A DNA stretch of 64,000 bases, from NCBI GenBank assembly GCA_013289475.1, contig JABCZW010000001.1, positions 62,001-126,000 on the forward strand. The letters run 5' to 3'. The DNA comes from Bacteroidota bacterium (GTDB taxonomy: Bacteria > Bacteroidota > Bacteroidia > JABEUT01). Positions 1-64,000 of the stretch are shown in pieces. A program made the translations under genes and the position numbers. Every line of letters starts with the position of its first letter. Within the stretch, counting starts at the first letter, position 1. The notes under the pieces were generated by a model. The model was not told the DNA's origin, did not search any database, and saw only the letters and a list, made by a program, of their open reading frames with translations.

Positions 1-3000
1 CGAGTAGAATATTTCTTCAGGCGCTACAAGTTTTTCGTGCAATACACCCGAATTATCATAATAGTAATAGGTCTCTGTTTTCTTAGTATTCACTTCATTC
101 TGCAAATACTGAACTAGGTTAGTTATTACTGTATTATCTACATCATACCCCGATTTTTTTGCTTCGAGTAAAAAGTGTAGCCCGTATGCAGAGCACCACC
201 AGCTTTCGTACATATCGCCCATACCCGGCCAGTAAGCAAGGCCTCCGTTATATTCCTGCGAAGCATAAATTTTCTTTATGGCCTCGGTAATAATAAAGTT
301 AGGATTGTACTTCTGGTTATTGTCTTTTTGGCCCAATGCCTTTACCAATGCTGAATAGTAGAGCACAGGGAAAGCCGTAGATACAGTCTGCTCCATACAT
401 CCGTAAGGATAGTTGAGCAGGTCGCCCAGGTTTTTATTGAATTGCGCCAAGGGCGATTTACTGACAATTAAGTATCCTTTAGTAGCATCGTTGGCTGTAT
501 AGGCAGTGGTCAGATTTATATCTTTTACAGAGCCTCCTGTTATTTCACCCGCTTCAGTTAATTTTTCCAATGGCATAGGCGGGCGCACAGGTAACTCTTC
601 GTGTTCTGTATAAGTTTCGTGATTTGCCTTTACCGAAATATCGACCTTACCCACGTTGATTGCTGCTGTCGCATTTAACTGGAAGGATATATCTTTTTCG
701 GAGTGGGCAGGTATTTCAACTTCCTGGCTTGCTGGTCCTGCAATTTGCAATGGCCCCGAAACACTTACTGTTGCAGTAGCGGTCATTTTCTTTGCCATAG
801 TATTATTCAGACTCACATTAAGTGTGTTCTGGTCGTTAGGGCTCAGGAACCTTGGCAGAGAAGAAGATATAACCACAGGGTCAGCAACAATAATATTTTT
901 GTCAGAGCTTCCGAATGAACTGCCCTTATAAGCCACCGCCATTACACGCAACGACCCCGAGTACTCGGGGATGTTTATGGTGTAAGAACATTGGCCGGAG
1001 CTATTGGCTTTCAGTATTCCGCTCCAATACGATAAAATGCGGACACGCTTTCCGCCAACAGGGTTAAGCCTGCCTTCAAGGCCTTCGTCACCCGCCATGC
1101 TCGATGATGAAAGCTCCGGCAATACGCGAGGGTAGATATCATAGGTGCCCACTTCAAGCGCACGCTTGCTATAGAAATAACTATAAGGGTCAGGTGTTTT
1201 AAAATCGGTTATCTGCAAGGTGCCTTCATCTACTGCCGCAATTGTTACCTCTGCATTCGGTTGGGTTTTTACCGTAATGGTTTGCGTTGTTTTCGAATGG
1301 CAATTATCAACCGATACTATCTGCACATTCAGTTTGTTTGCCTTGTCTTCAACCTTTATTGGTAAAAAGCCCCGTGCAATGGTAAGCGGTAATGAGTTGT
1401 CGCTCAATGGGCGTATCAGCGACGCCGATACATAAATTCCCGGCAGGTAATCTTTCTTAATAGGTATACTCAGGCTGGCAGATTTATTTTCGGTATGCAC
1501 AAAATACTTTTCAAGCATTTCGTTCTGTTCAACAGTTACCACCAATTCTCCTTCAAAAGGACATTTGAAGATCAGATCGGCATTATCGCCCGGCTTGTAA
1601 GATTCCTGCTTGGCAACTATCTGCACATTTCCTTCCTTCTGCACCTGGAACGAATTGTTTTGCGTGGTAGCAAAGCCATAGGCATAGAAGTAGTGTGTTA
1701 CATAAGTATTGCTTCCTGAATAAGGCAATATCCTTACTTCGTACTCACCTGATTCGGTTGGGTTGTAATCAATGGAAGCTCTGCCGTTAACAAAGTTTAC
1801 GTCTTTATAAAACACGGTATGGTTCACTTCCTGCGATTCGTAACGGTATGAATTGTAGCTATTGGTAAGAACAGTTTCCCATGTGTGCCTTATAACCTGC
1901 ACATAAGCCGAAGTTGAAGCAGAATAAGGATTACCATTTTTATCTGCAGCGGCAAATCCAATGCTCAATGGTTTATCAGTACCTACCCATGTATCGAAGT
2001 TTTGTATACCGTAAAATATTTTCTGGGTATAGACTTTAAACTGCTGTTCACGGTTCACGGGCCTTCCTGTTTCATCGAATACAGTAACTATACTTTTACC
2101 TGTAAGTAAGCCCACGTTTGGCTGATCAGGCAAGTCGTAGCTGATTGTAGCAGTACCTTTCTCATCTGTTTTTCCGTCAGATGTTTGCTGCTGGAATGTA
2201 ATATTGTTCGGACGAGTAATGTAGAAGGTGTAATCTTTAAATATGTTGGAATAAAAAGGAGTAAACTCCAGATCTAATGTTGACTGGTAGTTTTTATTGG
2301 CAGCAGGCGGCCCGAATAATTCGTTTGCCTGTACAAATATTTTAACTGTATTGCCAATATCATATTGTTGTGCATCGGTCTGCACATTTACTCTTATACG
2401 TTGCGGCATAAACTCCTCCACCATAAACTGGTACGATTTCAGCATTACATCGTTACCCGAATACATACTAATATTATAAGCGCCTGTCATAGCAGCTGTC
2501 GGTGTCGAGAATGAAATAGCGCAAGAGCCCTCTTCATCCAGCTTGCCCTTAATTTCCTGTAACTGCTTGCCGTTTGGCATGGTTATTTTAAACTTCACAG
2601 GTACATCTTTCAACGTGTGCCAATCAAACGTGCGTACAATTGAATTGATGTTAATAGTATCGCCGGGGCGGTAGAGGTCGCGACAGCTATAAATAAATGC
2701 ATCGTAAGGAACATTATTGGTTGTTTTTCCGCCTACATCAAACGGAGACATATTAATGGTGTTATCCTGCAAATTCATAAACGAAAAATCGTTTCCGTTG
2801 GTGGCAATAATTGCAGCCACATCTTTACCCGGGTATTTCGACCTGTCGTATTCAAAAGTTGCCATACCATCTCCATCGGTAGTGGCAGTATATATTTCCT
2901 GGTTGTTATCGCTCACAAAAGTTATTTTGGTTCCTGCCATTTTAGTGCCGTTAACCAGTGAATGACAGAACACATAAATGTTCTTCTCGCCTTTTTTAAC

Positions 3001-4458
3001 GATCATGCCAATGTCAGACACTACCAATAATTTGCTGTCTTCCACCCAAGGCTTTTTCTTATCCTGAACTTTAATAAGGTAAATGCCTTTGCGTGTATTA
3101 TCGTATTGAATGTCGGCAGGTGTAATGTTCAATAACGACGTCATTCCTGTCATTGGCAGGCCGGCGGTATTCAATTCTCTTTTGGTAATTACATCGCCAA
3201 AGGTTGTATCGGCAGCATAATCGTATGATGAATGGTAGCCACCCTCATCATCATCGCCATCACCTCCGCCTTCTCCGTAATAATCTCCATAGCCCTGATA
3301 TTGCTGGCCACGGCGCAGGTAATGCAAAATGTTATTCTCATAAACTTTATAAACGGTCAACTTAACTGTTGGTACACTTATCAATTGTACTGCGAGATTA
3401 CGATTGCCCTGCGATGAAAGGTAAATGCTGTTCTTATCAGAGAAGCCTATATAAGGTGGAGGTGTTCCAAAATGGATAGATGTATTGTAATCGTCTTTCA
3501 GTTCAATGCCAAAAATGTTTTTAAGCTTGCCTGAAATGGTCAAGGTATAATCTTGTTTGTTAGAAAAGTCGCCGGTGATATTAAACCCATTGCCTGTTGT
3601 AGTAACTTTAAACTTAACTGCAGGCCTGAAACTGATGCACTGGTCGAGGTTTTCTGAAACAACAGGCTGAGTGGTTGTTACATTTACATAAGATTGTCCG
3701 TTTTCAAAAATTGGCAATGCATTCTCAACCTGGAACTGATCTTTAGGAGGTATTTGTGCAGTATAGTCGATATCTTTTTCAGTTTCTTTATTGCTACCTA
3801 TGCAATGAACACCCTTTTTAATGTTAATACTTAACTGACAAGGAAATGTTTCTCCGTCAGCAGGTTTAAACAGAAGTTTTACTTGTTTGCCATCATCAGC
3901 CGATACAAGTTCGGGCTGTACAATTGTTTTGCCCTCGGTAAGTGTAATCTTCGATAGTATAGAGGATGGTGATACGGCATAATTGAAATCGAGGTTAACA
4001 CCTACGTACACACCTGCCGAAGCATTTCCGTTTTTCAGTGTCCAGAAAGTTTCAACATTGTCGAGCTTTAAATAGGGGGTATGGAATGTGATTGGCTTAT
4101 CATCAATTGCCATATCCTTATGCAGGTGTATCAAAAGTTTTTTAGTCAAGGTTACTTTATACTCTGTGCTTGGCTGGAAAGATTGAAATGGAGAGAAGGT
4201 AAGCTGGTTTGGGCCCGACCATTCATATACACCTTGTATGGCAGGCTTTATATCGAGGTAATGAACACTATCTGATTTATATAAAAGAGAATCACCAACA
4301 AGATTGGCAGAAAATGTAAATACCAACGATTGCTGTGTCTGAACTTCACCGTTAGGGAAGTTAACTTCCTTTACTGTAAGTTTTCCATTGCGGTTGCAGG
4401 CAGAAAATAAAAAGGCAACACAAATTGTATAAAGGAATGCAAGTGATAAACGTTTCAT
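1..4458 (-). CDS. Alpha-2-macroglobulin family lipoprotein (C-terminus off the left edge)
   Basis: The reading frame is open from the ATG at 4458 to base 1, giving 1,486 visible residues; the gene continues beyond the window. The N-terminus is a lipoprotein signal (FLFSAC, Cys21), so the protein should be membrane-anchored and face the periplasm. The central part has the macroglobulin-like (MG) beta domains of the bacterial alpha-2-macroglobulin family. The thioester motif GCMEQ is intact at bases 388-402 (Cys about residue 1354), inside the alpha-helical thioester domain. In this family the thioester traps attacking proteases covalently, and the protein is thought to guard the cell envelope. 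An Asp/Gly-rich, low-complexity stretch sits near residues 386-412. Full-length relatives are usually longer, so I infer that a few hundred C-terminal residues are missing here. Whether a PBP1C gene follows, as in Proteobacteria, cannot be seen. Confidence 0.93.
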   Translation of the reverse strand, partial: MKRLSLAFLYTICVAFLFSACNRNGKLTVKEVNFPNGEVQTQQSLVFTFSANLVGDSLLYKSDSVHYLDIKPAIQGVYEWSGPNQLTFSPFQSFQPSTEYKVTLTKKLLIHLHKDMAIDDKPITFHTPYLKLDNVETFWTLKNGNASAGVYVGVNLDFNYAVSPSSILSKITLTEGKTIVQPELVSADDGKQVKLLFKPADGETFPCQLSINIKKGVHCIGSNKETEKDIDYTAQIPPKDQFQVENALPIFENGQSYVNVTTTQPVVSENLDQCISFRPAVKFKVTTTGNGFNITGDFSNKQDYTLTISGKLKNIFGIELKDDYNTSIHFGTPPPYIGFSDKNSIYLSSQGNRNLAVQLISVPTVKLTVYKVYENNILHYLRRGQQYQGYGDYYGEGGGDGDDDEGGYHSSYDYAADTTFGDVITKRELNTAGLPMTGMTSLLNITPADIQYDNTRKGIYLIKVQDKKKPWVEDSKLLVVSDIGMIVKKGEKNIYVFCHSLVNGTKMAGTKITFVSDNNQEIYTATTDGDGMATFEYDRSKYPGKDVAAIIATNGNDFSFMNLQDNTINMSPFDVGGKTTNNVPYDAFIYSCRDLYRPGDTININSIVRTFDWHTLKDVPVKFKITMPNGKQLQEIKGKLDEEGSCAISFSTPTAAMTGAYNISMYSGNDVMLKSYQFMVEEFMPQRIRVNVQTDAQQYDIGNTVKIFVQANELFGPPAANKNYQSTLDLEFTPFYSNIFKDYTFYITRPNNITFQQQTSDGKTDEKGTATISYDLPDQPNVGLLTGKSIVTVFDETGRPVNREQQFKVYTQKIFYGIQNFDTWVGTDKPLSIGFAAADKNGNPYSASTSAYVQVIRHTWETVLTNSYNSYRYESQEVNHTVFYKDVNFVNGRASIDYNPTESGEYEVRILPYSGSNTYVTHYFYAYGFATTQNNSFQVQKEGNVQIVAKQESYKPGDNADLIFKCPFEGELVVTVEQNEMLEKYFVHTENKSASLSIPIKKDYLPGIYVSASLIRPLSDNSLPLTIARGFLPIKVEDKANKLNVQIVSVDNCHSKTTQTITVKTQPNAEVTIAAVDEGTLQITDFKTPDPYSYFYSKRALEVGTYDIYPRVLPELSSSSMAGDEGLEGRLNPVGGKRVRILSYWSGILKANSSGQCSYTINIPEYSGSLRVMAVAYKGSSFGSSDKNIIVADPVVISSSLPRFLSPNDQNTLNVSLNNTMAKKMTATATVSVSGPLQIAGPASQEVEIPAHSEKDISFQLNATAAINVGKVDISVKANHETYTEHEELPVRPPMPLEKLTEAGEITGGSVKDINLTTAYTANDATKGYLIVSKSPLAQFNKNLGDLLNYPYGCMEQTVSTAFPVLYYSALVKALGQKDNNQKYNPNFIITEAIKKIYASQEYNGGLAYWPGMGDMYESWWCSAYGLHFLLEAKKSGYDVDNTVITNLVQYLQNEVNTKKTETYYYYDNSGVLHEKLVAPEEIFYS

Positions 4459-4562
4459 GAAAATGATGGTTAAAAGAAGTTATTGGGCTTTAGGTATATG
4501 CAAGACAAATTATATTGTACGAATGTACAAATATCATTGAATGCCTGCAAAGAAATTAAAGA

Positions 4563-5279
4563 TTAATGTGTGGCAAAAACCAACCCACATACATAGGTAG
4601 GTAATTCGGGGTAGGTAGTGCCATTAACTGATGCCATAACTGAACCTGATTGAGCCTGGGCGGGCATTGTTCCTGCTTTGAAAAGGTTTGAAAGGCGATA
4701 GTTGAAGTATAGGGATACTCCTGTTATTTTGCCAAACCTGAATGTAAGACCATAATTAGTGGGATTTGCAAAGTTCAGTAGCCTGTCGGTTGTTTTTACA
4801 GATGCGCCTGTAGCATTTGCGGCTGTCGTATTATCCCATGTAATATGTTTAGTGTAAAACGTCCAATCGAAGTAAAAGCCACCATCTAAGAAGAAAGAAC
4901 CTATATAAAAGCGATCAAAAACCAGCCCTCCAAAATTATCAAAACTCACTTTTTCTGAGTTATGGAGGGTATTATTGGGTAATACCTTATTGGTGTCTTG
5001 TTTTAAAAAGAAATCTGTCGATTTATAATATATGTCAATACCTATACCATTCCATTTAGCGAATTTATATCCAATACCGGCTCCAATTATAAACTCTCTC
5101 GAATTACCATAAAGAACTGTGGCATTAGTGGCTGAGTTACCTAAAACAAAACCTCCGCCGATAAATAAATCCTGTATAGTGTGGTCAAAGCTATTATCTA
5201 TAGTATCTGCAGCATCCTGGGCCATAGCCGGTATAAATAAAACAGATAGAATTCCCGCTATATAGTATCTTAATTTCAT
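4563..5279 (-). CDS. Putative outer-membrane beta-barrel protein
   Basis: This 238-residue protein starts with a clear Sec signal peptide (MKLRYYIAGILSVLFIPAMA followed by Q). The rest alternates short beta strands with Gly and aromatic residues (for example GAGIGYKFAKWNGIGIDIYY and NYGLTFRFGKITGVSLYFNY), as expected for a small porin-like barrel of the outer-membrane beta-barrel superfamily. I cannot name a ligand or an exact family. It lies 104 bp downstream of the alpha-2-macroglobulin gene start on the same strand, and a TATATTTG -7 element lies 21 nt upstream of its ATG, so it probably has its own promoter and may read through into the macroglobulin gene. Confidence 0.8.
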   Translation of the reverse strand: MKLRYYIAGILSVLFIPAMAQDAADTIDNSFDHTIQDLFIGGGFVLGNSATNATVLYGNSREFIIGAGIGYKFAKWNGIGIDIYYKSTDFFLKQDTNKVLPNNTLHNSEKVSFDNFGGLVFDRFYIGSFFLDGGFYFDWTFYTKHITWDNTTAANATGASVKTTDRLLNFANPTNYGLTFRFGKITGVSLYFNYRLSNLFKAGTMPAQAQSGSVMASVNGTTYPELPTYVCGLVFATH

Positions 5280-5299
5280 AGGCTATGTTTAATAATGCG

Positions 5300-5307
5300 C
5301 AAATATA
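5300..5307 (-). promoter_or_regulatory. -7 element of the outer-membrane protein gene
   Basis: TATATTTG on the minus strand matches the Bacteroidetes -7 consensus TAnnTTTG and ends 20 nt before the ATG at 5279. I see no good TTTG -33 element at the normal distance. Confidence 0.5.
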
Positions 5308-5318
5308 GAGTTTTAGAT

Positions 5319-5350
5319 TTTGTTTTGCCCCACAGCTATTGTTACCTTTG
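5319..5350 (+). promoter_or_regulatory. Bacteroidetes-type promoter of the PPK2 gene
   Basis: TTTG at 5319-5322, a 20-nt spacer and TACCTTTG at 5343-5350 match the primary sigma factor consensus of Bacteroidetes (TTTG-N19/21-TAnnTTTG). The -7 box ends 19 nt before the ATG at 5370. This is the cleanest promoter of the window. Confidence 0.75.
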
Positions 5351-5369
5351 TAAGAATTAAATATCCATT

Positions 5370-6101
5370 ATGATAAATTTAAGCAAGTTATCTACCGAGT
5401 GGGAAAAAGAGGTAGATAGAAAAAAAACTGAAGAGGAGACAATTAAACTGAGAGACGAGTTGTTCGACTTACAGAACGTACTTTATGCGGAGCAAAAGCA
5501 TAGTTTACTGGTTATACTTCAAGGTATGGATGCATCGGGTAAAGATGGAACGGTTAGGCATGTATTTTCGTGTATGAATCCTATGGGGGTTGATGTAAAA
5601 GCCTTTAAAGCGCCTACTGAAGAGGAAAGCAAGCACGATTTTTTATGGAGAGTGCATCAACATGCTCCCGCAAAAGGCATGATACAAATATTTAACCGCT
5701 CGCATTACGAAGATATTTTAGTGCCAACAGTACATAATGATATTGATAAAGCGCTTATTGAAAAAAGATATGATGTAATAAATAGTTTTGAGCAAAACCT
5801 GGTCGATTCCGGAACGGTTATATTAAAGTTTTTCTTGCATATATCTAAAGAAGAACAGAAGAAAAGAATTGATGAGAGACTGACAAAGCCTGCTAAAAAA
5901 TGGAAGTATGACCCTGCTGATAAAGCAGAGGCCAACAACTGGGATGCATATATGGAAGTATATGAAAGGATATTTGATAAATGCAGCCCGGCAATACCAT
6001 GGATAATTGTTCCGTCCGACCATAAATGGTACCGTAGTTATACAATTGCTAAAGAAATGGTTAAGACGTTGAAGTCATTAAAAATGAAATACCCTTCCTG
6101 A
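5370..6101 (+). CDS. ppk2: PPK2 family polyphosphate:nucleotide phosphotransferase
   Basis: This 243-residue soluble protein has the PPK2 fold signature: a Walker A loop (LQGMDASGKDGTVRHV, about residues 49-64) and the Walker B/lid region (FNRSHYEDILV, about 110-120), followed by the basic lid segment (ERLTKPAKKWKYDP). PPK2 enzymes move the terminal phosphate of inorganic polyphosphate onto nucleoside mono- or diphosphates, regenerating ADP/ATP or GTP in the cytoplasm. The single-domain length fits a class I or III enzyme, but I cannot choose between AMP and ADP as the preferred acceptor from sequence alone. The gene has its own strong promoter and is followed 35 bp later by the MgtC/DUF4010 gene on the same strand. 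Confidence 0.93.
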   Translation: MINLSKLSTEWEKEVDRKKTEEETIKLRDELFDLQNVLYAEQKHSLLVILQGMDASGKDGTVRHVFSCMNPMGVDVKAFKAPTEEESKHDFLWRVHQHAPAKGMIQIFNRSHYEDILVPTVHNDIDKALIEKRYDVINSFEQNLVDSGTVILKFFLHISKEEQKKRIDERLTKPAKKWKYDPADKAEANNWDAYMEVYERIFDKCSPAIPWIIVPSDHKWYRSYTIAKEMVKTLKSLKMKYPS

Positions 6102-6136
6102 TAATAAATCAGTATATTTATAGCAGATTTTAAGCT

Positions 6137-7408
6137 ATGGAAGACATTATAAATCAAATCCCACCTGACCTTTTTAAGTTTCTGTTAGTCACTGTATTTT
6201 CTTTGCTAATAGGGCTTGAACAACGCAGGCATAATAAAGATGAGGCTACTGAAACGCTCTTTGGTACCGACCGTACCTTTACGTTAATTGGCATAACCGG
6301 GTTCATACTTTATGTGATAAGCCCGCAAGCTCTTTTACCTTTTGCAGTTGGCTTTGTAATTATTGGTGGGTTATTGGCTATTTATTACTTCCAGAAAATA
6401 AAGATCCAGCAAAGGTTCGGAATGACTTCGCTGATTACTGCACTTATTACATATAGCCTTGCTCCATTGGTATATACCCAAAACAAGGCAGTAGTGCTAT
6501 TGCTGGTTGTAGGTGTTTTGGTTATAACTGAAATAAAAGACAGCCTGAGGCGATTTACTACCAAGTTCGATAATGATGAGTTTATATCTCTAGCCAAGTT
6601 CCTTGTACTGGCAGGAGTTATCTTACCACTTTTGCCCGATGCGCCAATTTCAGAAACAATTGCCATTTCGCCTTATAAATTCTGGTTGGCTATTGTTGTG
6701 GTTTCAAGTATTTCTTATTTCAGTTACCTATTGCGCAAGTTTGTTTTCCCTGATACTGGCATATTGCTGACCGGTGTGTTGGGTGGCTTATACAGCAGTA
6801 CAGCTACCACCGTAATACTTGCACGTAAAAGCAAAGAAGATATTGATGGTAACCGTATTGTAGGCGCCATGTTCCTGGCCTTAACCATGATGTACCTGCG
6901 CATATTTTTATTGGCTTTGTTTTTTAACCAGCAAATAGCCATGCTTTTATTGCCAAAATTTATTGCTCTCATTATTGTAAGTGCATTGATAGCGGTATAT
7001 TTCATTAAAATTAAAAAGGCTGCAGTTGCTAAAGGAGCAGAAAAAATAGCCCCTGCTGCACATCAAAACCCGCTTGAATTTAAGACCGCTATGTTGTTTG
7101 GAGCACTATTTATTGTGTTCGCAATTATTACCCAATTTGTAATTAAAACATATGGAGGTAATGGCGTTAGGACATTGGCTTTTGTAGTTGGTGTTACTGA
7201 TATTGATCCTTTTATTATTAATCTCTTTCAGGGTAAACTAAGCATAGGTGCCGATATTATTACCGCTGCAGTACTTAATGCCATAACCAGTAACAACGCA
7301 CTTAAATTGATTTATGCCCTTGGTCTTTCTGATAAATCGCTTCGAAAAGAGTTAATCCTAAGCTTCGGAGTATTGATTGTGGCAGGTATAGTTTGTGTAT
7401 TTATTTAG
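6137..7408 (+). CDS. MgtC/SapB-type membrane protein with DUF4010 domain
   Basis: This 423-residue polytopic membrane protein has an N-terminal MgtC-like half (LLIGLEQRR near residue 28, the conserved G-x-E-R-type motif of the family, then FTLIGITGF) and a C-terminal DUF4010 half (LTGVLGGLYSSTATTVILARKSKE near 212-235). About a dozen hydrophobic segments are visible. The family is tied to magnesium homeostasis or acid survival in some pathogens, but no transport activity is established for this two-domain form. It lies 35 bp after the PPK2 gene and is probably co-transcribed. Its 3' end overlaps the convergent PrsW-type gene by 8 bp. Confidence 0.85.
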   Translation: MEDIINQIPPDLFKFLLVTVFSLLIGLEQRRHNKDEATETLFGTDRTFTLIGITGFILYVISPQALLPFAVGFVIIGGLLAIYYFQKIKIQQRFGMTSLITALITYSLAPLVYTQNKAVVLLLVVGVLVITEIKDSLRRFTTKFDNDEFISLAKFLVLAGVILPLLPDAPISETIAISPYKFWLAIVVVSSISYFSYLLRKFVFPDTGILLTGVLGGLYSSTATTVILARKSKEDIDGNRIVGAMFLALTMMYLRIFLLALFFNQQIAMLLLPKFIALIIVSALIAVYFIKIKKAAVAKGAEKIAPAAHQNPLEFKTAMLFGALFIVFAIITQFVIKTYGGNGVRTLAFVVGVTDIDPFIINLFQGKLSIGADIITAAVLNAITSNNALKLIYALGLSDKSLRKELILSFGVLIVAGIVCVFI

Positions 7409-8741
7409 CTTGACTTTCTTCGACTATTTTTAGAGGCTTTGCATAAGCCCATTCTAAAAACTTGAAACTTGTTGAAGATTTTGTAGTGTCTTCAATAGCT
7501 GCTGTATCACTTACTTTTAAAAGCCCGATAATAGGGTACTTATCGAACGCAAGGGTTTTGTCTTTGATTTTTGGCTTCAGAATCATGTATTCAAACTTTT
7601 CTTTAACATCATCATAAAAAACCTTAGCTAAAAATAGAGTTTCGTCATATTTCAGGAATATCTTTTTCTCGATATACGCTAAACGAGGTTTTTCAATGTG
7701 CAGAGTTTTTGAAAGAGGGCATAAAGTGAAATACTCTTCATAGTAAGTACCCATTCGGTTCTCCGTATACGATTCTCCTTTGATTTTTATTTTTTGCCCG
7801 GGTGCGTTAAGCACAAATGGTAATTCAAGTTTAAGTGGTTGCCACCTGTTTTGTATAAGTTTAAGCTGACTTAGGCGAAGAACAGAAATAATAATAATAA
7901 ACCCTCCCACATATACTGAGGCTTGAAAATGCAGCAATGCTTTATTGAAGTCAGTTTGGTAGCCCATTACAAAAAATTGCAAAATAAATACTATTGCATA
8001 GTATATCATTATTCTTGTTGCTATTTTATCAGAATTAACAACCTTTTTGTAGCTAAAATTTGAAGAATTATTGAGTGAATTACTTAGTATTGTTGCAAAT
8101 ACTGATATAAGTAAAAAGAAATAAAGTACCGTGAAAAGCCATGCAAAGGGTATAGAATTATTTATAATAAGAAAATCATAAATACCATGTGCAAGCGCTG
8201 CCAATAAAACAAACCCAATAACTAAAAAGGGTTGAAATTTTTTGTTTTTAAACTTCATTAAAACAATACCATATCCTATAAGGGCGCTATAGCACATATG
8301 CCCTAAGGAGCATAAAATTGCGCGCATATTGATAGCAGCAGGAGAGTCATTGAAATATCCTACATTTTCAACTGCGGAAAACCCAAGCGCTGATATAGAA
8401 ATAAAGGCAACATAATCGATAGGGTTATTAAAATGCTTTCGGAATAACAGAAGCATTATAATTAGCGGTACTGTCTTAGCAAGTTCTTCAACCAATCCTA
8501 CGTGAAATACACAGTATAGTAAATCATTCAATCCATTTCCGTTCAGTTTAAATGATAAATCGCTGAGTAAATATTTATCTATAGCTATAACAAGGTAAAC
8601 AGAACCGCAGCCAAGCAAAAATGTTAATATTACATATTTCAGTTCCTTCTTGTTGTATATATCTACTAACCTGTAATAATCGACCCAAATCCATGCTATA
8701 AATGCTGCAACAATTGAATATAGTACTATCATATAATTCAT
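7401..8741 (-). CDS. PrsW family intramembrane protease-like protein with C-terminal extension
   Basis: This 446-residue protein has about nine membrane segments. It carries the PrsW/CAAX-like signature set: EELAK at residues 85-89, GFSAVEN at 120-126, and transmembrane histidines in LGHMCYSALIGYG (H148) and ALAHGIYDF (H185). In Bacillus, PrsW is a membrane protease that cleaves an anti-sigma factor; the target here is unknown. After the roughly 300-residue membrane core comes a soluble tail of about 130 residues, rich in charged and aromatic residues, that I cannot assign and that is not part of the usual short PrsW. No anti-sigma gene is adjacent. Confidence 0.82.
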   Translation of the reverse strand: MNYMIVLYSIVAAFIAWIWVDYYRLVDIYNKKELKYVILTFLLGCGSVYLVIAIDKYLLSDLSFKLNGNGLNDLLYCVFHVGLVEELAKTVPLIIMLLLFRKHFNNPIDYVAFISISALGFSAVENVGYFNDSPAAINMRAILCSLGHMCYSALIGYGIVLMKFKNKKFQPFLVIGFVLLAALAHGIYDFLIINNSIPFAWLFTVLYFFLLISVFATILSNSLNNSSNFSYKKVVNSDKIATRIMIYYAIVFILQFFVMGYQTDFNKALLHFQASVYVGGFIIIISVLRLSQLKLIQNRWQPLKLELPFVLNAPGQKIKIKGESYTENRMGTYYEEYFTLCPLSKTLHIEKPRLAYIEKKIFLKYDETLFLAKVFYDDVKEKFEYMILKPKIKDKTLAFDKYPIIGLLKVSDTAAIEDTTKSSTSFKFLEWAYAKPLKIVEESQAK

Positions 8742-8861
8742 AGTGGTTAGTTAGGATTGATAATCAAAAGTATCAAAAAACTTATAGAGGAAACATTAAT
8801 AAACATCTGTTCCCCCGAAAGCCTAAATCCCTAACTTTACCACTTCAAAAAACAAAACCTT

Positions 8862-9878
8862 ATGACAATTGACCTAAGGAGCGATACTGTTACACGTCCT
8901 ACGCCCGATATGCTTAAACACATGTTTAATGCAAAGGTCGGCGATGATGTGTTTAACGAAGACCCTACTATAATAGAACTGGAAGCAAAAGCAGCCAGTA
9001 TATTTGGTAAACAGGCAGGGTTGTTCTGCCCTTCAGGTACCATGACAAACCAGATTGCCATTAAAATGCATACCCAACCTGGCGATGAATTGTTATGTGA
9101 TGTTACAGCTCACGTTTATAATTACGAGGGCGGAGGTGTGGCATTCACTTCGGGAGTGCAACCAAGGCTTATACAAGGCGACAGAGGTCGTTTTACAGCC
9201 AAACAACTCAGTGATGCTTTGCACCCTGATGCCGATTGGTTACCACGTACTACGTTAGTGGTTGTTGAGAATACCAGTAACAAAGGCGGAGGCAGTTTTT
9301 ATAAGCTTGAAAATGTAAAAGAGATTGCAGCTGTATGTCAGAAGAATAAGATTAACCTGCATATGGATGGTGCCCGCATTTTTAATGCTCTTGCTGAAAC
9401 GGGTGAAGACCCAAAGGAATATGGTAAAATATGCGATTCTGTATCAATATGCCTTTCTAAAGGATTAGGTGCACCGGTAGGTTCTTTGTTATTAGGTACA
9501 AAAGGGTTTATTGCTAATGCCCGTAGAATACGAAAACTTTTAGGCGGAGGAATGAGGCAGGCCGGGTACCTTGCTGCTGCCGGTATTTATGCATTAGATA
9601 ATAATGTGAAGCGCTTAAAGGATGATCATAAAAAAGCCAAATACCTTGGTAGTCTTCTTTCAGGTAAAACATACATAGATAACGTGTTGCCTGTAGATAC
9701 TAATATTGTAATATTTACTCTGAACGATAAAATGCCTTCTGATAAATTTATTGCCGAAATGAAGAAGGAAAATATTCTTGTATCTCTAATGGGTACTCAA
9801 CTGGTTCGAATGGTTACGCACTTAGATTTTACTGATGAAATGATCGATATAACTGAAAAAACACTGAAGAAAATATAA
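8862..9878 (+). CDS. ltaE: Low-specificity L-threonine aldolase
   Basis: This 338-residue PLP enzyme of fold type I starts with the family hallmark IDLRSDTVTRPTPDM. It has the cofactor-binding HMDGARIFNA (Asp169, Arg172) and the PLP lysine in SICLSKGLGAPVGSLL (Lys200). It cleaves L-threonine or allo-threonine to glycine and acetaldehyde in the cytoplasm. The start is fixed by the family N-terminus. The reductase gene follows after a single base, so the two are almost surely one operon. A weak TAACTTTA box near 8831-8838 could be the -7 element. Confidence 0.95.
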   Translation: MTIDLRSDTVTRPTPDMLKHMFNAKVGDDVFNEDPTIIELEAKAASIFGKQAGLFCPSGTMTNQIAIKMHTQPGDELLCDVTAHVYNYEGGGVAFTSGVQPRLIQGDRGRFTAKQLSDALHPDADWLPRTTLVVVENTSNKGGGSFYKLENVKEIAAVCQKNKINLHMDGARIFNALAETGEDPKEYGKICDSVSICLSKGLGAPVGSLLLGTKGFIANARRIRKLLGGGMRQAGYLAAAGIYALDNNVKRLKDDHKKAKYLGSLLSGKTYIDNVLPVDTNIVIFTLNDKMPSDKFIAEMKKENILVSLMGTQLVRMVTHLDFTDEMIDITEKTLKKI

Positions 9879-9879
9879 T

Positions 9880-10605
9880 ATGCCATATCATTTTTATACC
9901 GCTGAAGTAACCAAGATAATTGATGAATCACATAATACCAAGCGCTTCTTTTTCAAGATGCCTGAGGTTCAGGATTTTAAGTTTGGGGCAGGGCAGTTTG
10001 TAATGCTCGATTTGCCAATTGATTCAAAGATTAAGACACGTTCATACTCTATTGCTTCGGCACCTAATGGTACAAATAGCTTAGAGTTATTGATTTCATT
10101 GAATGCTGAAGGCTTAGGCACTCCTTATCTTTTTAATCAAATAAAAGTAGGCTCACAATTACCTTTATCACAACCCGCTGGTAAGTTTATGCAGCCTGCA
10201 TATACAAGTATTGATATAGATATTTGCATGATATGCACCGGTACGGGCATTGCACCTTTCCGTGCTTTTTTGCATGATTTGAAAAACAGGAATGTTCCCC
10301 ACAAGAATATTGATTTGATATTCGGAAGCCGTTACGAAAAGGATTTATTATATAGAGAAGAAATGGAAGAACTGGCTGAAGCAATCCCGGGATTCCGCTA
10401 TACTACTGTTTTGTCCCGTGAGGATAATCCTGCTTATGTTGGTGAAAAAGGATATGTACATGCGGTTTACGAAAGGCTATATGCCGACAAGCGACCTGCT
10501 ATGTTTTACTTGTGTGGCTGGAAGGTTATGATAAAAGAAGCCCGAGACAAGTTACAGGCTATGGGTTATGATAAAAAGGCAATTAAATTTGAGCTATACG
10601 ACTAA
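9880..10605 (+). CDS. FAD-binding oxidoreductase (ferredoxin-NADP reductase-like)
   Basis: This 241-residue protein has the FNR-superfamily layout. An N-terminal beta-barrel FAD domain carries the flavin motif RSYSIASAP (about residues 51-59), and a C-terminal NAD(P) domain carries ICTGTGIAPFRAFL (about 113-126) and the end motif YLCGWKVMIKEARDKL. There is no [2Fe-2S] or haem domain, so it must pass electrons to a separate partner such as a ferredoxin or flavodoxin. The partner is not encoded nearby. It follows threonine aldolase by one base and is probably co-transcribed, although no shared pathway is obvious. Its stop codon overlaps the left end of an inverted repeat. Confidence 0.88.
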   Translation: MPYHFYTAEVTKIIDESHNTKRFFFKMPEVQDFKFGAGQFVMLDLPIDSKIKTRSYSIASAPNGTNSLELLISLNAEGLGTPYLFNQIKVGSQLPLSQPAGKFMQPAYTSIDIDICMICTGTGIAPFRAFLHDLKNRNVPHKNIDLIFGSRYEKDLLYREEMEELAEAIPGFRYTTVLSREDNPAYVGEKGYVHAVYERLYADKRPAMFYLCGWKVMIKEARDKLQAMGYDKKAIKFELYD

Positions 10606-10691
10606 TAGAACACTGATAACACGGATGTTACAGATTATCACAGATAAAATCAGTGTGTATCCGCTAAAATCAGTATAATCCGTGTTCTATT
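10604..10691. repeat. Imperfect palindrome with 10-bp perfect ends
   Basis: AATAGAACAC at 10604-10613 is mirrored by GTGTTCTATT at 10682-10691. Inside, further partly complementary segments (acacggat / atccgtgt) and two near-copies of taaaatcagt are visible. It sits directly after the reductase stop codon and could act as a transcript end or be a dispersed repeat. The decamer AATAGAACAC recurs at 44794-44803 next to the larger palindrome. Confidence 0.65.
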
Positions 10692-10709
10692 TGTATTCCC
10701 CCATTTTCT

Positions 10710-10717
10710 TACCTTTG
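10710..10717 (+). promoter_or_regulatory. -7 element upstream of pdhB
   Basis: TACCTTTG matches TAnnTTTG exactly and ends 22 nt before the ATG at 10740. A TTTG at 10690-10693 is only 16 nt upstream, shorter than the usual 19-21 nt, and partly lies in the end of the palindrome. Confidence 0.55.
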
Positions 10718-10739
10718 CATACCTATAAAAAGAGAGGAT

Positions 10740-11723
10740 ATGAAGACCGTATTTTTCAGGGAAGCATTACGTGAAGCTTTAGTAGAAGAAATGCGCCGCG
10801 ATGAGCGCGTTTTTTTGATGGGCGAAGAAGTAGCACAGTATAATGGTGCATATAAAGTGAGCCAGGGTATGCTTGATGAGTTTGGCGCACGCCGCGTAAT
10901 TGATACACCTATTGCAGAGCTTGGTTTTACGGGTATAGGAGTAGGTGCCGCTATGAATGGCTTACGCCCGATTATAGAGTTTATGACCTTCAACTTCTCA
11001 CTGGTTGCTATTGACCAGGTTATTAACTCTGCTGCAAAAATGCTGGAAATGTCAGGCGGACAATTGCCTATGCCTATAGTGTTCCGCGGGCCTACCGGCT
11101 CTGCCGGTATGTTAGCTGCACAGCACTCTAACTCGTTCGATAACTGGTATGCTAACTGTGCAGGCTTAAAAGTAATTGTACCATCAAATGCTGCCGATGC
11201 AAAAGGCTTACTGAAATCGGCCATACGTGATGATGACCCAGTTGTATTTATGGAATCGGAACAGATGTATGGCGATAAAGGCGAAATACCCGAAGGCGAA
11301 TACCTTATACCTATTGGTGTGGCTGATATTAAAAGACAGGGTTCTGATGTTACCATTGTTTCCTTTGGTAAAATAATGAAGGTGGCTTTAGCTGCTGCCG
11401 AAGAATTACAAAAAGAAAATATTTCTGCTGAAGTAATTGACCTTCGTACTATACGTCCTATTGATTATGCTACTGTTATTAATTCAGTAAAAAAGACCAA
11501 CCGTCTTGTTATATTAGAAGAAGCATGGCCGCTTGGTTCTATAGCTACTGAAGTAGCTTTTAAAGTACAAAAGGATGCATTTGATTATTTAGATGCTCCT
11601 GTGCGCAGATTAACCTGTGCCGATGTGCCTTTACCATACGCACCAACGCTTATTGAAGCTGCTATGCCAAATGTTCCTAAGTTGGTAAAAGTGGTTAAAG
11701 AGGTAATGTACGTTAGTAAATAG
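10740..11723 (+). CDS. pdhB: Pyruvate dehydrogenase E1 component, beta subunit
   Basis: This 327-residue protein has the transketolase-like beta-subunit fold: the N-terminal REALREALVEEMRRDERVFLMGEEVAQY motif region, the pyrimidine-domain helix around DTPIAELGFTGIGVGAA, and the C-terminal transketolase_C domain (VIDLRTIRPIDYATV, then LEEAWPLGSIATEV). With the alpha subunit (E1 alpha) it decarboxylates pyruvate using thiamine diphosphate and passes the acetyl group to E2 lipoamide. No alpha-subunit, E2 or E3 gene is adjacent, so the complex is encoded at scattered sites. The gene has its own promoter box and is followed after 25 bp by a secreted CNC-motif protein. A long antisense frame over this gene is a shadow. 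Confidence 0.94.
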   Translation: MKTVFFREALREALVEEMRRDERVFLMGEEVAQYNGAYKVSQGMLDEFGARRVIDTPIAELGFTGIGVGAAMNGLRPIIEFMTFNFSLVAIDQVINSAAKMLEMSGGQLPMPIVFRGPTGSAGMLAAQHSNSFDNWYANCAGLKVIVPSNAADAKGLLKSAIRDDDPVVFMESEQMYGDKGEIPEGEYLIPIGVADIKRQGSDVTIVSFGKIMKVALAAAEELQKENISAEVIDLRTIRPIDYATVINSVKKTNRLVILEEAWPLGSIATEVAFKVQKDAFDYLDAPVRRLTCADVPLPYAPTLIEAAMPNVPKLVKVVKEVMYVSK

Positions 11724-11748
11724 GCGTGAAACCTTATAAAGAAAGATT

Positions 11749-12387
11749 ATGAAGAAACTATTTATTGTTTTAGGATTGCTTGTGCTTGCTGCAGGAGTTT
11801 ATTCGTTTATGCCAGGTAAGGAAAAAGAATGCCCTGCTGAAGGAAAACCTAACCCGAAAAAGGGCAAGGATGCCGTATTGAAGGCAAGAGAAAAGAATGT
11901 GAATAAGCATAAGAACAGGCAATCTATACCACAAGCCGGGGATTATGATAAGGCTGTTACTATTGAAAAAATGTATGACAGTAAAGATGACTCGCTTTGG
12001 AGTGAGGATAAAGCTGCAACCATAACAGGTTACTTTTTCAGGGCGGTTAGCAATAATATGGAGTCATGCAATTGTTATACCGAGGATAACTCAAAGTATA
12101 GCACCAATATTTACCTTTCACCAACACCACCTGATAAGAATACGCGTACAGCCGATTGTATTGTAGTAGTAGCTATGCCTTATTCAAGAACTCTCAGTAA
12201 GGGATGGTCGGCAGATACATTAAATGAAAAAATGGCCGGTAAAAAATTAATTGCATCGGGCTGGCTGATATATGACTTCCTTCATAGTACCGGTTCAATA
12301 ATGACGAACTCTAACGGCTCACATCCTGAAAGGCGTACTATATGGGGTATTTGTCCTATGACTGCTTTATCAGTAAGTGATAAATAG
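11749..12387 (+). CDS. Secreted CNC-motif protein of unknown function (paralog of 45576-46211)
   Basis: This 212-residue protein has an N-terminal hydrophobic export signal (residues 4-20). I do not recognise a named family. It aligns along its length with the product at 45576-46211: CPAEG (28-32), KNR..P..DYDKAVTI (56-72), TGYFF (93-97), the invariant SCNC (106-109), a Cys in ADC (137), GWSADTLN (152-159), the segment LIASGWLIYD with His179, and a C-terminal CPMTAL. The beta-rich pattern with a central GWL(I/L)(Y/F)D resembles an OB-fold; this is inference only. The paired Cys-Asn-Cys plus other cysteines and a His suggest metal binding or disulfides. It lies 25 bp after pdhB and may be co-transcribed. 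Confidence 0.75.
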   Translation: MKKLFIVLGLLVLAAGVYSFMPGKEKECPAEGKPNPKKGKDAVLKAREKNVNKHKNRQSIPQAGDYDKAVTIEKMYDSKDDSLWSEDKAATITGYFFRAVSNNMESCNCYTEDNSKYSTNIYLSPTPPDKNTRTADCIVVVAMPYSRTLSKGWSADTLNEKMAGKKLIASGWLIYDFLHSTGSIMTNSNGSHPERRTIWGICPMTALSVSDK

Positions 12388-12388
12388 T

Positions 12389-13693
12389 TCAATTAGTTGG
12401 TGCGTGAAATGAACGGACCCCTATAAGCTTGTCATAATAAATACCATTAGGCCTGTAATAAACATAAATAGTATAGGTGTTTTCTGTTTCAGTGTGGTTT
12501 CCCTCTAAAACTGTTGCATCTATTACTTTAGAATTGTTTGCACGAAAAACATATTGGTAATCGTAATAGCCCTGTTTTAAATAAATATCGTCCTGGTATT
12601 CTTTAAGGCTATCAACATAATCCATTTTAAAGTTTTTTCTACATTGCCAATCAGATAACTGGCCAAAAACATATACGTTACCGGTAGTAAATGCTGTATC
12701 CATTTCCAGGTGAAAATGTACTAAGGCATACTCAGAATTTATGGTACTGCTATCAGCATCTTTAGTTTGTATCAAATATTGCCCGTCAATATCAGGCCAG
12801 GTTATATACGGGTCTTTTTTTCTCGGTTTATCAGGCCTTAAGTCAACTTCGGCATAATCGTAATTGGGTACAAATCGGGCAATATGTTCGCTTATAAGGC
12901 GTAAGCTCGTCATATCAACATTTCTGAATTCATTACCCCCGTCGAAAGTGTTTCCAAAGTCGGCATTATATTGTAATGCGGTATCCATTACAAATTGCGG
13001 CTGCACATTACTAATAACATTGTCCCACCTGCCGTTTTGTTGAATAAATACCTGTAATGCATGAAAGGGGTCGCTTATAGGGTATCGTGCAGTGTTTATG
13101 TTAAAAACAATCCCCTGTTTGGTAAATAATTCTGAGCCGATACCTTGTTTCGTGCGCGGGTGTATGGCGACCTTGTTTTCATACACCATAAAGCGGCGTG
13201 TAATTACTACGCTATCAGGATTGTTATTAAGATATATTTTCAGCAAATAATTCCCGGATATAATCATTTGCATATCATTATTAGGCAAAGTAACCGTGTA
13301 GTGTGTATACTTCTGCATAGTATTAAACGACGAAGAATAATTGTTTACAAAATCCTGTTGAACGCCCTTTAGAAAGTCGAATGTATTAATATCAGAAGGC
13401 TGCCAATCGGCATCGCAATGCACAATGGTATAGTAATATGATTTAATATCTCCGTCAAGATCATCGAAATCTAATTGTAATTGCCTGCCCGAGTTCAGTT
13501 CAATCACAGGTAGTGAGAACTTCCATCCAACCTGGCGCAGTTCAACTGTCCTTATATAGTCTTTATATATATGGTCTTCATACCTAAGCGCATTTGGGTC
13601 GGTAGGGGTATTTTTATTCTTCTGGGCAGCAAGCGGTTTGCTTATGTAAAATAGGGCTAAAAAAATAAAAGTAAAATGACTAACTTTGCGCAT
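12389..13693 (-). CDS. Type IX secretion system plug protein (DUF5103)
   Basis: This 434-residue secreted protein (signal peptide about 1-23, ending LAAQ) matches the DUF5103/T9SS plug layout: an N-terminal YEDHIYKDYIRTVELR segment, a long beta-rich middle, and a C-terminal immunoglobulin-like/glycogen-binding-like domain (GNVYVFGQLSDWQC, then YLKQGYYDYQYVF). The plug protein closes the SprA translocon pore of T9SS from the periplasmic side, which fits the several T9SS cargo proteins encoded further along. It is divergently transcribed from the cysteine desulfurase gene, with a 48-bp gap holding both -7 elements, and is convergent with the CNC-protein gene (1 bp between stops). Confidence 0.85.
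   Translation of the reverse strand: MRKVSHFTFIFLALFYISKPLAAQKNKNTPTDPNALRYEDHIYKDYIRTVELRQVGWKFSLPVIELNSGRQLQLDFDDLDGDIKSYYYTIVHCDADWQPSDINTFDFLKGVQQDFVNNYSSSFNTMQKYTHYTVTLPNNDMQMIISGNYLLKIYLNNNPDSVVITRRFMVYENKVAIHPRTKQGIGSELFTKQGIVFNINTARYPISDPFHALQVFIQQNGRWDNVISNVQPQFVMDTALQYNADFGNTFDGGNEFRNVDMTSLRLISEHIARFVPNYDYAEVDLRPDKPRKKDPYITWPDIDGQYLIQTKDADSSTINSEYALVHFHLEMDTAFTTGNVYVFGQLSDWQCRKNFKMDYVDSLKEYQDDIYLKQGYYDYQYVFRANNSKVIDATVLEGNHTETENTYTIYVYYRPNGIYYDKLIGVRSFHAPTN
13681..13688 (+). promoter_or_regulatory. -7 element of the cysteine desulfurase/TatD operon
   Basis: TAACTTTG matches TAnnTTTG. It overlaps the first codons of the divergent plug gene and would give a leader of about 50 nt before the ATG at 13742. 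No clear -33 box is visible. Confidence 0.45.
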
Positions 13694-13710
13694 CTTGTTT
13701 ATAATAGGTA

Positions 13711-13718
13711 CAAAGATA
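13711..13718 (-). promoter_or_regulatory. -7 element of the T9SS plug gene
   Basis: TATCTTTG on the minus strand ends 17 nt before the ATG at 13693. It lies face to face with the plus-strand box at 13681, so the two transcripts would start within about 30 bp of each other and overlap. Confidence 0.5.
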
Positions 13719-13741
13719 TAGCAGGAAAATTAACAAACACT

Positions 13742-14884
13742 ATGAACGTATATTTCGACAACGCAGCCACTACAGCAATTGATCCGGAAGTATTGAAAGA
13801 AATGGTGAATGTGCTGGGCAGTAAGTTTGGCAATCCTTCTTCTATTCATTCGTATGGTCGTGAGGCTAAGGCTTTAATTGAAAAGGCAAGAAAAACCGTC
13901 GCTACATACCTTAACGCTTCTCCTTCAGAAATATTTTTCACCGGTGGAGGAACTGAAGCCGATAATATGGCAATACGCTCAACAGTAGATAGTTACGGAA
14001 TTAAACATATTATAAGCAGCCCGCTCGAACACCATGCCGTTTTACATAGTATTGAAGAATTAGAGAAAGCAGGCAAGGTAAAAGTTAGCATAGTTAAGAT
14101 TAAGAAAGACGGGCATATTGATTTACAGGATTTGGAAAGATTGTTGAAAGAAAACCCTCGTTCCCTGGTTTCATTAATGCATGCCAATAACGAAATAGGG
14201 AATTTGTTGCCTATTGAAGAGGTGGGAGAACTTTGTGCTAAGTACGATGCTATTTTTCATTGCGATACAGTACAATCAGTTTGTCATTATCCACTTGACT
14301 TACAAAAAATAAAAGTGCATTTCATTGCAGGTGCGGCTCATAAATTCCACGGACCGAAAGGTGTTGGCTTTATTTATATTAATGGTAGTTTAAATATACA
14401 TCCGCTTATATATGGCGGTGCACAGGAGCGTAATATGCGCGGCGGTACCGAAAATGTTGCAGGCATTGTTGCTTTAAGTAAGGCGATGGAAATGGCTCAT
14501 AAGGATATGAAAGAGCATGCCACCCACATACAAGGGATAAAGGATTACATGATCAAGAAATTAGAAAGTTCTATCCCTGGTATTGAATTTAATGGCGATA
14601 CTAAAGGCCGTTCGCTCTATACTGTGCTAAATGTAATGTTCCCACCAACCGAAGACGCAGAAATGCTTTTGATGAAACTCGATATTAATGGTATTGCCTG
14701 TTCTGCAGGAAGCGCATGCACATCGGGTAGTATGAAAGGTTCTCACGTAATCGAGGCGTTGGGGAAGGATGTTAGCTCTCGCCCTGTAATCCGGTTTTCA
14801 TTTAGCAAATACAATACAAAAGAAGAAGTCGATTTCTGTGTAGATAAATTAGTTGCGTTCTTTAAACAGCCCGTTTCGGCATAA
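13742..14884 (+). CDS. Cysteine desulfurase (IscS/NifS family)
   Basis: From the ATG at 13742 this is a 380-residue class V aminotransferase-fold enzyme. It begins with the family start MNVYFDNAATTAIDPEV, and has the PLP lysine in GAAHKFHGPKGVGF and the active-site cysteine loop SAGSACTSGS. It takes sulfur from L-cysteine and holds it as a persulfide for Fe-S cluster or tRNA thiolation pathways. The frame stays open back to 13676, but those extra residues overlap the divergent plug gene and do not belong to the family, so the inner ATG is preferred. The stop codon overlaps the TatD start (TAATG), indicating translational coupling. No iscU gene is adjacent. Confidence 0.93.
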   Translation: MNVYFDNAATTAIDPEVLKEMVNVLGSKFGNPSSIHSYGREAKALIEKARKTVATYLNASPSEIFFTGGGTEADNMAIRSTVDSYGIKHIISSPLEHHAVLHSIEELEKAGKVKVSIVKIKKDGHIDLQDLERLLKENPRSLVSLMHANNEIGNLLPIEEVGELCAKYDAIFHCDTVQSVCHYPLDLQKIKVHFIAGAAHKFHGPKGVGFIYINGSLNIHPLIYGGAQERNMRGGTENVAGIVALSKAMEMAHKDMKEHATHIQGIKDYMIKKLESSIPGIEFNGDTKGRSLYTVLNVMFPPTEDAEMLLMKLDINGIACSAGSACTSGSMKGSHVIEALGKDVSSRPVIRFSFSKYNTKEEVDFCVDKLVAFFKQPVSA

Positions 14885-15654
14885 TGCAACTTACCGACAC
14901 ACACACTCATCTTTTTGCCACTGAGTTTGATACCGACAGGGCAGAGATGATGAATAGAGCCATAGAAAAAGGCGTTACCCGTTTCTTCCTCCCTAATATA
15001 GATGCTGAAAGTATTGCGCCTATGCTTGCCATGTGCGATACTTTCCATGATAAATGCTTTCCTATGATGGGTCTGCACCCATGTTCGGTGCTTGCCAATT
15101 ATGAGGAGCAACTTGCTGTCATAAAAGAATGGTTAAGTAACGATAAGTTTTATGCTGTGGGCGAAATTGGCATTGATCTTTACCACGATGTAACATACGC
15201 CGAGCAGCAAAAATTGGCTTTCCGTAAGCAAATAGAGTGGGCTAAGGACGCGGAACTACCTATTGTAATACATTGCCGTAATTCATTTAACGAAGTGATG
15301 GAGATTGTTTCGGATATGAAAGATAGCCGCCTGAAGGGCATCTTCCATTGTTTCTCCGGTACATTAGAAGATGCTCAGCGTATATTGGCGCTTGGCGACT
15401 TTATGCTGGGGATTGGAGGCGTTGTAACATATAAAAATAGCACATTACCACAAGTGCTTTCTCAAATACCATTAGAACATATTGTATTAGAAACCGATTC
15501 GCCATACCTTACTCCGGTTCCTTTCCGAGGTAAGAGAAATGAGAGTGCGTATGTTTATTATGTTGCAGAAAAATTGGCTGAGATATATAAGCTCCCGATA
15601 GAAAAGATTGCTGAGATTACTACTCAGAATTCTATTAAGGTCTTTGGCAGGTAA
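14884..15654 (+). CDS. tatD: TatD family metal-dependent DNase/hydrolase
   Basis: This 256-residue amidohydrolase-fold protein has all TatD metal-ligand motifs in order: TDTHTHLF (residues 4-11), GEIGIDLY (Glu near 93), PIVIHCRN (His near 130), GIFHCFSG (His near 155) and LETDSPYL (Asp near 204). TatD proteins are cytoplasmic exonucleases linked to repair of oxidised DNA, and some have D-aminoacyl-tRNA or peptide activities. Its ATG overlaps the stop of the desulfurase gene by one base, so the two are one operon. Confidence 0.93.
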   Translation: MQLTDTHTHLFATEFDTDRAEMMNRAIEKGVTRFFLPNIDAESIAPMLAMCDTFHDKCFPMMGLHPCSVLANYEEQLAVIKEWLSNDKFYAVGEIGIDLYHDVTYAEQQKLAFRKQIEWAKDAELPIVIHCRNSFNEVMEIVSDMKDSRLKGIFHCFSGTLEDAQRILALGDFMLGIGGVVTYKNSTLPQVLSQIPLEHIVLETDSPYLTPVPFRGKRNESAYVYYVAEKLAEIYKLPIEKIAEITTQNSIKVFGR

Positions 15655-15690
15655 TTTAAAATAGCCTATCTTTAATTTAAGAAATTCGTG

Positions 15691-17787
15691 ATGAAAAAGA
15701 TAGCATTCTTATTCTTTTTGTTTGTGTCACTTTCCGTTGTATCACAAAATTTAATTCCCAATCCGGGGTTTGAAAGCGGCCTCACAAACTGGGGGCTATA
15801 TACTAATGGCCCTTCATATATTACCATGCAGGTAGATAATACTATTGCACATACCGGTAGTAACAGCATGCGAATTAATGTTAATCATGATACGGCAGCC
15901 CAAACAGGAGTAGTTTACCAGATATTTAAGCTTAAAAAAGGGGGGCATTATCTTTACGATTGTTTTATAAAGACAGACTCAGTTGTGAATGGTAGTGCAG
16001 TGCAATATATTATCCTGTACCTTAACGGACAGCGCTTATATGGCGAAGGTGGTTTTACCTTTGATGGCACGACCAAGGGTTGGCAGGAAGTGAACTTTCG
16101 GTTTTACATGCCGCAGAATTCCGATACATTGCAGTTAATGTTTGCACTCGGAGCTACCAATGGCACTGCCTGGTTTGATGATTTATCGCTTACTGAACTT
16201 ACTGACACAACCAAGAATCAATTCAGTGTTGACCTTAATTCTAAAACAGGTACTACAGTCAGGCCATTTACTTCTACCAATGTCGGGCCAGTTGATCCGG
16301 TGGTTTCCGCAAATAATATGACTCCCCAGTTTGAACAACTAGGAATGGAATATGTGCGTACCCATGATTTTGAAGGGCCCTGCGATATGCATGTTATATT
16401 CCCCGATACTTCTAAGAGCGCAACAGATTCTACAGCATATAACTTTACGTTGACAGATACGGTAATAAAGGCTATTGTGGATGCAGGAAGTAAGATTTAC
16501 TTCAGGGTAGGAGAGAGCGGCACTAATACACGAAGTTTATATAACCCACCCGACGATTATAATAAATGGGCGCAAGTGGCTTTGCATATAATGAAGCATT
16601 ATAACGAGGGTTGGGATGCTGGGCTTCATTTGGGAATAAAATATTGGGAAATTTATAATGAGCCTGACTTGGGCTGGAACGGAACCGTTAACCAGTATAT
16701 AAAATTGTATCGCCTTACCAGCCAGGCACTAAAAACAGCCGATACTTCGTTAAGAATTGGCGGGCCTGCTATTGCAGGACTTACAAGTACTGATTTTCTA
16801 TACACATTTCTTGATTCGGTGAGTAAAGAAAAATTGCCTTTTGATTTCTTTTCATATCACTATTACCATACATTTAATCCTTACGATTTTGTGCATTACG
16901 ATAACCAGGCAAAGCAAATTCTGAGTAACTATGGCTTGGGTAAGGTACCACGTATTGTGAGTGAGTGGAGTAACTACGATTATAACCCCGGCAATAACTA
17001 TTATGTGTGGAGGAATGACCCATATATGTCAGCCAGCACTATTGCGGCACTTAGCTATTACCAGAATACAGATGTGTTTAAATTACTTCGTTACCGAACC
17101 GATGGTACTGATTTGGGTTTAATTGACGGAACCGGTAACTATACCTATATGGGTTTTGCCTATTATTATATGAGTAATTTTCGCTCCGTGCCAAATCGTT
17201 TGCAAACCACAGGCGGAGATACCCTGGGTACATCCATCCTTGCAGGTCAATCAATAAATGATTCTCTTTCAGCAGTAGTAATTGCTGATAACTGTTCATC
17301 GGCAAATGGCTATACATTAACTGTTAATGGTATTAGCCCATCAGAGCAGGATAATTATTATATCTACCGAATTGATAGCAATATAATTTCCAAGCCTGTT
17401 GATTCAGGTGCTGTAAGCGCTATGTACAATAAAATAAATGTTTCTGTAAAGCCGCCTTATGTTGATTTTATTGTCTTTTTAAAGACTCTCAATACAGGTA
17501 CTAGTACTATTATTGATGCCGGAAATATTAATGTTTACCCGAACCCTTTTGCAGATAAAGTTGTTATTCGTTATACAATTAATGGGGAGGCAGTGCAAAG
17601 CATTTATATTAATGATATGTTAGGCAGAGCTATCAAATCGTTTTCACAGACTGAGTGCCAAAAGGCGGATAGGGTAGAATGGAATGGTTGTAATGATAAT
17701 GGCCAGGCAGTATCTCCGGGTTTATATGTGGTAAGAATGCTTACTTCTAAAGCTGTTTATGAGGTTAAGCTTATTCATATTAAGTAA
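15691..17787 (+). CDS. GH39-like glycoside hydrolase with N-terminal CBM-like and T9SS type A sorting domains
   Basis: About 698 residues. After a signal peptide (cleavage near VVSQ) comes a CBM4/9-like jelly-roll domain (NLIPNPGFESGLTNWG to AWFDDLSLTE, about 20-170). A TIM-barrel catalytic domain of the GH39/clan A type follows, with the likely acid/base in KYWEIYNEPDLG (Glu near 325) and the likely nucleophile in PRIVSEWSNY (Glu near 426). A beta-sandwich linker and a C-terminal T9SS type A domain (INVYPNPFADKVVIRY to the LYVVRML region) end the protein. It is expected to be exported by T9SS and to cut xylosides or related glycans; the exact substrate is unknown. An in-frame GTG at 15688 lies directly before the ATG at 15691; the ATG is chosen. 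comF follows after 2 bp. Confidence 0.87.
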   Translation: MKKIAFLFFLFVSLSVVSQNLIPNPGFESGLTNWGLYTNGPSYITMQVDNTIAHTGSNSMRINVNHDTAAQTGVVYQIFKLKKGGHYLYDCFIKTDSVVNGSAVQYIILYLNGQRLYGEGGFTFDGTTKGWQEVNFRFYMPQNSDTLQLMFALGATNGTAWFDDLSLTELTDTTKNQFSVDLNSKTGTTVRPFTSTNVGPVDPVVSANNMTPQFEQLGMEYVRTHDFEGPCDMHVIFPDTSKSATDSTAYNFTLTDTVIKAIVDAGSKIYFRVGESGTNTRSLYNPPDDYNKWAQVALHIMKHYNEGWDAGLHLGIKYWEIYNEPDLGWNGTVNQYIKLYRLTSQALKTADTSLRIGGPAIAGLTSTDFLYTFLDSVSKEKLPFDFFSYHYYHTFNPYDFVHYDNQAKQILSNYGLGKVPRIVSEWSNYDYNPGNNYYVWRNDPYMSASTIAALSYYQNTDVFKLLRYRTDGTDLGLIDGTGNYTYMGFAYYYMSNFRSVPNRLQTTGGDTLGTSILAGQSINDSLSAVVIADNCSSANGYTLTVNGISPSEQDNYYIYRIDSNIISKPVDSGAVSAMYNKINVSVKPPYVDFIVFLKTLNTGTSTIIDAGNINVYPNPFADKVVIRYTINGEAVQSIYINDMLGRAIKSFSQTECQKADRVEWNGCNDNGQAVSPGLYVVRMLTSKAVYEVKLIHIK

Positions 17788-17789
17788 CA

Positions 17790-18500
17790 ATGCAGGTATT
17801 TCAATTAGCTAAAGACTTTATTGGGTTATTTTACCCGGAAGTTTGTGTTTGTTGCGGCGAAGGGCTTAATGCTAAAGAAGACCTGGTATGTACCATGTGC
17901 ATATATAAACTACCTAAAACAAACTTTCATAATAGTATAGATAACCCATTGGCAAAGGTATTTTGGGGTAGGGTAGATGTTAGTTCTGTTGCAGCATATT
18001 GTCATTATCAAAAGGGTAATATGGTACAGGATTTGGTTCATGAACTGAAGTATAAGGACAAAAAGGAATTGGGAGTAGATATTGGTAATTGGTACGGCCG
18101 TGATTTAAAGACTTCAGCTCTTTTTAATACTGCTGAGGTTATAATATACATTCCATTGCATCCTGCTAAGCTCAGAAAGCGTGGATACAACCAGAGTGCA
18201 TGTTTTGCTGAAGGTTTATCACAAAGTATGGGTATTCCGGTTTTGCATGGGGCATTATCAAGAGTGAAGAATACAGATACCCAAACTCGCAAATCGAGGT
18301 ATGAGAGGTGGGAGAATGTAGAGGGCATATTTAAGGTTGATAAGGTAGAAGAGCTAAAAGGCAAGCATGTATTACTGGTAGATGACATCATTACCACAGG
18401 GGCCACCATTGAGGCCTGTGCCGTAGAATTGAATAAAGTACCTGTCGGGGCATTGAGTATAGCCTCTATTGGATGTGCCGATACTATTACTTCTATATAA
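17790..18500 (+). CDS. comF: ComF family protein (phosphoribosyltransferase-like)
   Basis: This 236-residue protein has the ComF layout: an N-terminal four-cysteine zinc finger (CVCCGEG...CTMC, residues about 20-36), a central region with YIPLHPAKLRKRGYNQSACFAEG, and the C-terminal PRPP-binding loop VLLVDDIITTGATIEAC (about 190-206). ComF proteins help take up or process single-stranded DNA during transformation; in many Bacteroidota the gene is kept without other competence genes nearby. It starts 2 bp after the GH39-like gene stop and is probably co-transcribed, although the functions seem unrelated. Confidence 0.92.
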   Translation: MQVFQLAKDFIGLFYPEVCVCCGEGLNAKEDLVCTMCIYKLPKTNFHNSIDNPLAKVFWGRVDVSSVAAYCHYQKGNMVQDLVHELKYKDKKELGVDIGNWYGRDLKTSALFNTAEVIIYIPLHPAKLRKRGYNQSACFAEGLSQSMGIPVLHGALSRVKNTDTQTRKSRYERWENVEGIFKVDKVEELKGKHVLLVDDIITTGATIEACAVELNKVPVGALSIASIGCADTITSI

Positions 18501-18534
18501 TATTTACCTCTAACTGAGTAAAAATCAATGACAA

Positions 18535-18565
18535 TTGGTTAAGTTTTAAAAAAACCTTAACTTTG
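18535..18565 (+). promoter_or_regulatory. Promoter of the transaldolase-like gene
   Basis: TTGG at 18535-18538, a 19-nt spacer and TAACTTTG at 18558-18565 fit the Bacteroidetes consensus. The -7 box ends 22 nt before the ATG at 18588. Confidence 0.6.
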
Positions 18566-18587
18566 TAGCTTAGTTAAAATTTATACA

Positions 18588-19262
18588 ATGAAGTTTTTCA
18601 TAGACACCGCAAATATTGACCAGATAAAAGAAGCTCATGATTTGGGTATTCTTGATGGAGTAACTACCAACCCGTCTTTGATGGCTAAGGAAGGAATCTC
18701 AGGCAAAGAGAGTGTTTTTGCACATTACAAAAAGATTTGTGAGATTGTTGATGGCGATGTTAGTGCTGAGGTTATATCTACCGATTTTGATGGTATGATA
18801 AGAGAAGCCAACGAATTGGTTAAGATACACCCGCGCATTGTCGTGAAGATACCAATGATTAAAGATGGTGTTAAAGCTATAAAGTATCTAACAGGTAAAG
18901 GCATTAAGACCAACTGTACACTTGTGTTTTCTCCGGGTCAGGCCATACTTGCTGCAAAAGCAGGTGCAACTTATATTTCACCTTTCCTCGGCAGGCTCGA
19001 TGATATTTCGTTTGACGGGATGGAGCTGATAGCTCAATTAAGATTGATATTTGATAATTATGGTTTCACTACACAAATATTGGCTGCATCTATTCGTCAC
19101 CCCATTCACATTATTAAATGTGCCGAAATTGGTGCCGATGTTGCCACCTGCCCGCTAAGCTCTATATTGGCATTACTTAATCACCCGCTTACTGATATTG
19201 GACTTGAAAAATTCCTTGCTGACCATAAAGCTTCTCAAAAAACCGAAAAAGTAAAAGTGTAA
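18588..19262 (+). CDS. fsa: Transaldolase / fructose-6-phosphate aldolase family protein
   Basis: This 224-residue protein is the short single-domain TIM barrel of the TalC/FSA family. It starts [20 protein letters not shown], followed by [14 protein letters not shown], with the Schiff-base lysine region [15 protein letters not shown] (Lys near 87) and [13 protein letters not shown]. It is either a transaldolase of the pentose phosphate pathway or a fructose-6-phosphate aldolase. Short members in Bacteroidota are usually annotated as fructose-6-phosphate aldolase, but sequence alone does not settle this. It has its own promoter and is followed after 2 bp by a 47-residue lipoprotein gene. Confidence 0.92.
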
Positions 19263-19264
19263 CT

Positions 19265-19408
19265 ATGAAATCATATAAAAACATCTGCCTCCTTGTGTTT
19301 GGAATGATTGTAATTGCTATGGCATTTACATCTTGCAGTAAGGGTGTTGCTCCCCCGCCATCTTCTCCTCACCAGGAAAGGATTCACGGTGAATCGAGGT
19401 GGAACTAA
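19265..19408 (+). CDS. Small lipoprotein, 47 residues
   Basis: ATG at 19265 to TAA at 19406-19408 encodes 47 residues: a charged start (MKSYKN), a hydrophobic stretch and a lipobox ending FTSC (Cys near 24), then a short polar tail of about 23 residues with Pro-Pro-Pro-Ser and a C-terminal RWN. It starts 2 bp after the transaldolase stop, which supports real co-transcription. I recognise no family. It may be a surface-layer spacer or a degraded lipoprotein. It ends 11 bp from the convergent uvrB stop. Confidence 0.6.
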   Translation: MKSYKNICLLVFGMIVIAMAFTSCSKGVAPPPSSPHQERIHGESRWN

Positions 19409-19419
19409 GGCAATAAGCT

Positions 19420-21459
19420 TTACTTCTTCTTCCTTTCTTCCAGGGCCTTTTGCAATGGCAAAAGCTGGTCTTTTAAACGGGCAGCTTCAAGGAAATCCAA
19501 TTCTTTAGCTGCCTTTTCTATTTCCTTTCGTAAGCGCTTTACTTTATCTTCTAAAGCAGTATCTGAGTAACTGGTAGTCGGTTCGGCAGCTACATTGCTG
19601 CTCTTATTTTCCATGTATATCTTAGGGAGTACAGTTGCTCTTCCCCTGCCACCATCAATTACGCTGCTTTGCTCCATAATAGCTTCTTTGGATTTGAATA
19701 TGGTAATGGGCGTAATGTTGTGTTCAAAGTTATAGGCGATCTGTTTCTTCCTTCTTCGCATTGTTTCATCAATGGTGCGCTGCATTGAGCCTGTAATCTT
19801 ATCCCCGTACATAATAACGCGCCCATTTGAATTACGTGCCACACGGCCTACTATCTGGGTTAATGAGCGGTCCGAACGAAGGAAGCCTTCTTTGTCAGCA
19901 TCAAGTATTGCCAGTAACGATACTTCAGGCAGGTCAATACCTTCTCTTAATAGGTTTACACCTATAAGTACATCGAATAAGCCTAACCTCAAATCACGTA
20001 ATATCTCTACTCTTTCCAGTGTGTCTACTTCGGAGTGTATGTAGCGGCAACGAATATTTATTTTACTTAAGTACTTGCTCAGTTCCTCTGCCATGCGCTT
20101 GGTAAGGGTTGTAATAATAACCCGTTCATCCTTCGCAATTATCTTTCGCATCTCTTCCAGCAGATCATCAATCTGGTTGAGCGTAGGGCGGACTTCTATA
20201 ATGGGGTCAAGCAACCCTGTAGGCCGAATAAGTTGTTCAACGATAATGCCTTCACACTTTGCCAATTCAAATTCGGCAGGGGTAGCGCTCATGTAAATGG
20301 TTTGATTCTCCATAGCCTCAAACTCATCGAATTTAAGCGGCCTGTTATCTAATGCAGCCGGCAAGCGGAATCCATATTCAACTAATGTTTCTTTACGGGA
20401 ACGGTCGCCTCCATACATACCCCTTATTTGGGGCAGGGTAACGTGACTCTCATCAATTACCATTAAATAGTCATCCGGGAAATAATCGAGCAAACAGAAT
20501 GGCCTTGCACCGGGTGCCCTGCCATCGAAGTAGCGGGAATAGTTTTCAATGCCCGAACAATAACCCAATTCACGCATCATTTCCACATCGTAGTTTACAC
20601 GCTTTTGTAAGCGTTCCGATTCTTCTTGCTTTCCTACACTTTCTAAATAAGTACTTTGGGTTAAGAGGTCCTTTTGTATCTGCTCTATTGATTTGTTAAG
20701 TGTATCAGGAGAAGTAACAAATATGTTGGCAGGATAAATCCTTATAGCATCTACTGTTTCTATTTTTCTTCCTGTCGATGCTTCGAAGGTTTCAATTCCC
20801 TCAATCTCATTGCCAAAGAATTGTACACGTACTGCATAATCTGCATAAGCCAGAAATATATCCACTGTATCGCCTTTAACTCTGAAATTACCTCGTTCAA
20901 AATCACCTTCTGTACGTGAGTATAGGGATGTTACGAGCATATTCAGCAACTTATTGCGGCTTAGCTTTTGACCTTTTTGCAGAGGTATTACACTCTTTTC
21001 AAACTCTATTGGATTCCCAATACCATATATGCACGATACTGATGAAACAACAATAATATCCCGTCTTCCGGATAAAAGGGCAGAAGAGGCACTAAGTCGT
21101 AATTTCTCTATTTCATCATTTATCGAAAGATCCTTTTCTATATAGGTATTAGTAGTTGGCAAATAGGCTTCAGGCTGGTAATAATCGTAATACGATACAA
21201 AATATTCTACCGAATTCTTTGGGAAGAATTGCTTGAACTCGCCATATAACTGGGCTGCTAGTGTTTTATTATGGCTTAATATTAAAGTGGGTTTTTTTAC
21301 CTGCTGTATTACATTGGCTATAGTGAATGTTTTGCCAGAACCGGTAACGCCTAGCAATATCTGGTTTACTGTGCCTTTATTTACACCTGCAACCAATTGC
21401 TCAATAGCCTGCGGTTGGTCACCCGTCGGTACAAATTCTGATGTTAATTGAAAGTCCAT
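19420..21459 (-). CDS. uvrB: Excinuclease ABC subunit B
   Basis: This 679-residue protein is full length for UvrB. It starts with FQLTSEFVPTGDQPQAI, then has Walker A GVTGSGKTFTIANV, the beta-hairpin region YDYYQPEAYLPTTNTYIEKD that probes damaged DNA, helicase motifs (DESHVTLPQ, TLTKRMAEEL, LREGIDLPEV, QIVGRVARN), the YAD/RRR-like segment, and a C-terminal UVR domain (LEDKVKRLRKEIEKAAKELD onward) for UvrC contact. It verifies DNA lesions and loads UvrC in nucleotide excision repair. It stands alone; uvrA and uvrC are not adjacent. A TATCTTTG box ends only 4 nt before the ATG, suggesting a leaderless transcript. Confidence 0.97.
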   Translation of the reverse strand: MDFQLTSEFVPTGDQPQAIEQLVAGVNKGTVNQILLGVTGSGKTFTIANVIQQVKKPTLILSHNKTLAAQLYGEFKQFFPKNSVEYFVSYYDYYQPEAYLPTTNTYIEKDLSINDEIEKLRLSASSALLSGRRDIIVVSSVSCIYGIGNPIEFEKSVIPLQKGQKLSRNKLLNMLVTSLYSRTEGDFERGNFRVKGDTVDIFLAYADYAVRVQFFGNEIEGIETFEASTGRKIETVDAIRIYPANIFVTSPDTLNKSIEQIQKDLLTQSTYLESVGKQEESERLQKRVNYDVEMMRELGYCSGIENYSRYFDGRAPGARPFCLLDYFPDDYLMVIDESHVTLPQIRGMYGGDRSRKETLVEYGFRLPAALDNRPLKFDEFEAMENQTIYMSATPAEFELAKCEGIIVEQLIRPTGLLDPIIEVRPTLNQIDDLLEEMRKIIAKDERVIITTLTKRMAEELSKYLSKINIRCRYIHSEVDTLERVEILRDLRLGLFDVLIGVNLLREGIDLPEVSLLAILDADKEGFLRSDRSLTQIVGRVARNSNGRVIMYGDKITGSMQRTIDETMRRRKKQIAYNFEHNITPITIFKSKEAIMEQSSVIDGGRGRATVLPKIYMENKSSNVAAEPTTSYSDTALEDKVKRLRKEIEKAAKELDFLEAARLKDQLLPLQKALEERKKK

Positions 21460-21463
21460 ACTT

Positions 21464-21471
21464 CAAAGATA
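21464..21471 (-). promoter_or_regulatory. -7 element ending 4 nt before the uvrB start
   Basis: TATCTTTG on the minus strand matches TAnnTTTG. Four bases separate it from the uvrB ATG, so transcription would begin at or next to the start codon. No clear TTTG lies at the right distance upstream. Confidence 0.5.
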
Positions 21472-21593
21472 ATACTATAATTATTGATAGTGTAGTATGA
21501 TTAGAATCATATATAGGGTTGATGACTATCACCACTAAAACTTGTTTGGTGGTATAATATTGTAATAGAATATTAACCATAAAATAGTTCCTC

Positions 21594-21995
21594 ATGAAAC
21601 CCCTGATTAAAACCTTGTTCCTTGCCGGAATCATTCTCTTTAGTGCTTGTAGCCGTAAACCAAATACAGAAGAGCTATTACAAGATGATACTACTCGCCA
21701 TAATATTATGCAGGCTATCAGCAACGATCATAATATGGCTGTTGAAATGGTACATTACCTGACTACTACTGATGCGTCCAGAGATTTAATGCAAGGTAGT
21801 TGCACCTTTATGGAAAGCGCCCTGGCAAGTGATATAATGAAAAAAGATACCGGTATGCAAAACCTTTTTATTTCAAATATGGTTCACATGATGAACCGTG
21901 ACTCGGTAATGTGTGATAAGACCTGTACGCAAATATCACAAAGCCCGCAATTACAGAGAATACTGGAGAGAAAAACAAAGAGCGGAGGTAAGTAA
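21594..21995 (+). CDS. Putative lipoprotein, unknown function
   Basis: This 133-residue protein has a lipoprotein signal (LFSAC, Cys near 19). The mature part is mainly helical, with a segment from HNIMQAISNDHNMAVEMVHYL and a second around NLFISNMVHMMNRDSVMCDKTC. It is rich in Met and His and holds three more cysteines (SCTF, MCDKTC). The Met/His/Cys content would suit metal binding, but this is inference. I do not recognise the family. It is divergent from uvrB across 134 bp and convergent with the next gene, 19 bp from its stop. Confidence 0.7.
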   Translation: MKPLIKTLFLAGIILFSACSRKPNTEELLQDDTTRHNIMQAISNDHNMAVEMVHYLTTTDASRDLMQGSCTFMESALASDIMKKDTGMQNLFISNMVHMMNRDSVMCDKTCTQISQSPQLQRILERKTKSGGK

Positions 21996-22014
21996 TACGT
22001 AGTAGGTTGGCAGA

Positions 22015-22773
22015 TTATTTCAGATGTAGTATGTATTCCTGCCTGGCATAGTCACTATAAATATAGAATAGATAAATGCCTGAAGGTATGTAGGTAACAT
22101 CCATTCCAAAGTACTTCTCTTCCTTTTTATACACTTGACGATAATAAAGGCTCCTTACTTTTTTTCGGGATGAATCACTTTTGAATAACCAGTATCTTAC
22201 CAATTTAGCACTCTTTGGCAAATCAAGCATATACGTGCATGAGCCACTTCTAATTAGGGTCGCGCTATCTGTATGCATTACAGTGTCGTTCTCTTTACTT
22301 TTTATAATTGCTAATGAAAAATGGCATGTATCTTTTGATGGAGGGATAGAAGGATAATTTTTCCCTTTAATAACATAATATCCTTCATTGCAATCATCGC
22401 ACGGTGCGTACTTTATGAATTTAAGTACTGTGTCTTTTTTTAGGTTTGAATCAGCCTCTGCAATGTAGCCTTTGGCTGTATTGCTATCCATACATTCGCA
22501 TTTTATAGCTTTCCTATACCAGGCTTTTACCTGCTTGTAATCGCATGCCTGCCTGTAACAATCTGCTATTTTACAGATGTAATTAACTTTAAAATCATCT
22601 ATATCCAGACTTTCAAATTCAGTGTAGCTTTTTTTATAAAGCTCTATTGCAGCAAAAAAATCTCCACTCGCATATGCCTCTTCAGCTTGCTTTTTATCCT
22701 TTTTATATTGTTGGCAATGGCCAAACAATGGTAATAGAGTTATCGCCGTTAATACGTAAATGATTTTATGCAA
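22015..22773 (-). CDS. Secreted TPR-like protein with C-terminal beta domain
   Basis: The frame is open from 22836, but the first 21 residues overlap the upstream gene and look unlike a protein start. A TTG at 22773 begins a clean signal peptide (LHKIIYVLTAITLLPLFGHC, read with initiator Met). The mature protein, about 230 residues, has TPR-like helices (AEEAYASGDFFAAIELYKKSY and IADCYRQACDYKQVKAWYRKA) and then a beta-rich C-terminal half ending in a T9SS-like GIYLFYIYSDYARQEYILHLK stretch, though this is short for a sorting domain. Several cysteines (CECM, CDDC) are present. Function unknown. It is the last gene of the serC-serA-NTF2-like run and may share that transcript. Confidence 0.65.
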   Translation of the reverse strand: MHKIIYVLTAITLLPLFGHCQQYKKDKKQAEEAYASGDFFAAIELYKKSYTEFESLDIDDFKVNYICKIADCYRQACDYKQVKAWYRKAIKCECMDSNTAKGYIAEADSNLKKDTVLKFIKYAPCDDCNEGYYVIKGKNYPSIPPSKDTCHFSLAIIKSKENDTVMHTDSATLIRSGSCTYMLDLPKSAKLVRYWLFKSDSSRKKVRSLYYRQVYKKEEKYFGMDVTYIPSGIYLFYIYSDYARQEYILHLK

Positions 22774-22804
22774 GGTGAGTGGTTTATATTTTAAATATAG
22801 AAAG

Positions 22805-23269
22805 CTATTTGCGTGCAGGTGTATCGACACCGCCATCTACAACATATTTCCACGAGCCATCTTTCTGTTTTTTCCAAACGGTGTTATAATTGCCCTGGTA
22901 AATAGTATCAGTTCCTGCTTTTGTTTTAGTAGTGTATTTCCACCAGCCAAAAGTATAACCAATATCGCCCGACGCTTCTCCCCTGTATGGCTCCCATGTC
23001 AGCTTACTGATGGTGTCGTGATTTTTAGCAATAGATTCTTTAAAAGCAGCTATACCAATTTTAGGTAATTCATTTTCTCCAAATGAAATAACTGAGGAAT
23101 CAGCATAGTGTAAAAAAGCGGCTTTCTGCCCGTTTTTAATACAATAATCGTTAAAGTCTTTGTCGGCCTGTATAACTGCCGCCGTATCTTTTGCTGAGTC
23201 GTTAGCAGGTGCTGAACAATTGCAGGATGCTAAAGCAATTGCAGAGATAAATAGCAAAATGTTTTTCAT
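22805..23269 (-). CDS. Lipoprotein with NTF2-like (DUF4440/SnoaL) domain
   Basis: From the ATG at 23269 this is a 154-residue lipoprotein (lipobox LASC, Cys near 16, followed by NCS). The mature part is a single NTF2-like cone fold of the DUF4440 type: AVIQADKDFNDYCIKNGQKAAFLHYADSS, then GDIGYTFGWWKYTT and the closing YNTVWKKQKDGSWKYVVDGG. These domains usually bind small ligands; a specific one cannot be told. The frame is open upstream to 23419 but that part overlaps serA. The ATG lies 1 bp after the serA stop, so the gene is co-transcribed with serC-serA. Confidence 0.85.
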   Translation of the reverse strand: MKNILLFISAIALASCNCSAPANDSAKDTAAVIQADKDFNDYCIKNGQKAAFLHYADSSVISFGENELPKIGIAAFKESIAKNHDTISKLTWEPYRGEASGDIGYTFGWWKYTTKTKAGTDTIYQGNYNTVWKKQKDGSWKYVVDGGVDTPARK

Positions 23270-23270
23270 G

Positions 23271-24218
23271 TTAACGTAAAAAATGTATGATTTTCTCTGC
23301 CAGTTCAATTCCAATGCGTTGTTGAGCTTCTTCAGTAGAACCGCCAATATGTGGAGTAAGGGATATTCTGGGGTGCTGCAGAATTTCTTTTTTAGGTTTT
23401 GGTTCGCCCTCAAAAACATCTAATGCAGCATGTGCAATGTGGCCTGAGTTAAGGCCTTCTATAAGGTCAGCCTCATCAATAACTCCACCGCGAGATGCAT
23501 TTACCAGCATCACGCCCTTTTTCATTTTCTTTATTTCGTTCTTGGTAATAACTTTACCACCCGGTACATGCATGGTAATGCAATCACTCTGTGCAAGCAA
23601 ATCATCTAATGCAACTGTCTTTATCTTCACATTTACTTTACTTGCTCCGTGTATCTCAATATCAAGGCTTGCGTCAGCAATATACGGATCATAGGCTACA
23701 ACTTTCATGCCAATACCTAAAGCTATTTTAGCGGCTTCCTGTCCAATCCTTCCAAAGCCTATAATGCCCAATGTTTTGCCTCTCAATTCGCTGCCTTTAG
23801 AATACATTTTCTTTAATGCAGAAAATTCAGTTTGCCCTTTTACCGGCATATTGCGGTTCGATTCATCTAACCAGCGAGACATGGCAAACAAATGTGCAAT
23901 AACCAGTTCAGCTACCGATAAAGATGATGCGGCGGGCGTATTTACAACCTGTATGTTTTTCTTTTTCGCATGCTCTACATCAATATTATCCATGCCAACA
24001 CCACCACGTGCAATTACCCGTATAGTAGGGCAGGAATCGATAAGTTCCTTATCAACCTGTGTAGCGCTGCGCACAGTAAGTGCTACATAATCATTTTCGT
24101 TGATCACCTCTGCAAGCTCATCCTGCGGTACTTTTTCAGTAACTACAATAAATCCGGCTTTCTCAAGCAGTTTAATGCCAGCGTCTTCCATGCCGTCATT
24201 AGCAAGTATTTTTCTCAT
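23271..24218 (-). CDS. serA: D-3-phosphoglycerate dehydrogenase, short form
   Basis: This 315-residue D-2-hydroxyacid dehydrogenase has the NAD-binding motif LGIIGFGRIGQEAAKIALG (about 147-165), the catalytic Arg in VNASRGGVIDEADL, and the Glu/His pair in the C-terminal RISLTPHIGGSTEEAQQRIG. It oxidises 3-phosphoglycerate to 3-phosphohydroxypyruvate, the first step of serine synthesis. It lacks the C-terminal ACT domain used for serine feedback in the long forms. serC lies 18 bp upstream on the same strand, so the two steps of the pathway are co-transcribed; this is what selects SerA over other dehydrogenases of the family. Confidence 0.93.
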   Translation of the reverse strand: MRKILANDGMEDAGIKLLEKAGFIVVTEKVPQDELAEVINENDYVALTVRSATQVDKELIDSCPTIRVIARGGVGMDNIDVEHAKKKNIQVVNTPAASSLSVAELVIAHLFAMSRWLDESNRNMPVKGQTEFSALKKMYSKGSELRGKTLGIIGFGRIGQEAAKIALGIGMKVVAYDPYIADASLDIEIHGASKVNVKIKTVALDDLLAQSDCITMHVPGGKVITKNEIKKMKKGVMLVNASRGGVIDEADLIEGLNSGHIAHAALDVFEGEPKPKKEILQHPRISLTPHIGGSTEEAQQRIGIELAEKIIHFLR

Positions 24219-24236
24219 AAATTAAACAGAATAAAT

Positions 24237-25331
24237 TTAAGCCGTAACTTTAGAATCGGCATATTTCTTTTCAAATTCTTTCATTGTATCAACCAAAGCT
24301 TTTACGCTGTCGATGGTAAGTGCATTGTACATAGATGCACGGTATCCACCCACATCTCTGTGCCCTTTAATGCCCGATACTCCTGCATCTTTCCACATCT
24401 TATTGAATGTTTCTTCCAGTTCAGGTTTCTTTAACAGGAAGCAGGCATTCATTTTTGAACGGTCTTCCTTAGCACAAGTTCCGGTAAATAATGAGTTGCG
24501 GTCTATTTCATCATACATAAGCTTTGCCTTCTCATCATTTATCTTTTCAATCCATGCCAGTCCGCCATTTTTCTTTAACCATTTAAGGGTAAGCAGGCTA
24601 ACATATATCGAGAACACCGGAGGAGTGTTGTACATTGATTCTCCTTTTATATGCACCTGGTAGTCGAGCATAGAAAACATCTTTCTGCCTGTTTTGCCAA
24701 GTATGCTTTCTTTAACTACAACCATGGTTGCACCTGCAGCTCCCATATTCTTTTGAGCACCCGCATATATAAGGTCGAACTTTGAGAAATCCATTCTGCG
24801 GCTGAAAATATCTGAGGACATATCACACACTACCGGGATAGGTGATTTGTCGAACTGGTGTTGTTGTGTGCCGTATATGGTATTGTTCGATGTTATATGC
24901 AGATAGTTTGCATCGGTAGGTATTGTATACCCTTTAGGCACATAGCTGAATTTCTTATCTTCCGATGAAGCAATAACATTAATGTTTCCAATGCCTTTAG
25001 CTTCCTTAATAGCCTTACTTGCCCATACACCGGTATTTACATAAGCCGCTGTGCCACCTGTAACAAGCAAGTTAGCTGGCACCATAGCAAATTGCATACT
25101 TGCACCACCACCCAGGAACAATACCTGGTATTCGCTACCAAAGCCCATAAGTTCCTTTACAAGGGAGCGGGCTTCTTCCATTACATCAATAAAATCTTTG
25201 CTGCGGTGCGATATCTCTAATATCGACATGCCGATATTATTGAAATCCAATGCACCTTGCGCTGCTTCTTTAATTACCTCTGCGGGTAATATGGCAGGGC
25301 CTGCGCTGAAATTGTGAACCTTTTTACTCAT
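24237..25331 (-). CDS. serC: Phosphoserine aminotransferase
   Basis: This 364-residue class V aminotransferase begins VHNFSAGPAILPAEVIKEA, the SerC start motif. It has LFLGGGASMQFAMVPANLL, the PLP lysine in IYAGAQKNMGAAGATMVVVKE and the C-terminal substrate-binding GIKGHRDVGGYRASMYNALT. It converts 3-phosphohydroxypyruvate and glutamate to phosphoserine, the second step of serine synthesis, and can act in vitamin B6 synthesis. It is first in the serC-serA-lipoprotein run. I see no convincing -7 box just upstream. Confidence 0.96.
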   Translation of the reverse strand: MSKKVHNFSAGPAILPAEVIKEAAQGALDFNNIGMSILEISHRSKDFIDVMEEARSLVKELMGFGSEYQVLFLGGGASMQFAMVPANLLVTGGTAAYVNTGVWASKAIKEAKGIGNINVIASSEDKKFSYVPKGYTIPTDANYLHITSNNTIYGTQQHQFDKSPIPVVCDMSSDIFSRRMDFSKFDLIYAGAQKNMGAAGATMVVVKESILGKTGRKMFSMLDYQVHIKGESMYNTPPVFSIYVSLLTLKWLKKNGGLAWIEKINDEKAKLMYDEIDRNSLFTGTCAKEDRSKMNACFLLKKPELEETFNKMWKDAGVSGIKGHRDVGGYRASMYNALTIDSVKALVDTMKEFEKKYADSKVTA

Positions 25332-25407
25332 AATTTTTTTGTTTTTATATTATAAATGCTATATAATTCTTAATGAGCTTATTCAATTGCAATACAAATT
25401 TATGCTT

Positions 25408-26352
25408 TTAATGCGGAGTGTAAATAGGTTTTTTATTATCCTGATTATCACCCTTTTTCGGGTCTTTAAACTTCTCATCCCCATGGTTGTTGTTCCGTGC
25501 GTCTACATTTACAATATAGTCCCATTTTCCATCCTTATACCCAAGCCCGTCAATCTGGAAACTCGGGCCATAATACTGGTATTGCCCTTCAAGCCCCGGC
25601 TCAGTCGGTCCAAGCAGGTCGAACTGTATAATGTTCTTAGATGAGTTGTATTCCAGGGTCATAGATACATTAGATGAATATTGGAAGATTATCCTTTTGG
25701 GCGAGCCTTTATATGATGATGGAAGATGATTAAAAATTGATTTACCAAAGGTAGGTGTGCCATCGGAACTAAATGAAAGCACTTCAATTATTTTCCTGGT
25801 AACCAGTTTACTGTACCCTTGCCACGCTAATAATACATATTCAGGCTTTTTATCGGCTTTCTCTACTATTATTTTGTAGTAGAGCATACCAAACCATTTA
25901 TCAGTGGTAAGTACTTTAGATTGGGGGTCTGCTATATCGGCAGATTTATCGGTAAGCTGATAAAGCACATATTTTTTAGTCTTCGGATTGAGTGACTGTA
26001 TAAACCCAAAATATTCCTGAGAGCCATCATCTTTAGGCAAGTTCCAATTAATAATGCGGAATTTTTTATCTGGCGATTCGAGCCGGGCAATAGTAGTAAG
26101 TGAATCGAATGAATAATCGAAAGACCGTGGCAGATTAAGTGCTTTTTGTAGCATTATTTTGAAGCGGGTATTAGCTTCCTCTTTCTGCTGGTCGGTTTTA
26201 CGAGGGCCCAAGCGGCCAAATTGCAATTGCTTTAAGGTGTCTTCGTAAAGCTTAATAAAACCGGATGAATCTTTAGAAAGGGCAAAGCTTTTTTGAGAAA
26301 GGAAGCAACTTGAGGCGGCTAATAAAACTATGCTGAGTTTTCTCCTTAACAT
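25408..26352 (-). CDS. Secreted protein of unknown function
   Basis: This 314-residue protein has a Sec signal peptide (about 1-24, ending SFA). The mature part is beta-rich, with repeated Trp/Tyr-Gly patterns (KFRIINWNLPKDDGSQEYFGFIQ and DKWFGMLYYKIIVEKADKKPEYVLLAWQG). The C-terminus is a very polar, disordered tail (HGDEKFKDPKKGDNQDNKK). I do not recognise a family; it resembles conserved Bacteroidota periplasmic proteins with no assigned role. It lies between serC and rsmD on the same strand, with 39-76 bp gaps. Confidence 0.75.
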   Translation of the reverse strand: MLRRKLSIVLLAASSCFLSQKSFALSKDSSGFIKLYEDTLKQLQFGRLGPRKTDQQKEEANTRFKIMLQKALNLPRSFDYSFDSLTTIARLESPDKKFRIINWNLPKDDGSQEYFGFIQSLNPKTKKYVLYQLTDKSADIADPQSKVLTTDKWFGMLYYKIIVEKADKKPEYVLLAWQGYSKLVTRKIIEVLSFSSDGTPTFGKSIFNHLPSSYKGSPKRIIFQYSSNVSMTLEYNSSKNIIQFDLLGPTEPGLEGQYQYYGPSFQIDGLGYKDGKWDYIVNVDARNNNHGDEKFKDPKKGDNQDNKKPIYTPH

Positions 26353-26391
26353 AACGATGCTAATTTACAAAAGAAAAAGGTACCTCGGGCT

Positions 26392-26919
26392 TTATTGAAA
26401 AAAGGAAAAATTAACCTCTCCATAAGTCCTTTGTTCAGTATAACGGAGTGCATCTTTAAACGATGTTCTCTTTGAATGTTCTATAACCAAATAACCGCCT
26501 TCTTTAAGCAGGTTTTTTTGAAAGACCAACTCTGGTATAACGTTATAATGCTCGTAATCGTATGGCGGATCGGCAATAATTATATCGTAAGGCACATTGT
26601 GGCTTCGCAAAAACGATAAGGCATCACTGCGCACAATTATAATATTACTCAGCTGGAACTGCTTAATGTTGGTACGAATAAAATTACAGTTACCCGAACT
26701 TATGTCAACCGAAGTAACATCTTTACAGCCGCGCGATGCAAGTTCGTAGGTAATACTACCTGTACCACTGAAAAGATCGAGGGCTGAACATTGTGCCCAG
26801 TCTAACCGATGATGCAAAATATTAAATAATCCCTGTTTAGCCCTGTTGGTGGTTGGACGCAAGTGTAGTTTCGTATCAGGCACTTTTCTCCCCTTCAAGT
26901 TACCGCCGCTTATACGCAT
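26392..26919 (-). CDS. rsmD: 16S rRNA (guanine(966)-N(2))-methyltransferase RsmD
   Basis: This 175-residue Rossmann-fold methyltransferase starts with the family motif MRISGGNLKGRKVP. It has the SAM-binding ALDLFSGTGSITYELASRG (about 42-60) and the catalytic ADPPYDYEHY (about 115-124). It methylates N2 of G966 in 16S rRNA during 30S assembly. Its start overlaps the end of the DUF3822 gene by 10 bp, a pairing common in Bacteroidota. Confidence 0.95.
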   Translation of the reverse strand: MRISGGNLKGRKVPDTKLHLRPTTNRAKQGLFNILHHRLDWAQCSALDLFSGTGSITYELASRGCKDVTSVDISSGNCNFIRTNIKQFQLSNIIIVRSDALSFLRSHNVPYDIIIADPPYDYEHYNVIPELVFQKNLLKEGGYLVIEHSKRTSFKDALRYTEQRTYGEVNFSFFQ

Positions 26920-27761
26920 GGGTATTGTGTAAAGAGTGAGCGGTATTTGTGGGCCGATAAACTATTAAGCGGAATAGAGTAGGCGGATTGTTCATTTCTA
27001 TGACCAAGTTGTACATTCTTTATATATCGAGAAGAGATTTTAAATATCTCTGATGCTTTTTCTACCTCGCCATAAAATATACAGGCAACTTTCTCTGCAT
27101 TCAGTTCCATTTGCTCATAAACCCAAAGTAAGTTGTAAATAAAGTCGCTGCCGTTCTCAAAATAATAACGGTTCGATAAAATCAATTTACCTTCCTTCAA
27201 TACTGCAACATCTATATAGTTAGTGAAGATGCTTACATGTACTTTGTCTTCTTTCGAATTTTTGTTTTCAATGAGTATATATTCTAAAAATATACTTGTG
27301 TGGTGGCGGAAAACTGCATTGGGGTATTTATCTCTTAATAAAGCCAAGCTTTTGTTTGCTGTGTATAAATTGTAGCTGTCAAGGTTCTTTATGTAGTCGT
27401 AGCATGGGCTTTCATCAGCTTTATTCAATTGCTGGGTTTCCAGGTAATCGCGTACTGCTTCCTTTTTGAAATAAAGCGCAGGTACCAAAATGGAACTCTT
27501 AGGGGTAAATACTACCGATGTACTTGAGGTAGAAGAACTAAGAAATTCGTCCTTTAATAAATTAATAATTGACTCAGCCTCTGTTATAGGAAAAGATGCC
27601 CAGGCAATGTATTGATTTGAATGTTTATCTAATAAAGCGGCCAGTAATTGTTTTTCTCTTACTTCAACCGACAAATGAATGCTCCTGTTCTTTAAAGGGA
27701 ACTTTTCCTCAGTCAGTTTTTCAACTGTGGTGCCCGGCACTTTTATAGTAGCTGTTGACAT
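26910..27761 (-). CDS. DUF3822 family protein
   Basis: This 283-residue cytoplasmic protein matches the Bacteroidota-specific DUF3822 pattern: IHLSVEVREKQLLAALLD near the N-terminus, LVPALYFKKEAVRDYL, the middle LYTANKSLALLRDKYPNAVFRHHTSIFLEYI, and a C-terminal actin-like half with KLILSNRYYFENGSDFIYNLLWVYEQMEL. The function is unknown; the fold is thought to be related to the actin/FtsA group. It is translationally coupled to rsmD (10-bp overlap). Its promoter box ends 4 nt before the ATG, so the transcript should be leaderless. Confidence 0.87.
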   Translation of the reverse strand: MSTATIKVPGTTVEKLTEEKFPLKNRSIHLSVEVREKQLLAALLDKHSNQYIAWASFPITEAESIINLLKDEFLSSSTSSTSVVFTPKSSILVPALYFKKEAVRDYLETQQLNKADESPCYDYIKNLDSYNLYTANKSLALLRDKYPNAVFRHHTSIFLEYILIENKNSKEDKVHVSIFTNYIDVAVLKEGKLILSNRYYFENGSDFIYNLLWVYEQMELNAEKVACIFYGEVEKASEIFKISSRYIKNVQLGHRNEQSAYSIPLNSLSAHKYRSLFTQYPCV

Positions 27762-27765
27762 GGTA

Positions 27766-27795
27766 CAAAGCTACTATTTCTGAATAAAAGCCCAA
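27766..27795 (-). promoter_or_regulatory. Promoter of DUF3822-rsmD, apparently leaderless
   Basis: On the minus strand, TTG at 27795-27793, a 19-nt spacer and TAGCTTTG at 27773-27766 fit the Bacteroidetes consensus. Only four bases (27762-27765) separate the -7 box from the ATG. Confidence 0.6.
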
Positions 27796-27814
27796 TGTTT
27801 AATTTAGTGAGCAT

Positions 27815-27847
27815 AAAAAATCCCGGCTCCTTATCGGGGAGCCGGGA
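27815..27847 (-). terminator. Intrinsic terminator of the Cys-rich peptide gene
   Basis: A perfect 10-bp GC-rich stem (TCCCGGCTCC / GGAGCCGGGA) with a 7-nt loop is followed, on the minus strand, by six T residues. It lies 31 bp after the stop of the Cys-rich gene. Confidence 0.85.
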
Positions 27848-27878
27848 ACCATCATTCACAAAAATGAGAAGTAATAAA

Positions 27879-28124
27879 TTACTTCTGGGTACTTGCTGCT
27901 TTGCTATCCTTGGTGCAGTCTTTGGTACATTTCTTGCCATCTTTTGTGCAAGTCTTGTCATCTTTACCACCGCCACAGCATTTCATTGTGCATTTATCGT
28001 CTTTGCAATTGCCTGTACATGTACAGCCTTTGCCTTTGCAGCCTCCGCCACCTCCCGCAAAAGCAGGTTGTGCTAAAAATCCGGTCAATCCTATAATAGC
28101 TGCGGTAAAAAGTAGTTTCTTCAT
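27879..28124 (-). CDS. Small secreted cysteine-rich protein
   Basis: From the ATG at 28124 it encodes 81 residues: a signal peptide (MKKLLFTAAIIGLTGFLAQ to AFA), then about 58 residues with ten cysteines, many Lys/Asp and a Gly5 run (GCKGKGCTCTGNC, DKCTMKCC, then three more spaced Cys). The CxC, CC and repeated CTKDxKK units look like a metal-chelating or multi-disulfide peptide. I do not recognise a named family; it differs from classical metallothioneins in being exported. A TATATTTG -7 box (28148-28155) precedes the ATG by 23 nt and a strong terminator follows, so it is a monocistronic unit. A longer start at 28160 is less likely because it precedes the signal peptide. Confidence 0.8.
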   Translation of the reverse strand: MKKLLFTAAIIGLTGFLAQPAFAGGGGGCKGKGCTCTGNCKDDKCTMKCCGGGKDDKTCTKDGKKCTKDCTKDSKAASTQK

Positions 28125-28147
28125 AGTATAGTTTCTTATTTGTTTTT

Positions 28148-28155
28148 CAAATATA
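28148..28155 (-). promoter_or_regulatory. -7 element of the Cys-rich peptide gene
   Basis: TATATTTG on the minus strand matches TAnnTTTG and lies 23 nt before the ATG at 28124. I see no -33 box at the right distance. Confidence 0.5.
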
Positions 28156-28277
28156 GGCATAAAGCAGGCAATTAAATCTCTATTTAACCTTCTTTAACAC
28201 AACTATACAGATGCAGGATAAAAAGAAAAGGCCCATAATGGCTTAAAACTCATATTTTAGCAGTCCATTTTTGGTAA

Positions 28278-28973
28278 ATGAAGAAAGCCTTTTTAACAAA
28301 TCTTGCTATTGTATTAGGGTTAAACCTAACTATTAAACCGCTTTGGATATTTATTATTGACAGGAATGTTCAGAACCAGGTTGGCCTTGCTGAATTTGGT
28401 ACCTACTTCTCACTTTTTAACTTTTCCTATCTATTCTATATAATACTCGATTTGGGTCTTACTGGTTTCAATAACCGTAACATAGCTCAAAACAGCCATT
28501 TGTTAAGCAAGCACTTCTCCAGGATGGTAATGCTTAAACTTACGCTTGCGGTTGTTTATCTTGCTGTGTGTTGTGCAATCGGCTTTATTATAAAGTATGA
28601 TGCAAGGCATATGAAACTGTTGATGATATTATGTTTTAACCAGTTTCTCATTTCGTTTATACTTTATCTGCGCTCAAATATTTCGGGCATGCACTTTTTT
28701 AAAACTGATAGCATTATATCGGTAACGGATCGGCTCATTGGTATTGCTATTTGTGCTCCAATAATATGGTGGCATTTTCTAGGTGGTATAGATATAATGA
28801 ACTATGTATATGCCCAAACAGTATCGTATTTATTTACAGCCATTATCGCTTTTAGTATCGTAGTTAATAAGGCAGGTTTTATAAAGTTTGACTGGGGCCG
28901 CACATTCAGCATTATGATTTTGAAGCAAAGTTTCCCTTTTGCCATATTGGGTGCACTCATGATTTTTTTTTAA
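28278..28973 (+). CDS. N-terminal half of a frameshifted Wzx-type polysaccharide flippase
   Basis: 231 residues with about six or seven membrane helices. It starts KKAFLTNLAIVLGLNLTIKPLWIF and has FGTYFSLFNFSYLFYIILDLGLTGFNNRNIAQ, typical of the polysaccharide biosynthesis/MATE-like flippases that turn lipid-linked sugar units across the inner membrane. The frame ends in a TAA made by a run of nine T at 28963-28971. If the run had eight T, translation would go on as MIFFNRIDSVMLERML into the 28990 frame, which is the expected family sequence at this point. It is the first gene of the exopolysaccharide cluster. Confidence 0.85.
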   Translation: MKKAFLTNLAIVLGLNLTIKPLWIFIIDRNVQNQVGLAEFGTYFSLFNFSYLFYIILDLGLTGFNNRNIAQNSHLLSKHFSRMVMLKLTLAVVYLAVCCAIGFIIKYDARHMKLLMILCFNQFLISFILYLRSNISGMHFFKTDSIISVTDRLIGIAICAPIIWWHFLGGIDIMNYVYAQTVSYLFTAIIAFSIVVNKAGFIKFDWGRTFSIMILKQSFPFAILGALMIFF

Positions 28974-28989
28974 CCGTATTGACTCCGTA

Positions 28990-29715
28990 ATGCTGGAGAG
29001 AATGCTTAACGACAATGGCATTGAGGCGGGTATTTATGCCCAGGCATTCAGATTACTTGATGCCGCCAATATGGTGTCCGTATTATCTGCAGGCTTGTTG
29101 CTCCCAATGTTTGCACGTATGCTTAAATATAAGGAGTCGGTTGAATCTTTAGTGAAAGTGTCATATACTATGTTTATGACACTTGCCATAATGGTGGCAG
29201 CCGGTTGTTTTTTTTATGGCGAAAATATGATGCGTATGTTATATACCGGTGATGTTGCGGAATCTACAAAAGTATTCCAAGTACTTATGTGTTGTTTTAT
29301 GGGCACTGCTACCCAATATATATTCAGCACGCTACTTACTGCCAATGGTAACCTTAAGCAATTAAATATAATTGCAGGCTGTGGCATGGCCATTAATATT
29401 GGTGTTAACTTTATTATAATACCCCGTTTTCATGCCTTAGGTTCTGCCTGCGTGAGCCTATCAACGCAACTTTTTGTTGCTTTTGTTCAAATACTGGTAA
29501 TGCAAAAAATATTCAAGTTCGAAATGCTTTTTAAGCTCCTGGCTACATTGGCAGTATTTGCTATTGGGGTTATTGGTATCAATTACCTTTCCCTTAAATT
29601 ACCATTCGATTGGAGGGTTTCTTTTATATTAATGTGCGGGGCATCAGGTATTTTTGCCTTTGCAATTGGCCTTTTGAATGTTAAGGGATTCCTAAATGTG
29701 ATGAAAAACGGGTAG
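28990..29715 (+). CDS. C-terminal half of the frameshifted Wzx-type flippase
   Basis: 241 residues with about seven membrane helices continue the flippase of 28278-28973. The true coding continuity starts at the T run (28972, NRIDSVMLERML), not at the ATG at 28990. The joined protein would be about 478 residues with 12-14 helices, normal for Wzx. An internal T8 run at 29208-29215 is in frame and intact, so long T runs are tolerated in this gene. Whether the split is a sequencing error, a true inactivation, phase variation or is bypassed by slippage cannot be told here. Confidence 0.85.
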   Translation: MLERMLNDNGIEAGIYAQAFRLLDAANMVSVLSAGLLLPMFARMLKYKESVESLVKVSYTMFMTLAIMVAAGCFFYGENMMRMLYTGDVAESTKVFQVLMCCFMGTATQYIFSTLLTANGNLKQLNIIAGCGMAINIGVNFIIIPRFHALGSACVSLSTQLFVAFVQILVMQKIFKFEMLFKLLATLAVFAIGVIGINYLSLKLPFDWRVSFILMCGASGIFAFAIGLLNVKGFLNVMKNG

Positions 29716-29767
29716 GATAAGGAAATTATTTTATTTTTGTTGCCCTTTTGCAGCAGTATTAAACTAA

Positions 29768-30820
29768 ATGGAAAGAGAAACTAATAGTTTTTTTCAAAAT
29801 TCTGATAATTTCTTTGCCTCTATGCTGAGGCATCGTAAGGCATTGTTTATCATTTCGTTGAGTGCTGCAATCATTTCAGGTGTCGTATCTCTAATGCTTC
29901 CTAAAAAGTACAAGTCTTCAACGGTACTTTTTACCTCTCTTACCAATAATACCTCCAGGTCACTTCTCGATCAAACCTATGAGTCTAAGGATTATATAGC
30001 CTTTGGCGATGATAAGAACTGCGAACAAATGATGCAGATTATCAAGTCGGCGGATGTAATGTATGCCATGGCTAAGAAGTATAACTTGTATGAATACTAT
30101 GGCTTAACCAAGGATTGGGACAAGGACTTTAAGCTAAGAGGAGACTACTATGATAATTTTGAGTTTGATATTACTGAATTCCAATCGATACGGATTACAG
30201 TATACGATAAAGATCCTGATCATGCGGTTGCATTTGCCAATGGAATTGTTAAAGTTTCTGATTCTATTTACAGACAAGTTATATCACAAAGGTCTCATGC
30301 TACTTTCGATATAGTAAAGCAACAATACGATTCATCTAAAACTGTATTAAAAGCCCTTGAGGATTCAATGGATTTTTACCGTAAACAAGGTGTATTGAGC
30401 TATGATTACCAAGTAAAGGAACTTACCAAAGGTTATGCCGATGCACAAAACAAAGGTAGCCAGGCTGATATTAAAGCGATGCAGGACAAATTGAACACTT
30501 TTGCCGCTTATGGCAGAGGTTATTGGGATTTATATAATGCATTGTCTGACCAGTATAAATGGATGTTACAGGTTAAGCAGGCCTATATGGAGGCTAAGAC
30601 CAATATGGATAAAGTAATTCCACCATTTTTTATTGCTGAAAGAGCTGTGAAGCCTGATAAAAGATCCTTGCCTATTAGATGGATAATTGTTGTAATATCA
30701 ACACTTGCTGCTTTTTTTTTCGGCCTAGGGTTCCTGTTAATATCAGAGAAGGTAAAACAGAGAGCACAGTTATTGTCCCAGGAAAAGATAAGTCAACCGG
30801 GTATATCCCTCAAACCATAA
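29768..30820 (+). CDS. Wzz-like polysaccharide co-polymerase, first copy
   Basis: 350 residues with the chain-length determinant layout: a cytoplasmic N-terminus, TM1 near 27-46 (ALFIISLSAAIISGVVSLML), a large extracytoplasmic helical domain with coiled-coil segments (SRSLLDQTYESKDY, then HATFDIVKQQYDSSKTVLKALEDSM), and TM2 near 305-328 after the typical PDKRSLPIRW motif. These proteins set the length of O-antigen or capsule chains. No tyrosine-kinase domain is fused and none is nearby. The T9 run inside TM2 (30712-30720) is in frame. It follows the flippase after 52 bp and precedes the paralog by 5 bp. Confidence 0.87.
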   Translation: MERETNSFFQNSDNFFASMLRHRKALFIISLSAAIISGVVSLMLPKKYKSSTVLFTSLTNNTSRSLLDQTYESKDYIAFGDDKNCEQMMQIIKSADVMYAMAKKYNLYEYYGLTKDWDKDFKLRGDYYDNFEFDITEFQSIRITVYDKDPDHAVAFANGIVKVSDSIYRQVISQRSHATFDIVKQQYDSSKTVLKALEDSMDFYRKQGVLSYDYQVKELTKGYADAQNKGSQADIKAMQDKLNTFAAYGRGYWDLYNALSDQYKWMLQVKQAYMEAKTNMDKVIPPFFIAERAVKPDKRSLPIRWIIVVISTLAAFFFGLGFLLISEKVKQRAQLLSQEKISQPGISLKP

Positions 30821-30825
30821 CTCCA

Positions 30826-31752
30826 ATGACTGCTTTTCAAAACACCAATTTCCTGAAATGGATAATAGCGAATAGAAGGTCTCTGTTGGTGGTGCAGGTT
30901 ATTGCTGTAATCGCATCAGTTATTTTCTCCTCGCCATATTTTATGCCCAAGCAGTTCAAATCATTTGCGGTGGTATATCCTTACAATCTTTCAACTTATT
31001 CGCACGAATCACCTACTGAACAGATGATGCAGTTCCTTACTTCGCGTGATATAAAGGAAGGTGTAATTAAGAAGTTTAACCTTGCTAAGCATTATAATGT
31101 TGATACTGCTGACAGGGAGTGGAAAAGTATATTGCTAGATAAATACGACAGGAATATTATAGTTAATGGTACCGAATACGAAGCAGTGGAGGTAATTGCC
31201 TATGATATAAATGCGGATACTGCTTACAGGATAGTTAGCGGAATATTGAACGTGTTAAATGAACAGGTGCTTAAGGTGCAAAAAGAAAAATCTGCCGAAG
31301 TAGCCAGGCTTTGGAAAGGGCAATTAGATTTAAAGAAAAAGGAATGCGATTCGCTTTCTAATTTATCCAAGTCATTAAGTACTCAATATGGGCTGTTGGA
31401 TTACAGTAGCCAAACACGTGAAGTGACAAAAGCATATTATCAGAATTCTGCATCTGCTAAGAGCGCGGAAGTGGCGACCCAAATGAAAAACATGGAAGAA
31501 AAGGGTATGGAGCTGCAAGCTGTTAACCAGCACCTCAATGCTGCATTAAGCACCTATGATGAATTATTGAACAAATATGAGGACGCTGAAAAGGACGTTA
31601 CTAAACAACTTACCTATTCAAATATTATAACTTCTCCTTATATCGCCGATAAAAAATCGTACCCGATTCGTTGGCTGGTGGTGCTCATTACATGTATTGC
31701 AGCATTTGTATTCTCTGCAGTGGTGCTAAGAACCGTAGAAAAGCTTAAATAA
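30826..31752 (+). CDS. Wzz-like polysaccharide co-polymerase, second copy
   Basis: From the ATG at 30826 it has 308 residues. TM1 lies near 21-38 (LLVVQVIAVIASVIF). The periplasmic domain shares with the first copy the spacing of EQMMQFLTSRDIKEGVIKKFNLAKHYNV and the long coiled-coil region. TM2 follows ADKKSYPIRWLVVLI. It is clearly a diverged paralog of the preceding gene; the two start-stop 5 bp apart. Two Wzz-type proteins side by side may form hetero-oligomers or set two chain lengths. The frame is open upstream to 30679, but that part overlaps the first copy and is not real. Confidence 0.87.
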   Translation: MTAFQNTNFLKWIIANRRSLLVVQVIAVIASVIFSSPYFMPKQFKSFAVVYPYNLSTYSHESPTEQMMQFLTSRDIKEGVIKKFNLAKHYNVDTADREWKSILLDKYDRNIIVNGTEYEAVEVIAYDINADTAYRIVSGILNVLNEQVLKVQKEKSAEVARLWKGQLDLKKKECDSLSNLSKSLSTQYGLLDYSSQTREVTKAYYQNSASAKSAEVATQMKNMEEKGMELQAVNQHLNAALSTYDELLNKYEDAEKDVTKQLTYSNIITSPYIADKKSYPIRWLVVLITCIAAFVFSAVVLRTVEKLK

Positions 31753-31759
31753 TAAAATC

Positions 31760-33229
31760 TTGACGGACAAGAGAAATATAGTTGCATTTTACATTGCAAG
31801 CGCAATATTTATTCTTGCCGATTGCCTGCTTATCTGGCTACAGCAAAGCTATGTTCTTAATTTGGTGCCTGTGGCGATGCTTATTGTGTATATGGCTTTG
31901 TTCAAGCTTGATGCATTAATGCTTACGGTCGCTTTTTTTACTCCATTATCCCTGAATATTACAAATATTCCGGGCCTTAGCCTTGGGCAAGTCGGGGTTG
32001 GTATTGCCTTGCCTACAGAACCAATAATGCTTGGTATCATGTTGCTTTTTATTCTCAGGCTGGCAAGCGATGGAATTGATAAAAGCCTGATAAAGCATCC
32101 TGTAAGTATTACCATATCAATTGGCCTTATATGGATGCTGTTAACGTCTATTACAAGCACTATGCCATTCGTATCATTTAAGTTTCTTATTGAGCGCAGT
32201 TGGGGTGTATTTACTTTCTATTTTTTAGGCCTGTGTCTTTTCGATAACCGCAAAAACATTATTGCTTTTTGCTGGTTATATATTATTTCTTTTTGCGGGG
32301 TAATAATCTATACTACCATTAGGCACGCACATAACCACTTTGCAGAAAAATTCTCACACATTGCCCCAACTCCTTTTTATAACGATCATACTGCATATGG
32401 TGCGCTGTTAGCTATGTTTATTCCTGTCGTAATAGGCTTGTGTTTTATCAAAACCAATAATACAATTGGTAAGCGTTTTGCTCCTATTGTCGCAATGATG
32501 TTTCTTGTAGCTGTTGGGCTTTCATATAGCCGCGGCGCCTGGGTTAGTCTTGTTGCTGCATTTGCTGTTTTTATTGTGTTACTGCTGAAAATCCAACTTC
32601 GTACCATTCTTGTAATGCTCATAATTGCATTGGGTGTTGGTTTTGTTTACCAGGATAAGATTGTGCTGAAGCTTGAAAAAAACAACAAAGAAGTATCGGA
32701 GGATATCAGCGCCGAGTTGCAGTCTATTTCCAATATCTCTTCTGATGCATCTAACCGCGAGCGTATAAACCGCTGGAACTGTGCCATACGCATGTTTAAG
32801 GATAAACCTGTATTTGGTTTTGGTCCGGGAACATATATGTTCAAGTATGCCCCATACCAGCTTTCGCGCAATCGTACTATAATAAGTACCAATATGGGTA
32901 ACGGAGGTAATGCCCATAGTGAATACCTTGGCCCGCTGTCTGAAGAGGGAGTATTGGGTATGTTGTCTTTTCTGGCTATTGTGGTTTTTGTCACCATAAC
33001 TTCATTCAGGCTTTATTACAGGCTTGTGGACCGCGATTTGAAAATAATTGTGCTTTGCATATACCTTGGCCTTGTTACGTATTTTGTGCATGGTACTATG
33101 AACAACTTCCTCGATACTGATAAAGGTGCTGTGCCTTTCTGGGGCTTTATAGGCATATTAGTTGCCATAGATCTGCGATACAGGAAAGGTGTGGTTGAAG
33201 AAAAGAAACCGGAACCAGCGCTTACTTAA
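31760..33229 (+). CDS. O-antigen polymerase/ligase family protein (Wzy_C domain)
   Basis: 489 residues with about eleven membrane helices and the Wzy_C/WaaL loop: ASNRERINRWNCAIRMFKDKPVFGFGPGTY and NAHSEYLGPLSEEGVLGM, where an Arg and a His near the loop are typical of the family. Such proteins either polymerise repeat units in the periplasm or attach glycans to a carrier; next to Wzx and Wzz the polymerase role is more likely. The start is a TTG at 31760, 7 bp after the second Wzz-like gene. No glycosyltransferase gene is present between the flippase and this gene, so sugar assembly must be encoded elsewhere. It overlaps the convergent phosphatase gene by 8 bp. Confidence 0.88.
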   Translation: MTDKRNIVAFYIASAIFILADCLLIWLQQSYVLNLVPVAMLIVYMALFKLDALMLTVAFFTPLSLNITNIPGLSLGQVGVGIALPTEPIMLGIMLLFILRLASDGIDKSLIKHPVSITISIGLIWMLLTSITSTMPFVSFKFLIERSWGVFTFYFLGLCLFDNRKNIIAFCWLYIISFCGVIIYTTIRHAHNHFAEKFSHIAPTPFYNDHTAYGALLAMFIPVVIGLCFIKTNNTIGKRFAPIVAMMFLVAVGLSYSRGAWVSLVAAFAVFIVLLLKIQLRTILVMLIIALGVGFVYQDKIVLKLEKNNKEVSEDISAELQSISNISSDASNRERINRWNCAIRMFKDKPVFGFGPGTYMFKYAPYQLSRNRTIISTNMGNGGNAHSEYLGPLSEEGVLGMLSFLAIVVFVTITSFRLYYRLVDRDLKIIVLCIYLGLVTYFVHGTMNNFLDTDKGAVPFWGFIGILVAIDLRYRKGVVEEKKPEPALT

Positions 33230-34256
33230 GTATCCTGCATACCAGCAGGGTAATATCATCTACGTATTCCTTAGCGTCTTTAAATTCCTTAAGCTCATCA
33301 ATAATACTGGTGGTTAATTGCTTGGCTGTGCGGTGTTCATTTACATTAGTAGTGAATAGATCAGTGAGTTTTTCAAGGCCAAATTCTTCCTTGTTGTCGT
33401 TTTCAATTTCAATAACGCCATCGGTGTAGGTAAGCAATGTTGCCGGTGGCCTCAGGGTAAGTATGCCTTCTTTTACATTTGGTATTTCTGTCAGCATACC
33501 CAAAGCAGGGCAACCCGATTTTAGTAATGTTACCGTATCCTCCATGTGAAGAAGGGGAGGGTAGTGGCCCGCATTTATATAATGCATCGATTGGGTGAGC
33601 CTGTTATACTTGGCAATGAAGAAGGTGATGAAACTCTCTCCCTTAGCAGTTTGCACCACTTTTCGGTTAAGGCGCACAATAAGTTCAGTAAGCGAAGATG
33701 TTTGTTCAATAAGCGCAAGTAGATTGGCCTGGAAATTGCTCATGAGCAATGCGGCTGCAACACCTTTGCCCGAAACGTCGGCAATGCAAATAGCAAATTC
33801 ACTTTCATCAAGCGGAATAAAATCGTAATAATCTCCGCTTATTTGATGGAATGGCAGGTAGACCGCATCCATATCCAACTCATGGGTATGCGGCAGAACA
33901 CTCGGTACAAGAATAGATTGTATTTCTTTAGCAAGGTCCATCTCCCTCTGTAATACCGCCTGACGAATACTTTCTTTTGCCAGTTTTTTATTTTCAATAG
34001 CAACCACCAATATATTGGTAAGTGTTTGTATGAATGGCAAGTGTTTAATGGCCGGACTTACACCAATACTCTCTTCATTTAAATCGCCAAGGAACACATA
34101 AGCAAGCGGACTGTTTTTGTGATATACCGGTACAATTATTTCAAACTTTTCGTTCTTGGGCCATTGTTCCTGTCCTATAGATGTTATATCGCGTATATCA
34201 GTAAATTTTTTTTGCATGTTCAACTGTGGCAGCAAGATGGTCTCTCTGGATGCCAT
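33222..34256 (-). CDS. SpoIIE-type PP2C phosphatase, catalytic part of a frameshifted gene
   Basis: The 344-residue frame holds the rest of a GAF-like domain (FEIIVPVYHKNSPLAYVFLGDLNEE), a coiled linker (REMDLAKEIQSILVPSVLP) and a complete SpoIIE/PP2C-type Ser/Thr phosphatase domain with its metal ligands: QISGDYYDFIP, ADVSGKGVAAALLMS, NAGHYPPLLH, LLTYTDGVIEI and DDITLLVCRI. The frame-true part begins at the A8 run (plus-strand T8 at 34206-34213), continuing the 34198-34473 frame. Such phosphatases act on anti-anti-sigma factors or related switches in stress or stationary-phase control. The 3' end overlaps the end of the Wzy-like gene by 8 bp. Confidence 0.85.
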   Translation of the reverse strand: MASRETILLPQLNMQKKFTDIRDITSIGQEQWPKNEKFEIIVPVYHKNSPLAYVFLGDLNEESIGVSPAIKHLPFIQTLTNILVVAIENKKLAKESIRQAVLQREMDLAKEIQSILVPSVLPHTHELDMDAVYLPFHQISGDYYDFIPLDESEFAICIADVSGKGVAAALLMSNFQANLLALIEQTSSLTELIVRLNRKVVQTAKGESFITFFIAKYNRLTQSMHYINAGHYPPLLHMEDTVTLLKSGCPALGMLTEIPNVKEGILTLRPPATLLTYTDGVIEIENDNKEEFGLEKLTDLFTTNVNEHRTAKQLTTSIIDELKEFKDAKEYVDDITLLVCRILK

Positions 34257-34473
34257 AATTTAACATCGACTTCCAGTCATTATTATCGTACCGTAGAAGT
34301 ATTAGTTTACCTATAAATAGTTTATGCTGCAATACGTTCCTATAAATCTCAAGTAAAACATCAATAGAAGCATTCAGGTTGATAGACTTGGTGATCTCCA
34401 ACAACGAATTAAGCTTAATATCCGCTATGCGTAAACGCTTGGCACTTGATGTTTTATTATTATCCGGTAGCAT
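34198..34473 (-). CDS. N-terminal part of the frameshifted phosphatase (GAF-like)
   Basis: 91 residues: a short polar start, then RIADIKLNSLLEITKSINLNASIDVLLEIYRNVLQ, the usual lead-in helix of a GAF domain, and its first beta strands (KLILLRYDNNDW). It stops just after HAKK because of a run of eight A in the sense strand. With seven A the reading would go on HAKKFTDIRDITSIGQEQ, matching the start of the downstream frame. The joined protein would be about 416 residues. The real gene start is therefore 34473. Confidence 0.8.
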   Translation of the reverse strand: MLPDNNKTSSAKRLRIADIKLNSLLEITKSINLNASIDVLLEIYRNVLQHKLFIGKLILLRYDNNDWKSMLNYGIQRDHLAATVEHAKKIY

Positions 34474-34490
34474 ATCTTAAATCTTATTAT

Positions 34491-34823
34491 TCAATTTGTC
34501 CTAGTATTCCCTTCAGCATTCGATATTCCTTGTTCGATATTCATTATTTGCAGACTCCATGCTTGCGGTTTATTGCTGAACATCGCTTTCGTCTTTGTCC
34601 ATGTTTGTTTGAACAGTTCCGAATTACGGTAATTGTCCAGGTGTTTTTCCGACTCCCAATTACTATACGTAAAAAATACGTTGGTGGTTTGGGTGTCGTT
34701 CAACAGTTGCAATCCTGTACAACCTTCAAACGAAGCTATTTTAGATCGGGTGGCTGTAAACAGGTCCATGAAATCCTTCACCTTTTCCGGCATAAACTCC
34801 ATTCTAACTATACGTACTATCAC
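34491..34823 (-). CDS. Antibiotic biosynthesis monooxygenase (ABM) family protein
   Basis: 110 residues, a single ferredoxin-like ABM domain: MIVRIVRMEFMPEKVKDFMDLF, FEGCTGLQLLNDTQ, VFFTYSNWESEKHLDNYRNSELF. The start is a GTG at 34823, fixed by the family N-terminus. Members act as small monooxygenases, haem-degrading or quinone-related enzymes; nothing here points to a particular substrate. The C-terminal NIEQGISNAEGNTRTN is a non-conserved tail. It lies 7 bp downstream of the aconitase stop and 17 bp before the phosphatase start, so one transcript from aconitase is likely. Confidence 0.88.
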   Translation of the reverse strand: MIVRIVRMEFMPEKVKDFMDLFTATRSKIASFEGCTGLQLLNDTQTTNVFFTYSNWESEKHLDNYRNSELFKQTWTKTKAMFSNKPQAWSLQIMNIEQGISNAEGNTRTN

Positions 34824-34830
34824 TCTTCCC

Positions 34831-37098
34831 TTATGCTTTTACCTGTGCACGGATAATGTTCAATGCACCACCTGCTTTAAACCATTCAATCTGGTTGGCA
34901 TTATAGCTTTGGTTAACCTTAAACTCATCTTTGCTGCCATCGGCATGATTCAATACTATTGTAAGCGGCACCCCCGGTTTAAAGCTGGTGAGTCCGATTA
35001 TATCAATACTGTCATCTTCCTGTACCTTATCGTAGTCGGCTTTGTTGGCAAATGTAAGCGCCAGCATACCCTGTTTCTTTAAATTGGTTTCGTGTATACG
35101 TGCAAACGATTTTACAAGTATAGCGCGTACACCAAGGAAACGAGGCTCCATAGCTGCATGTTCGCGTGAACTGCCTTCGCCATAGTTTTCATCTCCCACT
35201 ACTATTGAGCCAATATGAGCGGCTTTATATGCACGTTGCACCTTAGGCACTGAATCATACTTGCCATCCAGTTCGTTCTTTACATTATCGGTTTTACCAT
35301 TGAAAGAATTGGTAGCGCCAATAAGCATATTGTTCGAAATGTTATCTAAGTGGCCACGGTATTTCAACCATGGGCCCGCCATAGATATATGGTCGGTTGT
35401 ACATTTTCCTTTTGCTTTAATTAAAAGCTTCAGGCCTTTCAGATCAATACCTTCCCATGCTGCAAACGGGTCGAGCAATTGTAAGCGTTGAGAATCGGCC
35501 GCAACTAAAACTTTTACTCCGCTGCCATCTTTAGCAGGTTCCTGGTAGCCACGATCTTTTACTTCAAATCCTTTTGCAGGAAGTTCCTCTCCAACAGGCT
35601 CAGGAAGCTTTATGCTTTCGCCTTTAGCGTTTGTTAAACTGTCAACAAGCGGGTTGAATGTAAGTGTACCTGCAAGTGCAAGCGCAGTAACTATTTCGGG
35701 CGATGCTACAAAAGCATGTGTATTGGCATTACCATCGTTACGTTTTGCAAAGTTGCGGTTGAACGAGGTAATGATCGAATTCTTTTTCTCAGGGTTAGCA
35801 GTATGCCTTGCCCATTGGCCGATACATGGGCCGCAGGCGTTAGCTAATACTACACCGCCAATCTTTTCGAACCATTGCAGGTAACCATCACGGTCAACTG
35901 TATAGCGTACTTGTTCAGAACCCGGTGTAACCGTGTATTCCGATTTTGCTTTTAAGCCATGCTCTGCTGCATATTTAGCCAGCGATGATGCTCTGCCTAT
36001 GTCTTCGTACGATGAGTTGGTACAAGAACCGATCAAACCTACTTCCAGTTCTGCAGGCCAGCCATTATCCTTAACTGCTTGCGCAAATTTAGAAATAGGC
36101 CATGCTAAGTCCGGAGTGTAAGGGCCGTTAACGTGTGGCTCAAGAGTTGAAAGGTCAATTTCAATAACCTCATCAAAATATTTCTTAGGGTCATCATAAG
36201 CTTCTTTATCGCCGCGAAGGTGCTCAGCAACTTTATCTGCTTCAGCAGCAAGGTCAGCCCGGTCGGTACCTTTCAGGTAGTCGCTCATTTTTTTATCGTA
36301 GCAGAAGATAGATGTAGTCGCTCCAATTTCAGCGCCCATATTGCAAATGGTGCCTTTACCGGTACATGAAATAGAATCAGCGCCCGGGCCAAAGTATTCT
36401 ACAATTCTGTCGGTACCACCTTTTACGGTAAGTATTCCGGCAACTTTCAATATCACGTCTTTAGCAGATGTCCATCCGTTCAGTTTGCCTGTAAGCTTTA
36501 CGCCCACCAGTTGAGGGAACTTTAATTCCCATGGTAAGCCTGCCATTACATCGCATGCATCGGCTCCGCCAACGCCAATGGCAATCATTCCCAATCCGCC
36601 TGCATTTGGAGTATGTGAATCGGTACCTATCATCATTCCACCTGGGAAAGCGTAGTTCTCTAATATTACCTGGTGAATGATACCTGCGCCCGGTTTCCAG
36701 AAACCTATGCCATATTTATTGGAAACAGATGCGAGGAAATCATAGACCTCTTTATTCTTATTGATTGCGGTCTCTAAGTCTTTTTTAGCTCCGGCATCGG
36801 CTTGTATAAGATGGTCGCAATGCACGGTAGATGGCACTGCCACTTTAGGCCTGCCTGCCTGCATAAACTGCAACAAAGCCATTTGGGCAGTTGCATCCTG
36901 CATACCAACCCTGTCGGGCTGAAAATCAACATAATCAGCACCGCGTTTATAGCTGGTTGAAGGCAATTTATCGGTAAGGTGGGCATATAATATTTTCTCG
37001 GTCAAGGTCATTGGCCTGCCCAGCATTTTGCGGGCTTCGGCTACTTTGGCAGAAAGGTGGCCGTACACCTTTTTAATCATATCTATATCGAATGTCAT
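34831..37098 (-). CDS. acn: Aconitate hydratase, mitochondrial type
   Basis: 755 residues from the ATG at 37098. It has the [4Fe-4S] ligand motifs [15 protein letters not shown] and [13 protein letters not shown], the substrate-binding [24 protein letters not shown], and the C-terminal swivelling domain with [21 protein letters not shown]. The sequence is of the mitochondrial aconitase type, which Bacteroidota commonly have. It interconverts citrate and isocitrate in the TCA cycle. A TACATTTG -7 box at 37120-37127 lies 21 nt upstream. The frame extends to 37122, but those eight residues overlap the promoter and do not belong to the family. Confidence 0.96.
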
Positions 37099-37119
37099 AG
37101 CGTAGGTTTTTTGTTGGCA

Positions 37120-37127
37120 CAAATGTA
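37120..37127 (-). promoter_or_regulatory. -7 element of the aconitase gene
   Basis: TACATTTG on the minus strand matches TAnnTTTG and ends 21 nt before the ATG at 37098. A TTG at 37142-37140 is too close (12 nt) for a standard -33 box. Confidence 0.5.
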
Positions 37128-37591
37128 GTTATAAATTGACAATTGAGTGTTGAAAATTGAAAGTGGTTTTGTCGCGAATTTTGTAATCATTTGGAGGGGT
37201 ATTGGGAGGAATGGTTTCTTGTATAATTATCTGGTTTTCAATATTAAAGTGGTGCATGAAGCCTGAAAATAAAAATGTCGTTTTTTGTCGTAAAATGGCG
37301 TAAAAGAACGCCATTTTTGTTCCTTTCCCAATGTTTATAATATGTTTCAGGCTTTTTTGTGTCTTTTGTCCATGTTTTGGGCTTTTTATGCCCCTGGGCG
37401 GTATGTTGAGATTTTTCAAGCATAGACGCAAAGCCGCAAGGTTTTCCATAATGTTTTTGTTTTAGTGGTTAATAGAACAAAGATACCCAATAAGTTTATT
37501 ATATGTAATAAAATAGTTAATTTGTTTTCAACAGCTCAAATTATGTGTTACCCAAACTTTTTCGTACCTTTACCTAAATAAACTAGCCACT
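37128..37591. other. Intergenic region with no supported gene
   Basis: About 460 bp between aconitase and the first SBBP-repeat gene. A minus-strand frame at 37129-37449 (106 codons) has no family, no signal and an unusual composition, so I do not call it. A piece of the form CATAGACGCAAAGCCGCAAG at 37421-37440 resembles the GACGCAAAG-type dispersed intergenic repeats common in this phylum. The right end has a TACCTTTA box (37565-37572) that could serve the downstream gene. Confidence 0.5.
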
Positions 37592-39319
37592 TTGAAAAAG
37601 TATTTACTCATAGGTTTTTTATTTGTTTCGGTTGTTGCTTCGGCACAATCGTGGATGTGGAGTAATGCAGGGATGAATAGTAGTCATGCCTATTGTGATC
37701 CATGGGCAATGTGTGCGGATAATAATGGGAATATATTTGAAACAGGAATTTTTAATGATACAATAAGTTTTGGTAAATATTCAATAAGCACAGTAGGTTC
37801 TACAACAGCATTTTTAGTGAAATACAATCCATCAGGTAAAGTATTGTGGACGGTAGCCCCAACCTTGTATGGTGAAAATTTCTCGAATGGTGTTGCGGCA
37901 GATGCATTTGGGAACTCGTACATTACAGGAAATTATAGAGATACAATACAATTTGGAGCGTATCAGCTGTTTGGCAAAACCTATCCTAATAAAGTAGTAG
38001 AAGCAGGGAGTACATTCCTTGTGAAATATGATTCAACCGGTAATGTTATTTGGGCCTTAAGTTCAGAGCAACCTTCTGTAGGTAGCTTTTCTATGAGTGA
38101 AGCTATTACTGTTGACCTTGCAAATAATATATACATTACTGGTTTCTATTCAGACACAATAAGTTTTGGAGGCAGCCAATTGAAAGTTAGTGATCCTCTT
38201 AATGCCGGAATGTTTCTTGCTAAATACTCGCCAATAGGTTCTTTAATCTGGGTCAAAGGCGGTGAGCTAACTTGTAGCGCCTATAAAATGTCTGAATTTC
38301 AGCAGCCAAGCCTTTGCGTAGATAAGGAGAATAATATTTATTTTTCCGGAGGTTTCAAGGACACGTTATATTTTGGAGGGAGTTTACTTAATAATGGTGG
38401 AGTAACCGGGAATTTTTTTTTAATGAAGCTCGACTCAAGTGGTACAATACATTGGGAAACAACAGGTATAGGAAGCAGTAAGATTTTCTTTTGGGAAGAT
38501 CCTGCGGGGAAGATACCTTGTGCCGTTGATGCTTATAATGATGTTTACATTGGTGGAGCATTTTACGATTCAATACAAATTGGTAATACTATATTAACCA
38601 CCAATTCAGAAAAGGGCATTTTTCTTGCAAAATATGATTCGTCAGGCAAAGTATTATGGGCAGAAGGAAGTACTGGGGCGGCAAGTAATATTTATGCAGC
38701 ATATGGATTAAGTGCTGACAAATGGGGTGACCTTTATTTCTGTGGTGATTTTGAAAATACCTTCATGACTTTTGGCGGTGTTACACTAAATACATCAAAT
38801 ACTGCTCCGTCATTTCTATTTAAAATAGATTCTTCGGGCAAAGTAATATGCAGTGCTCAAATTAATAATTATAATGATGATAACAATGCAATTGTAGCTG
38901 ACCCGCTGGGAATAAATGTTTATTTCTCTGGCGATATAGATGCACAGGATGTCCCAAAGTGTGTCTTTGGCAACGATACGCTAATTGGGTTAAATGAATA
39001 TTCTTTTATGGCTAAATGGACTTGCGGTGGTATAGAAGGAATAAATAATATTCCGGAACCAAATCAAACTACAATTCTTTTTCCCAATCCCAATAAGGGC
39101 GTATTTACAATAAAGTCGTCAGTTGATAATCGTCAGTCGTTAGTGGAGGTTTACAATATGTTGGGAGAGAAGGTATATACAGCCTCCCTAAATCCCTCCA
39201 ACGGAGGGACTTTAAATTCAATCGATATAAGTAACCAACCTGCTGGTATTTATTTATACAGGGTTAGTTCAGAAGAAGGTCAACTTATTTCGAGTGGGAA
39301 ATTTGTGATTGAGAAATAA
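37592..39319 (+). CDS. Secreted SBBP-repeat protein with T9SS type A sorting domain
   Basis: 575 residues starting at a TTG. Signal peptide LKKYLLIGFLFVSVVASAQ, then six SBBP-type beta-propeller repeats, each with F(L)xK(Y)DxxGxxxW (FLVKYNPSGKVLW, FLVKYDSTGNVIW and so on) paired with a D.(Y.T)G.F...I.FG strand. The sixth ends in Cys instead of Trp. After a short linker comes a type A T9SS C-terminal domain (FPNPNKGVFTIKSS ... LISSGKFVIEK). It should be exported by T9SS and attached to the cell surface. Binding partner unknown. The next gene begins 1 bp after its stop and is a tandem paralog. Confidence 0.87.
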   Translation: MKKYLLIGFLFVSVVASAQSWMWSNAGMNSSHAYCDPWAMCADNNGNIFETGIFNDTISFGKYSISTVGSTTAFLVKYNPSGKVLWTVAPTLYGENFSNGVAADAFGNSYITGNYRDTIQFGAYQLFGKTYPNKVVEAGSTFLVKYDSTGNVIWALSSEQPSVGSFSMSEAITVDLANNIYITGFYSDTISFGGSQLKVSDPLNAGMFLAKYSPIGSLIWVKGGELTCSAYKMSEFQQPSLCVDKENNIYFSGGFKDTLYFGGSLLNNGGVTGNFFLMKLDSSGTIHWETTGIGSSKIFFWEDPAGKIPCAVDAYNDVYIGGAFYDSIQIGNTILTTNSEKGIFLAKYDSSGKVLWAEGSTGAASNIYAAYGLSADKWGDLYFCGDFENTFMTFGGVTLNTSNTAPSFLFKIDSSGKVICSAQINNYNDDNNAIVADPLGINVYFSGDIDAQDVPKCVFGNDTLIGLNEYSFMAKWTCGGIEGINNIPEPNQTTILFPNPNKGVFTIKSSVDNRQSLVEVYNMLGEKVYTASLNPSNGGTLNSIDISNQPAGIYLYRVSSEEGQLISSGKFVIEK

Positions 39320-39320
39320 A

Positions 39321-41654
39321 ATGAAAAAATATTTACTCATAGGTTTTTTATTTGTTTCGGTAATTACTTCGGCACAATCGTGGTTATGGGGAGAACAGGG
39401 TAATGGCGGAGCAGGTGGTAATTATGACGAAGGAACTTCAATAACAAGAGATAAGTTTGGCTATGTATATGAAACCGGCGCATTCACAGGAACTATTTAT
39501 TTTGGTTCAAACGTATTAGTTGCAAATAGTGCAACGTGTTTTTTTCTGGTAAAGTATGATACAAGTGGTAATGTAATTTGGGCAACACAATCAATAAATA
39601 GTGGCATAACTGTTGCCAGCGGATCTTCAGTTGCAACTGATTCAGCAGGATGTGTTTATTTAGTTGGCAACTTTAGTAAAGCGCTAACTATTGGCTCATT
39701 TAATTTAAATAATAACAATAATAACTTTAGTGTTTTTCTGGTAAAGTATGATAAAAATGGCAATGTTATATGGGCAAGGCAATCTGTTAGTAACGGCAAT
39801 TCTGATGGCGCAGGAATGTCGGTTGCATGTGATGTATTTGGTAAAGTATATATAGCAGGGTACTACCAGGGTGGTATTAAATTTGGTGCAAATTCTATTA
39901 CTTGTGGTTATCAGAGTGCTTTTTTAGCAAAGTACGATTCAAGCGGCAATGTTATTTGGGTACAGCAGCCGAATAATTATGCTAATTATAGCGGAGCGTC
40001 TGCTGTTTGTGTTGACCCGCTTGGCAATGTCTTTATTACAGGAACCTTAAGTATGAAAATTAGTTTTGGCTTAAATATATTGAATAGCACCGGGTTGGAT
40101 GCCTTTATTGCAAAATATGATTCAGGTGGCAATGTTTTATGGGCGCAGCAATCGGTAAATGGAGGTGCCCAGGGAAATGCTATTGCTGCCGATGGTGCCG
40201 GAAATGTTTACGCTACCGGTAGTTTTAGCAAAGGGAATGCCATATTTGGTTCATATACTTTAAATTATACCTCAGGAAATAATTTTATTTTTTTTGTGAA
40301 ATATGATGCAATAGGTAATGTACTATGGGCTACTACTGGCACGCATACCGATAATAATAGCTGGGGTGGATGGGCGGTGGCGACAGATGAATTCAGGAAT
40401 GTTTACCTGTGTGCAGGTAGTCCGGTTAGTGTAAGGGGACTGCATAGTATTGCATTTGGCTCGGTACCATTATCGGTAAGCAATGGTTTTGATCCCGTTT
40501 TTATAATGAAATTTGATTCTTTAGGGAATGCAATTTGCGGTTCTATGATAGCCAGTGGAGGAGATGATAATGTTGGATTGGCTGTAGACCCAACAGGCAG
40601 GTATGTATACGTGGGTTCAGATATTTTTGAAACCCGTGTGGCTTTAGGAAATGATACAGTAGGCACAACAGGTGCTGCCGAATGGCCATTTGTGGCACGA
40701 TGGCAGGAATGTTGCGGTATAAAATTAAATCTGTCTACATCAGATACAGCAATTTGTTCGGGAAGCAGTTTAAAGCTTGCAGCAAGTGGAGGGTTAAATT
40801 ATTTGTGGAGTACCGGTGCCACTTCAGCAGGAATTAGTGTAAGCCCAGGCAGTGATACCATATATAGTGTTAAAGCCGGCAATTATGTATGTACAATTGA
40901 TACTGCTATAAATGTTGTTGTCAATCCCTTGCCTGTTCCATCGGTTAATGGTACGCAAAGTATATGCCTTGGTAAATCGGCGGTATTAAATGCCGGTGGC
41001 GGAACAGGGTATACATGGATGCCTATTGCAGGACTGAGTTCCAGCAATATTGCAAACCCTGTTGCTAGCCCCTTGGTTACAACTACATATACTGTTACAA
41101 TTTACAATGGTATTTGCAGCATTAAGGATAGTGAAGTAGTAATTGTAAATGCAATTCCGGTAATTAGTGTTTGTTGCGATTCTACAATTAATCTCGGACA
41201 AAATGTGCAGCTTAATTCCTCCGGTGGCGTTTCATACTTATGGAGTCCTTCAACCGGGCTTAGCTGTTATACCTGCCCTGATCCTATTGCTTCACCTTTG
41301 CAAACAACTACCTATTCTCTTATTGTAACAAGCGATAGTGGCTGTTCATCAAATTTAAACCTGACCATCGATATTATATGTGGTAGTATATTTATTCCTG
41401 ATGCCTTTTCACCAAATGATGATGGTCAAAATGATATTTTGTATGTGAGAGGTGACTGCATTAAAACAATGCTTTTTGTGATATTTGACCGTTGGGGGAA
41501 TAAAGTGTTTGAAAGTACCAGTTTAAATTATGGATGGGATGGAACATATAAAGGGCAGCCGATGAATATAGGTGATTATGTATATTATTTAAATGCTACT
41601 CTATACAATGGGTCTGCTTATACTAAGAAAGGTAGTGTGGCTTTAGTGAGGTGA
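39321..41654 (+). CDS. Secreted SBBP-repeat protein with T9SS type B (gliding motility-associated) sorting domain
   Basis: 777 residues from the ATG at 39321. The signal peptide (MKKYLLIGFLFVSVITSAQ) and the six-repeat propeller match the upstream gene, and the first 67 bases of both genes agree at 61 positions. After the propeller (ending FVARWQECCG) the proteins part: here come Ig-like/PKD-like segments with repeated ICxGxSxxLxAxGGxxYxWxP motifs, then a type B C-terminal domain of the CHU_C/gliding motility-associated kind (IFIPDAFSPNDDGQNDIL, FVIFDRWGNKVFES, WDGTYKGQPMNIGDYVYYL). Exported by T9SS. The remains of a type A sorting signal lie just after its stop. Confidence 0.87.
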   Translation: MKKYLLIGFLFVSVITSAQSWLWGEQGNGGAGGNYDEGTSITRDKFGYVYETGAFTGTIYFGSNVLVANSATCFFLVKYDTSGNVIWATQSINSGITVASGSSVATDSAGCVYLVGNFSKALTIGSFNLNNNNNNFSVFLVKYDKNGNVIWARQSVSNGNSDGAGMSVACDVFGKVYIAGYYQGGIKFGANSITCGYQSAFLAKYDSSGNVIWVQQPNNYANYSGASAVCVDPLGNVFITGTLSMKISFGLNILNSTGLDAFIAKYDSGGNVLWAQQSVNGGAQGNAIAADGAGNVYATGSFSKGNAIFGSYTLNYTSGNNFIFFVKYDAIGNVLWATTGTHTDNNSWGGWAVATDEFRNVYLCAGSPVSVRGLHSIAFGSVPLSVSNGFDPVFIMKFDSLGNAICGSMIASGGDDNVGLAVDPTGRYVYVGSDIFETRVALGNDTVGTTGAAEWPFVARWQECCGIKLNLSTSDTAICSGSSLKLAASGGLNYLWSTGATSAGISVSPGSDTIYSVKAGNYVCTIDTAINVVVNPLPVPSVNGTQSICLGKSAVLNAGGGTGYTWMPIAGLSSSNIANPVASPLVTTTYTVTIYNGICSIKDSEVVIVNAIPVISVCCDSTINLGQNVQLNSSGGVSYLWSPSTGLSCYTCPDPIASPLQTTTYSLIVTSDSGCSSNLNLTIDIICGSIFIPDAFSPNDDGQNDILYVRGDCIKTMLFVIFDRWGNKVFESTSLNYGWDGTYKGQPMNIGDYVYYLNATLYNGSAYTKKGSVALVR

Positions 41655-41655
41655 A

Positions 41656-41709
41656 ATGTTTCTGCCAAGTGAACTTATTTCGAGCGGAAAGTTTATAATT
41701 GAGAAATAA
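41656..41709 (+). pseudogene. Remnant of a T9SS type A sorting-domain 3' end
   Basis: Bases 41668-41709 read SELISSGKFIIEK-stop, almost the same as the last residues of the 37592-39319 product (QLISSGKFVIEK-stop), and the DNA is likewise close (cttatttcgag..gaaa.tt..gattgagaaataa). It follows the stop of the type B gene by 13 bp. Too short to be a gene; it is best read as a leftover of the type A tail that the second gene once had. Confidence 0.65.
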
Positions 41710-41724
41710 TACTTCGAGTTATAA

Positions 41725-42123
41725 CTAAATCGCTTCTCTTTTGTATATGTTAGTAAAGTTTTCTGCAAATGCGGGATGCATTATTTTTAATTCCCAATCT
41801 TTAGGAATAGATGGGAAGCGAGATTTTGTTTTAAAAATAAATTGATACCATCCCGGTAAGTCTTCACTGATAGTAATTTGCCTGTCTCCAAAAACAATAG
41901 CCATATCTATACGGTCTATAGTCATTTGGTCTATCTTGTACGCATTCAATTCTGTAATGTCATTCCATTTTATTGTTTTGCTCTTCCCTTCATAAGTTAT
42001 AGTAAATCCATCGGCATCATATTGAAATACACCTATGTCATTATATTTTTCTTCAAAGCTTCGTTTTGAAGGAGTATGTTTTTTACCCGAAAATTTCTGT
42101 ATTATATTTTTAAATAAACTCAT
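41725..42123 (-). CDS. Small cytoplasmic protein, unknown function
   Basis: 132 residues with no signal peptide. An N-terminal basic helix (FKNIIQKFSGKKH) precedes a small beta-rich domain (FQYDADGFTITYEGKSKTIKWNDITELNAYKIDQM, then MAIVFGDRQITISEDLPGWYQFI). The pattern of strand, KxIKWxDI, strand and a closing helix is like bacterial PH-type domains, which is a guess. The -7 box TACCTTTG (42129-42136) ends 5 nt before the ATG, so this too may be leaderless. It is downstream of the large receptor gene on the same strand. Confidence 0.7.
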   Translation of the reverse strand: MSLFKNIIQKFSGKKHTPSKRSFEEKYNDIGVFQYDADGFTITYEGKSKTIKWNDITELNAYKIDQMTIDRIDMAIVFGDRQITISEDLPGWYQFIFKTKSRFPSIPKDWELKIMHPAFAENFTNIYKREAI

Positions 42124-42128
42124 CCTAA

Positions 42129-42136
42129 CAAAGGTA
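42129..42136 (-). promoter_or_regulatory. -7 element ending 5 nt before the start at 42123
   Basis: TACCTTTG on the minus strand matches TAnnTTTG. Five bases lie between it and the ATG. No -33 box is evident. Confidence 0.45.
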
Positions 42137-42166
42137 AAGACAAATTTGAAACGAAGCTATGCTGCC

Positions 42167-44665
42167 TCAATTCCCTCCTTGAGGGTCCGAATTCGAATTA
42201 TCAGGTTGTTTATCCTCTTTAAATTCCAGTTTGCCAAACTTATAAGTAAAGTTAAAACCAAAACTTTGGTATGGCACCTGGCGGGTAGATATTATGGTAA
42301 AGTTACTGCCTGTAAGGTTGGTTGTTTGGTTAATGTACCTGCTAAAGGCATTGGTTGCAGTAATGGCTATGCTGCCTTTTTTGTGGAATAATTGTTTGCG
42401 TATGGCAAGATTGTAGGTAGTAAATGAAGGTACTGTGCCTTGGGCATTGATGCGTGGTGAATTAAAATTGCCAAAACCTTCAATGGTAAATGAGTTGGTA
42501 ATGTCGTACGTAACATTCATATTTATGCGGTAGTTAAACCCACTAATGTTTCCGCCGCTGCTTAAACCGGTAACTATGTACCGTTGGAAGCCTGAGAGGT
42601 TACCGCGTATATTAAGTTTTTTGGTTACCGGCACCGAACCATAAATATTGAGTCCGTAATTATCTTCGTGCCCTATATTATCAATGGTACGGACCGATAC
42701 ATTGGTATATGTTGAATCGCCAATTTTATAAGTAGGGTAATAGTTGGTGTAAGATTGTATATCGTCTATGTTTCCGCGGTAAAAAAGTGTTATAAAAATA
42801 TTGCCGCCTTTTTCGTAGGTTTTGCTGTAACTGAATTCAATTTTATTACCTATTTCTGGTTGCAGGTAAGGATTGCCCGTGCTTAAGTTTTGCGGATCGC
42901 TGGCATTAATAAACGGATTCAGATCTCCGTCATCGGGGCGTTGTATACGGTGCGTGTATGCCAGTTTTATAGTTTGGCTGTTTTTAAGTTTATGTGCAAT
43001 GGTAATAGATGGAACAGGGGTATTGTAAGAAGGTATATTAACATTTCCGGCGGCCGAAAAATAAGCGTTTGTCATAGTATATTCATCGCGGTAACCGATT
43101 TTAACATCAAGCCACCTGAACATTCTAAAGCTGCATGAAGCGTAAGCTGCATAAACACTGTTTTGGTAGTTAAGTGAGTTCGATTGGGTAGTGCTGTAAT
43201 CATAGTTTCCTGTTTCGGTATTTAACAAGTAAACATCTGAACTGCTGTTTACACTATAGAACTCGGCTTTTGCGCCTGCTTCAAAAGAAAGGCTGTCATT
43301 TACCGGGTGGGTATAATCAATACCAATGTTTGTCCCTTTTGTATTATCGGGGTTGTTTCCGTATGAGCCGCTGGTATTGAGTTGGGTATTCAGATTTTCA
43401 AGCGATTGATTGTAATATGAATAATCGTTTCCTGAGCTTGCACTGTATGAAATGTCCAGCTCCTGGCCTTCCTTTTTAAATTCTTTTTTATAATCGAAGC
43501 TATAATCAAGCGCATGCGAATGGTAAAAGTTTCCGGTATTTAACAGGTTGGTGGAATCAGAAAGCCTATTGCTATAAATATCCTGCAATATGCTTTCGCG
43601 GTTACTTGTACCATTACTGTTCACCCCGTAATAAAAATAACCAATTGAGCCCGAAATGGTATTCTTAGGGGCTATTTCCCAATCGAACCCGGCACCGGTT
43701 TGGTAGCCAAGCCTGGTAAAGCTATTTGAGCCACTTTGCAATAAGGTAGAAGTTGTTGAGCCTGTATCTTGCCCGGTACGGTTTGAATTGGTTAGTGTGG
43801 TAGATAGTAATTGTGTGTTTCCGCTAAAATAAGCATGCGCGCCAAAAACACCCTTGCGTGCGTTCAGGTTAAACGAGCCATTCTCGAGCCGTGTGCCACC
43901 AGTTAATGTTACACTTCCGTTAATGCCCTGGGCCGTGCTCTTTTTCATTATAATATTAATAATGCCGCCTGTGCCTTCGGCATCGTATTTTGCACCGGGG
44001 CTGGTAATTACTTCAATACTTTGTATCTGGCTGGCGGGTATAGCCTGCAATACATCGGCAATGTTATTACCAAATATGGTCGATGGCTTGCCGTTAATCA
44101 GGAACCTGATGTTGGAGTTTCCCTGCAATTGTACATTGCCATCTATATCTACGTCTACTTGTGGTATTTTCTTTAACACATCGCTTGCCACGCCTGTTTG
44201 TGAAGTAACATCATTCTCCACATTATAAACCATTTTGTCTATCTTGTTTTCAATAATACTTTTATGGGCACTGATTTCAGCAGTTTTAAGCGATGCCGAT
44301 GTGCTGTGCAACTTTATGTCTCCCACCGAAATGCTTGATTTTGCTTTGCCAATAACAATATTATTTTTTGTATAGGTTTGATAACCTACAAAATATACCA
44401 TTAACTTGTAGGTGCCATCGGGTATGCCGGTTAGTTTAAAAAAACCTTTGTCATCGGTGGTGGCGCCGTTAATTTCCTTGTTGTCGGTTTGCGATGCTAT
44501 GCTCACCGAAGCATATTCTACCGCTTGCCCCGTAGCCGAATCAATTATTCTGCCATCTATTTTTCCGCTTCCGGTAACCGGTGCTTGTTGCGCATTTACT
44601 AAAGAAGTAAACATAAATAACATTATTGCTAAACCGGAAAATATAAATCGCCTCACCCCAATCAT
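42167..44665 (-). CDS. Outer-membrane beta-barrel receptor with carboxypeptidase-regulatory and TonB plug domains
   Basis: 832 residues from the ATG at 44665 (frame open to 44692). Signal peptide to about VNAQ, then a carboxypeptidase-regulatory-like domain (KIDGRIIDSATGQAVEYASVSI ... FKLTGIPDGTYKLMVYFVGYQ), a TonB plug-like domain (SDVLKKIPQVDVDIDGNVQLQGNSNIRFLINGKPS, SIEVITSPGAKYDAEGTGGIINIIMKK), and a beta-barrel of the outer-membrane protein beta-barrel family 3 type ending FGFNFTYKFGK with a short polar tail. It likely imports or binds a small ligand or siderophore-like substrate, but no SusD partner is next to it, so it is not a classical polysaccharide-utilisation pair. Its upstream region contains the large palindrome. 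Confidence 0.88.
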   Translation of the reverse strand: MIGVRRFIFSGLAIMLFMFTSLVNAQQAPVTGSGKIDGRIIDSATGQAVEYASVSIASQTDNKEINGATTDDKGFFKLTGIPDGTYKLMVYFVGYQTYTKNNIVIGKAKSSISVGDIKLHSTSASLKTAEISAHKSIIENKIDKMVYNVENDVTSQTGVASDVLKKIPQVDVDIDGNVQLQGNSNIRFLINGKPSTIFGNNIADVLQAIPASQIQSIEVITSPGAKYDAEGTGGIINIIMKKSTAQGINGSVTLTGGTRLENGSFNLNARKGVFGAHAYFSGNTQLLSTTLTNSNRTGQDTGSTTSTLLQSGSNSFTRLGYQTGAGFDWEIAPKNTISGSIGYFYYGVNSNGTSNRESILQDIYSNRLSDSTNLLNTGNFYHSHALDYSFDYKKEFKKEGQELDISYSASSGNDYSYYNQSLENLNTQLNTSGSYGNNPDNTKGTNIGIDYTHPVNDSLSFEAGAKAEFYSVNSSSDVYLLNTETGNYDYSTTQSNSLNYQNSVYAAYASCSFRMFRWLDVKIGYRDEYTMTNAYFSAAGNVNIPSYNTPVPSITIAHKLKNSQTIKLAYTHRIQRPDDGDLNPFINASDPQNLSTGNPYLQPEIGNKIEFSYSKTYEKGGNIFITLFYRGNIDDIQSYTNYYPTYKIGDSTYTNVSVRTIDNIGHEDNYGLNIYGSVPVTKKLNIRGNLSGFQRYIVTGLSSGGNISGFNYRINMNVTYDITNSFTIEGFGNFNSPRINAQGTVPSFTTYNLAIRKQLFHKKGSIAITATNAFSRYINQTTNLTGSNFTIISTRQVPYQSFGFNFTYKFGKLEFKEDKQPDNSNSDPQGGN

Positions 44666-44812
44666 TTTATATAAGTGGTAATAATATTGCAAAATTCTGT
44701 ATAAACTCTGTAGTACACAAGGGGATTTTTCAGATGCTGAAATTACGGATTCTCAATCTTCTGGTTACTATGTGGTTTGTTAAAAAAGTATAAAATAGAA
44801 CACAGTGTCTTG

Positions 44813-45037
44813 CCCCAAACCCCTAAAGGGGCTTTAAGAGAAAATTACTGGTTGGTAGGATTCCTCACTTCGTTCGGAATGACAGGGTATAGTTAATTTA
44901 TAGAGAAGAAGGAGGTGCGGGCTTTGCCCGCACCTCCTTCTTCTCTATTTTTCATTTAAATCCTTTGTCATTCCGAATGCAACGAAGTGGAATGAGGAAT
45001 CCTACCCCAATTGTAAAGCCCCTTTAGGGGTTTGGGG
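44813..45037. repeat. Nested 225-bp palindromic element in three layers
   Basis: Outer arms: 24 bases at 44813-44836 (CCCCAAACCCCTAAAGGGGC...) are perfectly mirrored at 45014-45037. Middle arms: 44854-44884 (GGTAGGATTCCTCACTTCGT...) mirrored at 44966-45005 with two small insertions. Inner arms: a perfect 22-bp stem at 44901-44922 and 44926-44947. No coding frame lies inside. The middle sequence (GGATTCCTCACTTCGTTC-GGAATGACA) is of a kind often seen between genes in related genomes, so this is likely a composite of dispersed inverted repeats. Confidence 0.85.
44901..44947 (+). terminator. Very stable hairpin (22-bp stem, 3-nt loop) at the palindrome centre
   Basis: TAGAGAAGAAGGAGGTGCGG-GC / GC-CCGCACCTCCTTCTTCTCTA around a TTT loop, followed on the plus strand by a T-rich tract. 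It has the form of a strong intrinsic terminator, yet no plus-strand gene ends just upstream: both neighbouring genes start outward from here. It may instead insulate the two divergent promoters, or simply be the core of the repeat. Confidence 0.55.
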
Positions 45038-45063
45038 TTGACGGAACTAATGTGTTATATTTG
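45031..45063 (+). promoter_or_regulatory. Promoter of the 45068 operon, -33 box inside the palindrome arm
   Basis: TTTG at 45031-45034 (-33; inside the outer palindrome arm), a 21-nt spacer and TATATTTG at 45056-45063 (-7). Only four bases separate the -7 box from the ATG at 45068, so transcription should start at the start codon. Confidence 0.6.
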
Positions 45064-45067
45064 TTAC

Positions 45068-45574
45068 ATGAAACACAAAAACATTATTACAGTCCTGTTT
45101 ATTATCGCTTGTTCTTATACTCAGGCACAGGATATTACCCTCGATGGCCAGAAAGCTGTTGTAGCCGGCCCCGGCAAAGTGCAAACCATTAGCGATATAT
45201 TGCCTATGGGTAACTGGCTTCCAAGTAAGGCATTAGATAGTTTGAAAGCGGGCGATACACTGGTATTGACGAATGACAATGTGATAAGAGAGGGTGATAT
45301 GAGTTTTTCTAAGGAGGGAAAAGTGAACCGGTACCAGCAACACATGCAAACAACACATCAAAAAGATGGTGGTAATACTATTGATATTACCAACTCCTGG
45401 GATGCCATTGGAAGCTGGCATTTAAGTAGCCATGGAGAAATTGAAGTTACAGGGCCTTATTCTCCACCCTATAGTAGTGGCCAGACTGGTTTTTTTGTGT
45501 TTACTGAAATCAGCAAATCATATAAAGTAATTAAGCTTGTTACAAGCAGTATAAATATTATGAGCCCACATTGA
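45068..45574 (+). CDS. Secreted protein of unknown function
   Basis: 168 residues from the ATG at 45068 (the frame extends to 45032, but that part lies in the palindrome and promoter). Signal peptide to about TQAQ. The mature part is beta-rich: IADILPMGNWLPSKALDSL-like start, TLVLTNDNVIREGDMSFSKEGKVNRYQ, NSWDAIGSWHLSSHGEIEVTG. I recognise no family; the pattern of WD-IGSW-L and GEIEV repeats is like lipocalin-type or META-like secreted domains of Bacteroidota. The CNC-motif gene starts 1 bp after its stop, so the two form an operon. Confidence 0.7.
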   Translation: MKHKNIITVLFIIACSYTQAQDITLDGQKAVVAGPGKVQTISDILPMGNWLPSKALDSLKAGDTLVLTNDNVIREGDMSFSKEGKVNRYQQHMQTTHQKDGGNTIDITNSWDAIGSWHLSSHGEIEVTGPYSPPYSSGQTGFFVFTEISKSYKVIKLVTSSINIMSPH

Positions 45575-45575
45575 G

Positions 45576-46211
45576 ATGAGGAAGGGTTTAATTTTTATTG
45601 CATTGGTTGCTGTTCTATCTTCTTGCAATAATAAAAGTGCAGGCGATATGGATACCTACCGCAACTGCCCACCCGAAGGCGATGCAAAGAGAGAAGATGT
45701 AAGGGTGCTTAATACATTTAAGAACAGGTACACTTTTCCCGATTCAGCTGACTTTGATCGCTCAGTTACATTACAAACTATGCTTGCGCCCGGCGAGGAC
45801 CGCAACCGCTTTTCCGCTAACAAGGCAGTTGAGCTAACCGGCTTTGTATATGATGTAAAAGTTGGAGGAGATGAAACCTGTAACTGCCACGAAAGAAATC
45901 CTGAGTTTAGAGATACACATATAGAAATTGTTTTGCCTACAGATAATGGAAACGAGAAGCAATGCGTGATTGTAGAGGTTACTCCGCGTATGCGCGAAAT
46001 AATGTCGAAGAAAGGTGTTGACTGGAGCACCGATAATTTGCGGAATACTATTAAAGGCCATTTGGTGCATATAAAAGGCTGGCTGCTTTTTGATACCGAG
46101 CATTTAACCCAGGCCGAAAATACCGACCCCGATAATCCTAAGGACTGGCGGGCCACTTGCTGGGAAGTGCATCCCGTTACGAGTATTGAGTTGGTGGATA
46201 AGCCGCTTTAA
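45576..46211 (+). CDS. CNC-motif lipoprotein of unknown function (paralog of 11749-12387)
   Basis: 211 residues with a lipobox VLSSC (Cys17). It shares with the 11749-12387 product CPPEG (31-35), KNR..PD..DFDRSVTL, ELTGFVYDV, TCNC (101-104), a Cys near 130, DWSTDNLR, the GWLLFD segment (168-173) with a His at 176 and a C-terminal VHPVTSIEL. Here an extra CHE(R)N and THIEIVLP follow the CNC motif. It looks like an OB-fold-like beta domain with conserved cysteines. The function is unknown. It is in an operon with the secreted protein at 45068. Confidence 0.78.
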   Translation: MRKGLIFIALVAVLSSCNNKSAGDMDTYRNCPPEGDAKREDVRVLNTFKNRYTFPDSADFDRSVTLQTMLAPGEDRNRFSANKAVELTGFVYDVKVGGDETCNCHERNPEFRDTHIEIVLPTDNGNEKQCVIVEVTPRMREIMSKKGVDWSTDNLRNTIKGHLVHIKGWLLFDTEHLTQAENTDPDNPKDWRATCWEVHPVTSIELVDKPL

Positions 46212-46378
46212 TAAAATTTGTTTAGGTGGTTTTGGCACAACGGCGAAGCCCTCATGAGTTCAATAATAAATAATAGAGGTGCGAATAATCCTGTGCATCT
46301 ATGTGTCATTGCCTCGTTATCACCTCACGTGCCGGTAGTTTTTCCATAAATGGTATGGTTTTGAATTATGATGATTGT

Positions 46379-46418
46379 AACTTATAACTCATAATTCATA
46401 ACTTATAACTTATAACTA
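46379..46418. repeat. AT-rich short tandem repeat (ATAACTT units)
   Basis: AACTTATAACTCATAATTCATAAC-type units, repeated about five times with changes, fill the 40 bp before the end of the serine hydrolase gene. Typical intergenic repeat; it overlaps the stop codon at 46416-46418. Confidence 0.6.
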
Positions 46419-47636
46419 CTTCCCGTACATCTGGAAAGCAGCTTTCAAATAAATAAGTGCGTCACTAGGTATGTTGTATTCTTTGCCATCAATCTGTTCC
46501 ATAACCACAGGTCCGCGCTTAGCGCCCAGGCGCACCACAACCATACGTTGTTCAGGGATAACAAAAATATATTGGCCTTGTAACCCTCTGCAATAAGGTA
46601 TAATGTGCCCTTCGAAATTAATTATCCACCACTGGTAACCATAGTAAGCGCAAAGTTTTGGCGTAGTAGATGCCGCAACCCAATCCCTTGGAACAATACC
46701 CCTACATGAAACGGTCTGGTGTGTTCCGGTAGAATCCATATAGCTATCGTAACGAAAAACACTGCCCAAGTTAAGATACAGTTCCCCTATCTTCGCAAAA
46801 TCGCGTGCGTTAGAGTTAAAGCAGCAATAAGCTTTTTCCAATCCACCTTCATGGTCAATGCTCCAATAGGCAGGCTGTTCGGCACCAATGGGCTGCCATA
46901 GTTTTTCAGAGGCATAGTCACTCAGTGTCATGCCAACTGCTTTAGATACACAGTAACCAAGTAGTGTAGTATTGCCGCTCAGGTATTTAAATTTTTTGCC
47001 GGGTATAGTATCTACTTTATACTTTAGTGTATACTTCATAATATCGTTACTGTAATAAGCCTCGGCAGGGTAGGAGAAGGGACTGATATAGCTTTCTCCA
47101 AAATTAATGCCTGAGCCCATTTCAAGCAGGTCCTTAATTGTCAGCAGGCTATCCATACCTTTTTTGTATTCAGGTAAAAAGTCGCTTACATGCTCGTCAA
47201 CACTTTTTATTTTCCCTTCAGCAATTGCAATGCCACATAGAATACTGGTAATACTTTTACCCATCGAAAATGAATTGGTATGCGATGTGTCAGAATAGCC
47301 ATCCCAATATTGTTCATAGCGTAATGAATCGTTCTTTACTATTACATAAGCAATAGTTTGGTATTTCTTCATCTGATCCAAAAGGCTGTCGGGGATAGAT
47401 TTTTTATTGTAATTGACTCCCATAGGCCATGGTATGGGTTTACCTATATTCACTTTCCGGTTAGGGAAAATATGGTACTCATCAATGCCCGGCGAAAGTC
47501 TGCCTTTAAATACCGTGTTGGCAAGGGTTTTATAAATATAAAAACGGCCGGTAAGCAGTATTACAAAGTTGACAGTTAGTACTACTACAAACAGGGTATA
47601 CAGAATAAATCGAATAAACTTGCGGAATGTCTTCAT
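46416..47636 (-). CDS. Serine hydrolase, beta-lactamase/class C family, copy 1
   Basis: 406 residues from the ATG at 47636. An N-terminal membrane anchor (FIRFILYTLFVVVLTVNFVILL) is followed by a class C beta-lactamase/esterase fold with the active-site SxxK in NSFSMGKSITSIL (Ser near 124, Lys near 127), the YLSGN motif as the Tyr-x-Asn equivalent, and a C-terminal region with RMVVVRLG in place of the KTG box. Such proteins are D,D-peptidases, esterases or unknown hydrolases rather than true lactamases. A -7 box TATCTTTG at 47661-47668 lies 24 nt upstream, in the gap behind the paralogous copy. Confidence 0.87.
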   Translation of the reverse strand: MKTFRKFIRFILYTLFVVVLTVNFVILLTGRFYIYKTLANTVFKGRLSPGIDEYHIFPNRKVNIGKPIPWPMGVNYNKKSIPDSLLDQMKKYQTIAYVIVKNDSLRYEQYWDGYSDTSHTNSFSMGKSITSILCGIAIAEGKIKSVDEHVSDFLPEYKKGMDSLLTIKDLLEMGSGINFGESYISPFSYPAEAYYSNDIMKYTLKYKVDTIPGKKFKYLSGNTTLLGYCVSKAVGMTLSDYASEKLWQPIGAEQPAYWSIDHEGGLEKAYCCFNSNARDFAKIGELYLNLGSVFRYDSYMDSTGTHQTVSCRGIVPRDWVAASTTPKLCAYYGYQWWIINFEGHIIPYCRGLQGQYIFVIPEQRMVVVRLGAKRGPVVMEQIDGKEYNIPSDALIYLKAAFQMYGK

Positions 47637-47660
47637 GAGGTTTTGTATTTCAATGTAATT

Positions 47661-47668
47661 CAAAGATA
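47661..47668 (-). promoter_or_regulatory. -7 element of serine hydrolase copy 1
   Basis: TATCTTTG on the minus strand, 24 nt before the ATG at 47636. It shows that copy 1 can be transcribed separately from copy 2. Confidence 0.5.
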
Positions 47669-47674
47669 AGGGTT

Positions 47675-48808
47675 TTAGCCCTTCTTCTTCCCGTACATAT
47701 ACATGGCAGCACCAACATAATACTTGGCATCGTCGCCGGCCTGTATTCTGCCCAGCCTTACCACTACCATGTTCTCATCGGGTATAACATAAATATATTG
47801 CCCGAAGAGACCTGCAGCATAAGGTACATAATGTTTGCCGCAATGCGTTATCCACCAGTTATAGCCATAATAATTTACCAGCTTGGGGGTAATAGATGCT
47901 ATTACAAAATCTTTAGGCACTATTTGTTTACCGTTCCATTTGCCTGAATCTAAATACAGTTTGCCTAAGCGTGCAAAATCGCGCGCGTTGGAATTGAAAC
48001 AGCAATATGCCTTTTCCATGCCACCTTTTTTATCAAGGCTCCAGTATGCCGGTTGCTCTGCACCCAATGGTTGCCAAAGTTTTTCCGATGCATAATCGCT
48101 TAGTTTTTCTCCGGTAGCTTTTGTAACTACATATCCTAACAGGGCTGAGTTACCACTCAGGTAATTAAATACTCTTCCCGGCACCGTTCTTACTTTATAG
48201 GAAAGAGTTACCTGCATTAGATTAGTACCATAATATGCTTTGGCCGGATAGCCAAATGGGCTCAGGTAGTCTTCGTTAAAATTGATGCCTGAGCTCATGG
48301 TGAGCAGGTTTTCAATGGTCAGCAAGCTATCCATTCCCTTGTTAAGTTCAGGTATAAAGTCACTTACTTTTTCATGAATGCCTTTAATCTTCCCTTCGCT
48401 TATGGCAATACCTGTAAGTATACTTACAATGCTTTTTGCCGACGAAAAAGAGTTGGTATGCGAGGTGTCTGAATATCCGTCCCAGTATTGTTCGTAGCAA
48501 ATAGAATCATTTCGGATTATTAAATATGCCTCCGTTTTATTTCTCCTGAAATAGTCTAAGCACTCCTTAGGTATTGTATCTTTATTAAAGCAGGCTGCAA
48601 TAGCCCATGGTTGTGGCTTTCCAGTGTTTACTTTGCGGTTGCTAAAGTATTGGTACCCGTCAATATCCGGATTTAGCCTGCCCTTCAAATAAGTGTCTTT
48701 TATTCCGCGTAGGAGGTAACTGCTTGTGCAGCCGAAGAAGAGCAGAACAAACAACACGAAAATAAATCGATGATTTTTTCTTTCAAATATTTTTAGGAAT
48801 GTTTTCAC
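47675..48808 (-). CDS. Serine hydrolase, beta-lactamase/class C family lipoprotein, copy 2
   Basis: 377 residues from a GTG at 48808. Unlike copy 1 it has a lipoprotein signal (LFFGC, Cys near 27). The rest matches copy 1 closely: GRLNPDIDGYQYFSNRKVNTGKP, the SxxK in NSFSSAKSIVSIL, YLSGNSALLGY and EKAYCCFNSNARDFARLGKLYL. It is a tandem duplicate, diverged enough not to be recent, and the pair may work on different sides of a membrane or on different substrates. A -7 box TATCTTTG (48828-48835) lies 19 nt upstream. Confidence 0.87.
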   Translation of the reverse strand: MKTFLKIFERKNHRFIFVLFVLLFFGCTSSYLLRGIKDTYLKGRLNPDIDGYQYFSNRKVNTGKPQPWAIAACFNKDTIPKECLDYFRRNKTEAYLIIRNDSICYEQYWDGYSDTSHTNSFSSAKSIVSILTGIAISEGKIKGIHEKVSDFIPELNKGMDSLLTIENLLTMSSGINFNEDYLSPFGYPAKAYYGTNLMQVTLSYKVRTVPGRVFNYLSGNSALLGYVVTKATGEKLSDYASEKLWQPLGAEQPAYWSLDKKGGMEKAYCCFNSNARDFARLGKLYLDSGKWNGKQIVPKDFVIASITPKLVNYYGYNWWITHCGKHYVPYAAGLFGQYIYVIPDENMVVVRLGRIQAGDDAKYYVGAAMYMYGKKKG

Positions 48809-48827
48809 GGTATATTTGACACAAGTC

Positions 48828-48835
48828 CAAAGATA
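48828..48835 (-). promoter_or_regulatory. -7 element of serine hydrolase copy 2
   Basis: TATCTTTG on the minus strand, 19 nt before the GTG start at 48808. Confidence 0.5.
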
Positions 48836-48873
48836 TGATATTTGTATTTTATTAAATATTAAAACGCTAAAAA

Positions 48874-49395
48874 ATGCGCAGACTTATAGTAATGGTATCG
48901 GGTATATGTTTATTGCTTATTGCTTGTAAACACGCCACTGTTTTTAAAGAAGTGCAATCGGCTAAAAACTTGTTTACACTGCAAGTGCCGGTATGTCTAA
49001 GTGCTTCAAACAAGGTAATGCCGGGCACATCTGAAATGGAGTATAGCAATGATTCTTTGCCTATGTATGTGTTGGTAGTAGATACATCGAGAAATGGGTT
49101 AAACGAAAAAACACTATTGGCATATTATGATTCTTCTGAATCACATCTTACTATTGATAGTGCAGTGCTTGAGAACCCAAAGTTTGCAATGGTAGATGGC
49201 GATTCTGCTTATGTATCAAAATTGAGGGGTAATGTAGCTGGCGATAGGGTTGTATATTATATTGAAGCTATTGCAACTCCACAGCGCTTTTTTCTGTTGG
49301 TAGTGTGGACCAAGCCTGAAAATGAAAAGAAGCTGGGAGAAGACATAGATAAAATACTGAATTCCTTCCATGATATAAATCATGTGAAAGTATGA
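48874..49395 (+). CDS. Putative lipoprotein, unknown function
   Basis: 173 residues with a lipobox LLIAC (Cys near 18). The mature part has a mixed alpha/beta pattern: FTLQVPVCLSASNKVMPGTSEMEYSNDSLPMYVLVVDTS, then DRVVYYIEAIATPQRFFLLVVWTKPENEKKLGEDIDKILNSF. The closing strand-helix with W(T)K-x-x-x-x-K-x-x-x-I-x-K-I-L-x-S-F is the form of PsbP/MOG1-like domains, a weak inference. It is divergent from serine hydrolase copy 2 and lies 62 bp upstream of hemA. Confidence 0.75.
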   Translation: MRRLIVMVSGICLLLIACKHATVFKEVQSAKNLFTLQVPVCLSASNKVMPGTSEMEYSNDSLPMYVLVVDTSRNGLNEKTLLAYYDSSESHLTIDSAVLENPKFAMVDGDSAYVSKLRGNVAGDRVVYYIEAIATPQRFFLLVVWTKPENEKKLGEDIDKILNSFHDINHVKV

Positions 49396-49457
49396 CAAAA
49401 CCATGACAGTTAATTAGCTGTTTACCTTGACCTTTGTACCGAACATAAACACAATCT

Positions 49458-50687
49458 GTGAACAGGTACGCAACAATAGCATTTACGCATCATTCCACCG
49501 GGCTTAAAAACCTCGATGGTTTTTTTATTGACGCTGCTTTATTACCTGAAAGATTAAAAAGTATTAAAGAAGGTATTAAAGCAGACGGCTTAATGTACCT
49601 GGCTACATGCAACCGCCTCGAATTTATTTTTTCACTCTCAACGCCCGCCAAAGAAAACTTTGCCAAGGATGTAATTAAATTTTTTCATCCGGAGTGGAAA
49701 GAAAAAGATATTAAATGGGCATTGGGCAATGCACTTGTTTTGCAGGGCGAAGAAGCAGTTAAGCATATTATCAACGTTGCTTCATCACTCGATTCATTAG
49801 TGGTGGGCGAAAGGGAAATAATTACCCAGGTAAGGCAAGCCTATGAATGGTCGCAAAGTCAGGGCCTCGCAGATGATTTTATACGCATTTTGGTGCGTAA
49901 AACCATTGAAACTGCCAAGAAAGTGTATACCGATACTAAAATTGCCGATAAGCCTGTTTCAGTAATGTCATTAGCCTGCCGTAAGTTGCAGGAATGGAAC
50001 GTTGGTATTGATTCCCGTATTGTAATGATTGGTGCTGGCCAAACGGCTGATATTATGGTGAAATACCTGAGTAAGCATGGTTTTACAAGGTTTACTGTAT
50101 TTAACCGTACCCTTAAGCACGCTAAAGAACTGGCCGATAAGTATAATATTGATGCACATTCATTGAAAGAATTAGAAACATTTAAAAAGGGCTTTGATGT
50201 ATTAATTACCTGTGTGCAGAGTGCTAAGCCTATAATAACTCCGAAAATATTTGATAAGTTGGCTAATGGTGAAAAGAATACCAAAATGATCGTTGATCTT
50301 GGTCTGCCGTTTAATGTAGATAAAGAGGTGCTTACCAAAAAAGATGTTAAAGGAATAAATGTAGATAGCCTTAATAGCGTTGCCAAAAAGAATTTAAATG
50401 AGCGGAAGGGTGAAATGATTGCTGCTTCAACTATTATAGATAATGCCGTAAGTGAATTTTATTCTGATATAAAGAGCCGCAAAATAGAAATTGCCATGCG
50501 TGAGGTTCCTGAACGTATACGTGAAATAAAGGAAAGAGCCATTTCTTCGGTTTTTTTCAAAGAAATTGAAGGTTTATCATCCGAGTCTAAGGAAGTGCTT
50601 GAAAAAGTAATTGATTACATGGAAAAGAAGTGTATTAGCATACCTATGCAGGTGGCTAAAGAGAAATTACTCGATTTAGAGGCATAA
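49458..50687 (+). CDS. hemA: Glutamyl-tRNA reductase
   Basis: 409 residues from a GTG, fixed by the family start (FTHHSTGLKNLDGFF). It has the catalytic cysteine in LATCNRLEFI (near 50), the conserved SLDSLVVGEREIITQVRQAYEWSQ, an NADPH-binding Rossmann domain (SRIVMIGAGQTADIMVKYLS) and the C-terminal dimerisation helix. It reduces glutamyl-tRNA to glutamate-1-semialdehyde, the first step of the C5 route to haem. Other haem genes are not adjacent. The sensor kinase follows after 98 bp with its own -7 box. Confidence 0.95.
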   Translation: MNRYATIAFTHHSTGLKNLDGFFIDAALLPERLKSIKEGIKADGLMYLATCNRLEFIFSLSTPAKENFAKDVIKFFHPEWKEKDIKWALGNALVLQGEEAVKHIINVASSLDSLVVGEREIITQVRQAYEWSQSQGLADDFIRILVRKTIETAKKVYTDTKIADKPVSVMSLACRKLQEWNVGIDSRIVMIGAGQTADIMVKYLSKHGFTRFTVFNRTLKHAKELADKYNIDAHSLKELETFKKGFDVLITCVQSAKPIITPKIFDKLANGEKNTKMIVDLGLPFNVDKEVLTKKDVKGINVDSLNSVAKKNLNERKGEMIAASTIIDNAVSEFYSDIKSRKIEIAMREVPERIREIKERAISSVFFKEIEGLSSESKEVLEKVIDYMEKKCISIPMQVAKEKLLDLEA

Positions 50688-50758
50688 AACAAGACGAATT
50701 ATCTGAATTTTACGACCAAGCTTTTTTTTTGTGCAATGTAATTTTTATAAAAAAAGAT

Positions 50759-50766
50759 TATATTTG
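50759..50766 (+). promoter_or_regulatory. -7 element of the histidine kinase operon
   Basis: TATATTTG matches TAnnTTTG and ends 19 nt before the ATG at 50786. A T9 run followed by G (50722-50731) is upstream, but the TTTG there is 27 nt away, too far for a standard -33 box. Confidence 0.45.
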
Positions 50767-50785
50767 CTCCAACGAGTGAGGCTAA

Positions 50786-52309
50786 ATGATTGAAAAAGCT
50801 ATTATTTCCAATACTTCCAACGGTTTTGAGGTGAAAGATACAGAGCAGAATTTCCCCCAGGACCTATTTAAGACGGTTTCGGAACTTACGACCGACGGGT
50901 TGGCTATTACCGATAATGGTCATTTTGTGCTTGTAAATGACCAATTATTGAGCACTTTTCACTTGAAACGCGAAGAAATAATAGGTACCAATACATTGGA
51001 TCTTATTCATAAGGATGATGTACAGCGTGCCATTGATGAAGTAAGTCAGAACCGTAAAATATTTTATGAACTTAAGGTAAGGCGTGGCGATGGTGTGTAT
51101 ATACATACCGAAGTAAGGGGGCACCCTATAATGTACAATGGTAAAAAGTGCAGGCTTTTAATGCTGAGGGATATAACCCAGCGTAAAATAGCCGATAACC
51201 TGTTTACCAATTACCTTAATATGATCGATGCTTTTCCCGAGGCAATTTGTGTGCACGATAAATCGGGTAAAATACTGTTTGTGAACCGTAGCGGTGTTAA
51301 ACTTGTTGATGCCAAATCGGAGAGCGAGGTATATGGTATGAATGTAATGGAGTTTATCTTGCCCGGTTACCATGCTGTTATCAAGGAAGATAAGCACAAA
51401 ATTGAAAGGCTTGAAGCTATAACAGGCAGGTTTGTTAAAATACGCCAGGTAAGTGGCGATACTGAAATTAAAAGTGTAGAAGCATCTGTTATACCAATAA
51501 AATGGGGTGATCAACCGGCGGTTATGGTATTATGCCACGATACTTCTTTAGAAGAACAGATTGAAAAGAGCGAAATAGCCAAGCAGGTAATGCAATCGGT
51601 AAATGAGCATTTACAGTGGGAAATAGCTGAACACAAAAGCCTTGAGGCTAAGCTGAAAAAGATGATAGAGGAAAAAGAGTGGCTGTTGAAGGAAGTGAAT
51701 CACCGTGTAAAAAATAACCTTCAAATTATTACCAGCATACTTAATCTGCAAATAAACCAGATGCATGATAAAAAGCTGGTGCCTGTTATGCGTGAGTTCC
51801 AGAACAGGTTTTATGCCCTTTCATCTATCTATTCCAGCCTTTACCATACCGATGCTAATGAAGAAATTGATATTTCAGCATACCTGAAAGATCTGACACA
51901 TAATCTTTTTGTTTCTTATTCCGACCCCGAAAAGCGTATAACTATTGAATGCGAAACATCAAGAATATTTATGGATTATGACCATGCCATTACCTGTGGC
52001 CTTATTGTAAACGAGCTTGTGTCAAATTCAATAAAATATGCATTCCCTGCTAAAAGAAAAGGTAAAATAAAAGTAGTACTTAAGCAGGTTGGCAAAAAGG
52101 TAAAACTCGAAATAGCTGATGACGGTATCGGAATAAAAACAATTAAGAAAAAGCGTATATCGGTATCACTGGGCCTTCAGTTAGTAGATAGCCTTGTAAC
52201 ACAATTAAAAAATGGTGTGGTAACAAAATATTCCGGTGTTAAAGGCACTAAATATAGTATAGCATTTACATCAAACGTAATAACAAAACAAAACTCCAAT
52301 TCCAAATAA
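50786..52309 (+). CDS. PAS-domain sensor histidine kinase (HisKA_2 family)
   Basis: 507 residues, without membrane segments, so cytoplasmic. PAS 1 near 25-130 (TTDGLAITDNGHFVLVNDQLLSTFHL), PAS 2 near 140-255 (FPEAICVHDKSGKILFVNRSG), a coiled linker, then a HisKA_2 phosphoacceptor helix EVNHRVKNNLQIITSILNLQ (His306) and a HATPase_c domain (CGLIVNELVSNSIKYAFP as N box, IADDGIGI as G box). The family is that of light/redox- or ligand-sensing kinases with the H-x-V-K-N-N motif. It is in an operon with the LytTR regulator, 6 bp upstream of it, which is the likely phosphate acceptor. The signal it senses is unknown. Confidence 0.92.
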   Translation: MIEKAIISNTSNGFEVKDTEQNFPQDLFKTVSELTTDGLAITDNGHFVLVNDQLLSTFHLKREEIIGTNTLDLIHKDDVQRAIDEVSQNRKIFYELKVRRGDGVYIHTEVRGHPIMYNGKKCRLLMLRDITQRKIADNLFTNYLNMIDAFPEAICVHDKSGKILFVNRSGVKLVDAKSESEVYGMNVMEFILPGYHAVIKEDKHKIERLEAITGRFVKIRQVSGDTEIKSVEASVIPIKWGDQPAVMVLCHDTSLEEQIEKSEIAKQVMQSVNEHLQWEIAEHKSLEAKLKKMIEEKEWLLKEVNHRVKNNLQIITSILNLQINQMHDKKLVPVMREFQNRFYALSSIYSSLYHTDANEEIDISAYLKDLTHNLFVSYSDPEKRITIECETSRIFMDYDHAITCGLIVNELVSNSIKYAFPAKRKGKIKVVLKQVGKKVKLEIADDGIGIKTIKKKRISVSLGLQLVDSLVTQLKNGVVTKYSGVKGTKYSIAFTSNVITKQNSNSK

Positions 52310-52315
52310 ACTTAC

Positions 52316-53065
52316 ATGAAAAAAACCGGTGTTCTTATTGTAGAAGATGAAGTAATTATTGCACGCGACCTTGCTCAAACCCTTACAAAATTAGGGTACC
52401 TTGTTGTTGGGCATTGTGTTAAAGGTGAGGATGCCATTGATATGGTTGAAGAAAAAACACCTGACATAGTACTTATGGATATAATGCTTAAGGGAGATAT
52501 GACCGGTATTGATGCCGCTAAGGAAATTCGCAAGAAATTCCAGATACCTATTGTATATCTTACTGCATATTCTGATGAAGATAGTATTGGCAGAGCTAAT
52601 AGTTCAGGCCCTTCCGGTTATTTGGTAAAGCCATTTAAAGCAAACGATTTGCGGGCAACTATCGAAACTGCTTTGTATCGTTTTAACGAAGAGATGAAGT
52701 TGCGTAAGGAGAATGAAATGCTTTATCACCTGGTGCAGAATAAAGAATCGAAAGATATCCTCTTTGTGAAATCCAGCTTCCAGCTGGTTAAAGTGGTAAT
52801 GAAGGATATTTTATATGTAGAGGCTTTGAAAGATTATGTTACCCTGCATACCATCAGTGGTAAATATATTATACGTTCTACTATGAAGGGAATACAGGAA
52901 AAATTACCTACCGACCGTTTTGTTCGTGTTCACCGCTCTTTTATAGTTCGTATAGATAAAATAATATCTATTGACCATACTAAGGTAATACTTGAATACA
53001 ATAAAGATGTTCCTGTTGGGGGGCTTTATAAGGAAGAATTCCTTAAGCGTATCAACACCATTTAG
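52316..53065 (+). CDS. LytTR-family response regulator
   Basis: 249 residues. Receiver domain with acidic pair (VEDE, 9-12), phosphoacceptor Asp55 (PDIVLMDIML), the Thr in IVYLTAYSDED and the Lys in YLVKPFK. The C-terminal LytTR DNA-binding domain (about 140-245) carries VEALKDYVTLHTISGKYIIRSTMK, RFVRVHRSFIVRIDKI and VPVGGLYKEEFLKRI. It should bind short direct repeats upstream of its targets; none could be assigned here. It is 6 bp after the kinase gene and overlaps the convergent RNase R gene by 4 bp. Confidence 0.93.
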   Translation: MKKTGVLIVEDEVIIARDLAQTLTKLGYLVVGHCVKGEDAIDMVEEKTPDIVLMDIMLKGDMTGIDAAKEIRKKFQIPIVYLTAYSDEDSIGRANSSGPSGYLVKPFKANDLRATIETALYRFNEEMKLRKENEMLYHLVQNKESKDILFVKSSFQLVKVVMKDILYVEALKDYVTLHTISGKYIIRSTMKGIQEKLPTDRFVRVHRSFIVRIDKIISIDHTKVILEYNKDVPVGGLYKEEFLKRINTI

Positions 53066-55041
53066 GCTAATTCAAAGTCTATAAATTTCTTAATAAGGTC
53101 GGTTCTTTTAACCTTCACATTAACGTCCTGCCCAAGCTGAAAGCGCTTGCCTGTACGTTTACCCTTCAGGCAATAGTTCTGTTCATCGTAATAATAAAAA
53201 TCATCTTGCAAATCGCGGCCCCTTACAAAGCCTTCGCACTTATTGGCTTTTAGTTCAACAAAGAATCCGTATTCAGTAACGCCCGAAATAAGGCCTTCAA
53301 ATATTTCAGATGAGTGCTTTTGCATGAATTGCACTTGCTTGTATTTTACTGATGCCCTTTCTGCTTCTTCAGCCATGCGTTCCAGCTTCGAACAGTATTT
53401 GCATTGTTCTTCCAGTTCGTGCTTATTGTCAGTAGTCTTACCTGTGATAAGATATTCTTGCAAAAGCCGGTGTACCATCAGGTCGGGGTAGCGGCGGATA
53501 GGGGAGGTGAAGTGGGTGTAAAAGTCAAATCCTAATCCGTAATGGCCAATATTCTTGGTAGTGTAAATTGCTTTTGCCATAGTGCGTATAGCAAGTATGT
53601 TTAAAACATTCTCATAAGGTTTCGAGCGCGCGTTTTCCAATAAGTCATTCATTGAATTGGCTATGTTGGTAGAACGATCAAATGTTGATTTAATGCCCGA
53701 CTTGCGAAGGAACTCAACGAACTTCTGTATTTTTTCAGTATCAGGCTGATCATGTACACGATACACAAAAACATTCTTCTTTTTGTCCTTATGCTCGTGC
53801 CTTTCATGTGCAGCATTATTCTCAACGGGTGCTTTACCAACTAATTCGGCAACCTTTCGGTTAGCCAAAAGCATAAAATCTTCAATTAGTCTGTGTGAAT
53901 CATTGGCCTCCATAAACTTAACCCCAAGTGGGTTTCCGGCACCATCTAAGATAAACTTTACTTCAGTTTTTTCAAAAGCTATCGAGCCCTCTTTCATACG
54001 CTTAGCACGCAATGTTTTGGCAAGTTTGTTCAGCGTATGTACTTCGCTTGAAAGTTTATCTTCTTTACCATCTAATATCTCCTGCACTTCTTCGTAATTA
54101 AAGCGGTGCTTAGAGTTTATAACTGTTTTGCCAAACCATTGATGTTTAATTTCTGCATGTTCATTTAATTCAAATACTGCCGAAAAGCAAAGCTTGTCTT
54201 CGTGCGGATTTAATGAGCATGCCTCATTTGAAAGGGCTTCAGGTAGCATAGGTATTACCCGGTCAACCAAATAAACCGATGTCGCACGTGTAGCAGCTTC
54301 TTTATCTATAGGTGAATCAGGTTGTACATAATGACTGACATCGGCAATGTGCACACCAACTTCCCAGTGGCCATTATCTAGTTTTTTTAATGATAAAGCA
54401 TCGTCAAAGTCTTTGGCATCGGCCGGGTCGATGGTAAAAGTCATAATATCCCTGAAATCGCGCCTGCGTTTTATTTCTTCTTCCGATATGCTTGTCCTGA
54501 GATTCTCAACTGCTTTTTTAACTTCTTTTGGGAATTGCAAAGGCAGGCTAAATTCCTCAATTATAGAATTCATTTCGGCCGTATGTTCTCCCGGCTGGCC
54601 CAGTACTTCCATTATTTCGCCTGTTGGGTTTTTGTCATCTTTTTCCCAACCAATAATATTTACACGCACTTTTTGCCCATTCAGTGCATTGTTTATTTTA
54701 TTCTTTGGTACATAAATATCTGTTGGTACTTTAGAATTGTCGGGCAATACAAAAGCATGTCCTTCCGATAACTGAAGTGTACCACTATAAGTAGTTTTAC
54801 CTCTTTCAATAATTTCTATTATTTCTCCTTCAGGCCTGTCGTTATGGCGGCTATGTTTTATAACCGCTTTTACAATATCGCCATTCAATGCGTGCCCTGT
54901 TCTTTCGCGCGGTATATAAATATCTTTAGGTTGCCCGGGAGAAATGATAAACGCTGCTCCCGAAGCTTTCATATCAACAGTTCCAATTACATAACGCTGG
55001 TTTTGCTGATGTCTTTGCCTGCCTTTGGTTTGTTTTCTCAT
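53062..55041 (-). CDS. rnr: Ribonuclease R family exoribonuclease (short N-terminus)
   Basis: 659 residues. Two OB/cold-shock domains near the start (GTVDMKASGAAFIISPGQPKDIYIP and YSGTLQLSEGHAFVLPD), the RNB catalytic domain with FTIDPADAKDFDDALSLKKLD and DVSHYVQPDSPIDKEA, and a C-terminal S1 domain (IFEGLISGVTEYGFFVELKANKCEGFV). It degrades structured RNA from the 3' end. The N-terminal winged-helix domain of long RNase R is missing: the protein begins directly with a basic tail (KQTKGRQRHQQNQ). Its start overlaps the rlmB stop by 4 bp (ATGA), so both are translated from one transcript. Confidence 0.94.
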   Translation of the reverse strand: MRKQTKGRQRHQQNQRYVIGTVDMKASGAAFIISPGQPKDIYIPRERTGHALNGDIVKAVIKHSRHNDRPEGEIIEIIERGKTTYSGTLQLSEGHAFVLPDNSKVPTDIYVPKNKINNALNGQKVRVNIIGWEKDDKNPTGEIMEVLGQPGEHTAEMNSIIEEFSLPLQFPKEVKKAVENLRTSISEEEIKRRRDFRDIMTFTIDPADAKDFDDALSLKKLDNGHWEVGVHIADVSHYVQPDSPIDKEAATRATSVYLVDRVIPMLPEALSNEACSLNPHEDKLCFSAVFELNEHAEIKHQWFGKTVINSKHRFNYEEVQEILDGKEDKLSSEVHTLNKLAKTLRAKRMKEGSIAFEKTEVKFILDGAGNPLGVKFMEANDSHRLIEDFMLLANRKVAELVGKAPVENNAAHERHEHKDKKKNVFVYRVHDQPDTEKIQKFVEFLRKSGIKSTFDRSTNIANSMNDLLENARSKPYENVLNILAIRTMAKAIYTTKNIGHYGLGFDFYTHFTSPIRRYPDLMVHRLLQEYLITGKTTDNKHELEEQCKYCSKLERMAEEAERASVKYKQVQFMQKHSSEIFEGLISGVTEYGFFVELKANKCEGFVRGRDLQDDFYYYDEQNYCLKGKRTGKRFQLGQDVNVKVKRTDLIKKFIDFELA

Positions 55042-55781
55042 TTTGCAGTACGTTGTCTTACTGCCTCGTATAGCACTATGGCTGTACTTACCGATACATT
55101 CAATGATTCTATTTTACCCATTAAAGGAATACGAACCTGCTTATCGCAAAGCCTTAAAATTTCTTTTGAAATACCGCTCCCTTCCGAGCCTAATACCAAA
55201 ACAGTTGGCACAGTATAATCGACATTGGTATAAAAATAATCGCCTTTTTCGGTACATGCCACTGCTTGTAAACCGCTCGACTGAAGAAACTCCAGTGTTT
55301 CAGCAAGATCTTTTTCGCGGCAGATAGGCAACAGATTTAATGCACCTGCTGAGGCTTTCATAGTTTCTTCGTTTATTTGCGCTGAGCCTTTTTGCGGCAC
55401 AACTACTGCATCTGCCCCTGCGCATTCTGCAGTACGTATTATGGCACCCAGGTTACGCACATCGGTTATCTGATCCAGTAAAACAAAGAGAGGCACTTTG
55501 CCTGCTTCAAAAATTCCCGGTAGTAAGTTCTCGGCTTTGTGGTAAGTAACCTCTGCCATATAAGCTATTACACCCTGGTGGTTCTTGCCGGTAAGGCGGG
55601 TTAGCTTTTCGAGAGGAACATATTGAAAATGTATTCCACGGTCCCTTAATAAAAACAATAATTCTTTCGATAACGGGCCTTGCAGATTGTTTTGCACAAA
55701 CACCTTTTCCAGTTCTTTTCCGCTTTCTATAGCTTCAATTACCGGATGCAGGCCAAATATCATAGGGCTCTTTATAGGCAT
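55038..55781 (-). CDS. rlmB: 23S rRNA (guanosine(2251)-2'-O)-methyltransferase RlmB
   Basis: 247 residues. N-terminal substrate-binding domain (IFGLHPVIEAIESGKELEKVFV) and a SpoU/TrmH knot domain with its three motifs: ITDVRNLGAIIRTAECAGADAVVVP, LVLGSEGSGISKEILRLCD and IPLMGKIESLNVSVSTAIVLYE. It methylates the ribose of G2251 in 23S rRNA. Coupled to rnr by a 4-bp overlap, a sensible pairing of RNA maturation functions. Confidence 0.94.
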   Translation of the reverse strand: MPIKSPMIFGLHPVIEAIESGKELEKVFVQNNLQGPLSKELLFLLRDRGIHFQYVPLEKLTRLTGKNHQGVIAYMAEVTYHKAENLLPGIFEAGKVPLFVLLDQITDVRNLGAIIRTAECAGADAVVVPQKGSAQINEETMKASAGALNLLPICREKDLAETLEFLQSSGLQAVACTEKGDYFYTNVDYTVPTVLVLGSEGSGISKEILRLCDKQVRIPLMGKIESLNVSVSTAIVLYEAVRQRTAK

Positions 55782-55873
55782 AGTTCTAATAAAGTGCCAA
55801 TATACGGGGCATTGGCTTCCCTATTGCTTCTTTTCGTTAATAGTTTTCAAAGGGTTTTAAACACCAAGCAGTA

Positions 55874-57718
55874 TTACCTTAGCAATCCGCTGCCTTGCTT
55901 AATAAATCTAAGCATAGTGGTATTACCTAATTTGTCGGTGGTTTGGGCAATATAAACCCCATTGGAGAATGAAGATATATCGATGGCAATTTTAGAGTTT
56001 GTCACTATCCCGCTCCAGATGCTTTGGCCTAATGCATTATATACATTAATGCTCTTTATGTTTGCTCCTTCAATGGTTACTAAGCTGTTAGCAGGGTTGG
56101 GGTAAAGTGTAACATTATTAGGTGCCGTAACTTTTACAGGAACAATATTGAAAGATTGCCTCAGTCCATCATAGTCTTGCTGTATAAGTTTATAGTAGTC
56201 AGTTCCTACCGGAGGGTGATGGTCAGCTAAAGTATAATATCTGGTTTGGTCGCTATTTCCTGCACCTGCAACAGTATCAATAATTTGCCAGTTTTTTCCG
56301 TCAGTGCTTCTTTCAATAAAAAAATAGCGATTATCTACTTCTGTAGCGGTTGACCATTGCAGGTCGGCACAGTCGGTATTTGAATTGTATTCACCGGTAA
56401 AGGAAATAAGGGAAATTGGTAAGGTACTGCAAAGAGCATTGGTACTGGCTGCAAAAGTATTGTATATAGGTGCATATCCATGCCCGCCGGTTGAAGGGAA
56501 ATTATAGATAACACTATATGTTGAAGTGGTCGTATTATATTGATACGCTATTCCGCCATTACCGGTTCCTCCCTGGTAAAGGGTACCGTACAAATTCCCG
56601 TCGGGTGCTTTAATAATACCATTGGCGCCATAAATTCCATCGCCTGCGCCTGAAAAAGTATGTACTATAGAATAAGCATGCGTGGTAGGAGAAATTTTAA
56701 AAAGTACTCCTGCTCCGGTACCAAATCCATTGGCTACAGAAGTACCTCCAAGGGAAGTTGTTCCATATAAGTTGCCGTCTGCACCTAAGCATAAACCGCC
56801 CATAGGGGCATAACCATCGGATGCGGCTGAACCTTGAAAATCGTATATGTCACTGTAAGTATAAGTGATTAAATCATATTGCCATATGCAGCCTTTACTG
56901 CTGTTAGCGCCTCCGTAAAAACATACGCCATAAAGACTGGCATGCCCGGCGCCATTTGCTGTTTCAACTATAGCGCCTTGGGGTTCTGAGCCCACATTTG
57001 CCGAGCCAACAGGGGGGAAGTTATACAATATTTTATAAACAGTGCCGTTTGAATCCATGCTGAATAATGTACCGTAACCACATGTACAGCAGCCTGCAAA
57101 GCCACAGGTGGCAAGGCTATTGCCACCATCAACTGTTACTCCGTAAATAGTATCTCTGTACCATAAAAGCGGTGTTTCAATGGGTGAAGAACCATCTGTA
57201 GGTTTTCCTGCAAAAGTGTGTAGGGTTGTGTAGGTATTTGTATGATAATTGTATTTATAGACGGTGCCATTAAAACTCGCTCCGCCGCTCTCTGTCATGC
57301 CGAACAAAGAACCACCGCTTACGAGCTGTATTACCGGATTTGTCTGCGCGTCGTAGTTAGATGCCGCTGAAAACAGATCGGTATAAGTAGATGTAGTGGT
57401 TGAATAACTGAAAACTTCTCCGTTCCAATTTGTTCCACCATTATAACTAACGCTGTAAAGTACATTATTGGAAGCAAGGCAGAAAGATGCATCAGCCTGG
57501 TAAGATGCAGCATTTGTAGCAGCCGGAAAATCATAAAGGTCGTTATAAATCCATGTGCCGCTAAATTCACACAACTGGTATACCTGACCATTTGAATGGC
57601 TACCCCCTGAAATATCAAGGCCAAATAATGCTATCTGCGCAAAGGCAGAGTTACTTAAAATAAAAAATAGGATCCCCTGTAATAAATACTTTTTCAATTT
57701 TTCCCCAAAAATTAACAT
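55874..57718 (-). CDS. GloVer-repeat secreted protein with T9SS type A sorting domain
   Basis: 614 residues from the ATG at 57718 (the frame extends to 57742). Signal peptide to about AFAQ. The middle is built of GloVer-type tandem repeats, each about 60 residues, with the form GxLYGxTxxGGxxxxGxxFxYxxxTxxYxxLxxF (for instance NLYGTLYQGGTGNGGIAYQY and SLFGMTESGGASFNGTVYKY). Then come a fibronectin-like segment (SFTGEYNSNTDCADLQWSTATEVDNRYFFIERS) and a T9SS type A domain (VTLYPNPANSLVTIEGAN ... GVYIAQTTD). It is surface-exported; the ligand is unknown. Confidence 0.85.
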   Translation of the reverse strand: MLIFGEKLKKYLLQGILFFILSNSAFAQIALFGLDISGGSHSNGQVYQLCEFSGTWIYNDLYDFPAATNAASYQADASFCLASNNVLYSVSYNGGTNWNGEVFSYSTTTSTYTDLFSAASNYDAQTNPVIQLVSGGSLFGMTESGGASFNGTVYKYNYHTNTYTTLHTFAGKPTDGSSPIETPLLWYRDTIYGVTVDGGNSLATCGFAGCCTCGYGTLFSMDSNGTVYKILYNFPPVGSANVGSEPQGAIVETANGAGHASLYGVCFYGGANSSKGCIWQYDLITYTYSDIYDFQGSAASDGYAPMGGLCLGADGNLYGTTSLGGTSVANGFGTGAGVLFKISPTTHAYSIVHTFSGAGDGIYGANGIIKAPDGNLYGTLYQGGTGNGGIAYQYNTTTSTYSVIYNFPSTGGHGYAPIYNTFAASTNALCSTLPISLISFTGEYNSNTDCADLQWSTATEVDNRYFFIERSTDGKNWQIIDTVAGAGNSDQTRYYTLADHHPPVGTDYYKLIQQDYDGLRQSFNIVPVKVTAPNNVTLYPNPANSLVTIEGANIKSINVYNALGQSIWSGIVTNSKIAIDISSFSNGVYIAQTTDKLGNTTMLRFIKQGSGLLR

Positions 57719-57850
57719 TTGATGCTCAACAGGGCGGAACATCTAAATGGATTAAGATAAATAAGAACGAGAGCACTTGACTTTCAAAAATTTACACTAC
57801 AAATATAACGCTAAAATAATAAATCCAATACGCTTTTACCTGAAAAATAG

Positions 57851-60403
57851 TTACTTAACTTTTGAATTAGATTGTTGTGTTAACGAATAAATAAGTTTTT
57901 TTAATTGTTTAATATCTGCCTCATCTTTTACCTGTGCATCTTTAAGGCTATTCACATTATTTTCTTGTGTATTTATTTTGCCGGCTTGCAATTTATTTTG
58001 GTTCTCTAATTCGGTAACCTTTGCCTGCAAAGCTGCAATTACATGGTTTGAGCTGTCAATTATTTGTTGTTGCTCCTGTACAGCTTTTACCAGTGGTACA
58101 ACAAATTGTGAGTATCGCAACCCCCAGAAAGCGCCACTTTTATCTACCCCGCTAAAGTCATATCCAATTTTATTTGCCGCTGCATCAACCTCCTGTGCTA
58201 TAAATCCACTAAATTTCATTTTTTCAATATCATATTTACCGGGCCAGTTCATGGTATCTTTTATACCCATCAATGCATTCTCTTTAGTAACATCATAATT
58301 ATATGTTACAGGGCGTAATGAATTTATAAATGCAAGCCCGGGTACATTCTCCTGCACATTATTTTTTATCCTTGCGTCTGAACCTATTGTCCAGTCTACC
58401 TGCACCCAGGTGGAGGTAACAGAGCTATTTCCAATGGCAACGTGGTTAGAATTGTTTCCCACATCGGCACCACTGCCTAGTACTGTATTGTTAGCACCTG
58501 AGGTACAATTTACCATGGCCTGGTAGCCAATACCGGTATTGTTGGCACCTGAAGTTACATTATATAAGGCCTGGTATCCCACGCCAACGCAATAACTGCC
58601 GGAAATATTGGAAGTATTGCCATACAAGGCCTGGTAGCCTAAAGCTACTCCATAACTACCTGAAATAGTTCCGTTATTACCATATAGTGCATACGGCCCT
58701 AAACAAACATTATATGAGCCGGTAAATGCCGAACCACCTCCTGAATTATAACCTAAAGCAGTATTGTAGGCACCCCATTGGCCTGCGTACAATGAATTAT
58801 AACCAATGGCAACATCATAAGTACTTGAACGTGTAAATAATAAAGCGTTGCTGCCAATAGCAACATTATTTGCTGCAGTAGTTCCGGGATCGTTCATGGC
58901 ACCCGAACCTATAGCAACATTATAGGAACCTGTTAAGCCAAAATTTTCCAACGTATTTGTACCTATGGCAATATTGGAAAAGCTGCCTTCGTCACTTGCC
59001 AGTGCCATACTACCGATAGCAATATTGCCTGAGCTTGCAAATGCACCGGCACTCCCATATTCGGCTTGTTCGCCAATTGCTATATTGGCATAATAGCTAA
59101 CACTATTTCCAACAAAATTATAAAGGGCACGATCGCCTATGGCAACATTATCAAAACTAGATTGATCGCTATATAATGCATATTGTCCAAGTGCAGTATT
59201 TTCAGATCCGGAAGTATTACTATATAACGCACTATTACCAATAGCTACGTTTTGCTGCCCCGAATTACTGCTTGTAAGTGCGTTATAACCCATCGCTTCA
59301 TTATATAAGCCTGAGTTACCATTACCGGCACCTATGGCAAAGAATACATTACCATTACCGGCAACGTCTAAGAATCCAACACGGGTATTATTGGTTCTGA
59401 AGCTAAGGGCAATATTATCTGTGGTTCCAAGGAAATTTGTTGCATTTGAAGTACCTGCATTGCCAAGTAAAAGCCAGCCTGAACCACCACCACCGGCTGC
59501 TGCCTGCCAGCTTGCCTGCCCTGCAGCGTCAGATGTTAATACTTTACCTACACCCTGGTTTCCATCTACTATTTTAAGTGTAGTGCCCGATGAGCCATCT
59601 ATTTCAAGCTGTGCTCCTGGATTAGTTTGATTAATCCCAACATAACCACTCTGCAAAATAATCATTCTTGTATTCCATGTAATAGGGTTTACTCCACCGC
59701 TGGCGTTATTAAAATATAATTGACCTGATAGTAATTTAATATCGGCAGCCCAACCGCCATAACCACCAACATTTACATAGTTAAATTGACTGGTGGCTGT
59801 ATTAAACCATCCATTGTCTGAAAAGTAAGCACCCCAACCGTTGTCCATTCCAACTCTTCCGTAGTTTGTCTGGTCTGCAGCGTCGGCCCGGCAAAAGCCA
59901 ATTTCACCTTTCCCGAGCGATAATTCTGCCTGTGGACTTGCCCATCCTACACCAACCCATCCGGTGGAATTTTGTATCCTCATGTTTTCGGCGCCATTGG
60001 TTTTAAAAACAAGGTCCTGTGCATCCTTGGTGCCTAAAAAATTAGTTCCGGCCGTGGTGCCGCTATTGCCTAAAAGCAGCCAGTCGGTAGGGTTGCCGGC
60101 ATTCATTAAATAGTTCCACTGCGCATTTGCCCAATAATAATAACCCACGCCGTTTCCAACACCAGCAGCAGTATTATATACAAGCATACCGTTAGAAGAG
60201 CCACCCGTAACAGGAGCCCATACAGTTATGCTTGTTAAGGCAACCTGGGGCCCTAGAAATCCAAGCGTTCCTGTATTACCTGTATTTAAGTCAAGAATTG
60301 CCGAAGCATTAGGTGTAGCACCTGTGGTGTTTATACCAATGTTTTGGGCATTAGCAGCTACATTAATTAAACACAGTGAAAGCAGAAATATAATTTTTTT
60401 CAC
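57851..60403 (-). CDS. Surface protein with YadA-like head repeats and S74 (tail-fibre) chaperone domain
   Basis: 850 residues from a GTG at 60403. Signal peptide to about ANAQ, then an N-terminal region of NIGINTTGATPNASAILDL and FLGPQVALTS type common in this group, and from about residue 360 a long tract of YadA/trimeric-adhesin-like head repeats (NVAIGNSALYSNTSGSENTALG, NIAIGEQAEYGSAG and many more). Near 695 comes an intramolecular chaperone domain of the peptidase S74 family (IGSDARIKNNVQENVPGLAFINSLRPVTYNYD), followed by a coiled coil (AALQAKVTELENQNKLQAG). It should trimerise and be cut by itself after folding. No phage genes are near. No T9SS domain is seen. Confidence 0.87.
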   Translation of the reverse strand: MKKIIFLLSLCLINVAANAQNIGINTTGATPNASAILDLNTGNTGTLGFLGPQVALTSITVWAPVTGGSSNGMLVYNTAAGVGNGVGYYYWANAQWNYLMNAGNPTDWLLLGNSGTTAGTNFLGTKDAQDLVFKTNGAENMRIQNSTGWVGVGWASPQAELSLGKGEIGFCRADAADQTNYGRVGMDNGWGAYFSDNGWFNTATSQFNYVNVGGYGGWAADIKLLSGQLYFNNASGGVNPITWNTRMIILQSGYVGINQTNPGAQLEIDGSSGTTLKIVDGNQGVGKVLTSDAAGQASWQAAAGGGGSGWLLLGNAGTSNATNFLGTTDNIALSFRTNNTRVGFLDVAGNGNVFFAIGAGNGNSGLYNEAMGYNALTSSNSGQQNVAIGNSALYSNTSGSENTALGQYALYSDQSSFDNVAIGDRALYNFVGNSVSYYANIAIGEQAEYGSAGAFASSGNIAIGSMALASDEGSFSNIAIGTNTLENFGLTGSYNVAIGSGAMNDPGTTAANNVAIGSNALLFTRSSTYDVAIGYNSLYAGQWGAYNTALGYNSGGGSAFTGSYNVCLGPYALYGNNGTISGSYGVALGYQALYGNTSNISGSYCVGVGYQALYNVTSGANNTGIGYQAMVNCTSGANNTVLGSGADVGNNSNHVAIGNSSVTSTWVQVDWTIGSDARIKNNVQENVPGLAFINSLRPVTYNYDVTKENALMGIKDTMNWPGKYDIEKMKFSGFIAQEVDAAANKIGYDFSGVDKSGAFWGLRYSQFVVPLVKAVQEQQQIIDSSNHVIAALQAKVTELENQNKLQAGKINTQENNVNSLKDAQVKDEADIKQLKKLIYSLTQQSNSKVK

Positions 60404-60414
60404 CTGGCCAGAGG
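60399..60414 (-). promoter_or_regulatory. Conserved 16-nt start context of the S74 gene
   Basis: CCTCTGGCCAGGTGAA on the minus strand holds the GTG start. The identical 16 bases hold the GTG start of the gene at 60671-62854 (62850-62865). The part before the start contains the palindrome CTGGCCAG. Possible translational or regulator-binding element. Confidence 0.6.
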
Positions 60415-60670
60415 GATTAAAATGGGTTATTTAACTTGTAAATACTTAAATTTTAACAATTCTTTAATGCATTGGTTATAGTTAACGCTACCAAGTTAGC
60501 CTATTATTAAGCCATTTATTAGTTGATAATTTATCTAATATCTCATTTCTGAATAAGAGATGATTTACTGTGAATACGTAATGTTTCTTGTTAAATAATA
60601 TAAATGGATTGATTATCTATTCTTATAATCCTGTTTCTGATTCATCATGCACGGCCAATTGAAGATGGCA
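60415..60670. other. Upstream region of the S74 gene with repeated ATCCTATTTCTG-like motifs
   Basis: AT-rich, with no gene. AATATCTCATTTCTGAAT at 60536-60553 and TTATAATCCTGTTTCTGATT at 60623-60642 resemble two copies upstream of the next gene (63014-63033 and 63105-63119). They lie about 130-240 bp from the gene start. I see no perfect TAnnTTTG box. Confidence 0.45.
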
Positions 60671-62854
60671 TTACTGTTTCATAAATCGTGAAACGGACAT
60701 ATTGTCCTGCTTGTCGAAAACTTGGATTATATAAACGCCCATTGCTAAGCCCCCCAGGCTTATAGATGTTTTTTTATCGGTAATTGTTTGCTCCAAAACT
60801 TGCTGACCGAGCTCATTTAATATTATTATTCTCGAAACATCACCCTGCACATTTATCATGTCGGTAGCTAATGTAGGATAAACTCTTATTGACTGACTGA
60901 ATGGAACATTAACAGCTATAGGATCAAAGGTTTTAGAGTGTCCATCAAAATCAACCTGGGTAAGGCGGTAATAATCTACGCCAACAATAGGATTATCATC
61001 TATAGTTGAATAATTCCTTGTAACATCACTATTCCCTGCACCTGCAGTTGTATCAATTGTTTTCCAGGTAATTCCATCAGTACTGCGCGCAATAGTAAAA
61101 TAATGGTTGTTTATTTCCGATTCGGTAGTCCAGTTAAGCTGTACAACACCATTTACTAAAATACCGGTAAAACTGACAAGTTGTATAGGTAAGCCATATA
61201 TACATTGCTGTATTTCTGCCATGCTATTTGAATAATCGGTTGCAATAATATTAGTTCCGGGAGTTAATAAGGTTATAGAAGTTGCACCTGATAAAGAGTA
61301 ACCTGCTCCTGCCGAACCTACGCGTGTTGCAGGAGTGCGCTCCTGTAACACTGAACTTGCACCCGGGGTTACATCTGTTACAGTTACAGGAGGCGAATTT
61401 GTAAGGCAGGGACTTATCCCTGTAGTAAAAGTTTGCCTTGGGAATTTAGCAACCATAACGGCACCATAGCTGCTGTTGAAATCAAAGTCTGCTTCTCCTA
61501 TTAAAGCATAGGTACCTGTGCCAACTTGCATTGGCCTTGGGCCCCACCAGTTAGATCCGTCTGCTCCGTCCTGTCCCGTACTTCCGGTTTGCATAGTGTT
61601 TACAACTGCCGCAGTAGCTGGATTAATTTCCATAATGAACATGTCGGTATATCCATTCCCTTTGGCAGCCTGAGATGTAGCATCAATAACGGCCGAACCT
61701 ATTAACATATTGCCATCAGTGGCATTGGCAATCTTCGCTCCTATAGCAGCACTTGATGCCCCGAAAGTATATTGCTTGGCCCATACTACAGCACCGGTAT
61801 TATTTATGCGAATAGCTAATGTGCCGGTATTGTTTCCATAAGAACATACTGAAATATAATCACCAGTACCATCAGCAACCTTGGCTATACTTCCACCAAG
61901 CTCAAGGCCACCTGCGCATTGAGTAGTGGAATAAATCCCTGTACCAATATAAAATGTATGGCACCACTTTACATTTCCATTGGTATCGGTTTTCATAATA
62001 AAATGCTGCCATTTATCCCAGCAATTACATGGTGCACCACCTGGGTTTGAGAAATTATCTTGCGAATAGCCCACTATATAAATACCGTTACTTGCTTTAT
62101 CGTAATAAAAATCTGTTGCATAATCATACCTGGTAGAATCCCATGTTCCTCCGGCATAAGTGTATGCCAACCCGATGCTTGTTTTCCAAATAGTATCTGT
62201 CCCACTCGGGTTTATTTTAGCCAATAATATATCTGCCTGGGGGCCATAATTGCCTTCATTCCATGGTATATAAACTCCACTTCCTACCTGGTAAGGTCCA
62301 TAGGTAGACACATTAAAGTTCCAGTTTTCAGCCATCCACCCTACAACATAATAATTTCCACCCGGGGTGGATTTTATAGCTGTAGCCGAACTCCAACTGG
62401 TACCCCATCCCCCTTGTGTCCCTGTTAATGTCATAGACCACAAGACGTTACCTGCAGTTCCTATTTTTGTAATATTAGCTTGTAATGAATTTTCGGCACC
62501 GGCCACCAGAACTCCTGGAGTCGAAGAATATGTATCATAGTTAATGCTTCCAATTGAATTGTTTTGTCCGCCATTGATGAAAGATGGACTGAAACCATCA
62601 CCATAATCTTTTGCCCATTGCAGGTTACCCATTGTATCTGTCTTTATAACAAAATAACAGCTTTGATATGTACCGGGGTCTTGAAGCCATCCATAAAGAT
62701 AGAAGTACCCATTACCATCATATACACCATCAGATGTCCAACCCTCCCATAAGTTTGCAGGATAGTAATAGGCATAACTATACCCATAAGATCTTTGGGC
62801 ACTCGTGAAAATGCTGGGTAGGCAGAATAATAACAACAAAATAAGTTTCTTCAC
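60671..62854 (-). CDS. Large secreted protein with T9SS type A sorting domain
   Basis: 727 residues from a GTG at 62854. Signal peptide to about TSAQ. The body is a beta-propeller-like region with SBBP-type units (YFVIKTDTMGNLQWAKDYGDG, HFIMKTDTNGNVKWCHTFYIG, AIRINNTGAVVWAKQYTFG), about six in number, then a fibronectin-like segment (LVSFTGILVNGVVQLNWTTESEINNHYFTIARS) and a T9SS type A C-terminal domain (IRVYPTLATDMINVQGD ... GVYIIQVFDKQDN). Exported through T9SS and held at the surface. The start context is the same 16-nt element as in the S74 gene. Confidence 0.86.
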   Translation of the reverse strand: MKKLILLLLFCLPSIFTSAQRSYGYSYAYYYPANLWEGWTSDGVYDGNGYFYLYGWLQDPGTYQSCYFVIKTDTMGNLQWAKDYGDGFSPSFINGGQNNSIGSINYDTYSSTPGVLVAGAENSLQANITKIGTAGNVLWSMTLTGTQGGWGTSWSSATAIKSTPGGNYYVVGWMAENWNFNVSTYGPYQVGSGVYIPWNEGNYGPQADILLAKINPSGTDTIWKTSIGLAYTYAGGTWDSTRYDYATDFYYDKASNGIYIVGYSQDNFSNPGGAPCNCWDKWQHFIMKTDTNGNVKWCHTFYIGTGIYSTTQCAGGLELGGSIAKVADGTGDYISVCSYGNNTGTLAIRINNTGAVVWAKQYTFGASSAAIGAKIANATDGNMLIGSAVIDATSQAAKGNGYTDMFIMEINPATAAVVNTMQTGSTGQDGADGSNWWGPRPMQVGTGTYALIGEADFDFNSSYGAVMVAKFPRQTFTTGISPCLTNSPPVTVTDVTPGASSVLQERTPATRVGSAGAGYSLSGATSITLLTPGTNIIATDYSNSMAEIQQCIYGLPIQLVSFTGILVNGVVQLNWTTESEINNHYFTIARSTDGITWKTIDTTAGAGNSDVTRNYSTIDDNPIVGVDYYRLTQVDFDGHSKTFDPIAVNVPFSQSIRVYPTLATDMINVQGDVSRIIILNELGQQVLEQTITDKKTSISLGGLAMGVYIIQVFDKQDNMSVSRFMKQ

Positions 62855-62865
62855 CTGGCCAGAGG
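62850..62865 (-). promoter_or_regulatory. Conserved 16-nt start context of the 60671-62854 gene
   Basis: CCTCTGGCCAGGTGAA on the minus strand, identical to the element at 60399-60414 and likewise containing the GTG start codon. Confidence 0.6.
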
Positions 62866-63001
62866 TTTAATGAAGTTAATTGATTATACGTAAGTTCCCT
62901 ATCTCAAAAATTAAAGAATCCCCAAAAATTTTAACAATCAAGTCAACTCTTAGTTACATTCAGTGGCTCTAATTTACCTTGTTGAATTACCAGTTAAAAA
63001 T

Positions 63002-63033
63002 TAATAATCTATTTATTATCCTATTTCTGATTT
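63002..63033. promoter_or_regulatory. Possible operator, ATCCTATTTCTGATT motif
   Basis: TAATAATCTATTTATTATCC-TATTTCTGATTT resembles 60611-60642 in order and spacing. A shorter copy, AATCCTATTTCTGTG, is at 63105-63119 and overlaps the start of the plus-strand gene at 63117. Confidence 0.35.
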
Positions 63034-63116
63034 ATTGTTAAATTTGTGCTGGTATAGGGTATTACCTTGTTAATAGTATAGATGAGATTTGTCCAATATA
63101 GTTTAATCCTATTTCT

Positions 63117-64000
63117 GTGAAGGAAACGACTGACTTGCACGATATAATACACTCACTTTCAATGAGTGAGAAGAGGTATATATCCTTGTCGATCATGCAC
63201 CAGGGAGACAACACTTACCTGAAACTTTTCAGGGCAATTGCCAAGCAAAAGGAGTTTGATGAAATTGAACTGAGGGAGATATTGAAAAACGAGAAATTTA
63301 TTGAGCGTTTACCTAAAATAAAGTACTTCCTCTATAACTTTATTTTACGAAAACTTACCAGTTATTACTGGAGCCGTAACCCCGATACCTTTTTGAATGA
63401 GATGTTTATTGAAGTAGATATTCTTTACAAAAAGAACTTATATGGACAGGCCCGTAAAAGAATGTTGAAATTAAAGGCTTTGGCTGAGGAAAATGAAGAA
63501 TATGAATTGCTTTTGCAGTGTTACCGGTGGGAGCGCAGGTTCTCGGTAAACACTTCGTACAGGCCAAAAACTGCCCGCGACAGAGATGCAATTTTACATA
63601 GAGAAATAGAATTAATTAAAAACATTGAGTTGCTCAGCAGGTTTTCTGCTTTGTCCGATAAGTTTTTTATTTATATAAAAACTTATGGCGAGGTAAGGAA
63701 AAAGGCAGATAAAGAAAAAATACAGGAGTTTTTAAATGACCCTATGATGAAACTTGAACCGGAAAAACTACCCCCTCCGGCAAAGATCATGTTCCACCAT
63801 CTTCATCTGCAGTTTCATTATTATTTGCAGGATTATGACCGGGCCCTTGAACATATTGAGAAATATCTTACTGCACTTAAACCCAAAATTTCAGGCAGCG
63901 AGTCTACATTAAAGCGCTATATAAACGGGTTGATTAATAAAGCGCTTATTCTAGGAGGCTTTGGCCGGTACTCAACCGCTTTTGCCACATTAGATAAAAT
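63117..64000 (+). CDS. Conserved Bacteroidota helical-repeat protein (3' end off the right edge)
   Basis: The frame is open from a GTG at 63117 to the window end (294 codons seen). The N-terminus (VKETTDLHDIIHSLSMSEKRY, read with initiator Met) fits a cytoplasmic protein family common in Bacteroidota whose members begin with a similar HDLI-x-SL-x-x-SEKRYF segment and continue as TPR-like helical repeats. Visible repeats include LKLFRAIAKQKEFDEIELREIL, VDILYKKNLYGQARKRMLKLKALAEE and LHLQFHYYLQDYDRALEHIEKYL. The function is unknown. The first bases overlap a copy of the ATCCTATTTCTG motif. Confidence 0.72.
   Translation, partial: MKETTDLHDIIHSLSMSEKRYISLSIMHQGDNTYLKLFRAIAKQKEFDEIELREILKNEKFIERLPKIKYFLYNFILRKLTSYYWSRNPDTFLNEMFIEVDILYKKNLYGQARKRMLKLKALAEENEEYELLLQCYRWERRFSVNTSYRPKTARDRDAILHREIELIKNIELLSRFSALSDKFFIYIKTYGEVRKKADKEKIQEFLNDPMMKLEPEKLPPPAKIMFHHLHLQFHYYLQDYDRALEHIEKYLTALKPKISGSESTLKRYINGLINKALILGGFGRYSTAFATLDK

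Follow-up and report, generated by a model that had tools for sequence, protein, structure and literature searches.

Type A and type B tails consign T9SS cargo to different shuttles and different surface fates. In P. gingivalis, the type A tail is cleaved off and A-LPS takes its place, and cargo with a type B tail bind PorP-like proteins (PMC9143113); the shuttle for type A cargo in F. johnsoniae is PorV, and type B cargo depend there on shuttles of the PorP/SprF kind (PMC12618676). Tail swaps in the latter organism re-target the protein, such that RemA or AmyB fitted with the SprB type B tail moves along the cell and SprB fitted with a type A tail is immobile (PMC12618676). Here we describe, in a 64,000-nucleotide stretch of Bacteroidota DNA (the window), two adjoining genes for predicted T9SS cargo that lie on the + strand with one base between them and carry different tails, the second gene being followed by a 41-bp piece of a type A tail (see the table).

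Profile matches at the C termini identify gene 1 as predicted type A cargo and gene 2 as predicted type B cargo, in agreement with the original prediction from the bare sequence that the two tandem genes end in different sorting domains. Gene 1 matched PF18962 (Por_Secre_tail) at 50 bits over residues 496–572 (cut-off 27) and the NCBIfam model TIGR04183 at 44.5 bits (cut-off 23), whereas gene 2 matched PF13585 (CHU_C) at its C terminus at 58 bits (cut-off 27) and the NCBIfam model TIGR04131 (Bac_Flav_CTERM) at 53.9 bits (cut-off 35), together with an SBBP match at 32 bits. Inspection of the proteins by eye revealed that each has six copies of the KYD.SGNV.WA repeat and a terminal strand, confirming the six-repeat propeller, and the common signal peptide that had been claimed is likewise present at the two 5′ ends. 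The start codon is TTG in gene 1 (37592) and ATG in gene 2, in an otherwise nearly identical context, a possible difference in expression. Upstream of gene 1, 53 bp (37489–37541) match positions 693–745 of L155 (G000:C33) in reverse orientation at 87% identity, and may belong to an uncharacterized dispersed element.

Features of the gene pair and of the DNA behind it (positions in the window)
Feature	Position	Strand	Description
Gene 1	37592..39319	+	signal peptide, SBBP-type propeller, type A T9SS tail; TTG start; 575 aa
Gene 1 signal-peptide segment, common to gene 2	37592..37660	+	68 bp at 91%
Gene 1 type A sorting domain	39077..39319	+	PF18962 match at 39077-39307 plus last codons
Gene 1 last 41 bp, homologous to remnant	39279..39319	+	35/41 identical
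Gene 2	39321..41654	+	signal peptide, SBBP-type propeller, Ig-like region, type B T9SS tail; 777 aa
Gene 2 signal-peptide segment	39321..39389	+	68 bp at 91% to gene 1
Gene 2 Ig-like region	40716..41390	+	protein identity 55.5% to C67 gene (L085_2743m), 49.5% to C18 (L087), both own-genome
Gene 2 type B sorting domain	41391..41654	+	complete to GSVALVR and stop; 66-70% identical to genome's other orphan type B domains
Putative stranded type A tail end (ELISSGKFIIEK, stop)	41669..41709	+	35/41 to gene 1 end

The two genes resemble each other closely at their ends and poorly between them. The dot plot by which the original prediction hoped to place a breakpoint, read with pairwise alignments, returned long DNA homology only at the signal peptide (68 bp, 91%) and at the terminal 41 bp (85%), but no long match through the propellers, where the other matches are short and confined to the repeated KYD.SGNV.W motif. 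The propellers share ~36% protein identity. In a tree of 66 propeller sequences, that of gene 1 belongs to a clade of nine members (support 100/100), which holds two type B genes of the same genome and genes from three other species, while that of gene 2 falls outside; constraining the two as sisters costs 24 log units, a constraint that the AU test does not reject (p 0.114). Simple tandem duplicates would be expected to show roughly uniform similarity along their length, the altered tail excepted, and the two genes do not (91% for DNA of the signal peptide versus ~36% for protein of the propeller). We consider this discrepancy, with its lack of any propeller DNA match, a stronger argument against plain tandem duplication than the tree. 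Given such unlike propellers, the signal-peptide match needs either a recombination of its own or a single event that exchanged the whole stretch lying between the signal peptide and the end of the tail.

The 5′ ends also bear on the direction of transfer. DNA homology of gene 2 to gene 1 ends about three codons beyond the likely cleavage site. Homology between gene 1 and L058 (G001, same clade) spans the promoter-like TACCTTTA region as well as the signal peptide, and gene 2 has only the signal peptide in common with this 5′ region, not the promoter region. Because the L058 match runs through the promoter in gene 1 and covers the signal peptide only in gene 2, the signal peptide most likely moved from gene 1 to gene 2, with gene 1 appearing to hold the older 5′ end.

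The remnant reads (GT)GAACTTATTTCGAGCGGAAAGTTTATAATTGAGAAATAA and codes for ELISSGKFIIEK followed by a stop codon. It begins 14 bp after the gene 2 stop and in a frame different from that of gene 2, which rules out stop-codon read-through from gene 2 into the tail. The vestige had been placed at 41656–41709; a type A end is indeed present there, but 41656 is the ATG of a 17-codon frame (MFLPSELISSGKFIIEK, stop) and the homology starts only at 41669. The six differences from the end of gene 1 comprise four third-position changes along with conservative replacements (Q/E, V/I), and such mostly silent or conservative differences are expected if both ends diverged while coding and the stranding is recent.

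We scored every stop codon in 460 kb of the same 2.6-Mb genome, including the 3′ flanks of 31 type B genes, with a profile of the last 12 residues of type A tails. The remnant reached 20.1 bits and was the sole orphan type A end above 14 bits among 48,892 stop codons, whereas base-shuffled DNA peaked at 14.4 bits. These values, together with E-values of 2e-8 for the pairwise match and 8e-7 against the genome, rule out a chance match as its source. They also uphold the earlier claim of a type A vestige: a remnant of this kind is not common behind unrelated genes, as no other orphan occurs in the 460 kb, and no type A scar was found behind 76 further type B ends in the genus. By sequence, 41669–41709 thus qualifies as a type A end stranded outside coding sequence, of a kind that is rare in the rest of the genome. 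It is only modestly specific to gene 1. Of the 147 type A ends, that of gene 1 comes nearest, and two unrelated type A ends elsewhere in the genome match at 33/41, because of which descent from a gene 1-like tail is likely and not proven.

A second case comes from another genome of the genus (G008, C29). The type B gene L120_2932p, of the same propeller family and outside any tandem T9SS array, is followed by 84 bp of decayed type A tail (L120 4625–4708) that begins 4 bp after the type B stop. This remnant is recognizable as NQQNGIYQYRVLN and, further on, KLIGEGKIIIQK with a stop codon, is broken by a frameshift, and matches a type A gene at 72% of 87 aligned positions; it would represent an independent second scar. 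Tail scars stand behind 2/13 type B propeller genes, and about 100 further type B ends from the genus yielded none; the numbers are small.

Further type A end remnants lie at L114 and L123, with no type B gene nearby. The one at L114 (minus strand 1603–1726, G002:C106) sits between two tandem type A genes and has in front of it a hairpin, CCCGACATTTATCGTCGGG, which may be a mobile or repeat element with a part in the rearrangement. On the minus strand of L116 (6616–6700, G002:C21), ESGTLISNGKFVIE with its stop codon lies ~33 bp beyond L116_5295m, whose product is a beta-propeller-like cargo that differs at its C terminus. The signal peptide of L116_5295m resembles its neighbor's, while the homologue in G008 (L105_10625m) bears a different signal peptide and is without a scar; this remnant is a possible third scar, left out of the counts as short and scoring 1.9 bits in hmmsearch. 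Orphan tails at L097/L042, at a contig edge, and at L115 and L116_1681, in broken genes, were set aside.

We compared tail type with propeller ancestry across the family, which comprises 45 type A and 13 type B tails, the distant propellers having mostly type A tails. Parsimony requires 11 changes of tail type on the propeller tree (shuffled labels: mean 11.9, minimum 7); trees at 35–40% identity have many weak branches, and restricting the count to strongly supported ones still leaves at least six changes. Propeller phylogeny is no better than chance as a guide to tail type. The five type B propellers of the genome do not form a clade (p-AU 7e-5), and for its seven related type B domains a clade is compatible with the data (p 0.215); for the three type B propellers of G008 a clade is rejected (p 0.008), and their type B domains group at 91/88. 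Gene 2 conforms to this pattern: its Ig-like plus type B part is 59% identical to that of the C67 gene, while the propellers are only ~38–40% identical, those of C67 and C18 (L087) falling in the clade of gene 1. These comparisons, and the second scar in G008, argue that members of this propeller family do exchange type A and type B tails, and have done so repeatedly. The sorting-signal exchange foreseen by the original prediction is thereby supported for the family, but not the simple duplication by which it was to have come about.

We searched relatives for earlier states of the locus. An intact version of gene 2 with a type A tail was not found in 11 genomes of the genus, where the nearest propeller is 42% identical; the wider genome contig collection holds only distant relatives of gene 2 (≤32%), and no donor was found, the genome itself being 57% complete. 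The gene downstream of the locus is nearly absent from the genus, and the flanking aconitase gene is present in relatives. Beside aconitase in G008 (L090 744–8362, C75), where gene 1 stands here, there is a run of tandem T9SS genes, with at least two type A genes whose mature parts are unrelated and a third signal-peptide gene. Since these mature parts are unrelated, the locus in G008 does not supply a before-and-after pair, and the cargo at this address appears to have changed, marking the aconitase side as a probable spot of cargo turnover.

We lean toward reading the remnant as a non-coding scar: a gene with a type A tail would once have stood where gene 2 is now, and recombination would have brought a propeller/Ig-like/type B module, or only its Ig-like/type B end, into that gene. 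The incoming sequence would have carried at its 3′ end the whole Ig-like/type B module and a stop codon of its own, leaving the final 41 bp of the former tail untranslated. The likeliest single event would have acted on a second copy of gene 1 and replaced what lay between its signal peptide and the end of its tail, a course favored because the gene 2 signal peptide is a near copy of that of gene 1 and the propeller is not; nearly as likely would be two events, a C-terminal swap and a signal-peptide conversion from gene 1. We infer both the order and the mechanism of these events. At the 3′ junction no homology to a type B gene is visible, so the crossover there would have been illegitimate. 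The scarcity of scars, carried by only 2 of about 113 type B genes examined, counts against the exchange reading.

A different history would start from a tandem array of three T9SS genes, with gene 2 of type B from the outset: a deletion beginning directly behind the gene 2 stop codon would have spared only the last 41 bp of gene 3, and the signal-peptide match would have arisen in a separate conversion between genes 1 and 2. We judge this less likely, yet a competitor to be taken seriously. One deletion is a simple event, tandem type A gene arrays are common in the genus, including that beside aconitase in G008, and the type A remnants at L114 and L123 suggest that gene loss can make such remnants where no type B gene is involved. 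However, a lost third gene leaves the signal-peptide match without explanation, does not account for L120, where the remnant follows the type B stop so closely outside any array, and gives no reason for scars to gather, small as the numbers are, behind type B propeller genes and not behind other type B genes. A recent whole-gene tandem duplication, with Ig-like and type B sequence later inserted over the tail, is the history that the original prediction had put forward. It would fit the adjacency, the common signal peptide and tail end, and the membership of both genes in one propeller family, but it is not borne out by propellers that are so dissimilar next to signal-peptide DNA so well preserved, nor by a clade of gene 1 that excludes gene 2 (although the AU test does not formally reject sisterhood of the two), and we regard it as improbable. 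Least credible is that the 17-codon frame is a functional, translationally coupled peptide. Its start one base past the gene 2 stop and the third-position and conservative character of its differences from gene 1 are what such a peptide might show, yet it is without signal peptide or domain, its counterpart in G008 is frameshifted, and conservative changes are expected anyway if most of them predate the stranding.

Sharing of tails between otherwise dissimilar genes extends beyond this locus. Neighboring genes at L147, L156, and L116 share tail DNA at 93% over 219 bp, 91% over 134 bp, and 94% over 106 bp, respectively, with no similarity of their mature parts. Among same-genome pairs of the same tail type, tails at least 80% identical over at least 80 bp with no mature similarity occur in 3/19 neighbors versus 8/2,953 others (p 4e-5); with mature identity below 45% the figures are 4/8 versus 2/516 (p 3e-7), statistics that are descriptive, the loci having been chosen for holding T9SS genes. 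Type B tails seem to be homogenized too, as two adjoining type B genes at L085 (G000:C67) are 89% identical over their last 451 bp and 31% identical in their mature parts. Signal peptides are shared likewise at L099 in G006 (92% over 171 bp). At L097 (G002:C22, minus strand, 1–271 and 1795–2064), a segment of 271 bp that spans tail end, gap, and next signal peptide is repeated at 95.6% identity, while the cargo genes around it are little alike; it looks like a cassette junction. We tentatively raise the possibility that turnover of T9SS surface proteins in the genus proceeds by cassettes set between constant ends. Signal peptide and sorting tail would serve as recombination arms shared by neighbors and the mature part would be replaced, sometimes along with the tail type, so that cargo and mode of attachment could change in one event that occasionally strands a scrap of tail.

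The change of tail would have consequences for handling of the protein. By analogy with the characterized systems, a protein with the type A tail is predicted to be handled by PorV and anchored covalently or released, and one with the type B tail to need a PorP/SprF-type shuttle. A cognate PorP/SprF gene frequently, though not universally, lies beside a type B cargo gene. None of the five PorP/SprF (PF11751) genes above cut-off in the 57% complete genome adjoins gene 2, which would therefore depend on a shuttle encoded elsewhere; an adjoining shuttle gene, considered as support for a recent arrival of the type B tail, was dismissed, as there is none nearby. The same genome (G000) encodes more than 130 type A tails and about 33 strong type B tails against these five shuttle genes, suggesting that most of its type B cargo are orphans.

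If tails are naturally and often exchanged, the mode of attachment becomes an evolvable property, independent of the cargo domain, and the surface location of a protein is then not inferable from its mature domain or from a homologue. The pattern offers a testable recombination model for how Bacteroidota diversify their surface repertoire, in which scars would serve as datable records. In the open-access literature, to which our search extended (subscription papers lay outside it), we found no report of natural exchange between type A and type B tails or of stranded tails.

Gene conversion among tandem paralogues is a known process, which the present pattern resembles in that tail DNA is shared chiefly between neighbors; unlike in such conversion, the sharing is limited to the sorting tail or signal peptide, and the mature parts are little or not alike. 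Surface proteins of P. gingivalis exported by the T9SS likewise diversify by recombination and gene conversion, but the cases considered here concern adhesin or catalytic domains and alleles between strains, with no change from type A to type B and no stranded tails among them (PMC5266723). With no adjoining PorP/SprF gene, gene 2 is comparable to three orphan type B substrates of F. johnsoniae (PMC12618676), PorP-like anchoring being described in PMC9143113; unlike those orphans, which have a shared shuttle, gene 2 has a shuttle that is only presumed, in a genome where about 33 strong type B tails face five PorP/SprF genes. The closest parallel is with the CTD swaps of F. johnsoniae (PMC12618676), in which type A and type B tails are exchanged as they may have been here. 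Those swaps were engineered, whereas the exchange proposed here, inferred from sequence as it occurs in nature, would have left a scar and is a repeated one in a single propeller family.
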